Assembly (NCBI RefSeq): GCF_023684405.1
Contig: NZ_JAGSOI010000008.1
Coordinates: 1-64,000 of the forward strand
Direction: 5' to 3'
Origin: Methanococcoides seepicolus
Lineage (GTDB): Archaea; Halobacteriota; Methanosarcinia; Methanosarcinales; Methanosarcinaceae
Length of the DNA stretch: 64,000 bases
Shown here: piece after piece, positions 1 through 64,000 of the stretch
Numbering within the stretch: position 1 is the first letter of the stretch
Layout of the letters: each line of letters starts with the position of its first letter
Translations under genes and position numbers: made by a program
The notes under the pieces: model-generated
What the model was told of the DNA's origin: nothing
Seen by the model: only the letters and a program-made list of their open reading frames with translations
Database searches by the model: none

Positions 1-351
1 AAACGCTATCATAGGCCTGGCATCCTCTATGAGGAAGAAGACCAGAACCCTCTGACCGGGGTTGCGAATCTATTCGATATCGCCATGGTGTTCTCAGTAG
101 CACTTATGATAGCTCTTGTCATGTCTTTCCAGCTCCCTGAGCTTCTAAGTCCTACGGCAGATATCACGATCGTTAAAAATCCGGGTCAGCCCGATATGAA
201 GATAATCGTCAAGGAAGGTCAGAATATCGAAGTACTGAATATGACCGATCAGATCGGCGGTGGTACCGGTGAGGCTCTTGGTACTGCTTATCAGCTGGGT
301 GATGGAAGGGTCGTCTATGTTCCGGATTCGGGTAATGAAACAGGTGGTTGA
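1..351 (+). CDS. DUF2149 family protein, ExbD-like (5' end outside window)
   Basis: The frame is open from the first base (K-R-Y-H-R-P-G-I-L-Y...) to a TGA at 349-351, so the start lies upstream. One hydrophobic segment at about residues 28-45 of the visible part is followed by a roughly 70-residue acidic/Gly-rich extracytoplasmic tail. This single-TM plus outer domain layout and the sequence style match DUF2149, a methanogen family usually found beside ExbB/TolQ-like proton channels and CobN-like proteins (family knowledge). It lies about 130 bp upstream of the secreted CobN-like gene in the same orientation. A role as the ExbD-like partner in an energised surface metal/tetrapyrrole system is inference. 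Confidence 0.7.
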   Translation, partial: KRYHRPGILYEEEDQNPLTGVANLFDIAMVFSVALMIALVMSFQLPELLSPTADITIVKNPGQPDMKIIVKEGQNIEVLNMTDQIGGGTGEALGTAYQLGDGRVVYVPDSGNETGG

Positions 352-420
352 TCCTTTCAAGAGAGTGTGGAATGACCAATAAGAAAATAGAATGAAAATG
401 TGTGGATGATGAATTTTTGA

Positions 421-460
421 GACATCCCGGAAAAGCCTCCAAGCAAATTGCCGGGATGTC
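421..460 (+). terminator. Perfect 10-bp inverted repeat between DUF2149 and cobN genes
   Basis: GACATCCCGG (421-430) is exactly complementary to CCGGGATGTC (451-460), with a 20-nt loop. It ends 24 nt before the CobN start codon. No T-tract follows, so it may be an attenuator-like or mRNA-processing hairpin, or an operator, rather than a classical terminator. Confidence 0.5.
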
Positions 461-483
461 TTACACATTATCGAGGTGATAAT

Positions 484-3400
484 ATGCGTAATTTAAAACA
501 TCAATTATTACTATTAAGTGTTTTGATTTTACTGGCGTTTTCGCCAGTGGTATCGGCAGAAGAAAACCAAACGAATGTAATGTTTGTGCTGGGCACGGAT
601 GTGAATGAAGCATCATTAACAACTATGTCTTCGCACTCCAACATCACATCCAACCTGACCGTAACGATCGTCAACAGTACAGAAACTGTTCCGGCAGGAT
701 TCAATTTCTCGAACTATGCGGTCATATTCATCGAATCGCAGTCAGAGAGCGTTGTCAATGATTGGCAGGCGAACTTAACGTCTAACTTAACCACCGCCAA
801 GGATAGTGGCAGTCAGGTGATAGGATACAATCTGCCCTCTAACATCACCGTGGCCAATGTAGACCTGTACTCAGATGATTGCACCGACATCGAGCGCTAC
901 TGGATACAGGGCGGCGACACCAACATGGAATCCATGCTCAAATTCATGGGACAGGAGTTCTGCGATGCATGGGCGAACGAGACAATTCCAGAACCTGTAG
1001 TCCTGCGTCCAAAGATCAATATAACTTACATTATGAATTATCATACTGACAACTATTATCTTTTCAAAGTTTTAGGCGAGAGAAACATAATCACGGATCG
1101 GTTCAATGTCACCGTGATGGATGGCTATGAAGCTGCTGCAAACCTGACTGACGTCTCCGATCAGGATTTCATCATGCTGGGCATGATCAGCAACCAGCTT
1201 CCAGAGTTCAAGGACGCACTTCTTGCTGCAAAGGATAATGGCACACAGATCGGTATTATTCCCATGCCCGATCCGTGGAATGTCAGCACCATCAACATGG
1301 ATGATTTGCCACACAGTACCATGAAAGAATATCATGTCAACAGTGGGTACACGAACATGGAGAACTGGATCCGCTGTATCGGAGCAACTCTTGAAGATGC
1401 CTACATCGAGTATTCTCCTGCCGTATCCCCGGCAATCCCTGATCACGGCATATATCATCCGGATGCTTTCCCTAGGATATTCGAGAATAGTACAGAATAT
1501 CTTGAGTGGTATGCTGGTAACGGGTATAATGCATCTGCACCCACAATCGGCATAATTGCCAGTTATAAGATTGCGAAGGAAAAAATTTATTTTGCTACAG
1601 ATGATGCAATTATAAGGAACCTGGAATCAAAAGGCTATAATGTAATCTATGCCACCAGTAAAGTATGTAGTGATGATGTTGAATATTTCACCGAAAACGG
1701 AACCGTGCTCGTGGATTCCATAATTTCTCTGAAAAGTTTCTATTTGAACAATAAAAATCAAGAACTGGGCGTGGAGTATCTGAAGAGTTACGATGTTCCG
1801 GTCATCAAGGCTGTGCAGGATGGGTTACAGACACCTGATGAGTACAATGCCAGTGCACGTGGTTTAAATCCATCGACCATTCCTCACTATGTGTCCTCGC
1901 CTGAGATCGATGGCTGCATCGATTACATATGGGTGGCAGGTAAGGTCATAAATCCAAATAATTCCAAGCAGACTTACTATGAACCACTGATGTCCCAGGT
2001 GGACTGGTTATGCGACAGGGCAATTTCGTGGGCGAATCTTGGGAGAGCCAATAATGCTGACAAGAAGGTTAGTATTATATATTACAATCACGAAGGCGGC
2101 AAGAGCGACATTGGTGCAACTGGCCTTGATGTGTCTTCCAGTTTCACATTATTGCTTGAGCAGATGCAAGCTGAGGGATATGATATTGGAAATGGCACAA
2201 TTCCAAATGGCAGCGAGTTTATCGACCTGTTCATCGAGAGCAGGAACGTTGGTTCATGGGCGCCAGGTGAGCTTGAGAAAGTTGTAAACTCGGGTAAGGT
2301 CACTCTCGTACCTGTAGATGAGTATCTTTCCTGGTACAACAATCTGCCAGATACAGTGCGTGCTGAAGTTGAAGCTACATGGGGCGAGGCACCTGGAGAT
2401 ATTATGGTATATAAAGGAGATTTCGTGATTCCAACAGTACAGTTTGGAAATATCAATTTTATGCCCCAACCAACCAAAGCCTGGCTCTCTAATGAATCGC
2501 TTATATATCACGACAAATCAATACCACCGACACACCAGTATATGGCTGCATATTTCTGGATCAACAACGTCTACGATGCCGATGCCATAATTCACTTCGG
2601 GACACATGGCACACAGGAATGGTTGCCTGGGAAAGAGGTTGGGCTCTGGAGATATGATTATCCATCCATCATGGTGGCAGATACGCCCGTGGTATATCCC
2701 TACATCATGGACAATGTGGGTGAAGGTACTCAGGCCAAACGCCGAGGCAATGCAGTGATCATAGACTATCTGATCCCATCGATGACAGAGGCAGACCTAT
2801 ATGGAGAGCTGGCTACCATTCACGAGAAGATACATAGTTATGAGGATGCAACAAGTCTCAATGATACTGCAATGATGGGACACTATCGCAACAGTACCAT
2901 CCAGCTTTACGAGAACCTCTCGATGGAACATGATCTTGATGTGACGCCCGATGAACTAAGAGCAATGACAGAAGATGATTATGCGAACTTCGTTTCAAAC
3001 ACTCTCCACCTCCATCTGCATAAATTACAAGGTGCGCTCATGCCTTATGGTCTCCATACATTTGGTGTCGCACCCCAGGATGAGAAACTGGTCTGTATGG
3101 TCAAATCGATGCTTCGCAGCGATTTCATTGATCATATCGTAAATGTGATCCCAAAAGTTACCGGAGATGAGGAGGACTGGAGAAATACGGCAAGTGCTTA
3201 TGCAACCGAGCTTCTGAATGCTACATTGCTCAATGGAACGAATGTTTCAACTGCCCAGTTAACTGTGCTGAACTTAACCGACTCGAACATCACGGCAGAT
3301 CTGAATCTGGCACTGAATTATTCCATTGCTCTGAACCAGACCACTCGTGAGATCAGCGAGACGTTGCATGCCCTCAATGCAGGATATATTGAGCCAGGTA

Positions 3401-5103
3401 TGGGAAACGGTCCAATCAGGAATCCTGATGCTCTGCCAACGGGTAGGAACTTCTACAGTTTCGACCAGCGCAAGTTCCCTGATGTGGAAACTACAGCTAT
3501 GGGTACGATCCTTGCAAATCAACTGGTGCAACAGTATTATACGACACACAACGAGACTTATCCAAACAAGGTGGCTTATGTTCTGTGGTCTATGGAAACA
3601 ATGCGTCATCATGGACTCATGGAAGCCCAGATACATTCTCTGCTTGGTGTCGAACCCGTACGATACAGGGGTAGGGTCACAGGTTTTGAGGTAATTCCGC
3701 TGGAGGACATGAACCACCCCAGAATCGATGTGGTCATCACATCTTCCGGACTGTACAGGGATACATTCCCGTATCAGCTTGAGCTGATCGACGAGGCGGT
3801 CCGAACGGTTGCAGCGCTCAACGAGACCAATGAAACGAACTATGTCAGGTGGAACTCCCTGATAATGGAAGATGCACTCATCGCCAGTGGATACAACAAT
3901 ACTACAGCAGAGGCGATCGCACGGTCCAGGATATTCGCGCCAGCCCCGGGTACATACGGTCCCGGAGTTTCGCGCCCGGTGGTCGCGAGTGATACATGGG
4001 ACAGCGAGGATGAAATTGCGGACCTGTATCTATCATGGATGTCCAATATCTATGGACAGGACATGTGGGGCGATAATTACAAGGATGTGTTCAGGATGAA
4101 CCTGATAGATGTGGATGCAGCTGTACACAGTGATTCTTCGAACCTGTTTGGAATCTTTGATGGGGATTGTTTCTACGGATATTTAGGAGGGCTTGGACTC
4201 ACCGTGAGATCACTGACAGGTGAAACTCCCGATATGTATGTATCCAGCCAGGAGAGTGTAGATAATCCCCAGATCATCACCCTGAATGAGGCGTGCAGGA
4301 TAGAGTTGCGTTCACGGTTCTTCAATCCAAAATGGGTCTCAGGAATGATGGAACACGATTACGCCGGTGCCAGAATGTTCTCGAAGTACACCGAGAATAT
4401 GTGGGGCTGGGAAGTTATGACCCCTGACATGATCAAAGATTCTGACTGGGACGAGATATACGACATCTACGTCACTGACAAGTATGATCTTGGCATGGAT
4501 GACTTCTTCGATGATCACAACGCGTATGCATACCAGTCCCTGACCGCACGAATGATCGAAACAGAAAGGAAAGACCACTGGGATGCCTCGGACGAGGTTA
4601 TCCAGAACCTGGTGAGGGAATATGTTGAATCCGTGGTCGAGAACGGCGTAACATGCTGTCACCACACCTGCGGTAACCCGCTACTTGACAGTTACATACA
4701 GGGTGTTATGTCAGTCCCAGGTGTTGTATCACAGGAAACTGCAGAAGAGTACAAGAGACTGATGCAGGAAGCCACACAGAGGGAGACTCCATCATCTGAA
4801 TCCAGTACTCGTAGTAGTAGTAGTAGTAGCAGTTCTTCATCTGCTTCGATCGTCGAATCCACAAGCAACCAGACAATGGTAAATGATGGAGGGTATGGAA
4901 CTACAACCGACCAGCCAACAGAGTCTTCTCAGCAAAACACACCAGACAACTACGTTGAAGGGTATGAAATGACAAAAGAATCCACAACAAGTGATTCAGC
5001 CTCGTCGTCTACATCCTTCTCCGGTGCTGATATTTTAGGCAGCGTGTTGGTCATATTAGCCGTTGGTGCCATAACTATCGGATTCAGGAGACGAAGGATC
5101 TAA
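484..5103 (+). CDS. Secreted, membrane-anchored CobN-like chelatase large subunit
   Basis: 1539 aa. The ATG at 484 is preceded by GAGGTGAT (473-480), which decides it over an upstream in-frame ATG at 448. The N-terminus is a clear signal peptide (hydrophobic core LLLLSVLILLAF, cleavage near VVSA). The body is a CobN/magnesium-chelatase H domain with the family hallmark GTHGTQEWLPGK at about residues 705-716 and a Cys/His cluster CCHHTC near residue 1390. The last ~100 residues are a Ser/Thr-rich stalk, with an (AGT)n tract near 4809-4830, a transmembrane helix and RRRR, so the catalytic domain faces outside. Cytosolic CobN inserts cobalt during B12 synthesis (known). An extracellular copy beside DUF2149 suggests metal or corrinoid capture at the surface (inferred). 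Many N-x-T/S sequons fit a glycosylated surface protein. Confidence 0.85.
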   Translation: MRNLKHQLLLLSVLILLAFSPVVSAEENQTNVMFVLGTDVNEASLTTMSSHSNITSNLTVTIVNSTETVPAGFNFSNYAVIFIESQSESVVNDWQANLTSNLTTAKDSGSQVIGYNLPSNITVANVDLYSDDCTDIERYWIQGGDTNMESMLKFMGQEFCDAWANETIPEPVVLRPKINITYIMNYHTDNYYLFKVLGERNIITDRFNVTVMDGYEAAANLTDVSDQDFIMLGMISNQLPEFKDALLAAKDNGTQIGIIPMPDPWNVSTINMDDLPHSTMKEYHVNSGYTNMENWIRCIGATLEDAYIEYSPAVSPAIPDHGIYHPDAFPRIFENSTEYLEWYAGNGYNASAPTIGIIASYKIAKEKIYFATDDAIIRNLESKGYNVIYATSKVCSDDVEYFTENGTVLVDSIISLKSFYLNNKNQELGVEYLKSYDVPVIKAVQDGLQTPDEYNASARGLNPSTIPHYVSSPEIDGCIDYIWVAGKVINPNNSKQTYYEPLMSQVDWLCDRAISWANLGRANNADKKVSIIYYNHEGGKSDIGATGLDVSSSFTLLLEQMQAEGYDIGNGTIPNGSEFIDLFIESRNVGSWAPGELEKVVNSGKVTLVPVDEYLSWYNNLPDTVRAEVEATWGEAPGDIMVYKGDFVIPTVQFGNINFMPQPTKAWLSNESLIYHDKSIPPTHQYMAAYFWINNVYDADAIIHFGTHGTQEWLPGKEVGLWRYDYPSIMVADTPVVYPYIMDNVGEGTQAKRRGNAVIIDYLIPSMTEADLYGELATIHEKIHSYEDATSLNDTAMMGHYRNSTIQLYENLSMEHDLDVTPDELRAMTEDDYANFVSNTLHLHLHKLQGALMPYGLHTFGVAPQDEKLVCMVKSMLRSDFIDHIVNVIPKVTGDEEDWRNTASAYATELLNATLLNGTNVSTAQLTVLNLTDSNITADLNLALNYSIALNQTTREISETLHALNAGYIEPGMGNGPIRNPDALPTGRNFYSFDQRKFPDVETTAMGTILANQLVQQYYTTHNETYPNKVAYVLWSMETMRHHGLMEAQIHSLLGVEPVRYRGRVTGFEVIPLEDMNHPRIDVVITSSGLYRDTFPYQLELIDEAVRTVAALNETNETNYVRWNSLIMEDALIASGYNNTTAEAIARSRIFAPAPGTYGPGVSRPVVASDTWDSEDEIADLYLSWMSNIYGQDMWGDNYKDVFRMNLIDVDAAVHSDSSNLFGIFDGDCFYGYLGGLGLTVRSLTGETPDMYVSSQESVDNPQIITLNEACRIELRSRFFNPKWVSGMMEHDYAGARMFSKYTENMWGWEVMTPDMIKDSDWDEIYDIYVTDKYDLGMDDFFDDHNAYAYQSLTARMIETERKDHWDASDEVIQNLVREYVESVVENGVTCCHHTCGNPLLDSYIQGVMSVPGVVSQETAEEYKRLMQEATQRETPSSESSTRSSSSSSSSSSASIVESTSNQTMVNDGGYGTTTDQPTESSQQNTPDNYVEGYEMTKESTTSDSASSSTSFSGADILGSVLVILAVGAITIGFRRRRI

Positions 5104-5117
5104 CATCAATTTAGTAG

Positions 5118-5157
5118 CACTTCGATAATGTTGTCGAAGTGTCTTTTTATTTTTTTA
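5118..5157 (+). terminator. Hairpin plus T-rich tract after cobN-like gene
   Basis: CACTTCGA (5118-5125) pairs perfectly with TCGAAGTG (5134-5141) and is followed by a T-rich run to about 5157. It begins 15 bp after the TAA stop. Both hairpin and U-tract fit transcription termination. Confidence 0.7.
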
Positions 5158-5159
5158 AT

Positions 5160-5606
5160 TTGGTTATCGATTCTCAATACTTGGTTATCTGCATGCCATA
5201 AACAGTATAAAGGGAATCTTGGGCTTTTGACGTTTTTGCTTATAGCCGATGGTTAGATTAACAATTTTTAATGTGCATGGGGCGGCTGCTTCAGTCATTC
5301 TGGTAAACGTATTATCAGTGTTATGTCTTATTCACTTCCCCGGAAAGAACCACTTGTAAGTACCCCATGAAACTCCCCAAATTCTCCCACCTCACTATCT
5401 CACAGCAACTGCTTATGGTGAGAGTTTGGTTTTTGGTGGTACCAACTGAATATTGTTTCAGCAGTTCAAAAAATATCCACAAACATGGAACATTTTCTTC
5501 ACCCGATTCTTTATATTAGATGCGAACATCAAAAAGTTTTTTACTCTTAATGCTGTTGATTAATGCTATTATGGTAACGAATCCCACTGCATCAAGAATA
5601 TATGGT
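5160..5606. other. Non-coding gap between cobN terminator and integrated element
   Basis: No convincing gene is seen. Short frames (for example 5241-5357 and 5369-5521 on +) lack family resemblance and good ribosome-binding sites. The segment carries the 15-bp sequence TTATCTGCATGCCAT (5185-5199), repeated in direct orientation at 6115-6129 inside the element. The left boundary of the integrated element probably lies in here, but I could not find an att repeat matching the integrase end. Confidence 0.4.
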
Positions 5607-5804
5607 TTAATCGTTCTTAACTCCCGAAATCTTAATTACCAGCACATCTGCATTGGGTTCATGTTTCTCAATTTCTGCAATCTGCAGCATGGCTTCCTCT
5701 TCTTCTGGGGTACCTTCTATAAATATGAAATAATAGGACTTAGGTGGACCTTTTATACTTTCCTCCAGCAGCTTGAGCTTGTGTTCAAGTGCTATAAAAC
5801 TCAT
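5607..5804 (-). CDS. Small hypothetical protein of integrated element
   Basis: 65 aa, starting MSFIALEHKLKLLEES, Glu/Lys-rich with a hydrophobic C-terminal stretch (VLVIKISG). Its ATG overlaps the stop of the upstream 90-aa gene in an ATGA arrangement, which supports translational coupling. I do not recognise the family. It is the last gene of the minus-strand element operon. Confidence 0.55.
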   Translation of the reverse strand: MSFIALEHKLKLLEESIKGPPKSYYFIFIEGTPEEEEAMLQIAEIEKHEPNADVLVIKISGVKND

Positions 5805-6073
5805 CTGTTGGCCTCACATGCAGCTTCAAGGCTTGCTATCCTTAACTTCATCTCTTCGAGCTCACTGTCTCTCAAAATTGCGTTGTGAGTTTGCATTGCA
5901 GCTATAAGGACACGGAGATATTGTAGTTTGGTACTATCTCCTTCTCTTTCCCGGAAACGTTCCACAGCAAGCCGTGTTTGCAGACCTCGGATTGTTTCAG
6001 AAGAAACATTAAGTAAATCTTCACGTCCCATTTTTTCTCTAGAAGGAAGCGCTATAGTTTCTTTTTTGACCAT
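5801..6073 (-). CDS. Small helical hypothetical protein of integrated element
   Basis: 90 aa, MVKKETIALPSREKMG..., largely helical with heptad-like leucines (LEEMKLRIASLEAACE), so probably a coiled coil. The start at 6073 has a strong TTAAGGAGG just upstream; the in-frame extension beyond it overlaps the neighbouring gene and is unlikely to be used. It starts 2 nt after the preceding stop and overlaps the next gene by 4 nt, so the three small genes are one transcription unit. Family not recognised. Confidence 0.65.
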   Translation of the reverse strand: MVKKETIALPSREKMGREDLLNVSSETIRGLQTRLAVERFREREGDSTKLQYLRVLIAAMQTHNAILRDSELEEMKLRIASLEAACEANR

Positions 6074-6074
6074 A

Positions 6075-6518
6075 TTAAGCCTCCTTAAAGCTTGTTTTTG
6101 GTTGTGATTGGTCCTTATCTGCATGCCATCCAGAACTCCTATTGTAGTACTTACGATAACATTCATCGCACCTCCACTCCACACCATAACTATCCACAAT
6201 TGATTGACTTCTAGCCTGACCACCACATGCCACACAAAGAGGAATATGTAGTGAGTTAATTGGATTTAGTTTCTTCAGAGGTGTGCTGACTGCATTGAGA
6301 TCTTGTTTTTTGCCTTGCTCTGTACGATCATTCAATATATCCGTCCGAGAATCACAATTTAACCTGGACGGCATTTCACAAGCTGTTGATATTTGTTTTA
6401 ACTCATCCGTCCAGGTGTACAGGGTATTTTCACAATTGTTTTGTAATACCCTATTATCCACATCATCAACATCCGTCTTTGTTGATTTATCATACAGTTG
6501 TCTTTTCGACATGGACAC
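6075..6518 (-). CDS. Zinc-finger protein or UAG-separated C-terminal extension of the primase
   Basis: 147 aa from a GTG at 6518 (ATG alternative at 6512). The N-terminal ~90 residues are low complexity (K-T-D-V-D-D-V-D-N...). The C-terminus carries a CxxC...CxxC zinc motif (CVACGG and WRCDECYRKY). It lies in the same reading frame as the upstream primase, separated only by a TAG and eight sense codons, and its own ribosome-binding site (AGGTG, 3 nt before the ATG) is poor. It may be a separate gene or, if UAG is decoded as pyrrolysine, the tail of an 885-residue primase. From memory, relatives of this primase in methanogens carry similar Asp/Val-rich tails. Confidence 0.6.
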   Translation of the reverse strand: MSMSKRQLYDKSTKTDVDDVDNRVLQNNCENTLYTWTDELKQISTACEMPSRLNCDSRTDILNDRTEQGKKQDLNAVSTPLKKLNPINSLHIPLCVACGGQARSQSIVDSYGVEWRCDECYRKYYNRSSGWHADKDQSQPKTSFKEA

Positions 6519-6542
6519 CTGGACGAATTGTATATTTGATGA

Positions 6543-8732
6543 CTACTGATCTCGGTTATCTTCGTCCATGTTAACCTCACCATCGTGGACAGATTCCCCT
6601 TTGATTGTAACATTCTCCCAGCACCTTAGTCGATCCCCAGTGGACTGCCTTTTATCAGCATATCCAAGTTTCTTCATTCGTTTACCGAACATGCCCTCAC
6701 TGATTGTTGCAACATCATGTTCTTTACACCATTTGCTGAAATGTCCGTACATAACCATTTTCGGTGTGGGTTCCTCGGAGTAAATCAACCACTCATCAGC
6801 AAATGCTGCAACAGGATCACTTTTGATTATGTATTCACGTTTGACCTCTTCTGTTGATCTGCTGTATGAGAACTGATTGTTCTTCCTCAGTCTCCTTAGT
6901 CCACTAACTGCAATATTGAAGAACCCGGACAACTCCTCGGGAGTGGTTAACTTTCCAATCAGTGACCTGTCCTCCTTTGTGCCTTCAAATTTGTTAGGGA
7001 AGCTAATTAATATCCATCTCCTGAAATATGCATGACCTCCATTAGGCACGGCAGGAAGCTGATTTGCACTGAACATTAATTTAGCAGTATTATTGAAATA
7101 AAATACATCTTTGTACTTCTTCTCCCCACGCAGACGATCTCCACCAGTGATTGACTTAAAGATACTGTTCTGATAAATAGTCGTATTAGCAAGATCTGGA
7201 AACACGTTAACTAGCTTTCCGTATAAGTTTGCTACAGAATAATTATCATTCTCAAGTCTGTGCAATGACTCACCACTTATATTATTTTCACCAACAAAAG
7301 TTGTGATGAGTTCGAGTAACGTACTTTTACCATTTGCACCATCACCATATAGCATAACCGACTTCTGAAAGCTTGTCTCGGTTGTTAACATATATCCTGC
7401 CCATTCCTCAAGTACAGGAATGTCTTCCGGAAGCATTACCTCACCCAAGAACTTAGTGATTTCAGGGCAATCTGCATTAGGACTGTATATTACAGGAATC
7501 TGAACAAGGCAAATAATATCAGGAGCATGAGGTTCAAGTACATCATCCTGAATATTATATATTCCATTCAAGACATTGATACGATTAATATCGTTGTTTA
7601 CAGAATCCCTATCAACGTATGTGGCAATCTTGATGTAATTAATAACCTCATCAATGTGATGTCTCCGAGAATGGTCGCCCAGTTCACTTTGAACAAGATA
7701 TGCTATTAGTTGTTCGCCATTTGGCTTGTATATACCTTCAGCGTACTGATATATTTCACCAGTATCTCGAAACGTGATGAAATGACAGCTATTCATTATG
7801 CTTTCACTTATTTTTTGGACCAGCAGCTTCCCATTATTGGACAAGTATTTGCTCTTACCCAGTGCCTGCTCTTTGTTACCAATATTTTCAAGTGCCTTTC
7901 TTATTGTACGTTGTTTATAATCTGGTCTATCCCACTTCTCACGAAAGAGGCCTGAACGTTTGAATATGCGATCAATCTGATCAAAATCACGTGTGTGCTT
8001 TGCGAGGATATCACATAGAGCTAAATCTGCAGCACTATCATCGTCTCCGTAGTCATCAGTGGCCCCATCAAAAAGCTTCCTGAACTTTTGACTCTTAAAG
8101 GAATGTCTGCAAATTTGTATAAGCTCCTCATCGCCATACTTTAAACAATCTGGTTCGGTGTGATCAAATCCCATCTCCTCTTTGACTTGAGTCTGCACAT
8201 CAATTTTGTCATAGATGGCCTGTAAAGATTCAGATGATGGAGCATTGATCGCCTCCGGTGATCCATTGATGGGCACTCCGGTCATTGTGAAATATCTGTC
8301 CTTATCGTAAATCTCCCGGCAACCTTTACGATTACGCTTGCCTGGAACTGTGCCTCGTATGATTGCATGCGCACCTTTCCCACTGGGGGAAAGTTCAGCG
8401 TATGAGTTCAGGCTTTTTATCTCAGCTAGTATCTCCTGATCAAACTCTCCCGTCTGTGGGTCCCTTACATCATCCCAGTCAATTCCACAGAAAGAATCGG
8501 AATCCGAAAAGACAAAACCTACTCCATCATAGTGGCCATTTTCTGTAAACTTTTTTGCGGCTTCATCAAATGAGCACCACGTCTGAGGGGTTGTAGAACT
8601 TGCTTTGTTGCCCATCTTGGCATCATACGGTATTTTTGTTTGCCTACCGTCTTTTACTTCGGACCTCCACACGACCCACTGACTCAGCTTTTTGAGTTCA
8701 TTGGGAATAGCATCAACATTGAACTTGATCAT
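6543..8732 (-). CDS. Phage/plasmid primase-helicase, D5/P4 type
   Basis: 729 aa to a TAG at 6543-6545. The N-terminal ~190 residues resemble the primase-polymerase-like domain of archaeal element replication proteins (FCGIDWDDV acidic motif, [10 protein letters not shown]). The centre has a D5_N region and an SF3 helicase with Walker [10 protein letters not shown] near residue 455. The C-terminus is a winged-helix-like domain. Such proteins prime and unwind DNA to replicate viruses, plasmids and integrated elements (known). The start overlaps the upstream 57-aa gene by 4 nt. Its stop is the only TAG among the well-defined genes here, and the frame stays open for 155 further codons. Confidence 0.88.
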
Positions 8733-8902
8733 TTTGAAAGCACCCCTTCATCATTGGCCAATTCAAACACTGCATTCACAAGTGCACGGTCAACTGGACT
8801 ACCGAATTTGCTCAGATACTCAAGAGTGTCCTTACGTTCCCTGATGAAGTCACAAGCCCAAAGATGTAAGAAATCGGTACTCTGCCCGGTTAATTCATTC
8901 AT
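8729..8902 (-). CDS. 57-aa hypothetical protein of integrated element
   Basis: Begins [18 protein letters not shown] and ends at a TGA that overlaps the primase ATG (AAAATGATC). Its ATG at 8902 follows an AGGGGG ribosome-binding site and overlaps the stop of the upstream ribbon-helix-helix gene. Both overlaps argue that it is translated. It contains '[16 protein letters not shown]', typical of small element accessory proteins. No function is assigned. Confidence 0.6.
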
Positions 8903-9080
8903 CAATATCCCCCTTGTGGACAGCTATACCATTGTTCGAGTAGTACCTTTCTTCCAATATCTTTTGAAGAAACCGACTTCGTGGAATGAGGCCACGTTCC
9001 TCATCAAGCTCTGTTAAAACTTCAGTATTTATTGATATGCCAGTATATGTTATTCCTGTCATAGTTGTTACATCTGTCAT
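8895..9080 (-). CDS. Ribbon-helix-helix DNA-binding protein
   Basis: 61 aa. Residues 12-45 follow the RHH/CopG pattern: a short beta strand (GISINTEVL), a first helix ending near DEERGL, then [15 protein letters not shown] as the second helix. Such proteins repress their own operon or control copy number in archaeal plasmids and viruses (known). It is the first gene of the leftward replication operon and is divergent from the gene at 9154, so the 70-bp gap between them is the likely operator. No strong ribosome-binding site precedes the ATG; a leaderless start is possible. Confidence 0.65.
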
Positions 9081-9116
9081 TGGTAACGTTAAAGGTTTGG
9101 AGTTAGCAAATGTATT

Positions 9117-9130
9117 TAAGTTAATACTTA
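9117..9130. promoter_or_regulatory. Possible operator in divergent promoter of integrated element
   Basis: TAAGT-TAAT-ACTTA is a 5-bp inverted repeat within the 73-bp AT-rich space between the RHH gene and the divergent gene at 9154. It is a candidate RHH binding site by position only. Confidence 0.3.
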
Positions 9131-9153
9131 CAAACTAATTATCGTGATTAAAA

Positions 9154-9642
9154 ATGGATAAAGAAAGGAAGGGTTCAAAAAAATTGTTAGCAGATTCACA
9201 GAAAGAGTACTTAAAAAGCTACAAAAATGTGCGGGAACAAGCTGGGTGGAAAGCAGACAGTCAAAAACTAGGATCTTTGCGTCAGAATAACAAAACAATC
9301 AGAGATAAGATGATTACAGCACTTGAGGATCTTACATTGTATGCACAATGTATGCCAGAAGACCAGCTAAAAAAGGTTTTCACTAGGGATAGTCTGACAC
9401 CTTTCCTTACCGCGCTAACTGACCCCGAATATACTATCCCGGAAAAGGAAAAAGATAACAAAATAAAGAACCAACGAGTATTTGAGATATGTTACTTGAT
9501 GGAAGAAATTGGGATTCAAAATGGATATGTCCAACTAAGTGATGATGTTCAAAAAATGTTTATGGATGCGTCTTCATACAAACACGCTGTTACGCCCGTT
9601 CGCTCCATCGGCCTATGGGAGTGTGGGAGAGTAAATAAATGA
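9154..9642 (+). CDS. Hypothetical protein of integrated element
   Basis: 162 aa, MDKERKGSKKLLADSQKEY..., highly charged and mostly helical, with no membrane segment or Cys cluster. Not recognised. It is transcribed away from the replication operon and converges on the integrase (stop-to-stop gap 9 bp). Position and composition suggest an element accessory protein, but nothing shows its function. Confidence 0.6.
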   Translation: MDKERKGSKKLLADSQKEYLKSYKNVREQAGWKADSQKLGSLRQNNKTIRDKMITALEDLTLYAQCMPEDQLKKVFTRDSLTPFLTALTDPEYTIPEKEKDNKIKNQRVFEICYLMEEIGIQNGYVQLSDDVQKMFMDASSYKHAVTPVRSIGLWECGRVNK

Positions 9643-9651
9643 GTGCAGGTA

Positions 9652-10851
9652 TTATGTGCCTGCATTCACTTTACTTAATGCCTCCATCAATACAGATGGA
9701 TTCGCTCTGAGCTTTTCCAGTATTACAGTGATTGTTTCATCCACAGCCTCACCCTGCTCTTTTGATAACACCAGTCCACATTTCATGCAGTACTTAGCTT
9801 TAGGTGCGTTCATTTCGCTGCATCTGGGGCATTTTCCCGCCTTCATAGTGTCTATAGGTGTTTCTATATCCTCTATGCCGTTCATAGCCATTATAGCCTT
9901 ATCAATATCCTTCCCTGACAAATGAACATATATGGCAGCCATGTCTGAACTTTGTGTCCATCCTAAATATGACTTCATCTGTTGTTCTGTTAGATGCTCT
10001 GCGATATGGGTAGCTCTCGCATGTCTAAAACCATGGATGTAAACTCTTTTCTTAATACCTGTGCGTTTCACGGTTTCATTTAAAAGATACCGTACTCCTA
10101 AATTCGTAAGGGGTGTTAATCTGTAATCTGTTGTTGGCCATAGTGCACCTTCTGGATCATCTTTTAATGGGTGTGATTCCATCCATTGCCGGAGATATGG
10201 TGCAAAATTAAAAAATAAAACTCTGCGTGGTCCTGTCTTGCCCTGTGGGAAGGTTGCAGCACACCCTCCATTATTCATAAATTCAATGTTCTTAACTTTC
10301 ATTGAAAGCAATTCGCCTGATCTACATCCGGTTTCATATAACAAACCAAATAGAGCTTTGTCCCTTATGCTTCCTGCGTGGTCGATTATGGATAATACCT
10401 CATCTTTTGTTAGTATATCCTCTGGAAGCTTCTTGCCTTTAAGGTTCTTGCATTTGATCATATCGGCAATTTCAGTATCTCCCAAATACTTTAAAAAAGT
10501 TTTAGTGTGCCCTTTGATACTGTTTTTTGTAAAAGGTGATAATGGCTTGTCTTTGTTTCTGCCACTTCTTGCGGTCCACATTTCCAAAGTCGTTAACATA
10601 GATTCTATATCTTCAACTGTCGCATTTGAAAAAACAATATCTGTATTTTTTAATACATAGGTTAACGATCCTAAATATGTCAAACAGCTTTGTCTGCTCT
10701 TGCCTTCCCTTATTGCATTATTAATGAATTGATTTACCAACTCTATGTTTTTAGGGTTAATATTGCCTTCAACTGCTAATTTATCTAACTTCCTTTGTAG
10801 TTTCTCATCAAGGGTTAAAGCTTTCTTTGGATTGTTTGGGTTTCTGGGCAT
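9652..10851 (-). CDS. Tyrosine recombinase (integrase) with C-terminal zinc ribbon
   Basis: 399 aa from the ATG at 10851 (an in-frame GTG lies 9 nt upstream; neither has a strong ribosome-binding site). An N-terminal SAM-like DNA-binding region is followed by the catalytic domain with Arg177 (TGCRSGEL), Lys205 (QGKTGPRR), His273-x-x-Arg276 (HGFRHARATH), Trp298 and nucleophile Tyr308 (YVHLS). After the catalytic domain comes CPRC...CMKC, a four-Cys zinc ribbon at about residues 341-358. It catalyses site-specific integration and excision (known). At the right-hand end of the 5.6-10.9 kb element it is the likely integrase. No tRNA gene or att duplication was found next to it. Confidence 0.9.
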   Translation of the reverse strand: MPRNPNNPKKALTLDEKLQRKLDKLAVEGNINPKNIELVNQFINNAIREGKSRQSCLTYLGSLTYVLKNTDIVFSNATVEDIESMLTTLEMWTARSGRNKDKPLSPFTKNSIKGHTKTFLKYLGDTEIADMIKCKNLKGKKLPEDILTKDEVLSIIDHAGSIRDKALFGLLYETGCRSGELLSMKVKNIEFMNNGGCAATFPQGKTGPRRVLFFNFAPYLRQWMESHPLKDDPEGALWPTTDYRLTPLTNLGVRYLLNETVKRTGIKKRVYIHGFRHARATHIAEHLTEQQMKSYLGWTQSSDMAAIYVHLSGKDIDKAIMAMNGIEDIETPIDTMKAGKCPRCSEMNAPKAKYCMKCGLVLSKEQGEAVDETITVILEKLRANPSVLMEALSKVNAGT

Positions 10852-11016
10852 GATGACCACAAAATACTAATGATTTCAAATGATATAAATGTAATGTTTG
10901 TCGTAGTTAATTATACATTGCCGTTATGTATATGGGCAGAATCTACTAACATACTTTAAGAATTGTATGACGTTTCAGAAAAGTCTTGCCATGACGCTAA
11001 CGGAGGATAAGGATCC

Positions 11017-11427
11017 ATGAAAATGCTAATGTTCGATACGGAATATTTTTGGTTCGAGACCTTCAGCAAAACGCTTGATCATGTGGAGGATGTTCACAGG
11101 GATGAGAGGATAGAAGATACAGCAGTCGCTTTTATTCACGTTGAAGCGGAAGATGAGGAAAGAAAAGATAAAGTGGTAAAAAAAGCTGTGGCGAATCTGA
11201 AATGGTATCTTAACAAGGTTAACAAGGAAAGAATAGTCCTGCATTCATTTGCTCATCTTTCATCAAGCAAATCCTCTCCGGAACTGGCAATTGAAGTGAT
11301 ATCATCTGTCAGGGATAAGATGGAAGATAAAGGATTTGAAGTTCATACAACTGCTTTTGGGTATTTTTCAGAATTTTCGATCAGCGTTCGTGGTGAATCT
11401 CTGGCAAAAGTGTTCAAGGAGATTTGA
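11017..11427 (+). CDS. Free-standing archaeal ThrRS editing domain
   Basis: 136 aa with the N-terminal editing fold of archaeal threonyl-tRNA synthetase (Archaea-Tre_edit, D-aminoacyl deacylase-like): an FDTEYFWFE start, ERIVLHSFAHLSSSKSSPE in the middle, and FGYFSEFSISVRGESLAKV at the end match the conserved strands and pocket. In ThrRS this domain hydrolyses Ser-tRNA(Thr). Here it ends without an aminoacylation domain. GGAGGATAAGGATCC precedes the ATG. A trans-editing role is inferred. Confidence 0.75.
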   Translation: MKMLMFDTEYFWFETFSKTLDHVEDVHRDERIEDTAVAFIHVEAEDEERKDKVVKKAVANLKWYLNKVNKERIVLHSFAHLSSSKSSPELAIEVISSVRDKMEDKGFEVHTTAFGYFSEFSISVRGESLAKVFKEI

Positions 11428-11643
11428 ACATAGGTAGGGTCTGCATTTTCACTTTTCATCCATTTTTTCCATATTCTATCTACCTGTAGCTCTCATGAAG
11501 GTCGGGTATCTTCAAATTCCTATCTTAATGTCTCATTTTTGCGAAAGATGCTACTCTCCTTTTTATTGAACAGTATATTTCGAATGATCAAGTTGGAGTA
11601 GAACATATACTATAATTAGCAAAAACAACATTCTCGAATATGT

Positions 11644-12276
11644 ATGGGCGATGAGGGCGAACTTCCTGAAAGTGAGGGTTTTGAAGAGCTGATAAGGTAT
11701 ACTATTCCTGGATATGTACTGGGTCTTATTGCAGGTGTTTTCCTTGATATGCAGGGTTATCAGAGAAGTCCTATCGGGCAATGGTTGGTCAGGACCTTGT
11801 CAGGGGAAGGTGAAAGCATACTGGAAGGTATCTATTCAATTCGCCAGCGCTTTCTCGGTGGTTCGAGTACAATGGCGGAAGCCTACGGGTGGGGCAAGCT
11901 ATTTGGGTTGGCAGTCCCCTGGATGATCGATCTCGCCAGCCGTCTTGCAGGTGTCAACGTATATGGCGTTGAGGGATTCTATATTCCTTACTTCTATGCA
12001 CTTAGTGACCAGATGGGGGCCAACATTTCCGGGATGCTCTTTTTGAGGAGAAAAGAAGGTACCTGGCTTGGAGCGTTCAATAAATATATGCATCATCCGG
12101 TGATGGTCGCAAGTCTGGCAATAATAGTCATCGTGCCTTTCGGTCTTTTATTATTGCGCATATATGGTTTCAGCCCAACTACCCAAACATTTACTGCCCT
12201 TGAGACCATTGTTGCAAATCTATGCTGGATTCCACCGGTTGTGGGTTGGTATGTGCAGAGAATAAGAGGGATATGA
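11644..12276 (+). CDS. Polytopic membrane protein of unknown function
   Basis: 210 aa. Hydrophobic segments lie near residues 22-35, 83-100 and 155-175, with a C-terminal segment near 185-205. A conserved-looking acidic N-terminus (GDEGELPESEGFEEL) precedes the first segment. No catalytic motif or family was recognised. The TPR/Cys gene starts 9 bp after its stop, so they are probably cotranscribed and may act together at the membrane. Confidence 0.65.
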   Translation: MGDEGELPESEGFEELIRYTIPGYVLGLIAGVFLDMQGYQRSPIGQWLVRTLSGEGESILEGIYSIRQRFLGGSSTMAEAYGWGKLFGLAVPWMIDLASRLAGVNVYGVEGFYIPYFYALSDQMGANISGMLFLRRKEGTWLGAFNKYMHHPVMVASLAIIVIVPFGLLLLRIYGFSPTTQTFTALETIVANLCWIPPVVGWYVQRIRGI

Positions 12277-12285
12277 GGACATTTC

Positions 12286-12984
12286 ATGGCAAAAGATGAT
12301 GTAAATAGTGCTGTCGAGAGGTACATTTCCTCCGGCAGATCTGAAATGGATGTTGAACGGAAAGAACATTATTTCAAGATGGCTCTGCAAATACAACCTA
12401 AGAATATCCGCGCATTGAACAACATGGGCCTGTTGTTGCAACAGAAAGGTGAGTTTCGGGAAGCTATCAGATATTATGAGATCATACTTGATCCCGGGAT
12501 AGTGACAAAACCTTCTCCTATATACTACAATATTGCAGTATGCCTTAAGCGACTTGGTAATCTGGAAGGCGCAAAGACGTACATTAACAGGGCACTTGCA
12601 AAAAGGCCGGATGAAGAAATTTTCCTGGAATTAAAGGAAGAAATACTCGACCTTCTAAACGGCACTCCTTCGGCAGTACTGCCGCACCCTACTCCTAAAG
12701 CTTCGGATATAGGTGCTCCTTATGGGGAATGGGACCCTCCGGCGATAGCGACATTAGCAAGCCAATTATATTATTCCGGCTGGAACGACTACAAATATCA
12801 TCGTGGGCTGGGTGAGACTGATCTTAATGAAAAGATCGTCCGTGACAAGCTTGCAAACCGTATCTATTGTTGTCAAACCTGTAAGTTCAATTCCGGGGGA
12901 ACATGTCGGAAAAAAGGTAAAGTCGGCAAGAAGGTCCTTCTTGATTCGATATGTAAACATTTTTTCCCGCGAAAGACAGATTGA
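12286..12984 (+). CDS. TPR-repeat protein with C-terminal cysteine cluster
   Basis: 232 aa; the ATG follows GAGGACATTTC. About three tetratricopeptide repeats cover residues 20-125 (for example ALNNMGLLLQQKGEFREAI and YYNIAVCLKRLGNLEGAKTY). The C-terminus has CCQTCKFNSGGTC and a distal SICKHF, a plausible metal or Fe-S site. TPRs mediate protein-protein contacts (known). Cotranscription with the upstream membrane protein suggests an adaptor; the specific role is unknown. Confidence 0.7.
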   Translation: MAKDDVNSAVERYISSGRSEMDVERKEHYFKMALQIQPKNIRALNNMGLLLQQKGEFREAIRYYEIILDPGIVTKPSPIYYNIAVCLKRLGNLEGAKTYINRALAKRPDEEIFLELKEEILDLLNGTPSAVLPHPTPKASDIGAPYGEWDPPAIATLASQLYYSGWNDYKYHRGLGETDLNEKIVRDKLANRIYCCQTCKFNSGGTCRKKGKVGKKVLLDSICKHFFPRKTD

Positions 12985-13006
12985 ATTGTTGTGGGCTTAT
13001 GATCTG

Positions 13007-13294
13007 TTGATCAGGGCTGAAGTTATATCAATTTCATAAATTTCAACAAATCAGGCGATTTATGGTAAAGCGTATGTATTATATCGCCTATCTATAATTT
13101 GTTGTTGGGAGAGATAGTTGAGCCCCTTCTTGAACCACAAAACAACACAAAATTTGTACCACCAACCAACATACTCCCCCTCTAACTCAAATATCTCTCT
13201 TATTCTTCTATCCCAAAAACTAAATATGTTATACGGTATAACTTTTCTTATATTCAAAAAATTGGTATTTCTTCCTTTATAGGTGGTGTTCGAA
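13007..13294. promoter_or_regulatory. Promoter region of the cohesin-domain gene with a palindrome
   Basis: This non-coding stretch holds GTTATAC-G-GTATAAC (13228-13242), a perfect 7-bp inverted repeat about 55 bp upstream of the ATG at 13295. Its AT-rich core also resembles a TATA box. The site could be an operator overlapping the promoter. Nothing else was recognised. Confidence 0.4.
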
Positions 13295-14520
13295 ATGCAT
13301 GATGTTTTAAAGTTTAGATCATCTGGTTATTTTTTCACATTGTTCCTGTTTGTACTCTTTGCCAGTATTTTAATTACTCCGGCCTCAGCGGAGAGCGTTG
13401 TAAGTATATCTCCTTCTGAACAGTCTATAGCTACTGGTTCAAATGTAACCGTGGTAGTGTATATTGAACCGGATACTCCTATATCAGGTGCTCAATTTGA
13501 CCTTTCATTTGACAGTGACCTCCTTTCTGTGGTCTCTATCTCTGAAGGTGATGTTTTCACAAATGGTGCTTCTACAATTTTCAATGCGGGTACTATCGAT
13601 AATTCGGAAGGGACCATTATGAACGTATTTAAAATTATCCTTTAGGCAAGATTGAGGTAATGGAGTCTGGAACACTTGCTACGATAGTCTTTGATACAAA
13701 AGGATCAGGTACTTCCTCTTTGCTGTTGAGCAATGTGGTGGTCAGCAATGTGGTGGTCAGCAATTCCAGTGCTGTTGCGGTTCCGATCTCAGTTGTTAAT
13801 GGTATGGTCTCAATAATAGGTGAGTCTGCTCCGTCTGATGGTGAAATGTCCAATTCTGGATCTGGAGGAGGTGGAAGCAGTGGCGGCAGCGGTGCAACAG
13901 GGGAGGATTTTGGGAACATCGAGTTTAAAGATGTTGCTGAAAAAAATGTAAGGTCGGGTCAGGCTATCTCATATGATTTCGATTCTCCCGGAAACCCCAT
14001 TGTAACTGTTAATTTTACCGCTCAAAAAAATTCAGGTGCTATCTCGACAACCATTGAAGTTCTGAAAAACACTTCTGCTCTGGTGAAAGATGCTCCAAAT
14101 GGGCTTGTTTATAAGAATGTGAACATTTGGGTTGGTAATGCTGGTTTTGCGACACCGGAGAACATAGATCTTCCAGCAATCGGATTTAGGGTAAATTCCT
14201 CCTGGATGGAGATGAATGGTGTTGATAGTTCGGATATAAGATTGAATCGATACTCTGATAATAGTTGGTCCACTCTTGAAACAAAAGTGACAGAAGAAGG
14301 TGAGGAATATGTTTATTTCGAGTCGTTAACTCCAGGTTTTTCACCTTTTGCAATTAGTGCTCATCCTTCGGATGATATTTCTGGAAGTGAGATAGGTCCA
14401 AATGGATCTTCAAGTACCCCGGATGATCTGCCCGATGAGAAGGCACTTGCTCAGAATACATTGGCAATAAGTATCCTTTCTATATTTATTCTGGCAATAA
14501 GGCGTAGCAGGATCAATTAA
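13295..14520 (+). pseudogene. Cohesin-domain surface protein, broken by a frameshift
   Basis: The ATG at 13295 follows AGGTGGTG. It encodes a signal peptide (FFTLFLFVLFASILITPASA), then a cohesin-type domain (SISPSEQSIATGSNVTVVV, GAQFDLSFDSDLLSV). The frame stops at a TAG (13643-13645) after VFKIIL. Translation resumes one frame over at once with LGKIEVMESGTLATIVFD, the expected second half of the same cohesin domain. Adding one T in the CCTTTAG run restores the frame. The rest is a Gly/Ser linker, a PGF-pre-PGF domain (about NIEFKDVAEKNV to FSPFAISA) and a C-terminal hydrophobic anchor ending RRSRIN. A sequencing error is possible. Cohesin modules bind dockerins or other surface partners (known). 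Confidence 0.75.
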
Positions 14521-14545
14521 AGTTAATGGTCCTGCTTTATATCCT

Positions 14546-15541
14546 TTAAATTTTTCCCGGAAGGAATATTCCTATCAGACAGAAAATTCCCGTAAGCATG
14601 TACATGGCATAGGTTGCCTGTTTTTCTGTAAGGTTGTAATAATATGGAAGCACCCATTTCAATGTATATGGATTTGGTACTTCAAGTATCCCATCACCAC
14701 GGTCATGGCCGAATTTTGCGACTGGGAACTTTCGAACCCTCCAATAAACGTAGAGCAGGAAGTTCACTGTATGCGGGATAAGCATTATGAACCCACTTAT
14801 GATGAATCCCTGTATCACTATCAATGCACCTATGGTTGCTCCTATTGTAAGTGAACCAACATTGCCCCAGAAGATCTGTGATGGGAACCTGTCATAAAGG
14901 AAATACCCAAGCAGTGCTCCTGTAATGGCAACTATTGTGAAGATATTCTCCACATCACCCAGCATTATGGATTTTATGATGAGGGATAAAAGAACTATTG
15001 CAGAAAGTCCGGATGCAAGTCCATTGTATCCGGAGTGCATATTCACAAGATTCGAGGCCACAAGTACGTATGTTGGAACAATGAACTGCAAATAAAGTAT
15101 CCCAAGCTCTATGTGTCCGACACTTGGAAGCACAAGTGCTGTACTTGTGGCGTATTGGATAAGTGGGTAAGAGCAATAATACATCAAAAACAGCTTTGAT
15201 ACCCTTCCGATATCGATCATATCATCGAGTATTCCAAATATTCCAAAGAGGCAAATAACAATGAGGACGACGTAATTCGTGGTCGAGTACTTGAAGAACA
15301 GTGATGTGAAAGAGATCGAAAGAAGGGTGATAAGCAAAATAACGATACCACCACTTTCAGGAATTTTTACAACTCCTTTTTTGTAGTAGTCTCTTCCAAG
15401 AACCCCACTTTCAGTAAATTTCTTAATGAAATATGGCATTGAAATTGTAACTAATATAATTGGCAATAATAAATTACCTATGATCGCCAGATATTGTATC
15501 GTTGAAAGAGATGTGAAATTGAACATTTTTGGACCTGTCAA
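14546..15541 (-). CDS. Glycosyltransferase family 4: UDP-GlcNAc:polyprenyl-P GlcNAc-1-P transferase-like
   Basis: 331 aa with about ten membrane helices. Family motifs visible are KIPESGGI (usually K-x-P-T-x-GG), LDDMIDI (Mg-binding Asp pair), NLVNMHSGYNGLASG and FWGNVGSLTIGA. The family (MraY/WecA/Alg7) transfers a sugar-1-phosphate to undecaprenyl or dolichyl phosphate (known). In archaea this starts N-glycan assembly (AglH type), which fits the neighbouring sugar-nucleotide genes. The substrate is inferred. A second in-frame ATG at 15526 is an alternative start. Confidence 0.8.
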   Translation of the reverse strand: MTGPKMFNFTSLSTIQYLAIIGNLLLPIILVTISMPYFIKKFTESGVLGRDYYKKGVVKIPESGGIVILLITLLSISFTSLFFKYSTTNYVVLIVICLFGIFGILDDMIDIGRVSKLFLMYYCSYPLIQYATSTALVLPSVGHIELGILYLQFIVPTYVLVASNLVNMHSGYNGLASGLSAIVLLSLIIKSIMLGDVENIFTIVAITGALLGYFLYDRFPSQIFWGNVGSLTIGATIGALIVIQGFIISGFIMLIPHTVNFLLYVYWRVRKFPVAKFGHDRGDGILEVPNPYTLKWVLPYYYNLTEKQATYAMYMLTGIFCLIGIFLPGKI

Positions 15542-15715
15542 TTTTTATTTATCCGGGTTGTTGCCTCAAAATCATATTGCATTTTAGTTAAAGTATTTGT
15601 ATTATTTTTATAATGGTGCCTCTCAATTTATATATTTTTGTGAGTGTGTAGCTTGTAAGGGCAAAAGTTCATTTGTTGATAATAAGCTTTATTATTTTAA
15701 TCGAAAGGTGCGAAA

Positions 15716-16198
15716 ATGACCGATAGGCAGAAATTAATATTTCATATTTTTGTTGCACTTTCCTTATTCTACGCAGCTATTATATTCTATCTTTCAGCAC
15801 AGTCCAGTATTGAGATACCTTCATCTTCACCAATTCCTTTTTATGATCAACTTATTGATTTTGTGATAAACAGTAATAATGCCTATTTGTTGGATATTGC
15901 ATATTTTGTTGCTCATAATTTTGATAAATTTGCACACATGATCCTATATTTTGGATTCGGAATCCTCCTTCACCTTACATTCCGTCATTCCGATAATCTT
16001 ACGCTTCGAAAATATGCTCCTGTCTTTGCTATCTTTATAGGGATAGCTTACGGAATTACGGATGAGCTCCATCAAATGTATGTTCCGGGTAGAACTTCAA
16101 GCTTTGATGATATTGTAGCGGATGGTATAGGTATAGCTCTGGCTCAGATAATTTTCTGGGTAGTTGTCTTCAAAAGTATTTTTTTCAGAAAAAAATGA
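15716..16198 (+). CDS. VanZ family membrane protein
   Basis: 160 aa, four predicted membrane helices. The VanZ core DKFAHMILYFGFGILL and YGITDELHQMYVPGRTSSFDDIVADGIG is clear. AAGGTG precedes the ATG. VanZ proteins are linked to envelope or glycan phenotypes in bacteria; their biochemical role is unknown. It sits between surface-glycan genes and converges on the oxidoreductase operon. Confidence 0.8.
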   Translation: MTDRQKLIFHIFVALSLFYAAIIFYLSAQSSIEIPSSSPIPFYDQLIDFVINSNNAYLLDIAYFVAHNFDKFAHMILYFGFGILLHLTFRHSDNLTLRKYAPVFAIFIGIAYGITDELHQMYVPGRTSSFDDIVADGIGIALAQIIFWVVVFKSIFFRKK

Positions 16199-16226
16199 AA
16201 AAGATGCAATATGATCGTCAATCCCT

Positions 16227-17162
16227 TCATTCGATCTTGACGATCTTGTTCGTATTATATGATTCTATAGCCGCTAAAGCGACATTCAATGCATGTTTTC
16301 CTTCAACACCTGATTCGATAGGTCTTTTGCCTGTTCGGATGCATTCTGTGAAATGTTCAAGCTCCTTTGCCAGAGGTTCACCTTTTTCTACCTTTGCATT
16401 CCTTATCCATTTAGCATCGTGTATCGTTACTGTCTGGTCTATGTAATCCAGATATCCGACACCATGCACGCCAATTACTTCCATATTCCTTACTTTATGT
16501 GGGGTCAGCCAGTTAGTGCTGGCAAGTCCTGCTCTGTCTTCCCCAAAACGAAGCATTATGGATGCATGGTCTTCCTGTGAATGTATGTCCTTCCCTGCAA
16601 TGGCATAGACTTCCGACACATTGCTTGCGTACATGTAGGAGATCGCATCAATGTCATGTACACCAAGATCGAGAATTATGCCGACATCCCTTATCCTTGG
16701 GTTATATGGTCCTACCCTTCGTGTAGATATGGACACTATCTTCCCAAGAAGCCCGCTCTCGATGATCTCTTTCATTTTTGAAGTGGCGGGATTGAATCTC
16801 TCTATATGACCTACCATCAGGGTAAGGCCTGCTTTCTCCGCTGCTTCTATCATAATGTCAGCATTTTCAAGTGTGTCCGCGATTGGCTTTTCCACAAGTA
16901 CGTTGGTATTTGAATTTATGGCATCGAGAGTAACTTTTTTATGAAGGGTTGTAGGTACAACGATACTTACGGCATCCAGCCCTTCTTCCAGCAGTTCGTT
17001 ATAATCCGTAAATGCCTTGACGCCATATTGGCCTGCCAGTTCTTCCACTCTTTTCTGGTCGACATCTGAAATGCCTACAAGTTCAATGCCTTCCATTTCA
17101 TTGTATATTCTGACATGGTGTTGCCCCATGGCACCTACGCCAATGACGCCTACGCGGAGCAT
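16227..17162 (-). CDS. Gfo/Idh/MocA oxidoreductase, probable UDP-sugar 3-dehydrogenase
   Basis: 311 aa. N-terminal Rossmann motif VIGVGAMGQHH binds NAD(P). EKPIADT carries the family catalytic Lys in the EKP motif. GPYNPRIRDVGIILDLGVHDID matches the active-site region of sugar 3-dehydrogenases (GnnA/WbpB type). It follows the aminotransferase gene with a 1-nt TAATG overlap. Together they would oxidise C3 of a UDP-N-acetyl sugar and aminate it (inferred from pairing). The exact sugar (GlcNAc or GlcNAc uronic acid) cannot be told from sequence by eye. Confidence 0.82.
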   Translation of the reverse strand: MLRVGVIGVGAMGQHHVRIYNEMEGIELVGISDVDQKRVEELAGQYGVKAFTDYNELLEEGLDAVSIVVPTTLHKKVTLDAINSNTNVLVEKPIADTLENADIMIEAAEKAGLTLMVGHIERFNPATSKMKEIIESGLLGKIVSISTRRVGPYNPRIRDVGIILDLGVHDIDAISYMYASNVSEVYAIAGKDIHSQEDHASIMLRFGEDRAGLASTNWLTPHKVRNMEVIGVHGVGYLDYIDQTVTIHDAKWIRNAKVEKGEPLAKELEHFTECIRTGKRPIESGVEGKHALNVALAAIESYNTNKIVKIE

Positions 17163-18241
17163 TATAATTCAACTCCTCTTATGACTGCATCGATTATTTG
17201 TTGAATTTCATCTTCTGAAACTCCCGGATGCACTGGTAGGGAGAGCACTTCCTTTGATGCTTTCTCACATTCTGGAAGTTCGTCTTTATAACCTGCATCT
17301 TTGTAAATAGGCTGCATGTGTATGGGTATTGGATAATATACTCCAGTGCCTATTCCTGCCTGTCCCAGTTTTGTTAGTATTTCGTCCCTATCGTTCACAC
17401 GTATGGTGTATTGATGGAACATGTGCTCGCATCCTTCTCTTACAACAGGTACGGTGATTCCGTCTGTATCTTCGAGTCCCTTTGAGAGCAAGGCTGCATT
17501 TCTCTGCCTTAGGGAATTGTACGAGGGTAATTTCTTAAGCTGTGTTAGCCCTATGGCAGCTCCAATATCTGTCATTCTCAGGTTGTAACCGACCATTTCG
17601 TGGAGATAGCGCTGCTGGGATCCATGGGCACGGATCATCTTTGCTTTTCTGGCAACCTCTTCATCATTGGTCGTCATCATCCCGCCTTCGCTGGTCGTCA
17701 TGTTCTTGGTAGGGTAGAAGCTGAATCCTCCTGTTCCAAAAGAACCGACCTTCTTTCCGTGGTATGCTGCCCCATGTGCCTGACATGCGTCTTCGATGAG
17801 TATCAGGTCATGGTCTTCGGCGATTTCTGTAATGGCCTTCATCTCTGCGGGATGTCCATAGAGGTGGACTGGCATAATTGCTTTTGTATCATCGGTTATC
17901 TTTTCTTCGATAAGGCTGGGGTCGATATTGAACGTATTCGGTTCGATATCCGCAAATACGGGTTTTGCACCGGTGTACATTATCGAGTTTGCGGTGGCAA
18001 TAAAGCTGAAAGAGGTTGTTATCACTTCATCCCCACTTCCGATCCCATGTGCAAGGAGGGCAGCATGAAGGGCAGCTGTGCCGGAATTGACAGCAACGGC
18101 ATACTCTGTTCCAATATAGCTTGCAAATTCTTCCTCGAATTCTGCAACACGTTTACCTTCTGCGATCATTCCTGAGCGAAGCACTTTACACACGGCTTCT
18201 ATTTCTTCTTCGCCGATATCTGGTTTTGCTATTGGGATCAT
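17162..18241 (-). CDS. DegT/DnrJ/EryC1 sugar-nucleotide aminotransferase
   Basis: 359 aa from the ATG at 18241 (MIPIAKPDIGEEE), which has GAGG just upstream and the usual family start. Motifs include GTAALHAAL, ITTSFSFIATANSI, IEDACQAHGA and FSFYPTKNMTTSEGG, whose Lys binds PLP. The enzyme aminates a keto sugar nucleotide using glutamate (known). The partner dehydrogenase and a downstream-acting acyltransferase are adjacent, so the set probably makes a 3-amino or 3-acetamido sugar nucleotide for surface glycans (inferred). Confidence 0.88.
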   Translation of the reverse strand: MIPIAKPDIGEEEIEAVCKVLRSGMIAEGKRVAEFEEEFASYIGTEYAVAVNSGTAALHAALLAHGIGSGDEVITTSFSFIATANSIMYTGAKPVFADIEPNTFNIDPSLIEEKITDDTKAIMPVHLYGHPAEMKAITEIAEDHDLILIEDACQAHGAAYHGKKVGSFGTGGFSFYPTKNMTTSEGGMMTTNDEEVARKAKMIRAHGSQQRYLHEMVGYNLRMTDIGAAIGLTQLKKLPSYNSLRQRNAALLSKGLEDTDGITVPVVREGCEHMFHQYTIRVNDRDEILTKLGQAGIGTGVYYPIPIHMQPIYKDAGYKDELPECEKASKEVLSLPVHPGVSEDEIQQIIDAVIRGVEL

Positions 18242-18261
18242 TCTTAGCCTCATTGATGTAA

Positions 18262-18936
18262 TTAGATTTTGTTCAACGTTTGCAGTTCTTCGTTCAGTTC
18301 TTTTATTTCAGCAGGGCAACCGATGGCCAGTTTCCATGCAGGTACATTCTTTGTTACCAATGCTCCACCTGCGACCATTGCTCCTTCTCCTATCTCCACT
18401 CCGGGGAGTATTGTGGCATTTGCACCTATGGATGCACCTTTTCTTATTATTGGTCCTTCGGGATGATATTCATTTCTGATGGGGTATTTGTCATTGGTCA
18501 GAACGGCGCAGGGTCCGATGAACACATTATCTTCTATTTTCACATGCGTGGGTATGTAGACATTACCCTGTATACTGACGTTGTCCCCTATTGTTACATT
18601 CCCGTCGATTATGACATTGGTTCCGATAAGTACGTTATCTCCAATGGTGGTGTTCTCACGTATCATACAGTTGTGGCCTGTCCTGAAATTGTCACCTGTT
18701 CTCACGTTGCTGAATATGGTTGTGTTTGGTCTTATGAACGAGTTCGAGCCAATTGTACAACCTGTATATTCTGCTTCTTCAGCTGTCATTCCTTTTTCCA
18801 GCAGTCCCGTGAGGATCGAATGTTCAGGATAGCCAAGGAGCACGTTCTCAAGGACTACTGAATAGTCACCTATGGAACTGATCCCAAGTATCTTTGCAGA
18901 TGAATGAATGTTTGTACTTTTTCCCAATGTTACCAC
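18262..18936 (-). CDS. Left-handed beta-helix (hexapeptide-repeat) acyltransferase
   Basis: 224 aa with many [LIV]-G-x4 hexapeptide repeats ([20 protein letters not shown], then [22 protein letters not shown]). This is the fold of sugar-nucleotide N-acetyltransferases such as WbpD. It lies 20 bp upstream of the aminotransferase in one operon, so N-acylation of the new 3-amino group is the likely job. The start is either GTG 18936 or TTG 18927; AGGTGG sits best for the TTG. Confidence 0.82.
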
Positions 18937-19068
18937 CTAATACGAGATCCCCTTTTGTTAGTTTATTATGTATGATCTATGCTAATATAGTATTTTTGTC
19001 GTAAATTAAATTTATCTGCAGATTATCAATCAAAACCTTATTAAAGCTAAACTGCAATTGCACCCACT

Positions 19069-20340
19069 ATGTTTACGATTCTGACAGGGTCACAGTTCGG
19101 TGATGAAGGAAAAGGAAAGATCGTTGATCTGCTATCAAAAGACTACGATCTTGTTGTCAGGTTCCAGGGCGGGGATAATGCAGGCCACACGGTGGTCGTT
19201 GGGGATGATGTCTATAAGCTCCATCTGATCCCATCCGGTTTCCTGCTCGATTCAAGGGTTCTGATAGGTCCGGGAACTGTCCTTAATCCAGAGGTTTTGG
19301 CAGAAGAGATCGATATGCTTGAAAAGACAGGTGTTGAGGTATCTTCTGATAAATTGGGTATAGATGCTAAGACGAGTATCATTATGCCTTATCATGTTGA
19401 ACTGGACGGCCTTCGTGAATCATCACGCAAAGAGATGATCGGTACTACTAAAAAGGGTATTGGCTTTGCTTATGTTGATAAGATCGCAAGGGATGAGATC
19501 CGAATGTCGGACCTTGTGAATTCTGAAAGGCTCATGAACAGGCTTACTGAGATGGCTGCATCCAAGGAGGCTGCTATCAGGGAACTTGGCGGCGATCCTT
19601 CAATAGTTACTGATACTGAATTGATGGACAAGTATGTGAAGCTTGGTCAGAGGCTTGCTCCGTATGTCACTGATGTTTCCTATGAGATAAATGAAGCTAT
19701 CTCTGAAGGTAAGAATGTACTGGCCGAGGGTGCGCAGGGCACTTTCCTTGATGTTATTCACGGTACTCAGAAGTTCGTTACCTCTTCCAGCACTATTGCA
19801 GGTTCTGCATGTGCAAATCTTGGTGTCGGCCCGACAAAGGTCAATGAGGTTCTGGGAATTGTGAAAGCTTATATCACAAGGGTAGGCGAAGGGCCGTTAC
19901 CTACTGAACTTCATGATGAGGCCGGAGCGCATCTTCATGATGTGGGGCACGAGTTCGGTACCACTACAGGCAGGTCCCGCAGATGCGGATGGTTCGACCT
20001 TCCGTTGCTCAAGAAAGCGATAAACCTGAACGGTTATACCAGTGTTGCATTGACTAAATTGGATGTGCTTTCAGATCTTGATGTCGTTAAGGTTTGTGTG
20101 GCATATGATCTCAATGGTGAAAGGCTGGACTATCCACCGGAAGATACTTCCCTTTTGAGCATGTGTAAGCCTATCTATGAAGACCTTGAAGGCTGGTCCG
20201 ATGATCTTACGGGTGTGAAGAGCTATGAGGATGTTCCTCGGGCTGCCCGTGATTATGTGGAGAAGCTGGAGGGTATGATGGGAGTCCCTATCAAATATGT
20301 GTCCGTAGGACCTGGAAGGGCACAGACTTTCGAAAAATGA
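19069..20340 (+). CDS. purA: Adenylosuccinate synthetase
   Basis: 423 aa, the usual length. The N-terminal GSQFGDEGKGK GTP loop, GGDNAGHTV, GTTKKGIGFAY and AEGAQGTFLDV are all PurA signatures. It condenses IMP and aspartate with GTP to adenylosuccinate, the first step from IMP to AMP. It is transcribed alone, divergent from the acyltransferase operon. Confidence 0.96.
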   Translation: MFTILTGSQFGDEGKGKIVDLLSKDYDLVVRFQGGDNAGHTVVVGDDVYKLHLIPSGFLLDSRVLIGPGTVLNPEVLAEEIDMLEKTGVEVSSDKLGIDAKTSIIMPYHVELDGLRESSRKEMIGTTKKGIGFAYVDKIARDEIRMSDLVNSERLMNRLTEMAASKEAAIRELGGDPSIVTDTELMDKYVKLGQRLAPYVTDVSYEINEAISEGKNVLAEGAQGTFLDVIHGTQKFVTSSSTIAGSACANLGVGPTKVNEVLGIVKAYITRVGEGPLPTELHDEAGAHLHDVGHEFGTTTGRSRRCGWFDLPLLKKAINLNGYTSVALTKLDVLSDLDVVKVCVAYDLNGERLDYPPEDTSLLSMCKPIYEDLEGWSDDLTGVKSYEDVPRAARDYVEKLEGMMGVPIKYVSVGPGRAQTFEK

Positions 20341-20401
20341 GGGTAGTTTCCCTTAATTTCTTTCTCGTATGAGATGAGGATATGGGACACTGCCGAAACA
20401 C

Positions 20402-20410
20402 GTATATACT
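20402..20410 (+). promoter_or_regulatory. TATA box candidate for the S19e translation cluster
   Basis: GTATATACT in the purA/S19e gap, about 125 bp upstream of the S19e start, is the best archaeal TATA-like sequence there. It implies a leader of roughly 100 nt. Confidence 0.4.
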
Positions 20411-20536
20411 AATCAATAAATTACACCCTATTTCCATGCACATATTGTGATAGAGTATGACTTGCTTGCAACAAGTTTACGAAAGATCAAAATATGCAGA
20501 AATTCAATCGATACATTTCATTCCAAGGAGGATATA

Positions 20537-20986
20537 ATGACTACAGCATACGACGTTCCTGCTTCAGATATTATTGCAAAGCTGGCAGAGAACCTAAAAG
20601 AGAATGATCAGATCAAGCCACCCGAATGGGCAGCTTTCGTTAAGACCGGTGTTCACAAGGAGCACGCTCCAGTTGACAAAGACTGGTGGTACACCCGCTG
20701 TGCAGCTATCATGAGGACTATTTATATGCAGGGTCCTGTTGGTGTTGAGAGGCTCAGGTCTGTCTATGGTGGTAAGAAAGGTAGGGGTGCAAACCCATCC
20801 AAGAAAGCAAAGGGCAGTGGCTCTGTTGTGAGGGAAGCATTCCAGCAGCTTGAAACTGCAGGTTTTGTGCGCAAGCTGAAAAGCGGTAGGGTTATCGCTC
20901 CTGCAGGTCAGTCTTTACTTGACAATCTCTCTACTGAAGTCAAGAACGAGCTTGTTGAGACCATTCCGGAACTTGCAAAATACTGA
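20537..20986 (+). CDS. rps19e: 30S ribosomal protein S19e
   Basis: 149 aa from the ATG at 20537, with AAGGAGG nine nt upstream; the longer in-frame extension lacks a ribosome-binding site. The motifs [29 protein letters not shown] and [13 protein letters not shown] are typical of archaeal S19e. It opens the archaeal cluster S19e-PDCD5-PP-loop-L39e-L31e-aIF6-LX-prefoldin-FtsY. Confidence 0.95.
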
Positions 20987-20995
20987 TATGGTTAT

Positions 20996-21011
20996 TGGGA
21001 GTTTGCTCCCA
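20996..21011. terminator. Short hairpin between S19e and PDCD5-like genes
   Basis: TGGGAG-TTTG-CTCCCA forms a perfect 6-bp stem with a 4-nt loop. No T-tract follows, and the genes downstream are usually cotranscribed, so it may be a processing or stability hairpin. Its core recurs after ftsY at 25113. Confidence 0.45.
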
Positions 21012-21086
21012 TCCATGTCACTCCGAAGTTGCCTGTCAATGACCCAGCGGTCATCTTTGATATATAATAAATGGATGTGATCTACA

Positions 21087-21437
21087 GTGGATGATCTTGA
21101 AGCTATCCGACAAAAAAGGCTCGCAGAGCTCCAGCAGCAGCAGCAGCAATCATCTCCACAGAATGATGCTCAGGCTGCATATCAGCAGGAGCAGGCACAA
21201 GCTGAAAGGGACGCGCAGGTTCAGGCAGTTCTTCGTCAGGTCATGACACCTGAGGCGCGTGAGAGATTGACTCGATTGAGGCTCTCTCGCAAGGAATTGG
21301 CTGAACAGCTTGAATCCCAGCTTGTGATGCTTGCACAAAATGGTCGCCTTCAGACAAAGATAGATGATGAGAAGCTTAAAGTTCTTCTTACACAGATGCA
21401 GCCACAGAAACGCCAGACTTCCATAACTCGTATGTGA
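21087..21437 (+). CDS. DNA-binding protein, PDCD5/TFAR19 family
   Basis: 116 aa with a GTG start at 21087 and GGATGTGAT upstream. It begins MDDLEAIRQKRLAELQQQ, the family hallmark, followed by a Gln-rich linker and the helical core (TPEARERLTRLRLSRKELAEQLE). Archaeal members bind DNA and possibly chaperones; their cellular role is unsettled. The next gene starts 3 nt after the stop. Confidence 0.9.
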   Translation: MDDLEAIRQKRLAELQQQQQQSSPQNDAQAAYQQEQAQAERDAQVQAVLRQVMTPEARERLTRLRLSRKELAEQLESQLVMLAQNGRLQTKIDDEKLKVLLTQMQPQKRQTSITRM

Positions 21438-21440
21438 AAT

Positions 21441-22034
21441 ATGAAAGCTCATGTACTTTTCAGTGGAGGTAAGGACAGTTCATTGTCGGCTATCCTGCTC
21501 GACCCCTTTTTCGATATCGAACTTGTAACATGCACATTTTCGATACTTCCGGTGGGGGATATTGCAAAAGTAACGGCTGATGAATTGGGCTTTTCCCACA
21601 GGGTACTGGAGCTTGATCGTACTATTCTGGAAACTGCATTGAATATCATAATTGAGGACGGTTATCCGAAGAACGCGATCAACTTCATACACAAGAATGT
21701 GATCGAGACACTCGCAAAGGAAGATGCGGTGTCAGTGATCGCTGATGGTGTAAGGCGTGATGATCGCGTACCAAGGCTTACGGATCCAGAAATTCGAAGC
21801 ATTGAGGATCGGTTTGGTGTGAAATACATCTGCCCTCTTCAGGGATATGGTAGAAGTGCGGTCAACATGCTTGTGGAAAAGCATCTGGTGATCGATGAAG
21901 GTCAAAGTGACAGTATTGCCAAGGCAGATTATGAGACAGAGTTGCGTGAACTGATAAGGCAACAATATGGAAATGAAAAAGTTATCGATATATTTCCGCA
22001 ACATTTGCAATCAAGAGTTTTAAAGCGTATCTGA
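21441..22034 (+). CDS. Predicted PP-loop ATPase (COG1365-type)
   Basis: 197 aa. The N-terminal SGGKDSSL PP-loop binds ATP and releases pyrophosphate. ADGVRRDDRVPRLT and CPLQGYGR are further conserved parts. It is an archaeal N-type ATP pyrophosphatase usually encoded in this translation cluster, so tRNA or ribosome modification is likely, but the substrate is not established. Confidence 0.75.
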   Translation: MKAHVLFSGGKDSSLSAILLDPFFDIELVTCTFSILPVGDIAKVTADELGFSHRVLELDRTILETALNIIIEDGYPKNAINFIHKNVIETLAKEDAVSVIADGVRRDDRVPRLTDPEIRSIEDRFGVKYICPLQGYGRSAVNMLVEKHLVIDEGQSDSIAKADYETELRELIRQQYGNEKVIDIFPQHLQSRVLKRI

Positions 22035-22070
22035 TATAATGTTCTTTTTTGAACATAAAGATGATATCAG
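22031..22070. terminator. Nested hairpin after PP-loop gene
   Basis: Outer arms CTGATAT/ATATCAG (22031-22037 and 22064-22070) enclose an inner stem ATGTTC-T6-GAACAT (22039-22056). It overlaps the stop of the PP-loop gene and precedes the L39e promoter region, so it probably ends the first part of the cluster or protects mRNA. Confidence 0.5.
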
Positions 22071-22176
22071 ATGGGGAATCTTATTGCCCATAGATTAATG
22101 ATTTATAGGATAATCGATTTATAGACGCAAATCTTTATGATTGGCGTTACAATTAATCAAATCACAGGTGAGATAA

Positions 22177-22332
22177 GTGAGCCACAATACAAAAGGACAG
22201 AAGATAAGGCTGGCAAAAGCGCATAATCAGAATCAGCGCGTACCAACCTGGGTGATCATCAAGACTAACAGAAAGGTTGTTAGCCACCCAAAGAGAAGGC
22301 ACTGGAGAAGGAACAGTTTAGACGTGAAATAA
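22177..22332 (+). CDS. rpl39e: 50S ribosomal protein L39e
   Basis: 51 aa with a GTG start preceded by [39 protein letters not shown] and [10 protein letters not shown] are diagnostic for L39e, a small basic protein lining the exit tunnel. Confidence 0.95.
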
Positions 22333-22342
22333 GGTGATGACA

Positions 22343-22609
22343 ATGGCAGAAGACGCGGTAAAGGAACAGATCTACACTATTCCACTTCGTGAAGCAAAGC
22401 TTGCTCCAAGGTGGAAGCGTACCGGCAGAGCTATGTCTCTTATAAGAAAATATCTTGTAAGGCACATGAAAGCAGATCCTTCACAGATTAAGATAGATGC
22501 TACTATCAATCACAGAATCTGGGAACGAGGTTCTCAGAAACCACCATCGTCCATTCGTATTCGAGCTGCAAAGTTCGAAGATGGAGAAGTTCAGGCAGAA
22601 CTTGCTTGA
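22343..22609 (+). CDS. rpl31e: 50S ribosomal protein L31e
   Basis: 88 aa from the ATG at 22343, chosen because AAGGTGATG lies just before it; upstream GTG and ATG codons fall inside that ribosome-binding site. [26 protein letters not shown]-like and [14 protein letters not shown] motifs are typical. Confidence 0.95.
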
Positions 22610-22648
22610 TCTTAAGATGGATCTTATATCGTATAGCATAGGACAATA

Positions 22649-23302
22649 ATGATCAAAACAGTGAACATCTATGATAACCCTGTATTAGGGGTATTTGCCA
22701 CATGTACGGAAGATGTGGCTATCGTTCCTATCGGTACTGCCGGAAAGGCTATCGACTTGCTTGCAGAACAGCTTGATGTAAAGGTAATCTCTACATTGAT
22801 AAATGGCAGTATTGTGGTAGGTTCACTTTCCAAAGGCAATTCAAATGGTTTCCTGATATCAAGGGATGCCAATGTCAGTGATCTCAAAGACGTTGAGGTC
22901 CCAGTCGAAGTGCTTCCAGATATGCTCACAGCCGTTGGAAATGTGATATTGGCAAATGATACGGCAGCACTTGTACATCCGGAAATGACCGATAGCTCGA
23001 TAGAAGTGATCTCAAGGGTTCTTGGAGTAGATGTTCACAGAGGCACTATTGCAGGTCTGGGAACTGTTGGAATGGCAGGCGTTGCCACGAACAGAGGTTT
23101 ACTGGTCCACCCAATGGTGACACCGGATGAACTTTCCGTTCTTGAGGATGTGTTCGCTCTTCCTGTCGAAGTGGGTACCACTAACTATGGTTCACAAGCA
23201 GTAGGCTCAGGTTTGCTCGCCAATTCAAAAGGATATGTAGCAGGTTCCAATACTACGGGTCACGAACTCGGAAGGGTTGAGGACGCACTGTTCTTTGCTT
23301 GA
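22649..23302 (+). CDS. eif6: Translation initiation factor aIF6
   Basis: 217 aa, five-fold repeated IF6 (pentein) architecture, with NPVLGVFA near the start and [18 protein letters not shown] later. aIF6 binds the 50S subunit and prevents subunit joining (known). It lies between L31e and LX as in most euryarchaea. Confidence 0.95.
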
Positions 23303-23343
23303 TCATTGGTCTTTAAATTAATAAATATAACAGGTGATTTCAT

Positions 23344-23520
23344 ATGCAGAATTATGTTGTCAAAGGCACATTCAAAGCAGGACATTCTTGGGAGAAGTTC
23401 ACCAAGAACGTCGAGAGCCAAAATGAAAAGAATGCTCGTGATAAGACATTGTCCACTTTTGGTAGTAAACATAGGATCGTTAGGGCATTAATAAAGATCG
23501 AGAGTGTCACAGAGGCATGA
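23344..23520 (+). CDS. rplX: 50S ribosomal protein LX (L18Ae/L20a)
   Basis: 58 aa, [19 protein letters not shown] ... [14 protein letters not shown], with AGGTGAT upstream. The family is a short archaeal L18Ae. Its TGA overlaps the first ATG of the prefoldin gene, so the two are translationally coupled. Confidence 0.92.
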
Positions 23521-23942
23521 GATCTATGTCAGAAATGAGTGAACAGGACGCACGAAATCTCGCAGCGCAACATCGCGAGTTGCAGCAGAATGCTGAATCA
23601 GTTAATCAGCAGCTCGGTATGGTGCAGAGGTCCATTGAGGATTGCGCACGTGCCATCTTAACTCTGGAGGAGCTTAAATCCGCTTCCGGTGCTATTAATA
23701 CGATGATCCCTCTGGGAGCAGGGGCATTGATACATGCAAATATTGCAGATGTCGATAAGATCGTTGTAAGTGTCGGAGCAGGTATCAGTGTGGAGAAAAC
23801 TCCGGCTGAAGCCATTGAAACGCTCACTCAGCGCAAGGAAGAGCTCGGCAAGGTTGTTGAACGCTTGAATGGAACCCTTACTCAGATAGGGCAGCGTCTG
23901 GCTTCAATTGAATCAACAGTTGGAAACAGACCTCCGCAGTGA
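23517..23942 (+). CDS. pfdA: Prefoldin subunit alpha
   Basis: 141 aa from the overlapping ATG at 23517 (alternative ATG 23526). Two coiled-coil arms (residues ~10-50 and ~100-135) flank a beta-hairpin core ([27 protein letters not shown]). It forms the hexameric chaperone that delivers nascent chains to the thermosome. Confidence 0.93.
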
Positions 23943-24001
23943 TCTTGTTCATTATGTTCTGATTCCTTTTTTATTTTTATCATTTTTAAGGATGAGTTTT
24001 A

Positions 24002-25105
24002 GTGTTTAATAAGCTCAAGGAAAAACTTGGTAGTTTCAAACAATCGATCGGTAAGACGATCGATGAGAAGGCTGTTGAGTTGAAAGAGCCTGTCGAAGAG
24101 ATTGTTGAGGTCGAACCGGCAGAAGGGCCAGTATCAACTCCAGAGGTTTCGGAAAACGTTTCTTCTTCTTCTGAAGAAAAGCTTGACAAAGCAGAAGCTC
24201 CCGCTCCGTTAAAACAAAAGATCGGTTTTGCTCAAAAGGCCAAAGCCCTTGTTTTCGAAAGGGAGGTCATACTCGATGGAAGTGATATCGAAGATTCACT
24301 CTGGGAGCTTGAAATGGCTTTGCTTGAGAGTGATATTGCCATCAATGTCGCAGAAGCGATAGTCGAGTCCGTGAAAGGAGAACTTGTGGGAAGTCGCAAG
24401 AAGCTCGGAAGCAATACTGGTGAACTTGTGGAGAATGCATTGAGAAGTGCTATCTATAAAGTCATGTCTGCAAACGTTTTTGATCTTGATGAGTATATCA
24501 GGGATGCGAAAAAACCGGTTCATATCGTTTTCATAGGTATTAACGGTACTGGAAAGACCACAACCATCTCAAAAATGGCAAAACGCCTGAAAGACATGAA
24601 TTATTCTGTTGTTATTGCAGCCGGTGATACTTTCAGGGCAGGAGCTATCGATCAAATTGCTATTCATGCAGAAAGGATCGGCGTAAAACTGATCAAGCAT
24701 CAGGAAGGCGGTGACCCTGCAGCAGTTGTCTATGATGCTGTACAGCATGCAAAGGCACATAATGTAGATGTCATACTTTCCGATACGGCCGGTAGGATGC
24801 ACACCAATGTGAATCTTATGGCACAGCTTGAGAAGGTCTGCCGTGTAAGCTCTCCCGATCTCATAATCTTTGTGGACGAGGCAGTTGCAGGCAATGACGC
24901 TGTAGAACGTGCTCAGCAATTCAATGCTGCTGTCCCAATTCATGGCTCAATTCTAACGAAAACAGATGCTGATTCCAAAGGTGGTGCAGCAATATCCATT
25001 GCCTACATAACAGGTAAGCCAATTCTGTTCCTCGGAATGGGCCAGGGGTATGACGACCTTAAAAAGTTCGATCCTAAATGGTTCGTAGACCAGTTGTTCG
25101 AATAA
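24002..25105 (+). CDS. ftsY: Signal recognition particle receptor FtsY
   Basis: 367 aa with a GTG start. An acidic N-terminal ~75 residues precede the N domain and the GTPase (GINGTGKTTTISKMA, DTFRAGAIDQ, DTAGRMHT, TKTDADSKGGAAISI). It is the membrane receptor for SRP in co-translational targeting. A T-rich stretch precedes it, so it may have its own promoter although it closes the cluster. Confidence 0.96.
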   Translation: MFNKLKEKLGSFKQSIGKTIDEKAVELKEPVEEIVEVEPAEGPVSTPEVSENVSSSSEEKLDKAEAPAPLKQKIGFAQKAKALVFEREVILDGSDIEDSLWELEMALLESDIAINVAEAIVESVKGELVGSRKKLGSNTGELVENALRSAIYKVMSANVFDLDEYIRDAKKPVHIVFIGINGTGKTTTISKMAKRLKDMNYSVVIAAGDTFRAGAIDQIAIHAERIGVKLIKHQEGGDPAAVVYDAVQHAKAHNVDVILSDTAGRMHTNVNLMAQLEKVCRVSSPDLIIFVDEAVAGNDAVERAQQFNAAVPIHGSILTKTDADSKGGAAISIAYITGKPILFLGMGQGYDDLKKFDPKWFVDQLFE

Positions 25106-25109
25106 TTAC

Positions 25110-25129
25110 AGAGGGAGCAAACTCCCTCT
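25110..25129. terminator. Shared bidirectional terminator of ftsY and trpA
   Basis: AGAGGGAG-CAAA-CTCCCTCT is a perfect 8-bp stem midway between two converging stop codons (25105 and 25148). Its core is the reverse complement of the hairpin at 20997-21010. Confidence 0.7.
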
Positions 25130-25147
25130 AAGTTTAATTTCTGTTCT

Positions 25148-25927
25148 TCAGTCCCTTCTGCAGACTGCCTTTATTTCAGTTGTAAGGTCTTCCAGTCTTT
25201 TATTGACATTATCCCCTGATGCAATAATATCTACAAAAGCGGAACCCACTATAACTCCGTCCGCACCTGCTTCTATAATCTTTGCAGCTTGCTCTGCATT
25301 GGAAATTCCGAAACCAACCGCCTTCGGGATGTCTGTCCTGACCCTTGAAATTATGTCGGAGGTCGCAGCTGTAACATCGGTTCGCGTCCCTGTAACGCCC
25401 AATCTTGAGACAATATACACAAAGCCGGACGTCTTGGACAATATCATCTCTATTCTCTCATCCGTGGTAACCGGGGCTACCAAAAATATCAGGTCAACTC
25501 CTTCCTGTGAACAGCAGTTTGCAAGATCATGGCTTTCTTCTGCCGGCAGATCTGGTATGATCAATCCGCTGATGCCTGAACTGACACAATCCTTTACAAA
25601 TCTTTCAATTCCGCGTTTGTATATCAGATTATAATATGTCATACACACAAGTGGGACCTGCACATCAAGGTTTGCCACAAGTTCAAAATACCTGTCCGGG
25701 TTCATTCCTGCTGAAAGTGCTCTTTCAGATGCTGCCTGTATGGTAGGTCCGTCTGCCACCGGATCAGAGAACGGCAATCCCAGTTCAATAATATCTGCAC
25801 CGCCCTTTATCAGTGAATCAACAATTCGTGAAGTTGAATCAATATCGGGATCTCCTGCACACACATAAGCAAGAAGTGCTGTTTCGTTCCTGTTCTTTAG
25901 TTCATTGAATTTATCAGCTAATCTCAT
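25148..25927 (-). CDS. trpA: Tryptophan synthase alpha chain
   Basis: 259 aa. GLPFSDPVADGPTIQ carries the catalytic Asp region, and GFGISNAEQA and ADGVIVGSAFV are typical. The start follows AGGAGGGGATGAT and lies 1 nt beyond the trpB stop. It cleaves indole-3-glycerol phosphate to indole, which is channelled to TrpB. Confidence 0.96.
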   Translation of the reverse strand: MRLADKFNELKNRNETALLAYVCAGDPDIDSTSRIVDSLIKGGADIIELGLPFSDPVADGPTIQAASERALSAGMNPDRYFELVANLDVQVPLVCMTYYNLIYKRGIERFVKDCVSSGISGLIIPDLPAEESHDLANCCSQEGVDLIFLVAPVTTDERIEMILSKTSGFVYIVSRLGVTGTRTDVTAATSDIISRVRTDIPKAVGFGISNAEQAAKIIEAGADGVIVGSAFVDIIASGDNVNKRLEDLTTEIKAVCRRD

Positions 25928-25928
25928 A

Positions 25929-27110
25929 TCATCCCCTCCTTTCGAGTCCGATCACGGTTTCAAGATCTTTGTCTCCTCTTCCGGAGAGATTGATGACCAC
26001 AAGCTCGCCAAGTTCTCCTGACTCTGCTGCTTCCATGACATGTGCTATTGCATGGGATGATTCCAGTGCAGGGATAATGCCTTCCACACGGCTTAGTTCA
26101 TGGAATGCCTCCAATGCCATATCATCATTGACAACACGGGGGATAATTCTTCCAATATCCGCAAGATGGGCAAGTTCGGGCCCTACTCCTGAATAATCCA
26201 ATCCTGCTGAAATGGAACTTGATTCGAGGATCTGGCCGTACTCATCCTGAAGTATGCGGGTACAAGCACCCTGGAGAACGCCATCCTCTCCAACGGACAG
26301 TGATGCCGAATGAAGTGCAGCATCCTTGGTATATTTCATACCTTTTCCGCCTGCTTCTACTGCTATAAGTTTCACGTCCTCTTCAATGAACGGGTAGAAT
26401 ATGCCCATTGCATTACTACCGCCACCTGTACATGCAACTATGGAATCCGGATAACGTCCCTCCTTTTCCATTATCTGCTGCTTGACCTCATTTCCGATCA
26501 CGCTCTGGAAATCTCTTACCATCATCGGATATGGATGTGGTCCAACTACTGAACCTATCAGATAATGTGTATTCTCTACATTTGAGACCCAATCGCGCAG
26601 TGCTTCGTTGATAGCATCTTTAAGTGTCCTTGATCCGGACTCGACCGGATGTACTTCTGTTCCCATGATCTCCATTCGATAAACGTTCATGCGCTGCCTT
26701 TCAGTGTCCTTGGCACCCATATACACATGTGTTTCGAATCCCAGATTAGTCCCTGCCATGGCAGTGGCAGTGCCATGCTGGCCTGCTCCGGTCTCTGCCA
26801 CAAGTCTTGTCTTTCCCATATACTTCGCAAGCAATGCCTGGCCGATCGTGTTGTTCAGCTTGTGAGCGCCACCATGTACCAGATCTTCCCTTTTCAGATA
26901 GATCTTTGTGCCGTATTTCTTGCTAAGGTTCCTGGCGTGATATAGAGGTGTTTCCCGACCTGCAAAATCTTTCAGATAATAATTAAGCTCCTCCAGAAAT
27001 TGTGGGTCGTTCCTGTACTTCTCATATCCCTGTTCAAGCTCTTCGAGAGCAGGCATCAATATCTCCGGGACGAACTGTCCGCCGTACTTACCATATTTTG
27101 TATCGCTCAT
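25929..27110 (-). CDS. trpB: Tryptophan synthase beta chain
   Basis: 393 aa from the ATG at 27110 ([16 protein letters not shown]), which has GGGAGGTATGAT directly upstream; the longer reading from 27131 is the ribosome-binding region. [12 protein letters not shown] contains the PLP lysine, and [12 protein letters not shown] and [12 protein letters not shown] bind PLP phosphate. This is a TrpB1-type sequence, paired with trpA. It makes tryptophan from indole and serine. Confidence 0.96.
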
Positions 27111-27127
27111 ATCATACCTCCCTATTA

Positions 27128-27943
27128 TCATTCAATAGTGTCATCAAGTGCATCGACCAGTTCTTTGGTCTTTCTATAAACGTCTCCATCTTTGACAATG
27201 GAAGTTCCTATAAGTATCGCATCAGCGCCGGCTCTCATCATCCTTCTTGCGTCTTCAGATGTGTGTACGCCACTCTCACTGATCACAAGGTGCTCTTCAC
27301 CTGTTCTCCTGTCGTACTTCTTTATTATCGGTATAAGTTCCTCTGTGGTGGCAATATCCACCTCAAGGGTTGTAAGGTCGCGATTATTGATGCCTACTAT
27401 CTTTGCTGAACTATTCTCAAGAACATATGTAAGTTCTTCCGTATTATGTACTTCCACGAGGGGTTCGAATCCCTTTGATCGTGCATATTCAATGAGCTCC
27501 TCCAGTTTCTCACCGAGAATGCCTGCTATCAACAGTATAAGATCACTTCTCACCTCATCGAACTGCACCTTATCAATAATGAAATCTTTTCTCAGGACAG
27601 GTAATGAAATAGCTTCTCTGACAGCTTTAAGATTATCAATAGAACCTTCAAAGAACTCCGGTTCTGTCAGAACAGATATGGCAATAGCTCCTGCATTTTC
27701 CATATCCATGGCTATTTTTCCCGCTTCTTCCGGTGAAATGTCCCTTATTTTCATAGATGGGGATGCAGGTTTGACCTCTGCGATTATCGGAACCTTTCCG
27801 CTATTCTTTTTCGATTGGATAGCTTCGATTATCTTCTCTATCCCCTGTGTATTTCCCTTCAAAGTAGGACGATCTTCCGCTTCATAAAGCGTTTTGATCC
27901 GCTTTTCCGTAGAATTGATAATTTCATGTATTGCAGAGTGCAT
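27128..27943 (-). CDS. trpC: Indole-3-glycerol phosphate synthase
   Basis: 271 aa from the ATG at 27943 with AAGTGG upstream. [31 protein letters not shown] and [14 protein letters not shown] are the conserved barrel strands. First gene of trpCBA; trpEGDF are not in the window. Two TGTACA boxes lie 13-38 bp upstream of its start. Confidence 0.95.
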
Positions 27944-27955
27944 AATAACCACTTA

Positions 27956-27981
27956 TGTACATTGACGTATAAATATGTACA
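27956..27981 (-). promoter_or_regulatory. trpCBA promoter with two TRP-box-like TGTACA sites
   Basis: TGTACA occurs at 27956-27961 and 27976-27981, exactly 20 bp apart (about two helical turns). They flank a minus-strand TATA-like TATTTATAC (27966-27974). TGTACA is the consensus TRP box bound by TrpY in Methanothermobacter (literature recalled). With a winged-helix gene directly upstream, tryptophan-responsive repression is likely. Confidence 0.65.
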
Positions 27982-28011
27982 TACAATTTATTCTATATAC
28001 ATCTTTCGCCA

Positions 28012-28374
28012 TTACGGAAGACGATCAAGCATTGCCTGCATGCTCTTTGTCTTTTTGTAGAATGCAGATGTATACTTCAAAAAATTAGCGGCTATTAATC
28101 CCCTTTCTGTTATCACATAACCACCGCGTTGTACTTTCTCTGCAAGTCCCTCTAATTGGAAGACGCTCTTCATCTTACTTCCAATACTTCCTCTATCTGC
28201 AAATTGGTCTGTGTATGCCCCTATCTCTGCAAATTCCGTTATTTTACCTTCATTTTTCTTTAGAACTAATAATATAAGGCGGTATTGAATATCTCCTGGT
28301 CCTTGATTTATCCCCAATGACTGGTAGAATTCTGCTACCTTCCTTTCATGTTCAACATCTATTCCCTCAGACAT
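28012..28374 (-). CDS. Winged-helix transcriptional regulator, possible TrpY-like
   Basis: 120 aa from the ATG at 28374, preceded by GAGGATAGTGACT; about 38 upstream in-frame codons are probably untranslated. The region GDIQYRLILLVLKKNEGKITEFAEI ... ERGLIAANFLKYTSAFYKKTKS reads as a small HTH protein with a C-terminal helix. It sits immediately upstream of trpCBA in the same orientation, and the intervening promoter carries TRP boxes. TrpY identity is inferred from context; I cannot confirm homology by eye. Confidence 0.6.
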   Translation of the reverse strand: MSEGIDVEHERKVAEFYQSLGINQGPGDIQYRLILLVLKKNEGKITEFAEIGAYTDQFADRGSIGSKMKSVFQLEGLAEKVQRGGYVITERGLIAANFLKYTSAFYKKTKSMQAMLDRLP

Positions 28375-28530
28375 AGTCACTATCCTCGGAATCCATGTAT
28401 TCATCTTCGTCAAAAGGTTCGTATTTATGCTGATCGATACCGAGTTTTTCTTATAATGTTCCGGGGTGGGCTGCGATAGAAGAGCCAACCGCTGATTTGA
28501 ATTTTGTGGAACTCGTTACAGCGGACAGCT

Positions 28531-28607
28531 TGATCAGGTCTGGCTGAACGTTCAGTAAGAATATGGATGCCTGATGATCGGGTATTTCCCTTTTATTTTT
28601 TTAGTAT
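28531..28607 (+). ncRNA. Possible structured RNA or terminator in divergent gap
   Basis: TGATCAGG and CCTGATGATC form outer arms around the perfect palindrome CTGAACGTTCAG (28544-28555). They are followed by CCCTTTTATTTTTTTAG, a strong U-tract. The fold plus U-tract suggests the 3' end of a short transcript on the + strand. No protein is encoded. Weak evidence. Confidence 0.3.
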
Positions 28608-28667
28608 TGTATTTATTGGATGAGTTTCTTATTATATAGTATCAATAGAACTATATGGGGGTATTTG

Positions 28668-28910
28668 ATGACAAAAGTTATACTTGTTCATGCTTCATGG
28701 TGTCATGTCTGTCCTGAGGCAAAGAAGCTCTGGCAGAGCTTAAAAGAGGCGCATGATTTTGATTATGATGAAATTGACTTTGACACTCCTGAGGGTGAAA
28801 AACTTGCAGAGGAGTATTCTATAATGTCAGTTCCTACCACTATTATCGATGGGGAAGTGGCGTTTGTTGGTGTTCCTGACAAGGAAAAAGCTGTTTCGAT
28901 GCTATCTTGA
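28668..28910 (+). CDS. Thioredoxin/glutaredoxin-like protein
   Basis: 80 aa from the ATG at 28668 with GGGGGTATTTG upstream. A thioredoxin fold in minimal form: VILVHASWCHVCPEAKKLW has the CxxC (Cys-His-Val-Cys) and VPTTIIDG the cis-proline. It is followed 13 bp later by a thioredoxin reductase, its probable electron donor. Confidence 0.88.
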   Translation: MTKVILVHASWCHVCPEAKKLWQSLKEAHDFDYDEIDFDTPEGEKLAEEYSIMSVPTTIIDGEVAFVGVPDKEKAVSMLS

Positions 28911-28923
28911 TGAGGTATTTAAA

Positions 28924-29844
28924 GTGGTCTATGATCTTATAATCATTGGCGGAGGGCCAGGGGGTCTTTCTGCAGGGATCTATGCTGTAAGGTATGGTCT
29001 CAATACGCTAGTTCTTGAAAAAAGATTTGTTAGCGGGCAGATATCAACTACTGGTAATGTGGAGAACTATCCGGGCTTTCCTTCCATATCCGGTATGGAG
29101 CTTATGGACAAATTTGCCGAACATGCAAAGGCAGCAGGAGTCGTTGTTGAGGATAAGGATGTCCTTGAGGTTCGGTCGGAGGGGGATAGGAAGATCGTCC
29201 ACACCTCAGAAGGTGACCTTGAAGCGAGCAGTGTTATTATTGCAACCGGTGCAGAACCTAAGCATCTTGGAATTCCGGGGGGGGATGAGTTCCGTGGAAA
29301 AGGCGTTTCCTATTGTGCTACTTGCGATGGTCCTTTCTTTTCAGGTCGTAATATAATAGTGGTGGGCGGCGGCGAGTCTGCAATTACGGATGCTCTGATC
29401 CTTTCTGATGTGGCTGCATCTGTTTGTATTGTTCATCGAAGGGATGAGTTGCGAGCTTCGAAAATACTTAGGGACAGGGCTTTTGCCAGATCAAATATTG
29501 AGTTCTTATGGGACACTACTCTTGAGGAAATTGTCGGGGATTCTGTCGTAAGAGAGGCAGTTATACGCGATATCAATGCCGATGAGGTCCGTAGGGTTCC
29601 TATCGATGGTGTCTTTGTATATGTGGGTGTGGAGCCTAATACTGGATTTGTGGATGTGGATAAAGACGAATATGGCTTCATCATAACCAATGAAAAGATG
29701 GAATGTTCTGAAAAGGGTATTTTTGCGGTTGGTGATTGTCGCAATGCTATTTTGCGACAGGTTATAACAGCTGCAAGTGATGGCGTAATTGCAGCGTTCG
29801 AAGCTTATAATTATGTTTCCGGGCTCAATAGGAGTGGGAAATAA
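28924..29844 (+). CDS. trxB: Thioredoxin reductase
   Basis: 306 aa with a GTG start at 28924 and GAGGTATTTAAA before it; an overlapping upstream start would add an unrelated N-terminus. GGGPGGLSAGIYAVRYG binds FAD, SYCATCDGPFF is the redox CxxC, GGGESAITDALIL is the second nucleotide site, and FAVGDCRN closes the FAD site. It probably reduces the small thioredoxin encoded just upstream. Confidence 0.93.
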   Translation: MVYDLIIIGGGPGGLSAGIYAVRYGLNTLVLEKRFVSGQISTTGNVENYPGFPSISGMELMDKFAEHAKAAGVVVEDKDVLEVRSEGDRKIVHTSEGDLEASSVIIATGAEPKHLGIPGGDEFRGKGVSYCATCDGPFFSGRNIIVVGGGESAITDALILSDVAASVCIVHRRDELRASKILRDRAFARSNIEFLWDTTLEEIVGDSVVREAVIRDINADEVRRVPIDGVFVYVGVEPNTGFVDVDKDEYGFIITNEKMECSEKGIFAVGDCRNAILRQVITAASDGVIAAFEAYNYVSGLNRSGK

Positions 29845-29905
29845 CTCTCGTTATGTTCATTTTGAGTGTTTTAGATATCTAAATGTCATAAAGGTGGGAT
29901 AAAAT

Positions 29906-30298
29906 ATGATCTGTTTGAAAATATGTGGCGATTCAAAATCTGAAGACCTTAAACCAATAGCTGAGGCAGTGCATGCTGTGCTTGGGATCCCTGTTACGAT
30001 CCGAAGTAAGAATTTAAAGGGGCTTCGTATGGAACGGGGGGTCGTTGTGGATGATGATTATACTGGTCCTGTCCTTGAAGAGGTTATAAGGACCAACAAG
30101 ATCATAAGAAAAATGCCGACAGAGGGTGTCTACAAAGGAAAGGCAGTGGTCGTAACTCCTATCAGAACTTCTGATGGGGAGGTCGTGGCGGCTCTTGGGG
30201 TGGTAGACATTGTCGCTGCACTTGATATTCTGTCTGTGTTCCGCGAATATCCTGATATTGTGGATGAGGTGGAGGAGTCAAGGAAACGTCTTTCTTGA
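29906..30298 (+). CDS. DUF2111 protein, methanogen-specific
   Basis: 130 aa, AGGTGGGAT upstream. The sequence (KSKNLKGLRMERGV-like core, GPVLEEVIRTNKIIRKMPTEGVYKGKAVVVTPI) matches the methanogen family DUF2111, whose fold may resemble a small sensory/ligand-binding domain. No enzymatic residues are evident, and its role is unknown. Confidence 0.7.
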   Translation: MICLKICGDSKSEDLKPIAEAVHAVLGIPVTIRSKNLKGLRMERGVVVDDDYTGPVLEEVIRTNKIIRKMPTEGVYKGKAVVVTPIRTSDGEVVAALGVVDIVAALDILSVFREYPDIVDEVEESRKRLS

Positions 30299-30355
30299 TC
30301 GTGGTGTTGTTGTACGACCAAAAACTATCTTTAAGATTCGGGATAATAACAGTCG

Positions 30356-31243
30356 ATGATAGATGATGTAGTAAAACTATTCAGGCAACTGGATAGTAAA
30401 GACCTTCGTATACTGATGGGTATCGAAATAGGAATGAAACACTATGAGTGGGTTCCTGTTGAGGAGGTCCGGAAATATACTAGATTCTCATATAGTCAGC
30501 TTGAGTATAAGCTCCTTCAGCTTTTCAGGTCTAATATGGTCGTGGGTACGAAAACTCCCTACGAGGGCTATCAGATATATTTTGACGGTTATGATGCACT
30601 CGCTTTGAACACTTTTGTCAAGAGGGGATCTGTCAGCGCAATTGGCGATGAGATCGGTGTGGGTAAAGAGTCTGTCGTGCATGAGGCTATCAGGGAACCT
30701 GAACTTGCTATTGGAGATCCTACTACGGTCATTATTAAGTTCCACCGGGAAGGTCGTACCAGTTTCAAGAGTGTAAAAAGGGGTCGTGAGCACCTTGCTT
30801 ACCGTGAACATTTCTCATGGATATATGCTGCAAGGCTTTCCGCAAAGCGAGAGTTCGATATTATGGAGCAGTTATACTCCGAGATCTCAATTCCAAAGCC
30901 TCTTGATTACAACAGACATGCTATTGTGATGGCTCCTGCAAAGGGCAGCATTCTTGTTAAAACAAAGCTCACTGAGCCGAATTGGGTACTTGAGGAGATC
31001 CTTTCCCAAATGACCAAGGTCCATTCTCTGGGCATCATCCATTCAGACCTTAGTGAATACAATATCTTTGTCAGTGAGGAAGGCGTTGAGTTCATCGACT
31101 GGCCACAGTATGTGACCCTTGATCATCTTAATGCAGAAGATCTGCTAAGGCGCGATGTTTTCAATGTGCTTACTCATTTTAAGCGGAAGTATAATATTGA
31201 AAAGGACCTGGATGAGGTCGTTCGAATTATCAAGGGCGAATGA
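30356..31243 (+). CDS. rio2: Rio2 family atypical protein kinase/ATPase
   Basis: 295 aa. An N-terminal winged helix (residues ~1-85) precedes the RIO kinase: GVGKESVVHEA phosphate loop, IIKFHREGRTSF with the ATP Lys, HSDLSEYNIF catalytic loop and FIDWPQYV metal site. In archaea and eukaryotes Rio2 acts in maturation of the small ribosomal subunit. Confidence 0.94.
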   Translation: MIDDVVKLFRQLDSKDLRILMGIEIGMKHYEWVPVEEVRKYTRFSYSQLEYKLLQLFRSNMVVGTKTPYEGYQIYFDGYDALALNTFVKRGSVSAIGDEIGVGKESVVHEAIREPELAIGDPTTVIIKFHREGRTSFKSVKRGREHLAYREHFSWIYAARLSAKREFDIMEQLYSEISIPKPLDYNRHAIVMAPAKGSILVKTKLTEPNWVLEEILSQMTKVHSLGIIHSDLSEYNIFVSEEGVEFIDWPQYVTLDHLNAEDLLRRDVFNVLTHFKRKYNIEKDLDEVVRIIKGE

Positions 31244-31276
31244 TGTATATTCTATGACCTCACAATTTAATTTATA

Positions 31277-31579
31277 ATGGTTGTGGGAACCGGGGTTATA
31301 TTCGGCATTGACATTGCCAAAGGCTCATCCGGAGCACAGGTGTTCTGCACAAGAAATCCATTTTATATCTTGCAATAAAATGGATTGTCCCTTCATCAGT
31401 TTGATTCCAATAAGGGGGCATAGGCCTGTTCTCGTCTTGTATATATGGGTTTTGGCTCTGAAGTATCTCTTTTTGAAAAGTATTCGTGGCATTTCTCATG
31501 ATGAATTTGTCAAAATATTGGTGAATATGGGAAACCTGCAGTTATTGGTATGGATGTCACACCAACTCCGATTCTGTGA
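31277..31579 (+). pseudogene. Decayed remnant of a DUF460/COG2433-like gene
   Basis: The ATG at 31277 opens MVVGTGVIFGIDIAKGSSGAQ, which resembles the N-terminus of archaeal DUF460 proteins (RNase H-like fold), but stops at 31378. After about 150 bp with no consistent frame, YGKPAVIGMDVTPTPIL (31526-31576) resembles an internal DUF460 strand (family recollection: IG-x-DVNPxP). The rest is gone. I read the whole 31244-31625 gap as a deleted, frameshifted remnant; no intact gene is present there. Confidence 0.5.
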
Positions 31580-31625
31580 ATGGAACCAATTGTAGAGGTC
31601 TTTCCTGAAATCTCTTAATTTGAGT

Positions 31626-32171
31626 TCATTTCCTGTCAAAGAATATGTTTTTTCCTTTCACGCTCAGCGGTATTCCGCATGCAATATCGGCATCAAGCAA
31701 TCCGGCTGCTAATGCACCTGCCCCAATGGTGTACATTATACGGTTGTCGATGCAGAGGTCCTTTGCCTTTGCTGCTGCACTTCCCAGTGCGATCCCGAGG
31801 TCAATGTACTTGAAGGCACATTTCGGGCCGTTAAAATCGGCTTTGACCAGTGTCTGTCCTATCATTTCCTTGCATGTGGAAAAACCGCATGCTCCACAGT
31901 TCAATCCGGTTGGTTCTGATGTCTTAAGGCCGATGAGTATTACTGCATCCGCATCCCTGACATTTTGAGCATTAAGGTTAAAGAACCCAAATCCTTCTCC
32001 TTTACTTTCTGCCATTGCATCCATGGAGTCTGCAAGTATCTTTATGTCGGATGGTTCCAGAAGCCCGGTAACAATGCTATCTCTGCCCTTTGCTTTTGGA
32101 GCTGTCCTTGCTGCGGTCAATATCATCTTTGCCATCACTTCGATATTCTCGGATTCTGGATTTGTGATCAT
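31626..32171 (-). CDS. DUF2148 ferredoxin-domain protein
   Basis: 181 aa. AARTAPKAKGRDSIV near the start is typical, and NCGACGFSTCKEM with a later GPKCAFKY gives four Cys for a [4Fe-4S] cluster. The family occurs in methanogens and anaerobes and looks like a flavin/nitroreductase-type fold with an iron-sulfur cluster. The function is unknown. Confidence 0.83.
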   Translation of the reverse strand: MITNPESENIEVMAKMILTAARTAPKAKGRDSIVTGLLEPSDIKILADSMDAMAESKGEGFGFFNLNAQNVRDADAVILIGLKTSEPTGLNCGACGFSTCKEMIGQTLVKADFNGPKCAFKYIDLGIALGSAAAKAKDLCIDNRIMYTIGAGALAAGLLDADIACGIPLSVKGKNIFFDRK

Positions 32172-32254
32172 ATGTCTACATATGACATTTTTGAACTTAA
32201 TATTTTCTGCTTTAAGGCTTACTTATATGTACTAATATTCCAAATTAGATTCTG

Positions 32255-32860
32255 ATGAGCTTATCAGCACTGATTCTTGCAGGTGGACGCGGCAGGCGTC
32301 TTGGGAATGTGGAGAAATCTCTTATAAGGGGTAGTGAAGGGTCTTTGCTTGAGCGTACAATTGGCATACTCGAGGGTATCGTGGATGATGTCATAGTTTC
32401 TGTAAGGGATGAAGAGCAGGCACAGGAGCTTGCAGGCGATGCCTGTGGGAAGGAAATGGTGTTCGATACCTATGAGGATGTAGGTCCGCTTGCCGGTATG
32501 CTTGAAGGATTTAAAAAGGCGAAAGGCGAATACATCTTTGTAACTGCATGCGACATGCCTTTCATTGATAAAGAGGTCGTGAAGTTCATGTTCCATTGTG
32601 CGGAAGGGCATGATGCTGCGGTTCCTGTGCACAACGATGGTTCAATGGAGCCTTTGTGCAGTGTCTACCGCGTTGGACCGATGTTGCCTCTGATAGAAAG
32701 CTCCATACAGGCAAACAGAAAATTTATACTGGCACCAGTCTTTGAGTTGGATGATGTTGCAAAGGTCAGCATCGAGCTGCTAAAGGAATTCGATCCTCAG
32801 CTTAAGAGCCTTATTAATATTAATACTCTTGAAGACCTGGGTCGATTCGATCTTTGCTGA
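32255..32860 (+). CDS. mobA: Molybdenum cofactor guanylyltransferase MobA-like
   Basis: 201 aa. LILAGGRGRRLG is the nucleotide loop, DVGPLAGMLEGF and TACDMPFI (metal-binding Asp) are MobA motifs. It attaches GMP to molybdopterin to make the MGD cofactor, needed for formylmethanofuran dehydrogenase in methanogens (known). It stands alone and diverges from the DUF2148 gene. Confidence 0.88.
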   Translation: MSLSALILAGGRGRRLGNVEKSLIRGSEGSLLERTIGILEGIVDDVIVSVRDEEQAQELAGDACGKEMVFDTYEDVGPLAGMLEGFKKAKGEYIFVTACDMPFIDKEVVKFMFHCAEGHDAAVPVHNDGSMEPLCSVYRVGPMLPLIESSIQANRKFILAPVFELDDVAKVSIELLKEFDPQLKSLININTLEDLGRFDLC

Positions 32861-32880
32861 TAATTTTGGTCATGTTCTCT

Positions 32881-32893
32881 ATTTTTTTCTTTA
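32881..32893 (+). terminator. U-rich terminator after mobA
   Basis: ATTTTTTTCTTTA lies about 20 bp after the mobA stop and has no stem; this matches the U-rich, hairpin-independent style of archaeal termination. Confidence 0.4.
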
Positions 32894-32958
32894 TATTGCT
32901 CCTTCCTTTGTTTTTCATGTTGTTTAAAGGTCTTGTTTTTTAATATACAATCGTAAGG

Positions 32959-32969
32959 CTTATATATTG
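32959..32969 (+). promoter_or_regulatory. TATA box upstream of the 41-codon gene
   Basis: CTTATATATTG is an excellent archaeal TATA box. Transcription would start near 32990, leaving a ~60-nt leader with a GAGG/CCTC hairpin before the ribosome-binding site at 33040-33047. Confidence 0.5.
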
Positions 32970-33050
32970 CACACAATATAATTATTATTATGATGAGGGT
33001 TATGATATAATCCTCTGATCGCAGTCTATCTGCTTAAGAGAGGGGATAAC

Positions 33051-33176
33051 ATGGGGAATACAGAGAGCTCAAAGAAAGATGAAGATGAACATACTACTAT
33101 GCTTATAAATGAAAAGGAAAAACACGGGTTCTTTTCAAGTTCCGGACAGGCATTTATACGGATTCCCGCAAAATAA
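33051..33176 (+). CDS. Small protein of unknown function (41 aa)
   Basis: MGNTESSKKDEDEHTTMLIN... ending GQAFIRIPAK. GAGAGGGGATAAC directly precedes the ATG and a strong TATA box lies 80 bp upstream, so it is probably expressed. Charged first half, Ser-rich and beta-prone second half. No family recognised. Confidence 0.5.
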   Translation: MGNTESSKKDEDEHTTMLINEKEKHGFFSSSGQAFIRIPAK

Positions 33177-33340
33177 TACAGTTCCTTTCAATTTCCCATA
33201 CTTCCTTTGATCGATCATATGCGATCGATTATTAGCGGGGTATTTTATTGGAAAACTATTCTTTCCTTTTTCTTCTTTTTCACCTTTCATTGTTTATACG
33301 ATCTCTTTCCCTCATCTTTTAGAAAAGTTGATCGAACTCT

Positions 33341-33370
33341 AAAAAAAGATTGCCACTTTCAAAAGTGGCA
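33341..33370 (-). terminator. Hairpin terminator of the aCPSF2 gene
   Basis: On the minus strand TGCCACTT and AAGTGGCA (33351-33370) form an 8-bp stem and are followed by TCTTTTTTT. It lies just past the aCPSF2 stop at 33379. Confidence 0.75.
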
Positions 33371-33378
33371 GAATGAAG

Positions 33379-34614
33379 TTAAATGGTGATCTCCTCGCCA
33401 TTGGCAGGTGCGTAACCCTCAACACCAATCTCATCTCTCACCCATTCTGCGAACTGCTCGGTATTTTCACCATGCATCGCAAATACCTTTTCTCCGCCCT
33501 TGTCGCAGAAATCATTGACCATGGCTTTAAGCTCTTTATCACCGGAATGTGCAGAATAATCATATTGCTCGATCTTCATGCGTATGTTCTGTAGAATACC
33601 ATCATTATCGATATTGCCGGTGTCGAGTGCCATTCTTCCATTGGTACCCTCAACCTGATAACCGGTAAGCATTATCTTGGACTTTGGGTCCTTGTATAGC
33701 CTGTTAATATAATGAAGGACAGGCCCGCCATTGAGCATTCCAGCGGTCGTAACGATAACTGTACCGTTAAGTGGTATATTTTCTCTCTTACGCCCCTTGA
33801 CAATTGTAGCATTATCAAAAGCATGCTTGAGTTTTTCTGGATTCTTCAAGTATTCCGGATAATTCATAAGAAGCTTGTAGATGCTGACTCCCATGCCGTC
33901 CACATAGGCAGGAATGCCGTTATCGCTCAACACCATCAAGACTTCCTGTGTTCTGCCAATGGCAAAGGCAGGAATAATGACATTGCCACCAAGGTCGATG
34001 GTATCCCTGAGTGAATCGATGAATTCCCTCTCAGTTTCCTTTCTCGTAGGGTGGTCCTCTCCAAAATATGTGCTTTCAATGATAAGTGCATCTGCTTCTG
34101 GCAATTCATCTGCTGAGGGGACAAGACGTGTCTCTTGCGTACTGATATCACCAGTATATACAATGCTTTTTCCATCCTTTTCAAGATAGATCGCAGATGA
34201 GCCTGGAATATGACCCGCATTGTAGAACTGGGCTGTATATCCATGTGTATGGAACTCCACACCCGTATCGACAGTCTTGGTGTTCAGCACCATTTGTTGG
34301 ATCTCCCGTTCGTCAAATGCTATGGGTGTTCCTTCCCTCTCTGCAATTTTCAGAGTGTCCTTTGCAAGTATCTGTGCAAGGTCCGCGGTAGGGGGTGTCA
34401 TGAAGATCTCGGGTTGCATATCCATCAGATTAGGAACGGCACCGCAGTGGTCAAGATGTCCATGCGAAATAAGAACAGCTTTAGGGTGTACATAATCCAC
34501 CGGGTAAAGTGGCTCCTCTCCCGGTTTCATCCCATAATCCACAAGTATCTCATCATTCACAAGAAGTGCGGAACGTCCGACTTCCCTACATCCACCTTTG
34601 AATCCGAGTTTCAC
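33379..34614 (-). CDS. Archaeal CPSF2-type ribonuclease (MBL/beta-CASP)
   Basis: 411 aa with a GTG start and GAGGGGG upstream. Metallo-beta-lactamase motifs: ISHGHLDHCGAVPNL (motif 2), NAGHIPGSS (motif 3), YTGDIS (motif 4). Beta-CASP motifs: IESTYFGEDHP, IPAFAIGRTQEVL and SAHSGDKEL, and a late MHGE. There is no N-terminal KH domain, so it is the short aCPSF2 type rather than aCPSF1. It is an RNA-processing endo/exonuclease (known). It lies 23 bp downstream of topA in one operon. Confidence 0.9.
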   Translation of the reverse strand: MKLGFKGGCREVGRSALLVNDEILVDYGMKPGEEPLYPVDYVHPKAVLISHGHLDHCGAVPNLMDMQPEIFMTPPTADLAQILAKDTLKIAEREGTPIAFDEREIQQMVLNTKTVDTGVEFHTHGYTAQFYNAGHIPGSSAIYLEKDGKSIVYTGDISTQETRLVPSADELPEADALIIESTYFGEDHPTRKETEREFIDSLRDTIDLGGNVIIPAFAIGRTQEVLMVLSDNGIPAYVDGMGVSIYKLLMNYPEYLKNPEKLKHAFDNATIVKGRKRENIPLNGTVIVTTAGMLNGGPVLHYINRLYKDPKSKIMLTGYQVEGTNGRMALDTGNIDNDGILQNIRMKIEQYDYSAHSGDKELKAMVNDFCDKGGEKVFAMHGENTEQFAEWVRDEIGVEGYAPANGEEITI

Positions 34615-34637
34615 TTTAATCCCCCTCTTTTATAGTT

Positions 34638-36869
34638 TTATGTAACAAGTTCCTGCCATTTCATGATCTTACCTGCAGGTAGGCTTGTGATTTTTGAAAG
34701 CTCAATGGCATTTGCTTGCCTGAGCTCATCAACAGTATCGATCTCTGCATTTTTAAGTTTTTCAGCAGTGACCTTCCCGATACCCGGAACATCCGTGATC
34801 TTATCAGGAATCGGGACCTTTGGCTGCTTGGCCTTTTCTTCTTCCTGCGTCTTCTTCCACTCAATGAAATTACATTGCGGACACCCTAGGTCCCATGGAC
34901 GTTTTCCGGGATTGATTATCTTCACATGATTAATTCCATGTTCTTCACATACCTTTTCAGTAACGATGATCTGTCCGCTCTTTGGAAGTGGAAGTGAGAA
35001 ATTACAATCCGGATATCCATTACAACCGATAAAACGGGATCCTCTCTTCGATCTTCTGACCATGAGCTTCGAACCGCAATCTGGGCATTCTCCTATTACC
35101 TTATCTTCGCGAAGACCTGCACGCAGGGATTCCGATATATTTTCACTGTTATTGGCAAGCTCTGCAAGCACTTCATGCAACATCTTTCTTGATTCATTCA
35201 GAACATTCTCTTCTTTAACGTTCCCTTCAGCGATGCGATTCATATCCTCTTCGAGCTGACTGGTCATGTCATGCTTGGTAATGGTTGGTGCGTACTTCTC
35301 AAGGGCCTCGATCACCGCAAAGGATGTCTTGGTAGGCTGAAGCGGGTTTCCATGGACGTATGCCCTTGAATATAGCTTACTGATGATCTCATGGCGTGTA
35401 GCCTTTGTACCCAGGCCAAGATCCTCCATGAGCTTTATCAGACGTCCTTGCCCGTACCTTCCAGGTGGCTGAGTTTCCTTGTCAAGCATTTCCTTACCAG
35501 TCACATCAAGCACATCACCTTCAGAAAGTGCCGGAAGCAGTCTATCCTGCGGGGCATTATATGGGTAGTACCATCTCCATCCCGGTTGCACAAGTCTTGC
35601 ACCGTTAGCCTTGAATTCCTCGCCAGATATATCGAACCTTACCTTCATGGTCTCCCATTCAGCCTCATCTGCAAAGGTTGCGAAGAATCTTCTGACCACC
35701 AGCTCGTAAAGTTTCCACTCCTGCTCATTAAGTTCACTCTTCTTTGCAAGTGATGCAGGATAGATAGGAGGGTGGTCAGTGGTCTGTTTTTTACCACGCG
35801 TAGGCACAAGTTTATCTTTAGCAAGCAATTTTTGGGCATATTCCCTGAAAGGACCTTTACTGAATATCTCTATCTGCGCTCTCAGGTCGATGGATTCAGG
35901 ATAAACAGTATTGTCCGTCCTTGGATATGAAATGAAACCATTAGTGTAAAGGGATTCTGCTATCCTCATGGCATTGGATGCTGTAAAACCGATGGAACTT
36001 GCAGCACCGATGAATTCTGTAGTATTGAAAGGAGTTGGAACCTTGTCTATCTTCTTCGAACTTTCCACGGATGATACGGATGCTTTATCTCCGACCACTT
36101 CCATTACCGCATCAGCTTCTTCCTTTTCCCAGAACTTGGAGTTCTTGTGCTGTACATTGACCATTGCATCGTCGCTATCCTTAAGGATCGCATTGACCTC
36201 CCAGTATGGCTTCGAGACAAATGCTTGCCTTTCCTTTTCCTTATCAACTATCAATGCAAGTGTTGGCGACTGCACTCTTCCCACTGACAGGAAAAGCTTT
36301 CCCAGCCTGCCTGCTGAAATAGAAAGGTATCTTGTAAGGGACGCTCCCCATACAAGGTCGATGACCTGTCTTGAATGACCTGCATCCGCAAGATCAAAAT
36401 CAATTGAAGCAGGGTTCTCAAAAGCTCCTTCTATCTCCGTCTTGGTTATGGCACTGTAAAATACACGATCGAACTCAACATCAGGGTTCACTTTCCTGAT
36501 AATGTTCAGTGCTTCAACACCAATAAGCTCTCCTTCACGGTCGTAGTCAGTAGCAATGGTAACATGCGTAGCTTCTTTTCCTAGTTTCCTGAGGGCTGCC
36601 ACTATCTTTACATGGGTGGGTGTAGTAATTACCTCAGCATCGATAAGTTCATTTGCATCGACTTTCTGCCAGTTGTTATAGGCTTTTGGAAAATCGAGCT
36701 GTACGATATGTCCGCTAAGTCCCATTACGACTGTTCTGTCCTCTGCGTCAGGGTCTTTATATTCGAACGTATCCATTCCGCTGACACGTACCTGCTTTGG
36801 TTCCTTCGGGGCCAGGATCTTTGCTATCCTTTTGGCTGCAATGTGTTTTTCCGCTATGATAAGATGCAT
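34638..36869 (-). CDS. topA: DNA topoisomerase I (type IA)
   Basis: 743 aa. The N-terminal Toprim domain has the DYDREGELIG acidic triad. The active site SYPRTDNTVYP contains nucleophile Tyr315. GRVQSPTLALI is also diagnostic. Zinc-ribbon motifs (CPDCGSKL ... CNGYPDC; CEEHG ... CPQC) follow, and a helix-hairpin-helix tail (VPGIGKVTAEKLKNA) ends it. It relaxes negative supercoils. GGAG lies 9 nt upstream of the ATG. Confidence 0.95.
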   Translation of the reverse strand: MHLIIAEKHIAAKRIAKILAPKEPKQVRVSGMDTFEYKDPDAEDRTVVMGLSGHIVQLDFPKAYNNWQKVDANELIDAEVITTPTHVKIVAALRKLGKEATHVTIATDYDREGELIGVEALNIIRKVNPDVEFDRVFYSAITKTEIEGAFENPASIDFDLADAGHSRQVIDLVWGASLTRYLSISAGRLGKLFLSVGRVQSPTLALIVDKEKERQAFVSKPYWEVNAILKDSDDAMVNVQHKNSKFWEKEEADAVMEVVGDKASVSSVESSKKIDKVPTPFNTTEFIGAASSIGFTASNAMRIAESLYTNGFISYPRTDNTVYPESIDLRAQIEIFSKGPFREYAQKLLAKDKLVPTRGKKQTTDHPPIYPASLAKKSELNEQEWKLYELVVRRFFATFADEAEWETMKVRFDISGEEFKANGARLVQPGWRWYYPYNAPQDRLLPALSEGDVLDVTGKEMLDKETQPPGRYGQGRLIKLMEDLGLGTKATRHEIISKLYSRAYVHGNPLQPTKTSFAVIEALEKYAPTITKHDMTSQLEEDMNRIAEGNVKEENVLNESRKMLHEVLAELANNSENISESLRAGLREDKVIGECPDCGSKLMVRRSKRGSRFIGCNGYPDCNFSLPLPKSGQIIVTEKVCEEHGINHVKIINPGKRPWDLGCPQCNFIEWKKTQEEEKAKQPKVPIPDKITDVPGIGKVTAEKLKNAEIDTVDELRQANAIELSKITSLPAGKIMKWQELVT

Positions 36870-36990
36870 CGAAAACTCCAGTATGGTTATTGTGAATACG
36901 TATTTGTAACTGCTGCTATAATTATGTTGCAGTATATTATAATGGTATAAGGGAAATAATAGTAGTTGAAAATCTTTATATCATAAAAAC

Positions 36991-37005
36991 GTTTGTGTCA
37001 CAAAC
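36991..37005. promoter_or_regulatory. Palindrome upstream of topA
   Basis: GTTTGTG-T-CACAAAC is a perfect 7-bp inverted repeat about 120 bp upstream of the topA start, in a non-coding gap. It could be a regulator binding site. No gene is seen between 36870 and 37118. Confidence 0.35.
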
Positions 37006-37073
37006 ATTAATATGGATATCTTAAAGCTTCTGAGTACATTGAATCTAATATATATTTGTCTTTTGATGTCCTT

Positions 37074-37105
37074 TATGGCCCTTTTGTACGGTTACAAGGG
37101 CCATA
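37074..37105. terminator. Hairpin downstream of sdhB
   Basis: TATGGCCCTT (37074-37083) and AAGGGCCATA (37096-37105) form a perfect 10-bp stem 14 bp past the sdhB stop. It probably terminates or stabilises the long sulfur/fumarate operon. Confidence 0.6.
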
Positions 37106-37118
37106 TCTTCTTATTCCA

Positions 37119-37889
37119 TCACTTTGCCCCTTTTTCTTTCTTATCCTCGATCCTGTCTCGAAGTTCATTTATTGCAAGGGTCGGTGCGACCTTTTTCGGA
37201 CAAACAGCAACACATTTGTACACGGTATCACAACCCCACACTCCTGATTCCGAATCAACTATGGCAAGGCGTTCCTGCTTACTTTCCTCGTTCTCCCTTG
37301 GGTCAAGATAGAACCTCCATGCTTTTGCGAGTGCAGCAGGCCCATAATACTGTTTATCCTTAGCTGCAACGGGACATGAACCATGGCAGAGTGCACATAG
37401 GATACAATTGGTATATTGCTCGATCTTTACCTGAGTATCCCTGTCCATAAGATTCTCTTTTTCCGGTACATTTTCCTTCATCTCAAGCCAAGGCTTTATA
37501 TCTTCAACCAGTGAATAGAAAGGTACCATATCGACCACAAGGTCTCTTATCACTCTCAGGTTAGGCAATGGTTCTATCAGTATGACGTTATTGTCTATCT
37601 CCGTCTTTTTGTTAGTGATAAGAACTTCCAGATTCCCTTCATTTGTTGGCTCCTTTCTCATCTCAGAGATCTGCATTTTACAGGCAAGCCTTGGAATACG
37701 ATTGATCAGCATACTGCAGCTACCACAGACAGCACCCCTGCATGCATATCGGAATGTCAGACTTGTATCAAGCTTTTCCTGTGCGTAGAACAATGCTTCA
37801 AGAACGGTCATTCCGGGCCTGTCCTCAACTTCATATTCCTGATACCAGACATTTTCCTCTTCCTGTCTCTTGACCTTGAGCGTTATCAT
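37119..37889 (-). CDS. Fumarate reductase/succinate dehydrogenase iron-sulfur subunit
   Basis: 256 aa. The N-terminal ferredoxin domain has the [2Fe-2S] Cys set CRGAVCGSC plus ACKM. The C-terminal domain has CILCALCHGSCPVA and GCDTVYKCVAVCPKKVAP for [4Fe-4S] and [3Fe-4S]/[4Fe-4S] clusters. It lacks the HdrB-like C-terminal domain of TfrB from hydrogenotrophic methanogens and no membrane anchor genes follow. The start overlaps the sdhA stop. The physiological electron donor is therefore open. Confidence 0.9.
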   Translation of the reverse strand: MITLKVKRQEEENVWYQEYEVEDRPGMTVLEALFYAQEKLDTSLTFRYACRGAVCGSCSMLINRIPRLACKMQISEMRKEPTNEGNLEVLITNKKTEIDNNVILIEPLPNLRVIRDLVVDMVPFYSLVEDIKPWLEMKENVPEKENLMDRDTQVKIEQYTNCILCALCHGSCPVAAKDKQYYGPAALAKAWRFYLDPRENEESKQERLAIVDSESGVWGCDTVYKCVAVCPKKVAPTLAINELRDRIEDKKEKGAK

Positions 37890-39565
37890 CAGTACTGCCT
37901 CCTTTGTGGCTGGAACGTTGTAATGGTGACATCCTTATACTCTAACCTTGGTCCTTCCGGTGTAAAATAAGCAAGAGTGTGCTTCATCCAGTTCGCATCA
38001 TCCCTTTCCAGATGATCCGTTCTGTAATGTGCTCCTCTGCTTTCCTCACGCACCAATGCACCTAGCGCGATTGTGTGGGCAAGGTCCAGCATCCCCTTAA
38101 GTTCGATGGCATTGATAAGTTCAAGATTGAACTGCTTCGACAATGTCCTTACTTTCAATGATCTTGCCTGCACCTCCAGTTCCTTTATCTTATCAACTGC
38201 CTTTTCAAGTCTTTCACGCTCTCGGAAAACTCCCACGTTCTCCTGCATGTTCTTCCTGAGGCTATCCTTTATATACGCATAACTTTCCCCACTGTCTCCC
38301 ATAAGCTCTGAGATGTTCTTGTTCTCACTTTCAAGGGCATCTTCAAGTATCTCATCATTTGGATCCTCAAAAGTACTGATATAGTTCGCAGCATGCACTC
38401 CGGCCCTTCTTCCGAATACTACTGTATCAAGAAGGGAATTACCTCCGAGGCGATTTGCACCATGGACGCTTATGCAGGCACATTCACCGACAGCATAAAG
38501 TCCATTTGCGGGAGTGCATCCATCTTTATCGGAACTCACGCCTCCCATTGAATAATGTTGTCCCGGTTGCACTGGAATGGGCTTTTCAACAGGGTCGATA
38601 CCGGCAAAATCGATACTTATCTGGCGAATTCCGGGTAAACGTTCCTCGATCAGCTTTTTCCCAAGGTGTGTAATGTCAAGCTCTACATATCCCTCGGGGA
38701 ATCCTCTCCCCTCATCTATCTCCTGCTGGATCGACCTTGCAACGATATCCCTTGGGGCTAATTCCATGGAGCTTTCGGCATATCTTTTCATGAACCTTTC
38801 ATGGTCCTTATTATAAAGGTAGCCACCTTCACCCCTTGCGCCTTCTGTTATCAATATATTCGTACCCAGCAGTGTTGTGGGATGGAACTGTACGAATTCC
38901 ATGTCCTGCAATGGAATTCCCGCTCGATACGCAAGACTAATACCATGCCCCTTGTTGATCATCGCATTTGTCGAACGCTTATATATACGTCCGTAACCGC
39001 CGGTTGCCAGTACAGTTGCCTTTGCCTTGAATATCTCCAGTTTTGAATCGAACAGGTTTATGGCTATGGCTCCGATGCATCTGTTATCATCGATGACCAG
39101 TCGCGTTACAAGCCATTCCTTGTAAACTGTTATGTTCCTTTTTGTTACCTGTTCATGAAGGCTATGTAGCAGGTTATGTCCTGTCCTGTCCCCTGCATAG
39201 CACGTTCTGGGAAATCCAGCACCTCCAAATGGGCGTTGTGCAATTGTACCATCTTCTTTCCTTGAAAAATTGGTTCCCCAATGTTCCATCTCAAGGACCC
39301 TGTCAGGTGCTTCCTTTGTAAGTATTTCCACAGTATCCTGGTCTGCGAGATAATCACTTCCCTTTATGGTGTCGAAAGCATGGGATTCCCAGCCATCGTC
39401 CTTTCCAAGCGATGCATTGATACCACCTTGTGCAGCACCTGAATGGCTGCGTATGGGGGGTACTTTTGAAATAATTGCAACATCCACGCCCTTGTCGTGA
39501 AGTTCGATAGCAGCCCGGAGTCCTGAAAGTCCTCCTCCGATAACAATTATATCGTGTGATATCAT
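37889..39565 (-). CDS. Fumarate reductase/succinate dehydrogenase flavoprotein subunit
   Basis: 558 aa. GGGLSGLRAAIEL binds FAD; HSGAAQGGINAS holds the covalent-flavin His of the family; MEFVQFHPT, TEGARGEGGYL and HGANRLGGNSLLDTVVFGR are active-site and FAD motifs. It interconverts fumarate and succinate with the adjacent FeS subunit. The ATG overlaps the fumC TGA (ATGA), so it is translationally coupled to fumC. Position after fumarase suggests a reductive malate-fumarate-succinate branch. TfrA-type function is possible. Confidence 0.9.
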   Translation of the reverse strand: MISHDIIVIGGGLSGLRAAIELHDKGVDVAIISKVPPIRSHSGAAQGGINASLGKDDGWESHAFDTIKGSDYLADQDTVEILTKEAPDRVLEMEHWGTNFSRKEDGTIAQRPFGGAGFPRTCYAGDRTGHNLLHSLHEQVTKRNITVYKEWLVTRLVIDDNRCIGAIAINLFDSKLEIFKAKATVLATGGYGRIYKRSTNAMINKGHGISLAYRAGIPLQDMEFVQFHPTTLLGTNILITEGARGEGGYLYNKDHERFMKRYAESSMELAPRDIVARSIQQEIDEGRGFPEGYVELDITHLGKKLIEERLPGIRQISIDFAGIDPVEKPIPVQPGQHYSMGGVSSDKDGCTPANGLYAVGECACISVHGANRLGGNSLLDTVVFGRRAGVHAANYISTFEDPNDEILEDALESENKNISELMGDSGESYAYIKDSLRKNMQENVGVFRERERLEKAVDKIKELEVQARSLKVRTLSKQFNLELINAIELKGMLDLAHTIALGALVREESRGAHYRTDHLERDDANWMKHTLAYFTPEGPRLEYKDVTITTFQPQRRQY

Positions 39566-40962
39566 TGTTTCACCCCGGTCATCTTCAATGGGTCTAGCAG
39601 CTCTTCTGCATCCTTTTCATCCATTATTCTCATATCTTTTACAGTTTCGATTATGGTTTTACCCCCATCGTGTGCAATATGGGCTATCTTTGCAGCTTCC
39701 TCGTAACCTATCCTTGTCGCAAGTATGGTTACAAGAGCAAGGCTTTGTTTTGACAGTTCTTCACACCTATCTCTGTTCACAGTAATTCCCCGAAGGCAGC
39801 GTTCTGTAAAAGAAGTGGCAGCTCCTGTGAGTATCTCTATGGAATTGAGGAGGTCGTATGCCAGCAGGGGTGTGAACACGTTCAGTTCGAACTGGCCACC
39901 CTGAGCTGCCATCATTATGGCGGAATCATTGCCTATTATCTGGAAGCATGCCATGTTCAACATCTCCGCCATTACCGGGTTGACCTTTCCGGGCATGATG
40001 GAGGAGCCGGGTTGTACTGCAGGTAAATTTATCTCTCCGATCCCTGTTCTGGGTCCGCTTGAAAGAAGCCGGAGGTCGTTTGTTATCTTTATCAGGCTGA
40101 CCGCAATGCTGCGCAGGGAAGCTGATGCTCCCAGAATAGCTTCTGCTGCCTGGGTTGCTTCAAAAGGATTTCCTGCAATGACAAAATCCTGTCCTGTGAT
40201 CGCTCTGACCTCTCGAATAGCGATATTGCTGAAATTCTCAGGTATATTCAGTCCAGTACCGACAGCCGTGCCCCCCATGTTCAATTCCTAAAGGCCTACG
40301 ACAGATCTTTCCAGGCGTTTTATCCCAAGTTCCAGCATACGTGCATATCCAGAGTATTCCTGCCCCAGTGTCACAGGGACTGCATCTTGAAGATGTGTTC
40401 TGCCGGGTTTGACAATATCCATGAACTCAGCAGATTTTTCCGAAAAGATCATCAGCATATCAACAAGTGCAGGCATGAGTTCTGCGTTCATCGTCTCAAC
40501 GGCTGCGATATGTATTGCAGTATGTGTGGTATCATTGGATGACTGTGACATGTTCACATGGTCATTAGGGTGAATGATGTCATATCGTCCCTTCTCATAT
40601 CCCCTTATTTCAAGGGCCCGATTTGTAATGACCTCGTTCGCGTTCATGTTCTGTGAGGTTCCGGCTCCTGACTGGAAAACATCCACAACGAACTGGTCAT
40701 CGAACTTTCCTTCTCGTACTTCGGAAGCTGCTGATATTATTGCTTTAGCTATCTCCGGCTCAAGTTTACCGGCTTCAAGATTGGCACTTGCTGAAGCCAG
40801 TTTGATGGCTGCCTGTGCCCTGATAAAAGAAGGCGGAAGCCTCTGTCTGCTTACTCTGAAATTGTTAATTGCCCGTACGGTCTGAGGTCCATAATATGCG
40901 TCCTCAGGGACCTCAATTTCCCCAAAAGTGTCTTTTTCTAATCGGATATGACCCCCTCCCAC
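39562..40962 (-). CDS. fumC: Class II fumarate hydratase with an in-frame UAG codon
   Basis: Read as one frame from the GTG at 40962 this gives 466 residues, the normal FumC length, but codon 225 (40288-40290) is TAG. Before it: SGAGTSQNMNANEVI, HPNDHVNMSQSSND and GRTHLQDAVPVTLGQE. After it, in the same frame: MGGTAVGTGLN, PGSSIMPGKVNPV (family signature) and FELNVF, which favour fumarase over aspartase. The local sequence is V-G-L-UAG-E-L-N-M-G-G, where fumarases commonly have L-Y-E-L-x-x-G-G, so UAG replaces a tyrosine. No frame change or second lesion is seen, and the gene's end is coupled to sdhA. Either UAG is decoded (pyrrolysine) or this is a fresh nonsense mutation. It catalyses fumarate/malate interconversion. 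Confidence 0.8.
40288..40290 (-). other. In-frame UAG codon in fumC (candidate pyrrolysine site)
   Basis: The single TAG interrupts an otherwise intact 466-codon fumC. Both flanks match the family without gap. TAG is almost unused as a stop elsewhere in the window. The assignment to pyrrolysine is inference. Confidence 0.55.
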
Positions 40963-40982
40963 AACGGTCTTAAAACTCCTCT

Positions 40983-42473
40983 TTAGACGTGTTCTATTTC
41001 GGTATGATCCGATATCTCCGAATTTGTCGTACAAAGGTCGTTTATACTAAGTTTATGAACATCATCATTTCCTGTCAGTCTTGCGAATGCTTCAAGTTCC
41101 TTTGTAGAGACCTTCAGGAAATTTTCCAGTTTTTTCGCAGAAATATCAATCTTCAGCCTTGAACGAAGTTCCGGGTCCTGCGTTGTTACTCCCACCGGAC
41201 ATTTTCCCGTATCACACAACCGATATTGCTGGCATGCACATGCCATAAGTGCGGCTGTGCCAATTGCTATAGCATCTGCTCCCAATGCAAGGGCCTTTGC
41301 ATAATCGGGTGAGGTCCTCAAACCGCCGGTTATGATCAATGAGATATCCTCTATGCCTTTCTCATCCAGATATCTTCTTGCACGCCAGAGTGCGAAAATA
41401 GTGGGAATGGATGTGGAGTTCTTAACAAACTTCGATGCTGCTGCAGTAGCTCCCGGCCTGCCGTCAATAGTGATGAAATCGGGCTTTGCATAAGTAGCAA
41501 CTTCAAGGTCAGCTTCAATGTTCCCGGCTGCGATCTTAATTCCGATCGGTTTGCCGCCGGAAGTTTCCCTGAGCCATTCCACTTTCTTCTTTAGATCATC
41601 CTTGTTCCTGATATCATCAAAGTTAGCGGGGCTTACAATGTCAGTACCTTCGGGAAAGCCTCTGATGTCTGCCAGTTCGGAAGTTACTTTTTCAGCAGGC
41701 AGATGCCCTCCCATTCCAGGTTTGGCAGATTGTCCTATCTTTATTTCGATAGCATCTACTTTCTTAAGGTTTTCTTCCGTCACACTGTATCTGTTCGGAA
41801 CGTACTCGAAAATATACTTGTAGGCATTTTCCATACTCTCTTTCAGGATCCCGCCTTCTCCTGAGCACATTGCTGTCTTTACAGCCGCGCTTCCCTTTGA
41901 AAGTGCCTGTTTCACTTCTTTTGAGAGAGCACCGTAGGACATATGTGTGATGAACACAGGTGTTTCAATGACAAGAGGATATTTCGCATTTGGTCCGATA
42001 GTGGTAGTGGTGTTTACTGGCACATCTTCGTTCAGAGGCATTTTGGCAAGTTGTGCACCTTTTATGAGTATATCATTCCAGGCGATCACATTCTGCTTTG
42101 TTCTCATCGGTTCAATGATCGATTCGCCGGTAATTGATATCTTGTGGATATCCTCCATGAATGTCTCGAACTCATCCTTTGTTCGCCTCCATTCTCCAAG
42201 ATAGCTTTTAACATCCACCTCCTCAAGGGCAGAAACAGTTACTTTACTCTTGGTGCCACATTTTGGACATGTGACGATCTCTTTGGATGTTACATGTTCA
42301 ACTTCTTTCTTTTCGGTTGGCATTTGGTGGTTCTTATCAGCACCACAAATCGGACATCTCCAGTCATCAGGAAAATCTTCCGGTTTGGTTCCCGGTCTCA
42401 CTTCTGTGTCCGAGTCCCCTCTTGTATCATCGTACTCAAAGACATTACAGACATTGCAGCGGTATTCCGTCAT
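40983..42473 (-). CDS. Rubredoxin domain fused to archaeal glutamate synthase-like FMN enzyme
   Basis: 496 aa from the ATG at 42473 with GAAGGTG upstream. Residues 1-48 are a rubredoxin (C6xxC9 ... C40PIC43); a CPKCG zinc-like motif follows near residue 68. The rest is the GltB central/FMN barrel (SYGALSKEVKQAL, GQSAKPGMGGHLP, IDGRPGATAAA, ITGGLRTSPDYAKALALGAD) with CACQQYRLCDTGKCPVG for a [3Fe-4S]/[4Fe-4S] cluster. It lacks the glutaminase domain. Archaeal versions may make glutamate or oxidise/reduce other substrates. The rubredoxin probably delivers electrons. Confidence 0.88.
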   Translation of the reverse strand: MTEYRCNVCNVFEYDDTRGDSDTEVRPGTKPEDFPDDWRCPICGADKNHQMPTEKKEVEHVTSKEIVTCPKCGTKSKVTVSALEEVDVKSYLGEWRRTKDEFETFMEDIHKISITGESIIEPMRTKQNVIAWNDILIKGAQLAKMPLNEDVPVNTTTTIGPNAKYPLVIETPVFITHMSYGALSKEVKQALSKGSAAVKTAMCSGEGGILKESMENAYKYIFEYVPNRYSVTEENLKKVDAIEIKIGQSAKPGMGGHLPAEKVTSELADIRGFPEGTDIVSPANFDDIRNKDDLKKKVEWLRETSGGKPIGIKIAAGNIEADLEVATYAKPDFITIDGRPGATAAASKFVKNSTSIPTIFALWRARRYLDEKGIEDISLIITGGLRTSPDYAKALALGADAIAIGTAALMACACQQYRLCDTGKCPVGVTTQDPELRSRLKIDISAKKLENFLKVSTKELEAFARLTGNDDVHKLSINDLCTTNSEISDHTEIEHV

Positions 42474-42508
42474 TTTTACGGCACCTTCTTTCAATTATCT
42501 TAAAGCTA

Positions 42509-42670
42509 TCAGACCGGCATTTGGTGGCTCTTGTCTGCACCACATATAGGGCATTTCCAGTCATCAGGAAAGTCTTCTGGTCTTGTCCCTGGATCAATTC
42601 CAAGTTCAGCATTTCCTTCAGCATCATCATATTCAAAAACATTACAGACATTACATCGATATTCCGTCAT
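42509..42670 (-). CDS. Rubredoxin
   Basis: 53 aa, MTEYRCNVCNVFEYDD... with Fe(Cys)4 ligands C6, C9, C40, C43. GGGGTGGGGAATCAA precedes the ATG. The first 16 residues are identical to the rubredoxin domain of the next gene, so one arose from the other by duplication. A small one-electron carrier in redox or oxidative-stress reactions. Confidence 0.93.
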   Translation of the reverse strand: MTEYRCNVCNVFEYDDAEGNAELGIDPGTRPEDFPDDWKCPICGADKSHQMPV

Positions 42671-42696
42671 TTGATTCCCCACCCCTTAAAGTTGAT

Positions 42697-43133
42697 TTAA
42701 ATGAAAAGTGTTATCTGTGCATCTCTTGCTTCGTTTATATAAGTGCCAACTGCACCATATTCATCGATCCATTCGCTGCGAAGCTCATCAGCCTTAACTC
42801 CCATGATCTCCATGGTCATCTCACAGGCCAGGATCTTTCCCCCAAGTTCCTTGTAGTCGTTCATGAGCCTTTCAAGAGATGCAACATTGGCTTGTTTCAT
42901 CCGTCTCTTAATCATCCATTTTCCAAGTCCCAGCATGTTCATCTTGGACAATGGACCTTTTTCAAGACCGCCCTTCTTCAATCTTTGAAGTCCCCAGAAA
43001 GTAAAATACATGGAAACATCCATTCCCATGGCCAGTGCACCATTTCCCAGAATAAGGGCACTGTAAAGTTTATCCATATCCCCGCTATGGACTATTATGA
43101 CAGTTTTATCGGTCGAACGTACTCCCCCTTCAT
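42697..43133 (-). pseudogene. DsrE/DsrF-like sulfur-transfer protein with a frameshift near the 5' end
   Basis: The body from 43077 (MDKLYSALILGNGALAMGMDVSMYF ... ARDAQITLFI) is a DsrE-family fold. The expected first strand, TVIIVHSGD, lies directly upstream in the same frame but has no start codon. The natural start is the ATG at 43133, which overlaps the tusA TGA, but it is in another frame. Adding one G to the GGGGG run (43122-43126) joins them as M-K-G-G-V-R-S-T-D-K-T-V-I-I-V. Either a real one-base contraction or a sequencing error; an internal start at 43077 would lose the core strand. Confidence 0.7.
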
Positions 43134-43351
43134 TTTCGTATCTTTATCTTCCACTCTTTATCGTCTTCTTTTATATCGATGATCTCCAGCCCAAGTGCCT
43201 TACAAGCCATCGGAATTTCCTTCTTTGAAGCCGGATGTGTTCCAATAATAGTTACTTTATCACCTGATTCTGCTTTTCTCAATGCCTTTCGGCATTCTAC
43301 AAGAGGTACGGGGCAGGTTTCCCCCCGGGTGTCGATCTCAATTTCAGCCAT
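43130..43351 (-). CDS. TusA/SirA-family sulfur carrier
   Basis: 73 aa with the family start IDTRGETCPVPLVECRKAL, whose CPxP Cys carries persulfide sulfur. GGGAGAATATT precedes the ATG. It heads the minus-strand operon with a DsrE-like protein and rubredoxins, a common sulfur-relay pairing (known for TusA/DsrE). Confidence 0.92.
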   Translation of the reverse strand: MAEIEIDTRGETCPVPLVECRKALRKAESGDKVTIIGTHPASKKEIPMACKALGLEIIDIKEDDKEWKIKIRK

Positions 43352-43500
43352 AATATTCTCCCATGATCTCTGTAAGTCACAAAACGATACTACGCCACAC
43401 TATAATCCCAAAGAAAATATCTTCATCATACTATTAAAGGATTATTATCTCGGTAAAAAAAGTGTAATTGCCAGTTTGACAGCAATCATTTTCTGCTTTT

Positions 43501-44022
43501 TCACATGTATTCGCTTTGTATCTTTATGATCTCATTACTGTCCTTGGCTTTTGAATAATCTTCAAGTGGCTCTTTGTTCATATCAAGGAACACATGTCCC
43601 CAGTTGAACTTTGAAAGTATCCTTTCAGCCTGTTTCTTGTTGCCCAGGATGTATAGTGCTGCTGCGAATGCTTCCACTGATGTGAGCTTGAAAGGTCTTC
43701 CGAAATTGACTGGATTGGTTGCTACAAGGTAGGGAAGAGCACGATGTTGTAGATGTAATCTCATGAGGTGCGGAAATACTTCTTCTACTGTCTCCCAGGA
43801 GCAATCAAGTACGGTGATGTTCTGTTCGTTCTTGTCCGCAGGGGACAATGCCTGCTTTGCCATGGGATCCAGTAATATGGAGCCACGGGGAATCTTCTGT
43901 ACTTTATCAAAGATACGGGCAAGGTCAAAACGCGCCATTTTTTTCCCGGTACATTTTTTCGGGTCACACTGTTTAGCATGGAAAATGTGAAGGTGATAAT
44001 CTTTATCTATCTGCTTCTTCAT
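43501..44022 (-). CDS. tsr3: rRNA aminocarboxypropyltransferase Tsr3 (DUF367)
   Basis: 173 aa. [50 protein letters not shown] and a final NWGHVFLD are diagnostic. It transfers the acp group from SAM to a hypermodified uridine of small-subunit rRNA (known). Confidence 0.93.
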
Positions 44023-44609
44023 GGATCATAGATTAGTTTTTTAAGCTTATATTCTTTGGGCAGCTTCCATGTCGGCTTAGTTCCTTTGGAATTGGCACAA
44101 TGTGAATTCAGTTTGCGTATATGTATCGATTGTATATACAATAGCAAACTCAGGCATGATCTATATTATTTCACATAACAATGCCTTATGAAGTGTATTT
44201 CAACGCTGATCACTGTGTGTGAATATTTTTATGAAATGTATTCCTACACTTAAAATGGGGTGTTATGTTCAAACCAATGCAATCAGATCCAAAAATGAGG
44301 GGGATCCCGACACTGAGCAGAGCCCAGTGCCGGGTTCAAAGTGGTGGTGGTAGTACATTCGTTTTTTCCTAAAAAGTGTATCCAAATAGGGTTTGGCTAT
44401 AAGTATAATACTTCTTAGTACTCTCGAGCTATGAACTCATTGTATATATATGTTAACGCTATGAATATTTCAAATTGTACAAAACGGGCATGTCTACAGT
44501 TCGGTCTAGTTGTATTTCCCTTTTTTTAGAATAGGCTACAATGTAAATATGATGTCAATATAGATAGCTACATTTCCATTTATACTAAATAACAGGACAA
44601 GGTGTCTAG
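44023..44609. other. Long intergenic region with palindrome, small frame and hairpin
   Basis: No normal gene or tRNA was recognised. It contains the perfect 14-bp palindrome ATTGTATATACAAT (44129-44142) enclosed by GTTTGC...GCAAAC arms, a 35-codon frame (44265-44372) and a strong hairpin inside that frame (44306-44334). The palindrome may be an operator over a TATA-like core. Confidence 0.45.
44265..44372 (+). CDS. Possible 35-aa small protein
   Basis: Starts MFKPMQSDPKMRGIPTLSRA and ends GGGSTFVFS. GGGG lies 5-8 nt before the ATG. The frame contains CCCGACACTG/CAGTGCCGGG, a nearly perfect 10-bp stem (44306-44334), so the RNA itself may be the functional product. Uncertain. Confidence 0.3.
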   Translation: MFKPMQSDPKMRGIPTLSRAQCRVQSGGGSTFVFS

Positions 44610-44957
44610 ATGAACATTATTAAAGGAGCTATCATAGGATCGATCTGTACGTTAGTTCTTTACATGGTACCGGTCTTAAACGCACTCTCACCGTTCTTTG
44701 GGTGTGCTATCGGTGGATATGTGGCAAAAGAAGGTGGTATTGGCGGCGTCAAGGTTGGTCTGCTGATGACATTGTTGTTTGCTGTACCTGGATTCCTTAT
44801 CTCAGGAGTTTTTGTTGCACTAATGTCCGAAATACCAGTGATCGGTGCAATTTTGGCAGGTTCAGGTATCGTTATTACAATTGCTATTATGATCTATACT
44901 GCGATCTTCGGTATCATTGGCGGTGTTGTTGGTGGTGCCGTGGCTGATGATCGATAA
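44610..44957 (+). CDS. DUF5518-like small membrane protein
   Basis: 115 aa, four Gly-rich membrane helices (IIGSICTLVLYM, FFGCAIGGYVA, VGLLMTLLFAVPGFLISG, IVITIAIMIYTAIFGIIGG). The arrangement and Gly-rich helix pairs resemble DUF5518 proteins of archaea. Function unknown. It precedes sfsA by 30 bp. Confidence 0.6.
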   Translation: MNIIKGAIIGSICTLVLYMVPVLNALSPFFGCAIGGYVAKEGGIGGVKVGLLMTLLFAVPGFLISGVFVALMSEIPVIGAILAGSGIVITIAIMIYTAIFGIIGGVVGGAVADDR

Positions 44958-44987
44958 CCTTACTCTTATCATCTAAGGAGTATTTTG

Positions 44988-45755
44988 ATGGTTCGCAACG
45001 ATCTGGTCATGGAGATCCCCTGGGATGTTGAAGCTACACTTCTGTCAAGACCTAACAGGTTTCTTGGCATTGTAGAGCTGGACCCATCCACTTTTCCATC
45101 ATCCAATTTCACTTCTTCTTCTGGGTTCATTCAGGAGAAAGTTCACATTCATGATCCCGGCAGGCTTGAAGACCTCCTTTTTCCCGGGAACAGGCTGCTT
45201 TTAAGAAAAGCTACCAATCCCAAGCGTAAAACAGGATGGGATGTAATTGCTGCAAAGGCTGATGACGGTTGGATATTGATAAATTCGGCATTCCATCGCA
45301 AAATAGCTGAATGGGCAATAGCAAATAAGGTATGCTCCTGTTTTGAAAATGTGCTTGAGGTCATACCCGAACAGAAATTCGGGGATAGCCGTCTGGATTT
45401 TTTGCTGAAGAAAAGTGATACTGAATTATGGGTCGAAGTAAAAGGGTGCACACTTATCGATGGTAGTACTGCCACTTTTCCTGATGCTCCAACTACAAGG
45501 GGGAAAAGGCATGTTGGGGAGTTGAAAAAAGCATTGGAAAGTGGATCTGAGGCACTTATAATGTTTATCGTTCTCCGAAAAAATGCTTCCTGTTTTAAAG
45601 CGAACGCGAGTATTGATCCTGATTTTGCAGAAACTTTCAAGGATGCTGTCAATGCCGGGGTGCAAGTATGTCCTTTAGTGTTCAGCTATGAGGGAAGGGA
45701 ATTATTCTATATGGGAAAGGTTCCTTTATGCACTGAAGAATACAATTCCATTTAA
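44988..45755 (+). CDS. sfsA: SfsA family DNA/RNA nuclease-like protein
   Basis: 255 aa from the ATG at 44988 with AAGGAG upstream (a TTG one codon earlier is unlikely). HDPGRLEDLLFPGNRLLL is the N-terminal OB-fold signature; DSRLDFLL and WVEVKGCTLI are the PD-(D/E)XK-like catalytic motifs. Originally named for sugar fermentation stimulation in E. coli; nuclease activity is predicted from the fold. Confidence 0.92.
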   Translation: MVRNDLVMEIPWDVEATLLSRPNRFLGIVELDPSTFPSSNFTSSSGFIQEKVHIHDPGRLEDLLFPGNRLLLRKATNPKRKTGWDVIAAKADDGWILINSAFHRKIAEWAIANKVCSCFENVLEVIPEQKFGDSRLDFLLKKSDTELWVEVKGCTLIDGSTATFPDAPTTRGKRHVGELKKALESGSEALIMFIVLRKNASCFKANASIDPDFAETFKDAVNAGVQVCPLVFSYEGRELFYMGKVPLCTEEYNSI

Positions 45756-45814
45756 TAATTGATGTGTTTACAGATATAATTCCGGTTAATAATGTTACTT
45801 TAGGAGTGTTAAAA

Positions 45815-46441
45815 ATGAATGTCAAGGAAACGGTCAGGATGCATTCCAGGCCAACAGGGGAAGAAGGCAAGGAGATAGGTCTGGAAATGAACGAGCATCA
45901 TTTTAAGCTGTGGGGATGGGGACTTAACCATGTTAGTGTTGAACCTGACTCCAGCATACTTGATGTTGGATGTGGCGGCGGTCGTACTGTCAGCATCCTT
46001 GCAGAACTTGCAGAAAAGGGCAAGATATATGGTATCGATCACTCACAGGATATGGTGGATCTTGCTACTGAATACAACAGCAAGGAAGTAGACCTTGGAC
46101 GTGTGACCATCATGGAGTCCTCGGTCTCAGAACTACCGTTCCCGTATGATAAATTCGATCTTGTGACCGCATTTGAGACCTGTTATTTCTGGCCGGACCT
46201 TGAGGAAGGTCTAAGGGAGATCAAGCGCGTTCTCAAAAAAGGCGGTACGCTTCTGATCGTCAATGAAATGTACGACCATGAACTTTTTACTGAGCGTAAT
46301 TCTCCTTATAATACTGCAAAGGGAATGAACATCTACTCTGCTGAAGAATACAGGAAAGCACTCACTAGTGCAGGGTTTTTAGCTATTGAGATCGATGAGG
46401 TCCCTGAGGACAATTGGATAACCGTTGTAGCAAAGAAATAA
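45815..46441 (+). CDS. SAM-dependent class I methyltransferase
   Basis: 208 aa from the ATG at 45815, preceded by AGGAG. Rossmann motif LDVGCGGGRTVSIL binds SAM; YGIDHSQDMVDLA and FDLVTAFETCYFW are motifs II and IV, IKRVLKKGGTLLIVNE motif post-IV. The substrate is unknown. The MBL hydrolase gene follows 8 bp later. Confidence 0.85.
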   Translation: MNVKETVRMHSRPTGEEGKEIGLEMNEHHFKLWGWGLNHVSVEPDSSILDVGCGGGRTVSILAELAEKGKIYGIDHSQDMVDLATEYNSKEVDLGRVTIMESSVSELPFPYDKFDLVTAFETCYFWPDLEEGLREIKRVLKKGGTLLIVNEMYDHELFTERNSPYNTAKGMNIYSAEEYRKALTSAGFLAIEIDEVPEDNWITVVAKK

Positions 46442-46448
46442 GATATCC

Positions 46449-47285
46449 ATGCAGCTCACAAGGCATGTTCATGCAATAAAGATACCTTTTACCCTGATGG
46501 GTAATTCTGGTGAGCGGATCGAACGTTATGTTCATTCATATCTTATCTATAGTCGTGATGTTTGCCTTGTAGATTGCGGGGTCGCTGGGTCGGAGAAGAT
46601 CATCTTCGATCATATTAAGGCGACAGGAAGGGATCCAAATGAGATCTCACTTATCGTCCAGACGCATTCCCATGCGGACCACACAGGTTCCACTCCTGCA
46701 ATAAAAGAGCTTACAGGTTGCAAAGTAGCAGCTCACAGGGAGGCCGTTGAGTGGATCGAGCATCCGGACATTCAGGCAAAGCTACGTCCAGTTCCGGGTT
46801 TTGAGAATATTACCGGTGGTTCGGTCAAGGTCGATGACATTCTCGAAGATGGTGATCTCATCGAGCTTGATGATGTTCTCTCCCTGAAGGTCATGCACAC
46901 TCCGGGACACTCTAGAGGTTCCATCTCTTTGATGCTACTCCCTGACAACGTATTGTTCACGGGAGATGCTCTTCCTCTTGTTGGCGATATTCCTATATAT
47001 GAGGATGTTGAACAAGTTCTTTCATCTCTCAGAAGGATAAAGGATGTCGACAACATCGAGACCCTTCTATCATCATGGGACGATCCTGTAAAGGGTGAGG
47101 ATGCCTACAGTTATATCGATGGCTGCATCGAACATATCCATTGTATCCATGAAGCTGTTGTTGAATTCTCTTCAGTTTCATGGGAAAAGGTAATGGATGA
47201 GATCGGTTTGGAAGGTGTGGCCATAAATCCTCTTGTTTTGAGGTCGCTTGAAGCTCATTTGAATACGGATATCGAGCTTTTATGA
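46449..47285 (+). CDS. Metallo-beta-lactamase fold hydrolase
   Basis: 278 aa. QTHSHADHTGS is the HxHxDH metal motif, HTPGHSRGSISL and LFTGDAL provide further ligands. A single-domain MBL hydrolase (glyoxalase II-like group). Cotranscription with the methyltransferase suggests linked metabolism of a small molecule, but the substrate is unknown. Its last 6 nt overlap the converging MFS gene. Confidence 0.85.
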   Translation: MQLTRHVHAIKIPFTLMGNSGERIERYVHSYLIYSRDVCLVDCGVAGSEKIIFDHIKATGRDPNEISLIVQTHSHADHTGSTPAIKELTGCKVAAHREAVEWIEHPDIQAKLRPVPGFENITGGSVKVDDILEDGDLIELDDVLSLKVMHTPGHSRGSISLMLLPDNVLFTGDALPLVGDIPIYEDVEQVLSSLRRIKDVDNIETLLSSWDDPVKGEDAYSYIDGCIEHIHCIHEAVVEFSSVSWEKVMDEIGLEGVAINPLVLRSLEAHLNTDIELL

Positions 47286-48470
47286 TCTCGTTTCCTTCTT
47301 TTTCCTCAAAACCATCCAGACCATTATTCCTGAGAGCACTATCATCAAACTGCTGATCTGGAATGGCGTTTCAAAGCTGACATATCCTCCGAAAATTCCG
47401 CCGATGAGGGGACCTACTGCAACTCCTGCTGCCTGTGCACTTGTGATGGTGCTTATCCGGCTGCTGATGTTGTACTCTCCTACAATATCGACCGCAAGGG
47501 CAAGTAGCGGGGTTTCAACTGCTGCCATGGCTATTCCCTGAAGTAGCCTTAAGAATATGAGTGAATTAATGTCTGGTGCATAACCAAGGGCAAAAACTAT
47601 CAGAGCATTGAAGAATATTCCGCAAAGGATCGGTAGTTTTCTTCCAAAGCGGTCTGAGAACATCCCGATAGGCACTTGAAATATTATTCTCGAGATCACG
47701 TATGCAGACAGGGCAACACCAAGCAGGAGTTCGCTTGCACCCAGTCTTGTCTGGTATGCAGGAAGGAGTGAGAGGATCAGCATTATTCCCACAAGCATCA
47801 TGAACATTGCAACAGCAAGCACTCTGATGATGAACGGATCATCAACATGTGACACTTCAACAGTGGCTACTTCATGTGATCTTGTTTCTTTCACGAAGAC
47901 AGCGATCATGAATGCACTTATCATCACAAGGGCTGCACTTACATAGAACCCTGCAACAAATCCATAGTATGTCACCACCGCACCGCCTACAAGCGTACCA
48001 ATTCCAAAGGAAGCTCCGCGCAGGGTGGAATATATGCCGATGGCCTGACCTCTTACTGTGGATGTTGAAAGATGAGTGATCATTGTAACGATGGCAGGAA
48101 TTGTTGCACCTATTGCAATTCCCTGAACCGTCCTTAAGACAAGTATAGATTCAAAAGACTCTGATACAGAATAAAGATAGCATATAATTGAAAAAACAGC
48201 ATATCCGAGGAGCAGAAAACCTTTCCTTTTATTGAGTTGTTCGCTCAATCTTCCCATGTATGGTTGGGAAATGGAATTAGCCAGCCCGAAAACAGTTGTT
48301 GCAAGACCTGCTTTGAGTACTATAGGCATGTCCTGAAGGATGAGGGAATCTATGTTCGCAACATACAATGGAATTATGAATACCATCATTCCGGTTGCAA
48401 GGTCCTTGAATATTTTGGACAATGAAAGAATGTACAGCTGATGGTCAACAAGACGGCTGATTCCAGGCAT
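47280..48470 (-). CDS. Major facilitator superfamily transporter
   Basis: 396 aa, twelve membrane helices. The loop 2-3 motif is visible as QPYMGRLSEQLNKRKG, its second-half counterpart as IGMFSDRFGRKLP. Likely a drug/metabolite exporter of the DHA type. AT-rich DNA upstream (TATATA close to the ATG) suggests a nearly leaderless transcript. Confidence 0.85.
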   Translation of the reverse strand: MPGISRLVDHQLYILSLSKIFKDLATGMMVFIIPLYVANIDSLILQDMPIVLKAGLATTVFGLANSISQPYMGRLSEQLNKRKGFLLLGYAVFSIICYLYSVSESFESILVLRTVQGIAIGATIPAIVTMITHLSTSTVRGQAIGIYSTLRGASFGIGTLVGGAVVTYYGFVAGFYVSAALVMISAFMIAVFVKETRSHEVATVEVSHVDDPFIIRVLAVAMFMMLVGIMLILSLLPAYQTRLGASELLLGVALSAYVISRIIFQVPIGMFSDRFGRKLPILCGIFFNALIVFALGYAPDINSLIFLRLLQGIAMAAVETPLLALAVDIVGEYNISSRISTITSAQAAGVAVGPLIGGIFGGYVSFETPFQISSLMIVLSGIMVWMVLRKKKETRS

Positions 48471-48510
48471 GTATATATTTATTTGTAATGGATGTGATAT
48501 AAATTATTCA

Positions 48511-50802
48511 TTACTGTCCATTATCCTGTCTTACTATCCCTTCTACCGGAATAGTGAACGTGAATATACTTCCCTTACCCTTTTCACTATCCACCCATAT
48601 ATTCCCTCCGTGCATTTCAACAAAGCTCTTGACAAGGGCAAGTCCGAGACCGGTGCCCTGATAGTTCCTTGAAGCAGCGGAGTCTATTTGTTGGAATGGC
48701 TGGAAGAGCTTTTCGATGTCTTTCTTGTCTATTCCTATTCCGCTATCTTTTATGCGTATCTGTACAAGTTCGTCATCATAGAGAGCTTTTATGGAGATTG
48801 CACCTTTCTCATCAGTGAATTTAATAGCGTTACTTAATAGGTTGTAAAGTATCTGTTTAATTTTCTGTTTGTCAGCAGTTATCAATGAGAGTCTTTCATC
48901 GAGATCTGTAGCTATTTCAATGCTCTTTTCTACTGCAAGTGGGTTCAATAGTGTCACAACATTTGTGATGATATCACTTATGGGGAACGTTTCATAGTAA
49001 AGTTCCATCTTTCCAGACTCTACTTTTGAGAGGTCGAGAATATCATTGATGAGACTTAACAGGTGTTTGCCTCCGGTCAGGATGTTATTGGCATACTTCT
49101 CCTGTTTGTCATTGATGTCCCCAATGGTCCTTTCCATAAGGAGTCCTGAAAAACCGATTATAGAGTTCAAAGGTGTTCTTAGTTCATGGCTCATGTTTGC
49201 GAGGAATTCGCTCTTTGTCTGGTTCGCGGCCTCAGCAGCCAGTTTAGCTTGAATTACTATATCCTCTGCTTTTTTTCTTTCAGTGATGTCAACAATTATT
49301 CCATGGAGGTGCTTGATCTCGCCGTTTTGATCACTATGGGACAGGGTCTGTTCTTCCACCCAGTGAAGATACCCTGATCCCGATATTATCCTGTATTGGC
49401 TGATGAAATTTGGAACATTCCTTTTCAGACTTTCTTCGAGTCTGTCTTCTACACGACTTATATCATCAGGATGGATTATGTCTGCATAGTTAATCGTATT
49501 TGAGATAAAATCATTGGCACTGTAGCCAAATTGAGTGACATTTTCAGAAACGAGCTCTACGGGCCAACCCTTTTCATTTTTCCACTTGAACACGGTTGCC
49601 GGGCTATGGTCAATGATATTGTTCATCTCTTCATTAAGTTCTTGTGAACTCTGGAGGGTACTAAGAAGCTCGTTCAGGCCAATGGGGATCTTTTCGAGAT
49701 CTGCACCTATATTTGTATTTGCCCGGGCCTTGAGGTCCCCGTTCAAAGCAGAATCTGCAATTTGCTTGAAGTCGTCTACAATGTCTTCGATTCTTTTGCT
49801 TATTGTATTTGCTGTTAAGGACGCAACGACTCCCATAAAGATTATTGCGATCGCTGAGAAGGATGCCAGTTCATTCCTTAAAGAAACTACTCCTGCAAGC
49901 ATTTCTTTTTTTGGGACTACAAGCACGAACGAATAGTTTCCTTCTTTTAATGGTTCATAAAATGCGATGACCTCTTTTCCTGTGGTGGGATCAATTGTTT
50001 CGATCTGCCCACTTTTCCCTTCTTCGATATCTTGTGACATTTCATGGATATGGTTATTGAATTCGCATAGGGATTTGTTACCTATCCAGTCTTTATTGGT
50101 AGGGCGTGACAAGATCATCCCTTTGTTGCTGCTAAGGAATGCATAACCCGACTCAAATATCGTGATGTTGTTGATCATACTGTCAAGATCGTTCAGTGAT
50201 ACGTCGACACCGCCGACCCCTATGAACTCACCATCAGAGAATATGGGCGTTGAATAGCTGATGACAATTTTATCATTGTACCAGTAAGGTTCAGTGATGA
50301 TATCGGTCTTTAATAATTTAGGTGATGAGTAATAAGCCAGATCTTCGTAGTTCTTTAAAGGCTCTAATTCTATGGTACCGGTCAATTTGTTCCAGTATGG
50401 GATGAACCTGCCTGTGGTATCATGACCTACTGCGTTGATATATTGCTTGTCTTTTCCATCGAATGCATCGGGTTCAAATGCGACATACACTCCAATGAGT
50501 TCAGGGTTTTGGATGAGTATTTCCCGAAGGACCTGATTTGCTTCATCTCTGTCTCGCGTTGCATCGTTTGTCATTGAGTACGCGATCGTTCTTCCGATGG
50601 TATGGCTTCTCACCATATCACCGTTGAACTGATTTGCATATTTACCGGCAGTCTCTTTAGCTTGTTGATAGGCAAGTTCTTCGTGCTGGGTCGTTGAAGT
50701 TGATATGATCAGAAAACTTGATGCTATGAGCACAAGAAATGTTCCAATAACGATGTAAATGGTTAGTCTTTTTCTGATCGAAATATTATCAAGATAATTC
50801 AA
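48511..50802 (-). CDS. Membrane sensor histidine kinase (dCache-PAS-HisKA-HATPase)
   Basis: 763 aa with a TTG start following GGAG. TM1 near residues 13-33, an extracellular dCache-like domain (~40-300, with [15 protein letters not shown] and GVGGVDVSL), TM2 ~305-330, a HAMP-like linker, a PAS domain (~400-510, ending [13 protein letters not shown]), a HisKA domain with phospho-acceptor in [16 protein letters not shown], and HATPase boxes [29 protein letters not shown]. It senses an external ligand and autophosphorylates. No response regulator is adjacent. Confidence 0.93.
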
Positions 50803-50926
50803 ATTAACTCCATGTCATAAATTTGATCGGGGTATATTTTGCACACGTAAATATATATTTTATTTAATTATACCTCTTATCATAACTAAATTTATTTAAT
50901 ACTTGTGCAAGTATTTTAAGGCACAT

Positions 50927-52207
50927 TCAAAGATTTCCACGCAATCTTTCGGCTTCCAGTATTCTTTCAATAGAAAGCTGGAGGGCTGCTCTTCTCATAC
51001 TGCATTTTTCTTCACAATAAATTGGATATACTGTTTCAAAAGCTGTCATCATCTTTTTTCTTAGCTTTTCGAGGATCTTCTCTTCTTCCCAGTAATCCTG
51101 ATTGAGGTTCTGTATCCATTCAAAATAACTAACAACAACGCCGCCGGCATTTGCCAGTATATCCGGTATCACCAGTACAGAGCGTCCAAGCAGGATCTGA
51201 CTTGCTTCGCTAGATGTAGGTGCATTTGCAAGTTCAAGGATTATTTGTGCTTTTACATTATTTGCATTTTCAAGATCGATCTGATCTGAAAGCGCTGCTG
51301 GGATAAGCACTGTACAATCCGAGGTGATCAATTCCTTATTGGTTATCTCTTTTGCATCAGGAAAATCCATCAAATGACCTGTTCTGGATTTGTGTTCGAT
51401 AACAGCTGGGATGTCAAGTCCTTTTTCATTTAATATCCCGCTAGTTGAATCACTGACCGCACATACTTTGTATCCTTTTTCATGAAGAATGCGGGCTGCG
51501 TTCTTGCCTACATTTCCAAATCCCTGTACTGCGATCTTGATGTCCGATCCTGTAATGCCCAGTTCGTTAAGGGCTGCTTCGAGGATATAGACGCCCCCAA
51601 GGGCTGTTGAATACTTCCTCACTTTGCTGCCGCCGAGGGCTAATGGTTTTCCTGTTACGATGGATGGGACATGTTCTCCCTTTATCCTTTCGAATTCGTC
51701 CATTATCCACACCATTACCTGTTCATCGGTATAGACGTCTGGTGCGGGTATGTCCTTAAATGGACCAATATAGTCGGACATTTCACGGATATAGGCGCGT
51801 GTGACCCGTTCGAGCTCTCCCCTGCTAAGCTCCTTTGTGTTCACGACTATCCCTCCTTTTGCACCTCCGAAAGGGATCTCCACTAAAGCACATTTGATCG
51901 CCATGAGGAATGCAAGGTTCTGAAGATATTCGACGGTAAGTTCAGGATGATATCGTATCCCTCCTTTGGTGGGACCCCGGGCATCGTTGTACTGAACTCG
52001 GTGACCGATGAACATCTTTGTTTTTCCGGAATCCATACGTACCGGGAAATGAACTGAGAATGAGCGTCTGGGTGTGTCCAGAATGTCTATCTCTTCCATT
52101 TTCATATCTAAACGTTCATGGATACTATCCATTTCCATCTGGCATAGTTTGCAAGTTGATGCACTATCCGAATGAATACGTTCTAATTTATTATTTGGCA
52201 AGTTCAT
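50927..52207 (-). CDS. gdhA: Glutamate dehydrogenase
   Basis: 426 aa from 52207 (MNLPNNKLERIHSD). KGGIRYHPELTVEYLQNLAFLMAIKCA and PFGGAKGGIVVN hold the substrate Lys residues; GFGNVGKNAARILHEKG is the NAD(P) site. It interconverts glutamate and 2-oxoglutarate plus ammonia. The start is unsure: GGAGGG abuts the ATG, so a TTG at 52201 may be the true start. A CKLC motif near residue 17 is unusual for GDH. Confidence 0.92.
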   Translation of the reverse strand: MNLPNNKLERIHSDSASTCKLCQMEMDSIHERLDMKMEEIDILDTPRRSFSVHFPVRMDSGKTKMFIGHRVQYNDARGPTKGGIRYHPELTVEYLQNLAFLMAIKCALVEIPFGGAKGGIVVNTKELSRGELERVTRAYIREMSDYIGPFKDIPAPDVYTDEQVMVWIMDEFERIKGEHVPSIVTGKPLALGGSKVRKYSTALGGVYILEAALNELGITGSDIKIAVQGFGNVGKNAARILHEKGYKVCAVSDSTSGILNEKGLDIPAVIEHKSRTGHLMDFPDAKEITNKELITSDCTVLIPAALSDQIDLENANNVKAQIILELANAPTSSEASQILLGRSVLVIPDILANAGGVVVSYFEWIQNLNQDYWEEEKILEKLRKKMMTAFETVYPIYCEEKCSMRRAALQLSIERILEAERLRGNL

Positions 52208-52375
52208 CCCTCCATTCTGTATTGATAATTTGTATATGATAGTTAATATTCGTTTTCTAAAATTGCTTCTTGTGAAATTTGCAGAAAGGTAAGGGTCCTT
52301 AAAGAAAGAATATGGCACTAATTTTTAGCAACACGTGACCTTTTTGCTAAAGTATCAATTTATTTGGTGGGGGTG

Positions 52376-52438
52376 ATGCTTGCACTTTTCTTCGGAATCT
52401 TTGGTGCAGTAGCTTATTTTTTCATTGGCAGGAAATAA
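52376..52438 (+). CDS. Possible 20-aa membrane peptide
   Basis: MLALFFGIFGAVAYFFIGRK with GGTGGGGGTG directly upstream. It looks like the hydrophobic end of a PLD-nuclease N-terminal/cardiolipin-synthase N-type domain and may be a single-TM microprotein or a remnant. Confidence 0.3.
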   Translation: MLALFFGIFGAVAYFFIGRK

Positions 52439-52503
52439 GTTCCCTGCCGTTTCTTATTTATTTTTAATATTGCTACGTTGGACCAAAATTCAACAAAAAC
52501 CGT

Positions 52504-52722
52504 TCACTGTTTTCTTAATCTGGGTGCAAGCTCCCTTGGGATCCTTTTGTATCCCATAAGGTAGATGCCAAGTATCATCAGGATGAACGACTGGAAATAT
52601 GTTATGTTGCTGTTCGAAATGTAGGGTATGCCAATTCCAAATAGATTGTTCAAAGCAGAAAGTAAGAATACGAATCCAATTATTTCGCTTATGATGTTTT
52701 GATTCTTGTCGATTATCCCCAT
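52504..52722 (-). CDS. Small two-helix membrane protein
   Basis: 72 aa. Two hydrophobic segments (IIGFVFLLSALNNLFGIGI; SFILMILGIYLMGY) followed by a basic tail RIPRELAPRLRKQ. GGAG lies 7 nt before the ATG. Family not recognised. Confidence 0.55.
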   Translation of the reverse strand: MGIIDKNQNIISEIIGFVFLLSALNNLFGIGIPYISNSNITYFQSFILMILGIYLMGYKRIPRELAPRLRKQ

Positions 52723-52978
52723 AGTTGATCTCCATTACTGTTGACGGAATTTGCTGTTAAATGTTGGTCTTTTGGGTTAATAAAGGTTCGGCTTTGTATA
52801 TGTCATTAAAATGACTACTCAGGGGGTCAATGTTTACGATATATGCTAACTCTTAAATAAGCAGAGACTCAATATTTCTATTAAGTTATTTTTGTGGACA
52901 ACCCTCGTTTATATTTCACTAATGTTATATTAATCATAGAAAACATTGAGCTATTTATGGTCCTTTAGAGGTGACTAT

Positions 52979-53701
52979 TTGAAAACTATAGAGAATCCGG
53001 AAAATGATGATCCTGCTGTTGTAAGGGCGAATGATGTTTGTCGTTCTTATCAGGTAGGTGATATGATGGTTCCAGTTCTTAAAAATGTGAACCTGCTTGT
53101 TAAAAAAGGAGAATTTGTAGCTATAATGGGTCCTTCGGGTTCAGGTAAAAGTACACTTATGAACCTTATAGGCTGTCTGGACCGGCCTACATGTGGTAGT
53201 GTCATTCTAATGGGCAAAGATGTGAGCACTATTTCTGATGATGAACTGGCAAGACTTCGGGGGCTGGAAATTGGTTTTGTGTTCCAGAGCTTCAATCTTG
53301 TTCCGAGGCTGACAGCTCTTGAGAATGTAGAACTTCCTACCTATGCCAATAGCAGGCCAGGTGTTGATAATAGAAAACATGCAAAGGAGCTTCTGGAATT
53401 GGTGGGGTTGGAAGATCGAATGAATTACCGTCCAACTGAACTTTCAGGCGGGCAATCCCAGAGGGTGGCTGTTGCACGTTCTCTGATCAATGACCCTTCC
53501 CTTATCCTGGCTGATGAGCCTACCGGAAACCTTGATTCCAAAACCGGTAAGGAGATAATGGACCTGTTCACTGATCTCAACAAAAAGGGACGTACTGTCA
53601 TAATGATCACGCATGATCCAAATCTTGCAAAAATATATGCTGACCGGGTGATAAACCTGAAAGATGGATCTGTCGAAGACCGTACTGATGTCATTAATTG
53701 A
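52979..53701 (+). CDS. ABC transporter ATP-binding protein (MacB/LolD type)
   Basis: 240 aa from the TTG at 52979, preceded by GAGGTGACTAT. Walker A GPSGSGKST, Q-loop FVFQSFNLVPRLTALENVELP (LolD/MacB hallmark), signature LSGGQSQRVAVARSL, Walker B LILADEPTGNLD, H-loop MITHDP. It drives the FtsX-type permeases encoded downstream; the operon continues 19 bp later. Confidence 0.92.
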   Translation: MKTIENPENDDPAVVRANDVCRSYQVGDMMVPVLKNVNLLVKKGEFVAIMGPSGSGKSTLMNLIGCLDRPTCGSVILMGKDVSTISDDELARLRGLEIGFVFQSFNLVPRLTALENVELPTYANSRPGVDNRKHAKELLELVGLEDRMNYRPTELSGGQSQRVAVARSLINDPSLILADEPTGNLDSKTGKEIMDLFTDLNKKGRTVIMITHDPNLAKIYADRVINLKDGSVEDRTDVIN

Positions 53702-53720
53702 TAGAAGGGTGGAGTATATT

Positions 53721-54968
53721 GTGAAAAACTATAAAAGACCAATCGGAATTCTGGTATTGTTAATGGTATTGTTTGTTGCTTTAGCTCCCATACTTGCTGG
53801 TGCAGAATCTTCCAGCAGTACATTAAGGGCGGACCTCTTGAGGTACGATCCCTATCCTGCAGAAATAGGTGCTTACGTGGATGTATGGATTAAAATTGAG
53901 AACTTTGCAGCCGGTACTGCTGAAGATGTCACAATTAAGATCGAGCCTGATTATCCTTTATCACTGGATTCAGAAAACAATGCCATGGAGAATTTCGGCA
54001 TATTACCTCCTGACAGGGCTGCTATCCATGAGTATCGTCTTTATGTGGATGATGGTGCAAAGGCAGGTACAGGCAGTTTTGACATACTGTATCGTGCGAG
54101 TGATGACTCCTCCTGGCAAAAAAGTACTTTTGATATCAAAGTAGGCTCCACCACTTTTGATAGCAAAGGTACCGTGGGACTCTCAAATATAATCGCTTCT
54201 CCTGAGGTCTTTATGCCAGGTGATGTGGGTAGTGTGAGCTTTACCCTGACAAATACTGCCCAACAGAGTACGATCCTTATTGATGATGTGAACTATGATA
54301 CTTTTGCAAGGGTACAATCCGCAACACTCATAGGTACTGATACGATCACCGTGACCAGTCAGCCTTATGAAGGTAAGGGTGTCCTCGGACAGGGAGATTT
54401 CGTGCAGGTCACTTATAATCTCAAGGTAAGTGATTCGATAGAAGATGGTACTTATTTCCTTGATCTTGTCATGATAGGTAACTCCCACTCTTTTAATAAT
54501 AACTGGATGGTACCTGTCGTTGTGGAATCCTCATCGGTGAGGGTAATTCCTTCCATGCCTCTTGTTCTGGAGAATGGTCAGGCGAACCTGGAGTTCGATG
54601 TTGCGAACATCCATCCGAATGCACTATCTTCTGTGCTTGTAGAACTTGAAGCAGATGGTGTTGAGTTCCTTCCGCAGGAATATTTCGTTGGCTCCATGGA
54701 CTCGGATGAACTGTTCACCATTGAGGTCGAAGCACAGGCAGAAGATCCTGATAAGACCGGTACGGTGAATCTTACTATCAATACGAACTACAGGAATGGG
54801 TTGAATGAACACGATGAAGTTGTTGGAACACGTGTCCTTACATTGAAACATGTGGGGGAGGACAACGATCACACTACACTGGTGGTCCTGTTAATTGGAG
54901 GTGTCATTGTAGTTGTTGCTTATTACTTGTACCGAAAGAAAGGTCTAAGGATATCCATGGAAAGCTGA
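53721..54968 (+). CDS. Secreted, anchored S-layer-like (COG1361-type) accessory protein
   Basis: 415 aa from the GTG at 53721 with GTGGAG upstream. The signal peptide (ILVLLMVLFVALAPILAGA) is followed by three repeated beta-sandwich (NEW3/CARDB-like) domains, then a C-terminal TM (TLVVLLIGGVIVVVAYYLY) and basic tail. It lies between the ABC ATPase and two permeases, so it probably acts outside the membrane as their partner, like the periplasmic adaptor of MacA/MacB systems (analogy). Confidence 0.8.
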   Translation: MKNYKRPIGILVLLMVLFVALAPILAGAESSSSTLRADLLRYDPYPAEIGAYVDVWIKIENFAAGTAEDVTIKIEPDYPLSLDSENNAMENFGILPPDRAAIHEYRLYVDDGAKAGTGSFDILYRASDDSSWQKSTFDIKVGSTTFDSKGTVGLSNIIASPEVFMPGDVGSVSFTLTNTAQQSTILIDDVNYDTFARVQSATLIGTDTITVTSQPYEGKGVLGQGDFVQVTYNLKVSDSIEDGTYFLDLVMIGNSHSFNNNWMVPVVVESSSVRVIPSMPLVLENGQANLEFDVANIHPNALSSVLVELEADGVEFLPQEYFVGSMDSDELFTIEVEAQAEDPDKTGTVNLTINTNYRNGLNEHDEVVGTRVLTLKHVGEDNDHTTLVVLLIGGVIVVVAYYLYRKKGLRISMES

Positions 54969-54972
54969 GATC

Positions 54973-56187
54973 ATGGTAAAACTCTCACACGCTGTGAAGA
55001 TCGCACTTGGAAGCATACGTAGTGCTAAAATACGCTCTGCCTTGACCACACTTGGTATTATCATAGGTGTGGCTGCTGTCATTGTGAACATTTCATTGGG
55101 CGTGGGGTTTAGCCAGAGCTTTGAAGATAACATTGGAGCTGTAGGCTCTAATTTCATTGTTGTTTTTACGCAAAAGAACAATGTCTTCCATGATAACCAG
55201 CTTGAAGTTGTAAGGAACACACAGGGTGTTGAGGCGGTATCGCCTGTCAATGGACAAATAGGTACTGTCACGTATCAATCTTCGAGTCGAAGTGCCACAA
55301 TAAATGGTGTCCGTTCCGAATATGGGGAAGTTGGGAATATTGTCATGGAAAAAGGTCAGTTCCTCACTGATCAGGACCAATTCGTTGCTGTGATAGGTTC
55401 GGATATAGCATATGATAAATTTGAAAGGAACCTTTCTGTAAAGAACTCCATCAATATTTCCATTAATAATATCGATGGTACTGTAAGCACCCACAAGTTC
55501 ACGGTGAAGGGTATAGTTCTGGATCCAGATGCTACTTATGTTGCCCCTGAGCTCGATCCAAGGTTCAGGGTATTTATTCCCCTGGATGTGATGCAGGAGA
55601 TGCAGGGTGTAAATGATATTGGTTTTTTTTTCATAAAAGCTGAGAGCCTTGAAGTCCTTGAAACCGTTACTGATGAGATCGACGAGAACCTTGCAAGATC
55701 TGTTGGTGTCCCCAGCCGTGATCTCGATAATGAGGACGCAAAACCTTATGTGATCTTCAGCCAGCAGGATATTCTTGAACAGCTCAACCAGATCTCCACT
55801 GCACTCACCTCGATATTGACAGTTATTGCACTGATAGCCCTTCTTGTTGGTTCCATTGGTATAACTAACATCATGCTCGTGACGGTCACTGAAAGGACAA
55901 AAGAGATAGGCATCCTTAAGTCTCTGGGATTCACTTACAGGGATATTCTTACACTTTTTGTTGTAGAGGCAGCCATCATTGGTTTTTTAGGTGGCATCTT
56001 TGGTGTTATCCTGGGAGTTATAGCTTCTTACTTCGTAAATCAGTACATAGATGTGCCGTTCGTTTTCCCGATATCTCTTATCTTCCTGGGATTTGGGATC
56101 GCACTTTTTGTTGGTGTGGTAGCAGGCGTTTATCCTGCCAATAAAGCGGCTAAAATGGACCCGGGGGAATCACTGAGCTATGAATGA
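54973..56187 (+). CDS. MacB/FtsX-type ABC permease (first copy)
   Basis: 404 aa. TM1 after SAKIRSALTTLGIIIGVAAVI, a ~230-residue extracellular MacB core domain, and three C-terminal TMs (LTVIALIALLVGSIGITNIMLVTVTERTKEIGILKSLG). The TERTKEIG motif couples to the ATPase. It starts 4 bp after the adaptor stop. Confidence 0.92.
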   Translation: MVKLSHAVKIALGSIRSAKIRSALTTLGIIIGVAAVIVNISLGVGFSQSFEDNIGAVGSNFIVVFTQKNNVFHDNQLEVVRNTQGVEAVSPVNGQIGTVTYQSSSRSATINGVRSEYGEVGNIVMEKGQFLTDQDQFVAVIGSDIAYDKFERNLSVKNSINISINNIDGTVSTHKFTVKGIVLDPDATYVAPELDPRFRVFIPLDVMQEMQGVNDIGFFFIKAESLEVLETVTDEIDENLARSVGVPSRDLDNEDAKPYVIFSQQDILEQLNQISTALTSILTVIALIALLVGSIGITNIMLVTVTERTKEIGILKSLGFTYRDILTLFVVEAAIIGFLGGIFGVILGVIASYFVNQYIDVPFVFPISLIFLGFGIALFVGVVAGVYPANKAAKMDPGESLSYE

Positions 56188-56202
56188 AAGGGGTGTTCCG
56201 GT

Positions 56203-57417
56203 ATGCTGAAGTTCTCACAGGCTCTGCATTTATCGATCGGTAGTATCAGTAGCTACAAGCTTCGATCTGCATTAACAACTCTTGGTATCATCATAGGGAT
56301 AGCTGCTGTTGTTGCAAATGTATCTCTTGGTGCAAGTTTTAATCAGTTCTTTGTTGATGAGCTTGGGTCTCAGGGCTCGAACTTCATTGTCATCTATAGT
56401 GAGGACATCAATCTACTCTATGACAACCAGCTTGAAGCTATAAGAAACACTCCAAAGGTCGAAGGTGTTTCCCCTATACGGCAGCAATTGGCGGGTGTTA
56501 CTTATATCAGTACTATCAGACAGATCGATATACAAGGGAGCTCGGCTGATTATGAAAAGATCGGCAATATACAGTTGGAGGTTGGGAATTTCTTTTCGGA
56601 CCAGGATAAATATGCTGCTGTATTGGGTTCAGATGTTGCATATGAAAAGTTCGACCAGAAGATCTCTTATCGCAATTCTATTGATATCGAGTTCATACGC
56701 AGGGATGGTACACCTGTAAAACACAGTTTCAAAGTAATTGGTATCATTGATAGTCCGGATACTACTTTTATACAGACCGGGGCTGAATCCGATGTAAGGA
56801 TATTCATTCCGATAGATACGATGAACGAGATGCTGGGAATTGAAGATTATGGTGGATTTTCAATAACAGTTGAAGATGCTGAATCGGTACGTCCTGTTTC
56901 TGATGAGATCGATAAGAAGATCGCCAGAAGCCTGGGAGTTTCTGAAAGGGAGCTTGATAATGAGGATGTAAAGCCTTATACCATATTCAATCAGGCTGAC
57001 ATTCTTGATCAGCTTGATGAGCTTTCAGCTGGTCTTACTTCTCTTTTTATCTCAGTTGCACTCATCTCATTGATAGTCGGCTCCATTGGGATCATGAACA
57101 TTATGCTTGTGACCGTTACCGAAAGGACAAAAGAGATCGGTCTGTTAAGGTCATTGGGTTTTACGAAGTCCAATATCCTTTCCCTTTTTATCACAGAATC
57201 AATAATACTTGGGCTTATAGGAGGTATCTTGGGGACGATATTGGGTTTAGTCGGTTCTTATGCTGCAGTGACTATCCTTGGTCTGCCTTACATTTTCCCC
57301 ATGTACCTTTTCGTTCTGGGCGTTGGCATAGCCGTTGGTGTAGGTTTGATCGCAGGTGTCTATCCTGCAAACAAAGCTTCAAAGCTTGACCCTGTGGATT
57401 CTTTAAGAAAAGGCTAA
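56203..57417 (+). CDS. MacB/FtsX-type ABC permease (second copy)
   Basis: 404 aa, identical in length and layout to the preceding permease and clearly paralogous (LRSALTTLGIIIGIAAVVANVSLG; IMNIMLVTVTERTKEIGLLRSLG). Tandem duplication followed by divergence of the extracellular domain suggests a heterodimeric exporter. Substrate unknown; lipoprotein, peptide or antibiotic export are typical for the family. Confidence 0.92.
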   Translation: MLKFSQALHLSIGSISSYKLRSALTTLGIIIGIAAVVANVSLGASFNQFFVDELGSQGSNFIVIYSEDINLLYDNQLEAIRNTPKVEGVSPIRQQLAGVTYISTIRQIDIQGSSADYEKIGNIQLEVGNFFSDQDKYAAVLGSDVAYEKFDQKISYRNSIDIEFIRRDGTPVKHSFKVIGIIDSPDTTFIQTGAESDVRIFIPIDTMNEMLGIEDYGGFSITVEDAESVRPVSDEIDKKIARSLGVSERELDNEDVKPYTIFNQADILDQLDELSAGLTSLFISVALISLIVGSIGIMNIMLVTVTERTKEIGLLRSLGFTKSNILSLFITESIILGLIGGILGTILGLVGSYAAVTILGLPYIFPMYLFVLGVGIAVGVGLIAGVYPANKASKLDPVDSLRKG

Positions 57418-57502
57418 TGTAAAGCATATCTTATGGATGGATCATTTTATTCGTAGATGGTTTTTTGTAGCTGGATGCCTAAAATAAATGTGAGGTACAA
57501 AA

Positions 57503-57628
57503 ATGGCTAAAACATCACTTTCTGCAGGGGAAAAAGCCCCACAACTCTGCCTTCCAGATCCAGAAGGCAATGAGATCTCTTTAGAGGACCTTAAAGGAAA
57601 ATGGGTAGCCCTTTATTTCTATCGCTGA
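57503..57628 (+). pseudogene. Truncated peroxiredoxin (N-terminal fragment)
   Basis: GTGAGGTACAAAA precedes the ATG. The 41 codons read SLSAGEKAPQLCLPDPEGNE ... LKGKWVALYFYR then TGA. This is the first third of a BCP/PrxQ-type peroxiredoxin, ending just before the position of the catalytic Cys (usually Y-P-x-D-x-T-P-x-C). The middle of a similar protein lies 4.3 kb downstream (61989-62174). Confidence 0.75.
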
Positions 57629-57691
57629 TATTCAGAGGGAGGTTGATAAGATAAAAGACCCATTGGATGTGATTATCTGACAGGTGAAAAG

Positions 57692-57949
57692 ATGGATATA
57701 CTTGCCACGATGATAAATGAAAACCACCAGTTTATACTTTATCTTCAGGGAATGATTGAGCAACAGCAGAAGATGATAAATACCCTTAATCAACGACTTG
57801 ATTTTCTGGAAAAAAGACTGAATAATCTGGAGTTTGGAGGTTCAATTGATACTGAGGATTTCCAGAAGATAGTCAAAAACCAGGATGAATTGCATGAACT
57901 TCTGGAGAAACTCAATCCAGAACGTAAACTGTGGCTGAACAAGAATTAA
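57692..57949 (+). CDS. Small coiled-coil protein
   Basis: 85 aa, AGGTGAAAAG upstream. Residues ~15-50 form a heptad coiled coil (LQGMIEQQQKMINTLNQRLDFLEKRLNNLE). No further motif. Family not recognised. Confidence 0.55.
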   Translation: MDILATMINENHQFILYLQGMIEQQQKMINTLNQRLDFLEKRLNNLEFGGSIDTEDFQKIVKNQDELHELLEKLNPERKLWLNKN

Positions 57950-58037
57950 GATGTTTTAGTCTTTTACAAATAAAAGTAATTTGAGATGAATAGTTATGTT
58001 CTTTTACTATAAATCCAATCTATAATGGGGGATAATA

Positions 58038-59078
58038 GTGATTAGAGAAGCAATGCTCTATGACAAGCTTGACAATAATAAGGTTAAGTGCAAAGTATGC
58101 AATCACAGATGCACCATAGCACCTGGAAAAAGGGGATTTTGCAGGACTAGGGAGAACCGCGATGGTACGCTTTACACATTGATCTACAACGTGGTCTCGA
58201 GTGAAGCTGTCGACCCTATCGAGAAGAAACCCCTGTTTCACTTCTATCCAGGCTCACTTTCATACTCACTGGGGACAATAGGATGCAACTTCAGATGCAA
58301 GCACTGCCAGAACTGGATGATATCCCAGATAAGCGTTGATGAAGCCGTAGCTTTTGAAATTCCACCTGAAACTGCAGTGGAACGGGCGCTGGCCACAGGT
58401 TCAAGGAGTATTGCATGGACCTACAATGAGCCCACCATCTGGCACGAGTACACCTATGCCAGTGCAAAACTTGCAAAGGAGGCAGGGCTTGCAACCGTAT
58501 ATGTCACGAACGGATATATCACTCCAGAGGCATTGAAACGTATCTCACCCTATCTGGATGCCTTCAGGGTGGATATCAAAGCATTCACAGAGGAGTTCTA
58601 TCGGGAAGTTACAAGCGCAAAACTTGCACCCGTCCTCGAATCTGCAAAACTTGCAAAGGAGCTTGGAATGCATATAGAGGTGATTAACCTTATCGTCCCG
58701 ACAAAGAACGATTCTCCGGATGAGATACGTGATCTTTCAAAATGGGTGCATGACAATCTCGGACCGGATACACCTCTTCATTTCACACGTTTCCATCCCG
58801 AGTACAAGACACTGGATCTGCCACCAACACCTGTCAAGACCCTTGAGATGGCACATGAGATAGCTACAGAGGAAGGCATGAGGTTCGTGTATATTGGAAA
58901 CGTGTATGGGCATAAGTATGAGAATACATACTGTCCAAAATGCGGGGAGCTGCTCATAAAGAGAGATGGTTTTGCCATTGTGGATTACAAAATAACTCCC
59001 CAAAAGAAATGTTCATATTGCGGAGAGAAGATCCCGATAGTAGGAGAATATACCGAAAGCGAGCAACCATATATTTGA
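58038..59078 (+). CDS. amrS: AmrS-type radical SAM enzyme
   Basis: 346 aa with a GTG start after GGGGGATAATA. N-terminal CKVCNHRCTIAPGKRGFC binds metal or FeS; CNFRCKHCQNWMIS is the radical-SAM CxxxCxxC. The C-terminus carries a CPKC...CSYC zinc ribbon. The family (AmmeMemoRadiSam, pyruvate formate-lyase activase-like) has no settled substrate. The last bases overlap an archease fragment in another frame. Confidence 0.88.
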   Translation: MIREAMLYDKLDNNKVKCKVCNHRCTIAPGKRGFCRTRENRDGTLYTLIYNVVSSEAVDPIEKKPLFHFYPGSLSYSLGTIGCNFRCKHCQNWMISQISVDEAVAFEIPPETAVERALATGSRSIAWTYNEPTIWHEYTYASAKLAKEAGLATVYVTNGYITPEALKRISPYLDAFRVDIKAFTEEFYREVTSAKLAPVLESAKLAKELGMHIEVINLIVPTKNDSPDEIRDLSKWVHDNLGPDTPLHFTRFHPEYKTLDLPPTPVKTLEMAHEIATEEGMRFVYIGNVYGHKYENTYCPKCGELLIKRDGFAIVDYKITPQKKCSYCGEKIPIVGEYTESEQPYI

Positions 59079-59166
59079 TCTCGAGATAAGGGCTGTTACC
59101 TACAATGAATTGAAAATAGAAGATGATTCGAACGGCTGGGTTATGCAAGTCGTTGTGGATATTTAG
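59077..59166 (+). pseudogene. C-terminal remnant of archease
   Basis: DLEIRAVTYNELKIED ... GWVMQVVVDI then TAG. The A-V-T-Y core and the terminal V-D-I are the conserved end of archease, the RtcB-activating protein. Only these 29 codons remain; the 5' part has been replaced by amrS. It lies 110 bp upstream of rtcB, where an intact archease gene is commonly found. The rest of the 59079-59277 gap holds nothing recognised. Confidence 0.6.
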
Positions 59167-59277
59167 ATATTCCAAATATTAAACTCCAACAAACTTGTGC
59201 ATATTCGGCTATACTTGCATTCATTAAATTTAGGTTCAGGTAGTATTTAATATAAAATTTGGGGAAGGGATAATTAA

Positions 59278-60744
59278 ATGCAAGAAGAAACCGAGATTGG
59301 AATTTTAGATATACTCACAAAAATAAATGACAATACTTGGGAAGTACCGAAGAGTTACAAACCATTTATGAGAGTCCCTGGTCGCATTTTTGTATCAGAG
59401 ACCCTGCTTCACGATCTTGATAAAGGAACTCTCGACCAGGTTGCAAATGTTGCGTCACTACCCGGAATCCAGAAATACTCGATGGCAATGCCTGATGCGC
59501 ATCTTGGATACGGTTTTCCAATTGGTGGTGTTGCAGCGTTTGATAAGGAAGAAGGTGTGATCAGTCCGGGTGGGGTTGGTTTTGACATCAACTGTGGTGT
59601 TCGTCTTATTCGCACAAATCTGCACAAAGAAGATGTGCGCTCACATATGAAAGAACTGGTGGATGAACTTTTTCGTGCAATTCCATCGGGTGTTGGTTCA
59701 AAGAGTCGCATCCGTGCATCGGACAGCGAACTGGATGACATATTCCTGCATGGTTCGAAGTGGGCAGTGGAGAACGGTTATGGGGAAAAGACCGACCTTG
59801 ACCACTGTGAAGGCAGAGGTTGCATCGAGGGCGCAGACCCCTCAAAGGTGAGCGAGAAAGCACGCAGTCGCGGAAAACCGCAGATTGGTACACTTGGAAG
59901 CGGCAATCATTTCCTTGAAGTGCAGTATGTTGATAAGATATATGACCAGGAGGCTGCTGATGCTTTTGGACTGGAAGAGGGTCAGGTCGTATTCATGATC
60001 CACTGTGGCTCTCGCGGAGCAGGACATCAGATATGTACCGACTACATCAAGACGATATCACGTGCTTCGAAGAAATACGGCATACAGCTTCCAGATAAGC
60101 AGCTTGCATGTGCGCCTGCACAATCCCCTGAGGCCCAAGACTACTTCAAAGCAATGGCTTGTGCTGCCAATTATGCATGGGCAAACAGACAGGTCATAAC
60201 TCACTGGACGCGGGCGGTATTCGAACGTTTCTTTGGCAGGGATATGGACGATCTTGGTATGGATTTGGTGTATGATGTTGCCCACAACGTTGCAAAATTG
60301 GAGGAACACATAATCGATGGAATGAAAAAAGAAGTTTATGTGCACAGAAAAGGTGCAACCCGGGCTTTCCCACCTGGTCACCATGATTTGCCAGATGTCT
60401 ACAAAGCTGTTGGGCAGCCTGTTCTTATCCCTGGCAGCATGGGTACCCCTTCTTATGTTCTACACGGAACAGAAGCGGGGATGGGTGTCGCTTTTGGAAG
60501 TGCATGTCACGGAGCAGGACGTGTGATGAGTCGGGCTCATGCAAAGCATGAATTTTTCGGAGAAACAGTGAAGGAAAACCTTGAAGCAAGAGGAATTACA
60601 GTTAAAGCTACGCATCCGTCGGTTATCGCTGAAGAGGCACCTGATGCATATAAATCAAGCAGTGAAGTGGTGGATGTGGTGCACAATCTGGAAATCGCCA
60701 AAAAAGTTGTAAGGGTCTTGCCAATGGGGGTTGCAAAAGGTTAA
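59278..60744 (+). CDS. rtcB: tRNA-splicing RNA ligase RtcB
   Basis: 488 aa, normal length. [34 protein letters not shown] (metal Cys), [23 protein letters not shown] and the C-terminal [11 protein letters not shown] and SACHGAGR guanylylation region (His nucleophile) are all present; no intein. It ligates 2',3'-cyclic phosphate and 5'-OH RNA ends in a GTP/Mn-dependent reaction during tRNA splicing. Archease, its usual activator, is only a remnant upstream. Confidence 0.96.
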
Positions 60745-60865
60745 TCGAAAAGCAACCTCTTCAGCAGATATGATTTTGGGAGTGATAAAAAAGAGTATTG
60801 AGGAAACAGGTTTGTTTGAGGGAATGAGTTGTTCGTCTATACATCTTATATACTTGCCTTAATAG

Positions 60866-61124
60866 GGCTCTGTAGAAATCCTCAACCAAAATCAGTATCA
60901 ATAACTGGTGTTGTGCATATGTTAGTTTTGAATATTTGCAACTGTAAAGCCGACAACGGGAGTTTCCCGTTACTTGTATGGTCATATCGATAAAATTTAA
61001 GTACTTGTTAGACAAAACACAGTCATACCCTTGTATTTTTTGTTGGAAACCTACACAGGGCACTTCTCACTATTAAATTTATAGATGATCAGTTGAATTT
61101 AGGGAAGATGATTTCTACAGAGCC
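60866..61124 (-). mobile_element. Miniature transposable element, copy 1 (IS-derived MITE)
   Basis: Perfect 15-bp terminal inverted repeats GGCTCTGTAGAAATC (60866-60880) and GATTTCTACAGAGCC (61110-61124) bound a 259-bp unit. On the minus strand it encodes a piece resembling a transposase N-terminus (KLTYAQHQLLILILVEDFYR). A related copy in the opposite orientation lies at 63504-63758. No clear target duplication was found. Confidence 0.75.
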
Positions 61125-61171
61125 GATAATCTCTAAATATAAAAATCAATATTCGAAACATTTTTTACAGA

Positions 61172-61897
61172 ATGAGAATATATTCTATGTCAATGGCAGC
61201 TACGAATAAATATCCACCTGCTGATCGCACCTCATTTAAATGTGATTTGATGGGTTTTAGAGAAGCACACAGCCTTGCTAAAACACTTGTTAAAAAAATA
61301 AAAGATTCTGGATATTTGCCTGACATCATAATTGCGATAGGCAGAGGTGGGTATGTACCTGCCAGGTTCGTCTGCGATTTTCTGCTTTTTGATGACCTGA
61401 CAACAATAAAGATCGAGCACTACAAAAGGGCAGCAGACATTCAAGAGACGGCAAAGCTCAAGTTTCCACTCTCTGTTGATATTCATGGTAAAAAGATCCT
61501 TGTTGTGGATGATGTTACAGATACGGGTAAAACGCTAAGCCTTGCCGTAGAATACCTGAAATGCCTTAAACCGGCAGAGATTAAAACGGCAGTCCTCCAG
61601 CATAAAATATGTTCGGATTTCGTGCCGGACTATTATGCCAAAAAGATAGTTAAATGGCGCTGGATCGTTTACCCATGGGCTGCTTACGAAGATCTCGCAG
61701 GATTTACCGAAAAGATAATTGGTAAGAGGACTTTAACCCCTCAGCAAATTTGTAACGAGTTTGATGCCTGCTACAGTATAACTATAAAACAATCGGATTT
61801 GATAGAAATACTTGAAGACCTGAATGAGAGGGGAAGTATAGAGTGCATTGATGATAAAGAGAATATACTATGGAGAAAAGCAAACGTTTCGAAGTAA
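61172..61897 (+). CDS. Phosphoribosyltransferase with C-terminal extension
   Basis: 241 aa. IIIAIGRGGYVPARFVCDFL and ILVVDDVTDTGKTLSLAVEYL (PRPP-binding) identify a type I phosphoribosyltransferase of the archaeal purine/xanthine-guanine group (COG2236-like). The last ~70 residues (TLTPQQICNEFDACYSITIKQ) may be a small helical/HTH domain. It follows the MITE with no obvious ribosome-binding site. Confidence 0.8.
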   Translation: MRIYSMSMAATNKYPPADRTSFKCDLMGFREAHSLAKTLVKKIKDSGYLPDIIIAIGRGGYVPARFVCDFLLFDDLTTIKIEHYKRAADIQETAKLKFPLSVDIHGKKILVVDDVTDTGKTLSLAVEYLKCLKPAEIKTAVLQHKICSDFVPDYYAKKIVKWRWIVYPWAAYEDLAGFTEKIIGKRTLTPQQICNEFDACYSITIKQSDLIEILEDLNERGSIECIDDKENILWRKANVSK

Positions 61898-61988
61898 ACC
61901 GTGGATAAGTACAGCAGTTCACTAATATTTAACCTTCCTTCTAATTTTGTTAAACTTAAGGATAGTTCTATTGATACCGTTGATTTTT

Positions 61989-62174
61989 GAAAATGCTCTT
62001 GTTATCGGTGTCAGCAAAGATAGTCAGGCATCACACAAAAAGTTCATCGATAAGAAGGAACTGGGGATCACTCTTCTTTCAGACGAAGATACTGAGGTTC
62101 AGCAAAGCTAGGATGTTTGGTATCTGAAGAAGATGTCAGATGGGGAATATATGGCTACTGTCAGGATGACCTTC
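61989..62174 (+). pseudogene. Peroxiredoxin middle fragment with in-frame TAG
   Basis: [19 protein letters not shown] ... [40 protein letters not shown] matches the central and resolving part of BCP/PrxQ peroxiredoxins. The TAG (62109-62111) stands where the family has Tyr (A-Y-D/G-V-W). Start, catalytic Cys region and C-terminus are missing. It may be the other half of the fragment at 57503. The remainder of 61898-62201 holds no other gene. Confidence 0.7.
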
Positions 62175-62201
62175 TTTATTTTGACTTTAGTTTTTCATAA
62201 C

Positions 62202-63458
62202 TTATTTTCCTGCCTCTTCCTGTATTTTCTTTTCAAAGGTAAGCATTCTAAAGGACAGCAGGAATACTGTGTAAATGATCACTGCAGCCACTATGAACGC
62301 TCTTCCTCCAAATATTTCATAGAAGAATCCTCCTAAGATCAGTCCTAGAATACTGGCCAGACTTGAAATACTGCTGGCAAAACCCTGTACAGCACCCTGA
62401 TGATCTTCTCCAGCAAGTTTTGAGATTATGGACAGGATCGAAGGCCACATGATGCCGTTACCAAGTGCAAAGAAGACAGCTGCAAGATATGTAAGGGTAA
62501 TGTTTCCGGATGCAAGCAGGACAAAATTCGTACCAAGTACAACACTTCCGGCTATGGCAAGGTGAACATCTGCATACTTCTTCACTGCTCGGCTAAGTGT
62601 AGGTCCCTGTACTATTATCATCAGGATCCCAAGTACTGAGAAATATATCCCCATTTCAGCAACTGTCCATTGAAGGGATCTTACGGCATGAAGCGGGAAT
62701 GCTGTATAGAATATATTGAACCCAAAAAAGATCAGAAAATATAACAGCAACATGTAGGGTATGTTCTTTATTCCTATCACTTCTCTGAAACTGATCTTCT
62801 TTGTCGTTCGTATTTTGCATTGCCTTGATTCCGGTAGATATAGCAGTATTACAATAGTTCCTACCAGGGATATGAGGGCAGCAGCAAGTACTGGGATCAG
62901 TTCTTTATAGATCGTTATGCTAAGCAGGCCTGCAAGTGCCGGTCCTATTATGAATCCAAGGTTTGCGGAAATGGACATTTTTCCAAAGTTCTTGCTACGG
63001 TCCTTTTCTTCAGTTATGTCTGCAAGGTAAGCATTTGCTACGGCTATATTTCCTCCCGTAAGCCCATCAAAGCTCCTCGCTATGAAAAGGATGAGGAGGG
63101 GTATTGTGATGATAAATGATCCAAGGACTGTGGAATCCACGGTAACCAGAGTTTTCAAAGGAGTGAAAAATGCAAGCAAGAATATTATCCAGGAAAATAA
63201 TGTTCCTGCCTGAGTTATGAACAATATCTTCTTCCTTCCGTGAATGTCAGACCATCTTCCAAGTATGGGTGCCCCTATTAGCTGGAAAGCCGGATACATA
63301 GCACCGATGAAACCATAAACAATGGCGTTCCCCCCAAACTGGTCCACCAGAAAAACAAGGAATGGAATGACTATCCCAAAGCCAAGGGCATCGATGAAGC
63401 TGATAAGAAGTAAAGGAAAAAGTCTCAACTTCTTTGGCTCACAGCCATTTTCATCCAT
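62202..63458 (-). CDS. Major facilitator superfamily efflux transporter (TetA-like)
   Basis: 418 aa, twelve helices. FIDALGFGIVIPFLVFLVDQFGG, GAPILGRWSDIHGRKKIL (loop 2-3 motif A) and a DGLTGGNIAVANAYLADIT motif C-like segment are typical of DHA1 multidrug or tetracycline-type antiporters. It is flanked by the Prx remnant and MITE copy 2 and could have arrived with the rearrangement. Confidence 0.88.
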   Translation of the reverse strand: MDENGCEPKKLRLFPLLLISFIDALGFGIVIPFLVFLVDQFGGNAIVYGFIGAMYPAFQLIGAPILGRWSDIHGRKKILFITQAGTLFSWIIFLLAFFTPLKTLVTVDSTVLGSFIITIPLLILFIARSFDGLTGGNIAVANAYLADITEEKDRSKNFGKMSISANLGFIIGPALAGLLSITIYKELIPVLAAALISLVGTIVILLYLPESRQCKIRTTKKISFREVIGIKNIPYMLLLYFLIFFGFNIFYTAFPLHAVRSLQWTVAEMGIYFSVLGILMIIVQGPTLSRAVKKYADVHLAIAGSVVLGTNFVLLASGNITLTYLAAVFFALGNGIMWPSILSIISKLAGEDHQGAVQGFASSISSLASILGLILGGFFYEIFGGRAFIVAAVIIYTVFLLSFRMLTFEKKIQEEAGK

Positions 63459-63503
63459 CTATATTTAGTATCTGTTTCTATTCACTTATAGGTTCTATGT
63501 TTC

Positions 63504-63758
63504 AGCTCTGCAGGAATCTTCTTTTCTAAATTCAAATGATCATCTGTAAATTTAATAATAATTCTCAAGTGTATGTTTGCACCATAAACACAAAGGAATG
63601 ATTGGGTTTTGTCTGACAAGTACTTAGCATTTATTGATGTAGCCATGCAAGTAACGGTAAACTCCTGTTTCCCACTTCACAGTTGTAAATACTCAAAACT
63701 AACATATGCACAACACCAGTTATTGATACTGATTTTGGTTGAGGATCTCTACAGAACC
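63504..63758 (+). mobile_element. Miniature transposable element, copy 2
   Basis: Inverted relative to copy 1 and about 80% identical by eye, including a 54-bp exact match (63693-63746 with 60878-60931, reverse complement). Its degraded ends read AGCTCTGCAGGAATC and GATCTCTACAGAACC. It encodes the same transposase-like scrap (KLTYAQHQLLILILVEDLYR) on the + strand. More decayed ends imply it is older or immobile. Confidence 0.72.
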
Positions 63759-63817
63759 AATTGGTTTTGTGTTCGATCTTCTTACACTTTATATCCTTAA
63801 CCGATGCTCTTTAAATA

Positions 63818-64000
63818 TCAGCCATAGACAGGACTCTCTATTTCCCTTGACCTTTTGGTCTTAAGGTCGCCTTTAAGGTCCTCGTAATATTTCATGGTGT
63901 CAGAGGTAACTGATGCTCCTGTTTCAGCGATCGCTTTCAGGAAGTGCTTCTGTGAGACCTCGTTTGCCATGAGGTCTTCACGAAGGGCAAAGCGTCCTGC
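63818..64000 (-). CDS. Cdc48/VCP-type AAA ATPase, C-terminal end (partial)
   Basis: Sixty in-frame codons from the window edge to TGA: AGRFALREDLMANEVSQKHF ... SVTSDTMKYYEDLKGDL and a tail ending SPVYG. The 'ALRED...VS.KHF..A' pattern with a YYE helix is the end of the second AAA domain of archaeal Cdc48. The ATPase unfolds proteins for degradation. The 5' end lies beyond the window. Confidence 0.8.
   Translation of the reverse strand, partial: AGRFALREDLMANEVSQKHFLKAIAETGASVTSDTMKYYEDLKGDLKTKRSREIESPVYG

Follow-up and report, generated by a model that had tools for sequence, protein, structure and literature searches.

A conserved in-frame UAG in a fumC-like gene of Methanococcoides is probably read as pyrrolysine

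Archaea with a pyrrolysine (Pyl) code reportedly translate all or nearly all TAG codons as pyrrolysine, as Kivenson et al. are said to have described in Science in 2025, and a Methanococcoides is said to be among the organisms covered. Methanococcoides seepicolus resembles such archaea: TAG is rare, in-frame TAGs are scattered over ordinary genes, and pyl genes are present. The methylamine methyltransferases MtmB, MtbB and MttB have a single conserved UAG, and their pyrrolysine is catalytic and invariant in position. In Thg1 of Methanosarcina acetivorans an amber codon is translated as a pyrrolysine that is dispensable for activity (PMC2933860), and the citrate synthase gene of Methanohalophilus mahii contains an in-frame amber codon for which its authors propose pyrrolysine (PMC3017947). 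Here we describe a fumC-like gene that shares a feature with each: a single conserved UAG with the methyltransferases, an in-frame amber codon in a non-methyltransferase protein with Thg1, and a lone UAG in a central-carbon enzyme with the citrate synthase. However, pyrrolysine in Thg1 was physically observed, in a single species, whereas that of FumC is deduced from sequence and genus-wide; the M. mahii codon is known from one genome, whereas both halves of the fumC genes are under selection across the genus; and the FumC position, unlike that in the methyltransferases, is variable outside the genus and was lost in two species. What this work adds is evidence that the codon of a central enzyme is conserved genus-wide, a test of selection on the gene of that enzyme, and an apparent AUC start.

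The gene lies in the window, by which we mean the whole stretch of 64,000 nucleotides that was analysed (positions 1 to 64,000 of contig NZ_JAGSOI010000008.1). The features of the locus are:

39562..40962, minus strand: fumC-like class II fumarase/aspartase gene (Pfam match across the TAG; AlphaFold model)
40288..40290, minus strand: in-frame TAG of fumC (codon 225 from GTG, 220 from AUC)
37889..39565, minus strand: sdhA/frdA flavoprotein subunit (TIGR01812, 780.7 bits), joined to the fumC end by an ATGA overlap
37119..37889, minus strand: sdhB/frdB iron-sulfur subunit (TIGR00384, 217.6 bits)
40983..42494, minus strand: glutamate-synthase-like gene upstream of fumC, its stop about 36 bases before the fumC ATC

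With the TAG read as pyrrolysine, fumC spans 461 codons from an AUC start (39562-40947) or 466 from the GTG at 40960-40962 (39562-40962). From an in-frame TAG upstream to the TGA that ends the gene (39562-39564), the sole intervening stop is the TAG at 40288-40290. The sequence-only reading had described the frame as interrupted by one TAG only, and this was confirmed: Lyase_1 (PF00206) matches in a single stretch across the codon (residues 38-368, 329 bits) and is followed by FumaraseC_C. The ATGA overlap between the end of fumC and sdhA, also described there, is real (39565..39562), and it is retained in the Methanococcoides comparison. An AlphaFold model of the read-through protein, in which lysine stood in for pyrrolysine, had a pLDDT of 89.7 and a TM-score of 0.96 to FumC 7c18 (about 0.96 on FumC and aspartase structures). 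An Rfam search of the window between 38 and 43 kb returned no matches, and no PYLIS-like structure was found 3′ of the TAG (z-scores -0.4 to 1.0); such elements are not needed for pyrrolysine insertion.

The Lyase_1 fold and the motifs GRTHLQD, SQS(S/T)ND and GSSIMPGKVNP place the product in the fumarase/aspartase superfamily. Among NCBIfam models it cleared only the threshold of PRK12273 (aspartate ammonia-lyase subfamily), lying below the equivalog cut-offs of both fumC_II (565.7 bits vs 664.75) and aspA. Its SQSSND motif is that of the aligned fumarases; aspartase has SQSTND. Because of this motif and the adjoining sdhAB genes, fumarase is the likelier activity. A gene adjoining the fumarate reductase genes of M. 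mahii is likewise annotated as fumarase (PMC3017947).

The start of the gene is unusual, and three further features bear on it:

40945..40947, minus strand: ATC, the probable AUC initiation codon, where the Methanolobus gene has its ATG
40951..40960, minus strand: Shine-Dalgarno-like GGGAGGGGGT, immediately 5′ of the ATC
40960..40962, minus strand: alternative GTG start, five codons upstream, found only in the clade of the window species (ATG in M. burtonii)

Methanolobus genes begin with a Shine-Dalgarno sequence followed by ATG-AGA-CTT-GAA, and all Methanococcoides genes have ATC-CGN-TNA-GAR after a G-rich Shine-Dalgarno, the ATC taking the position of that ATG in 10/10 loci. The Shine-Dalgarno-like element before the ATC is GGGAGGGGGT or GGGGGGT across the genus (L202-L209). 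In six Methanococcoides species no upstream ATG, GTG or TTG in any frame could yield full-length FumC, and in four of these six species without a canonical start an in-frame TAA bounds the gene upstream. Alternatively, translation could begin at an in-frame GTG ten codons downstream, which is found in the six species; this would cost FumC its first strand. The nine codons after the ATC vary mostly synonymously within the genus, and the first strands of the model are built from them; AUC initiation of fumC in Methanococcoides is therefore likely.

As the sequence-only reading had proposed, fumC was aligned with its close relatives. Among 11 Methanococcoides genomes there were nine full-length fumC genes, and a codon-level comparison placed TAG at the identical position in seven of the nine. 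Standard annotation would split fumC or label it a pseudogene in most species of the genus. The two genes without TAG come from the species most closely related to that of the window and carry CAG (96% identical) and TGG (92%), each a single transition from TAG; neither codon was seen at this site among the other Methanosarcinaceae examined. A tree of the flanking genes grouped the window species (G000) with these two (G022 and G023), its sisters, with a support of 0.999. Given this branching, the simplest history would be that TAG was gained once, at the genus root, and then lost twice, each time by a single transition. An assembly or sequencing error is ruled out, the codon being common to seven genomes.

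To compare selection on the two sides of the TAG, dN/dS was calculated for all 21 pairs of the seven TAG carriers (pairwise dS up to about 2). Median values were 0.073 on the 5′ side of the TAG, 0.070 on the 3′ side and 0.060 for sdhA. Since an untranslated distal half would have decayed, and since dN/dS is equally low on both sides, the full-length protein appears to be made and selected. Fourfold-degenerate sites were invariant across all seven TAG species at a frequency of 0.193 (19%), from which the chance of a neutral codon remaining unchanged in all seven carriers is about 0.7% (0.193 cubed); amino acids that vary in the outgroups were invariant in 49%. The fumC TAG behaves like an ordinary constrained codon in these comparisons, which does not mean that pyrrolysine itself is favoured. 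These results bear on the proposal that fumC is a pseudogene, or that its TAG reflects a recent nonsense mutation or an assembly error. The in-frame stop, the missing canonical start in several species, the deleted remnant in M. burtonii and the availability of a class I fumarase would all fit it, but seven genomes share the codon at a dN/dS of about 0.07 on each side, the conserved region of all nine genes is free of further stops and of frameshifts, and the operon overlap has been kept. For the genus as a whole the comparative data refute a pseudogene or recent lesion, and we consider the proposal scarcely credible. The specific suggestion of a recent Tyr-to-stop mutation fails likewise: the TAG dates to the genus root, its column is Leu/Lys-like, and purifying selection is equally strong on both halves.

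A search for pylT, S, B, C and D, which the sequence-only reading had named as a check, found tRNA-Pyl(CUA) followed by adjacent pylS, pylB, pylC and pylD on contig C1 of the window's genome (L115 10883-15256), as expected of an organism that decodes UAG as pyrrolysine. The release factor aRF1 is present, as in other Methanosarcinaceae. In a 381-kb sample of this genome (about 14% of the assembly), TAG ends 6/259 coding-like ORFs (2.3%), and it is similarly rare, at about 2% of ORF ends, in the sampled Methanococcoides DNA. At least 60 open codons follow four of the six TAGs in the genome sample; in the genus sample this holds for 6/9 TAGs versus 19/184 TAA or TGA codons (Fisher p 1.7e-4). The few TAGs sampled from one Methanolobus and one Methanosarcina were terminator-like, with at most 37 codons after each. 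UAG behaves as a sense codon, read as pyrrolysine, in this Methanococcoides according to these patterns, which offer comparative evidence, independent of proteomics, that it is an ordinary sense codon in the genus beyond methylamine metabolism.

The six TAGs of the genome sample lie in fumC, hypF, a histidine kinase gene, a primase gene, a gene with a TAA close by, and pylB. In hypF (L125:13920-16196, minus strand; TAG at 15885, with 103 codons before and 654 after) the frame crosses the TAG from the acylphosphatase into the zinc fingers, the codon preceding the first of these. A second hypF copy, in G022 (C61), has a TAG too; other Methanococcoides hypF genes have none. The PAS histidine kinase gene (L129:312-2261) has its TAG at codon 563, within HATPase_c, a PAS kinase gene of G020 has one within PAS_3, and a HerA-like ATPase gene has one at codon 350 in G017 (presumed M. 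burtonii; L142:7748-9034) and also in G016, so that HATPase, PAS_3 and HerA_C domains each span a TAG in Methanococcoides. In the window's genome the HerA-like gene exists as fragments only (C75). The TAGs of hypF and the HerA-like gene are confined to one or a few species, whereas that of fumC is genus-wide.

Elsewhere in the window, a phage/plasmid-type primase gene (P4 family, D5_N, NrS-1-like; 729 codons; 6078-8732, minus strand) has a TAG at 6543-6545, followed by 155 open codons that end in the Cys-rich CVACGG..CDECYRKYY and whose composition is not clearly coding. This TAG, within a mobile element, may be another UAG sense codon of the window.

UAG may also terminate translation at some places in Methanococcoides. 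The TAG of pylB (L115:13379-13381) stands directly before the pylC ATG, with 42 open codons after it, and of the sampled TAGs it looks most like a true stop; the pylB TAG of relatives has been reported as a real stop (PMC2933860). A true stop here, in a gene for pyrrolysine biosynthesis, would permit feedback. Besides pylB, two other TAGs are followed by a second stop at once or by a TAA two codons on.

Termination at the fumC UAG, with a restart at the ATG 9 bases downstream (AGGA-ATTGAAC-ATG) and assembly of the two halves into a two-piece fumarase, was also considered. The window species does have a Shine-Dalgarno-like AGGA and an in-frame ATG after the TAG, and a split enzyme would equally demand conservation of both halves. 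However, relatives whose codon here is CAG, TGG, CTG or GAA have the ELNMGG segment, including the ATG, just as well; because the ATG also accompanies sense codons, it is not a restart signal. Enzymes with CAG or TGG are ordinary fused proteins, and other TAGs fall within single domains that continue beyond them (HATPase, PAS, HerA) and that are implausible as split proteins. We therefore judge such re-initiation very unlikely.

In the model, the residue encoded by the TAG sits between the helix 194-219, which it directly follows, and the conserved ELNMGGTAVGTG loop; it is not part of any catalytic motif. The site had been described as a tyrosine position, which does not hold for this lineage: among 81 homologues the column is mostly Leu (33) or Lys (23), with four Ala, four Arg and a single Tyr. 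Human fumarase and Bacillus aspartase have tyrosine there in the alignment, and the codons in other genera specify Leu, Lys, Glu, Ala or Gly. Pyrrolysine, a lysine derivative, is plausibly tolerated at this column, and its role in FumC is probably not catalytic. The residues found at this site could also be taken to suggest that a tRNA carrying one of the standard amino acids (Gln, Lys, Trp or Tyr) reads the codon in place of tRNA-Pyl, in view of the Gln and Trp codons in the sister species and Lys and Leu in relatives. This is highly improbable in a genome that holds the cognate tRNA-Pyl(CUA), its synthetase and the biosynthesis genes.

Taken together, the data make it very probable that the fumC UAG is read as a pyrrolysine sense codon and that the product is a full-length class II fumarase with one, incidental, pyrrolysine. 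The earlier suggestion of an incidental pyrrolysine is most likely right, given tRNA-Pyl with pylSBCD and selection on both halves. tRNA-Pyl(CUA), charged by PylRS, would decode the UAG to give this protein. In the genus ancestor, the TAG probably arose by a one-base change (e.g. from AAG Lys or GAG Glu), and it would have persisted since UAG is normally translated in Methanococcoides, reverting to CAG and TGG in two species. We infer the identity of the inserted residue, the efficiency of its insertion, and the neutrality or near-neutrality of pyrrolysine in FumC. The gene offers a clean natural test site for pyrrolysine incorporation outside the methyltransferases, with the Gln and Trp sister species as controls.

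It had further been suggested that pyrrolysine supply could set the level of fumarase. In a related form of this idea, the UAG would itself be selected: a fumarase dependent on Pyl-tRNA, perhaps with an inefficient AUC start, would tie the reductive TCA branch to the pyrrolysine state of the cell, and fumC-sdhAB output would then depend on Pyl-tRNA and hence on methylamine metabolism. We regard such selection as doubtful. In the window's genome both subunits of a class I fumarase, alpha and beta, are encoded without any stop, and the alpha subunit was found in 11/11 Methanococcoides genomes; this intact enzyme speaks against regulation of total fumarase by such a switch. In addition, a deletion in G017, presumed to be M. 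burtonii, joins fumC codon 109 to sdhB codon 31 (L116:5951-6934), removing most of fumC and all of sdhA. Because the class I fumarase is intact and M. burtonii has lost most of fumC and all of sdhA, total fumarase does not depend on fumC, and control of its level by pyrrolysine supply is not supported. M. burtonii, which lacks an intact fumC, is also reportedly the strain with proteomics in the Pyl-code work. The sdhB gene of G017 is, moreover, frameshifted near codon 219.
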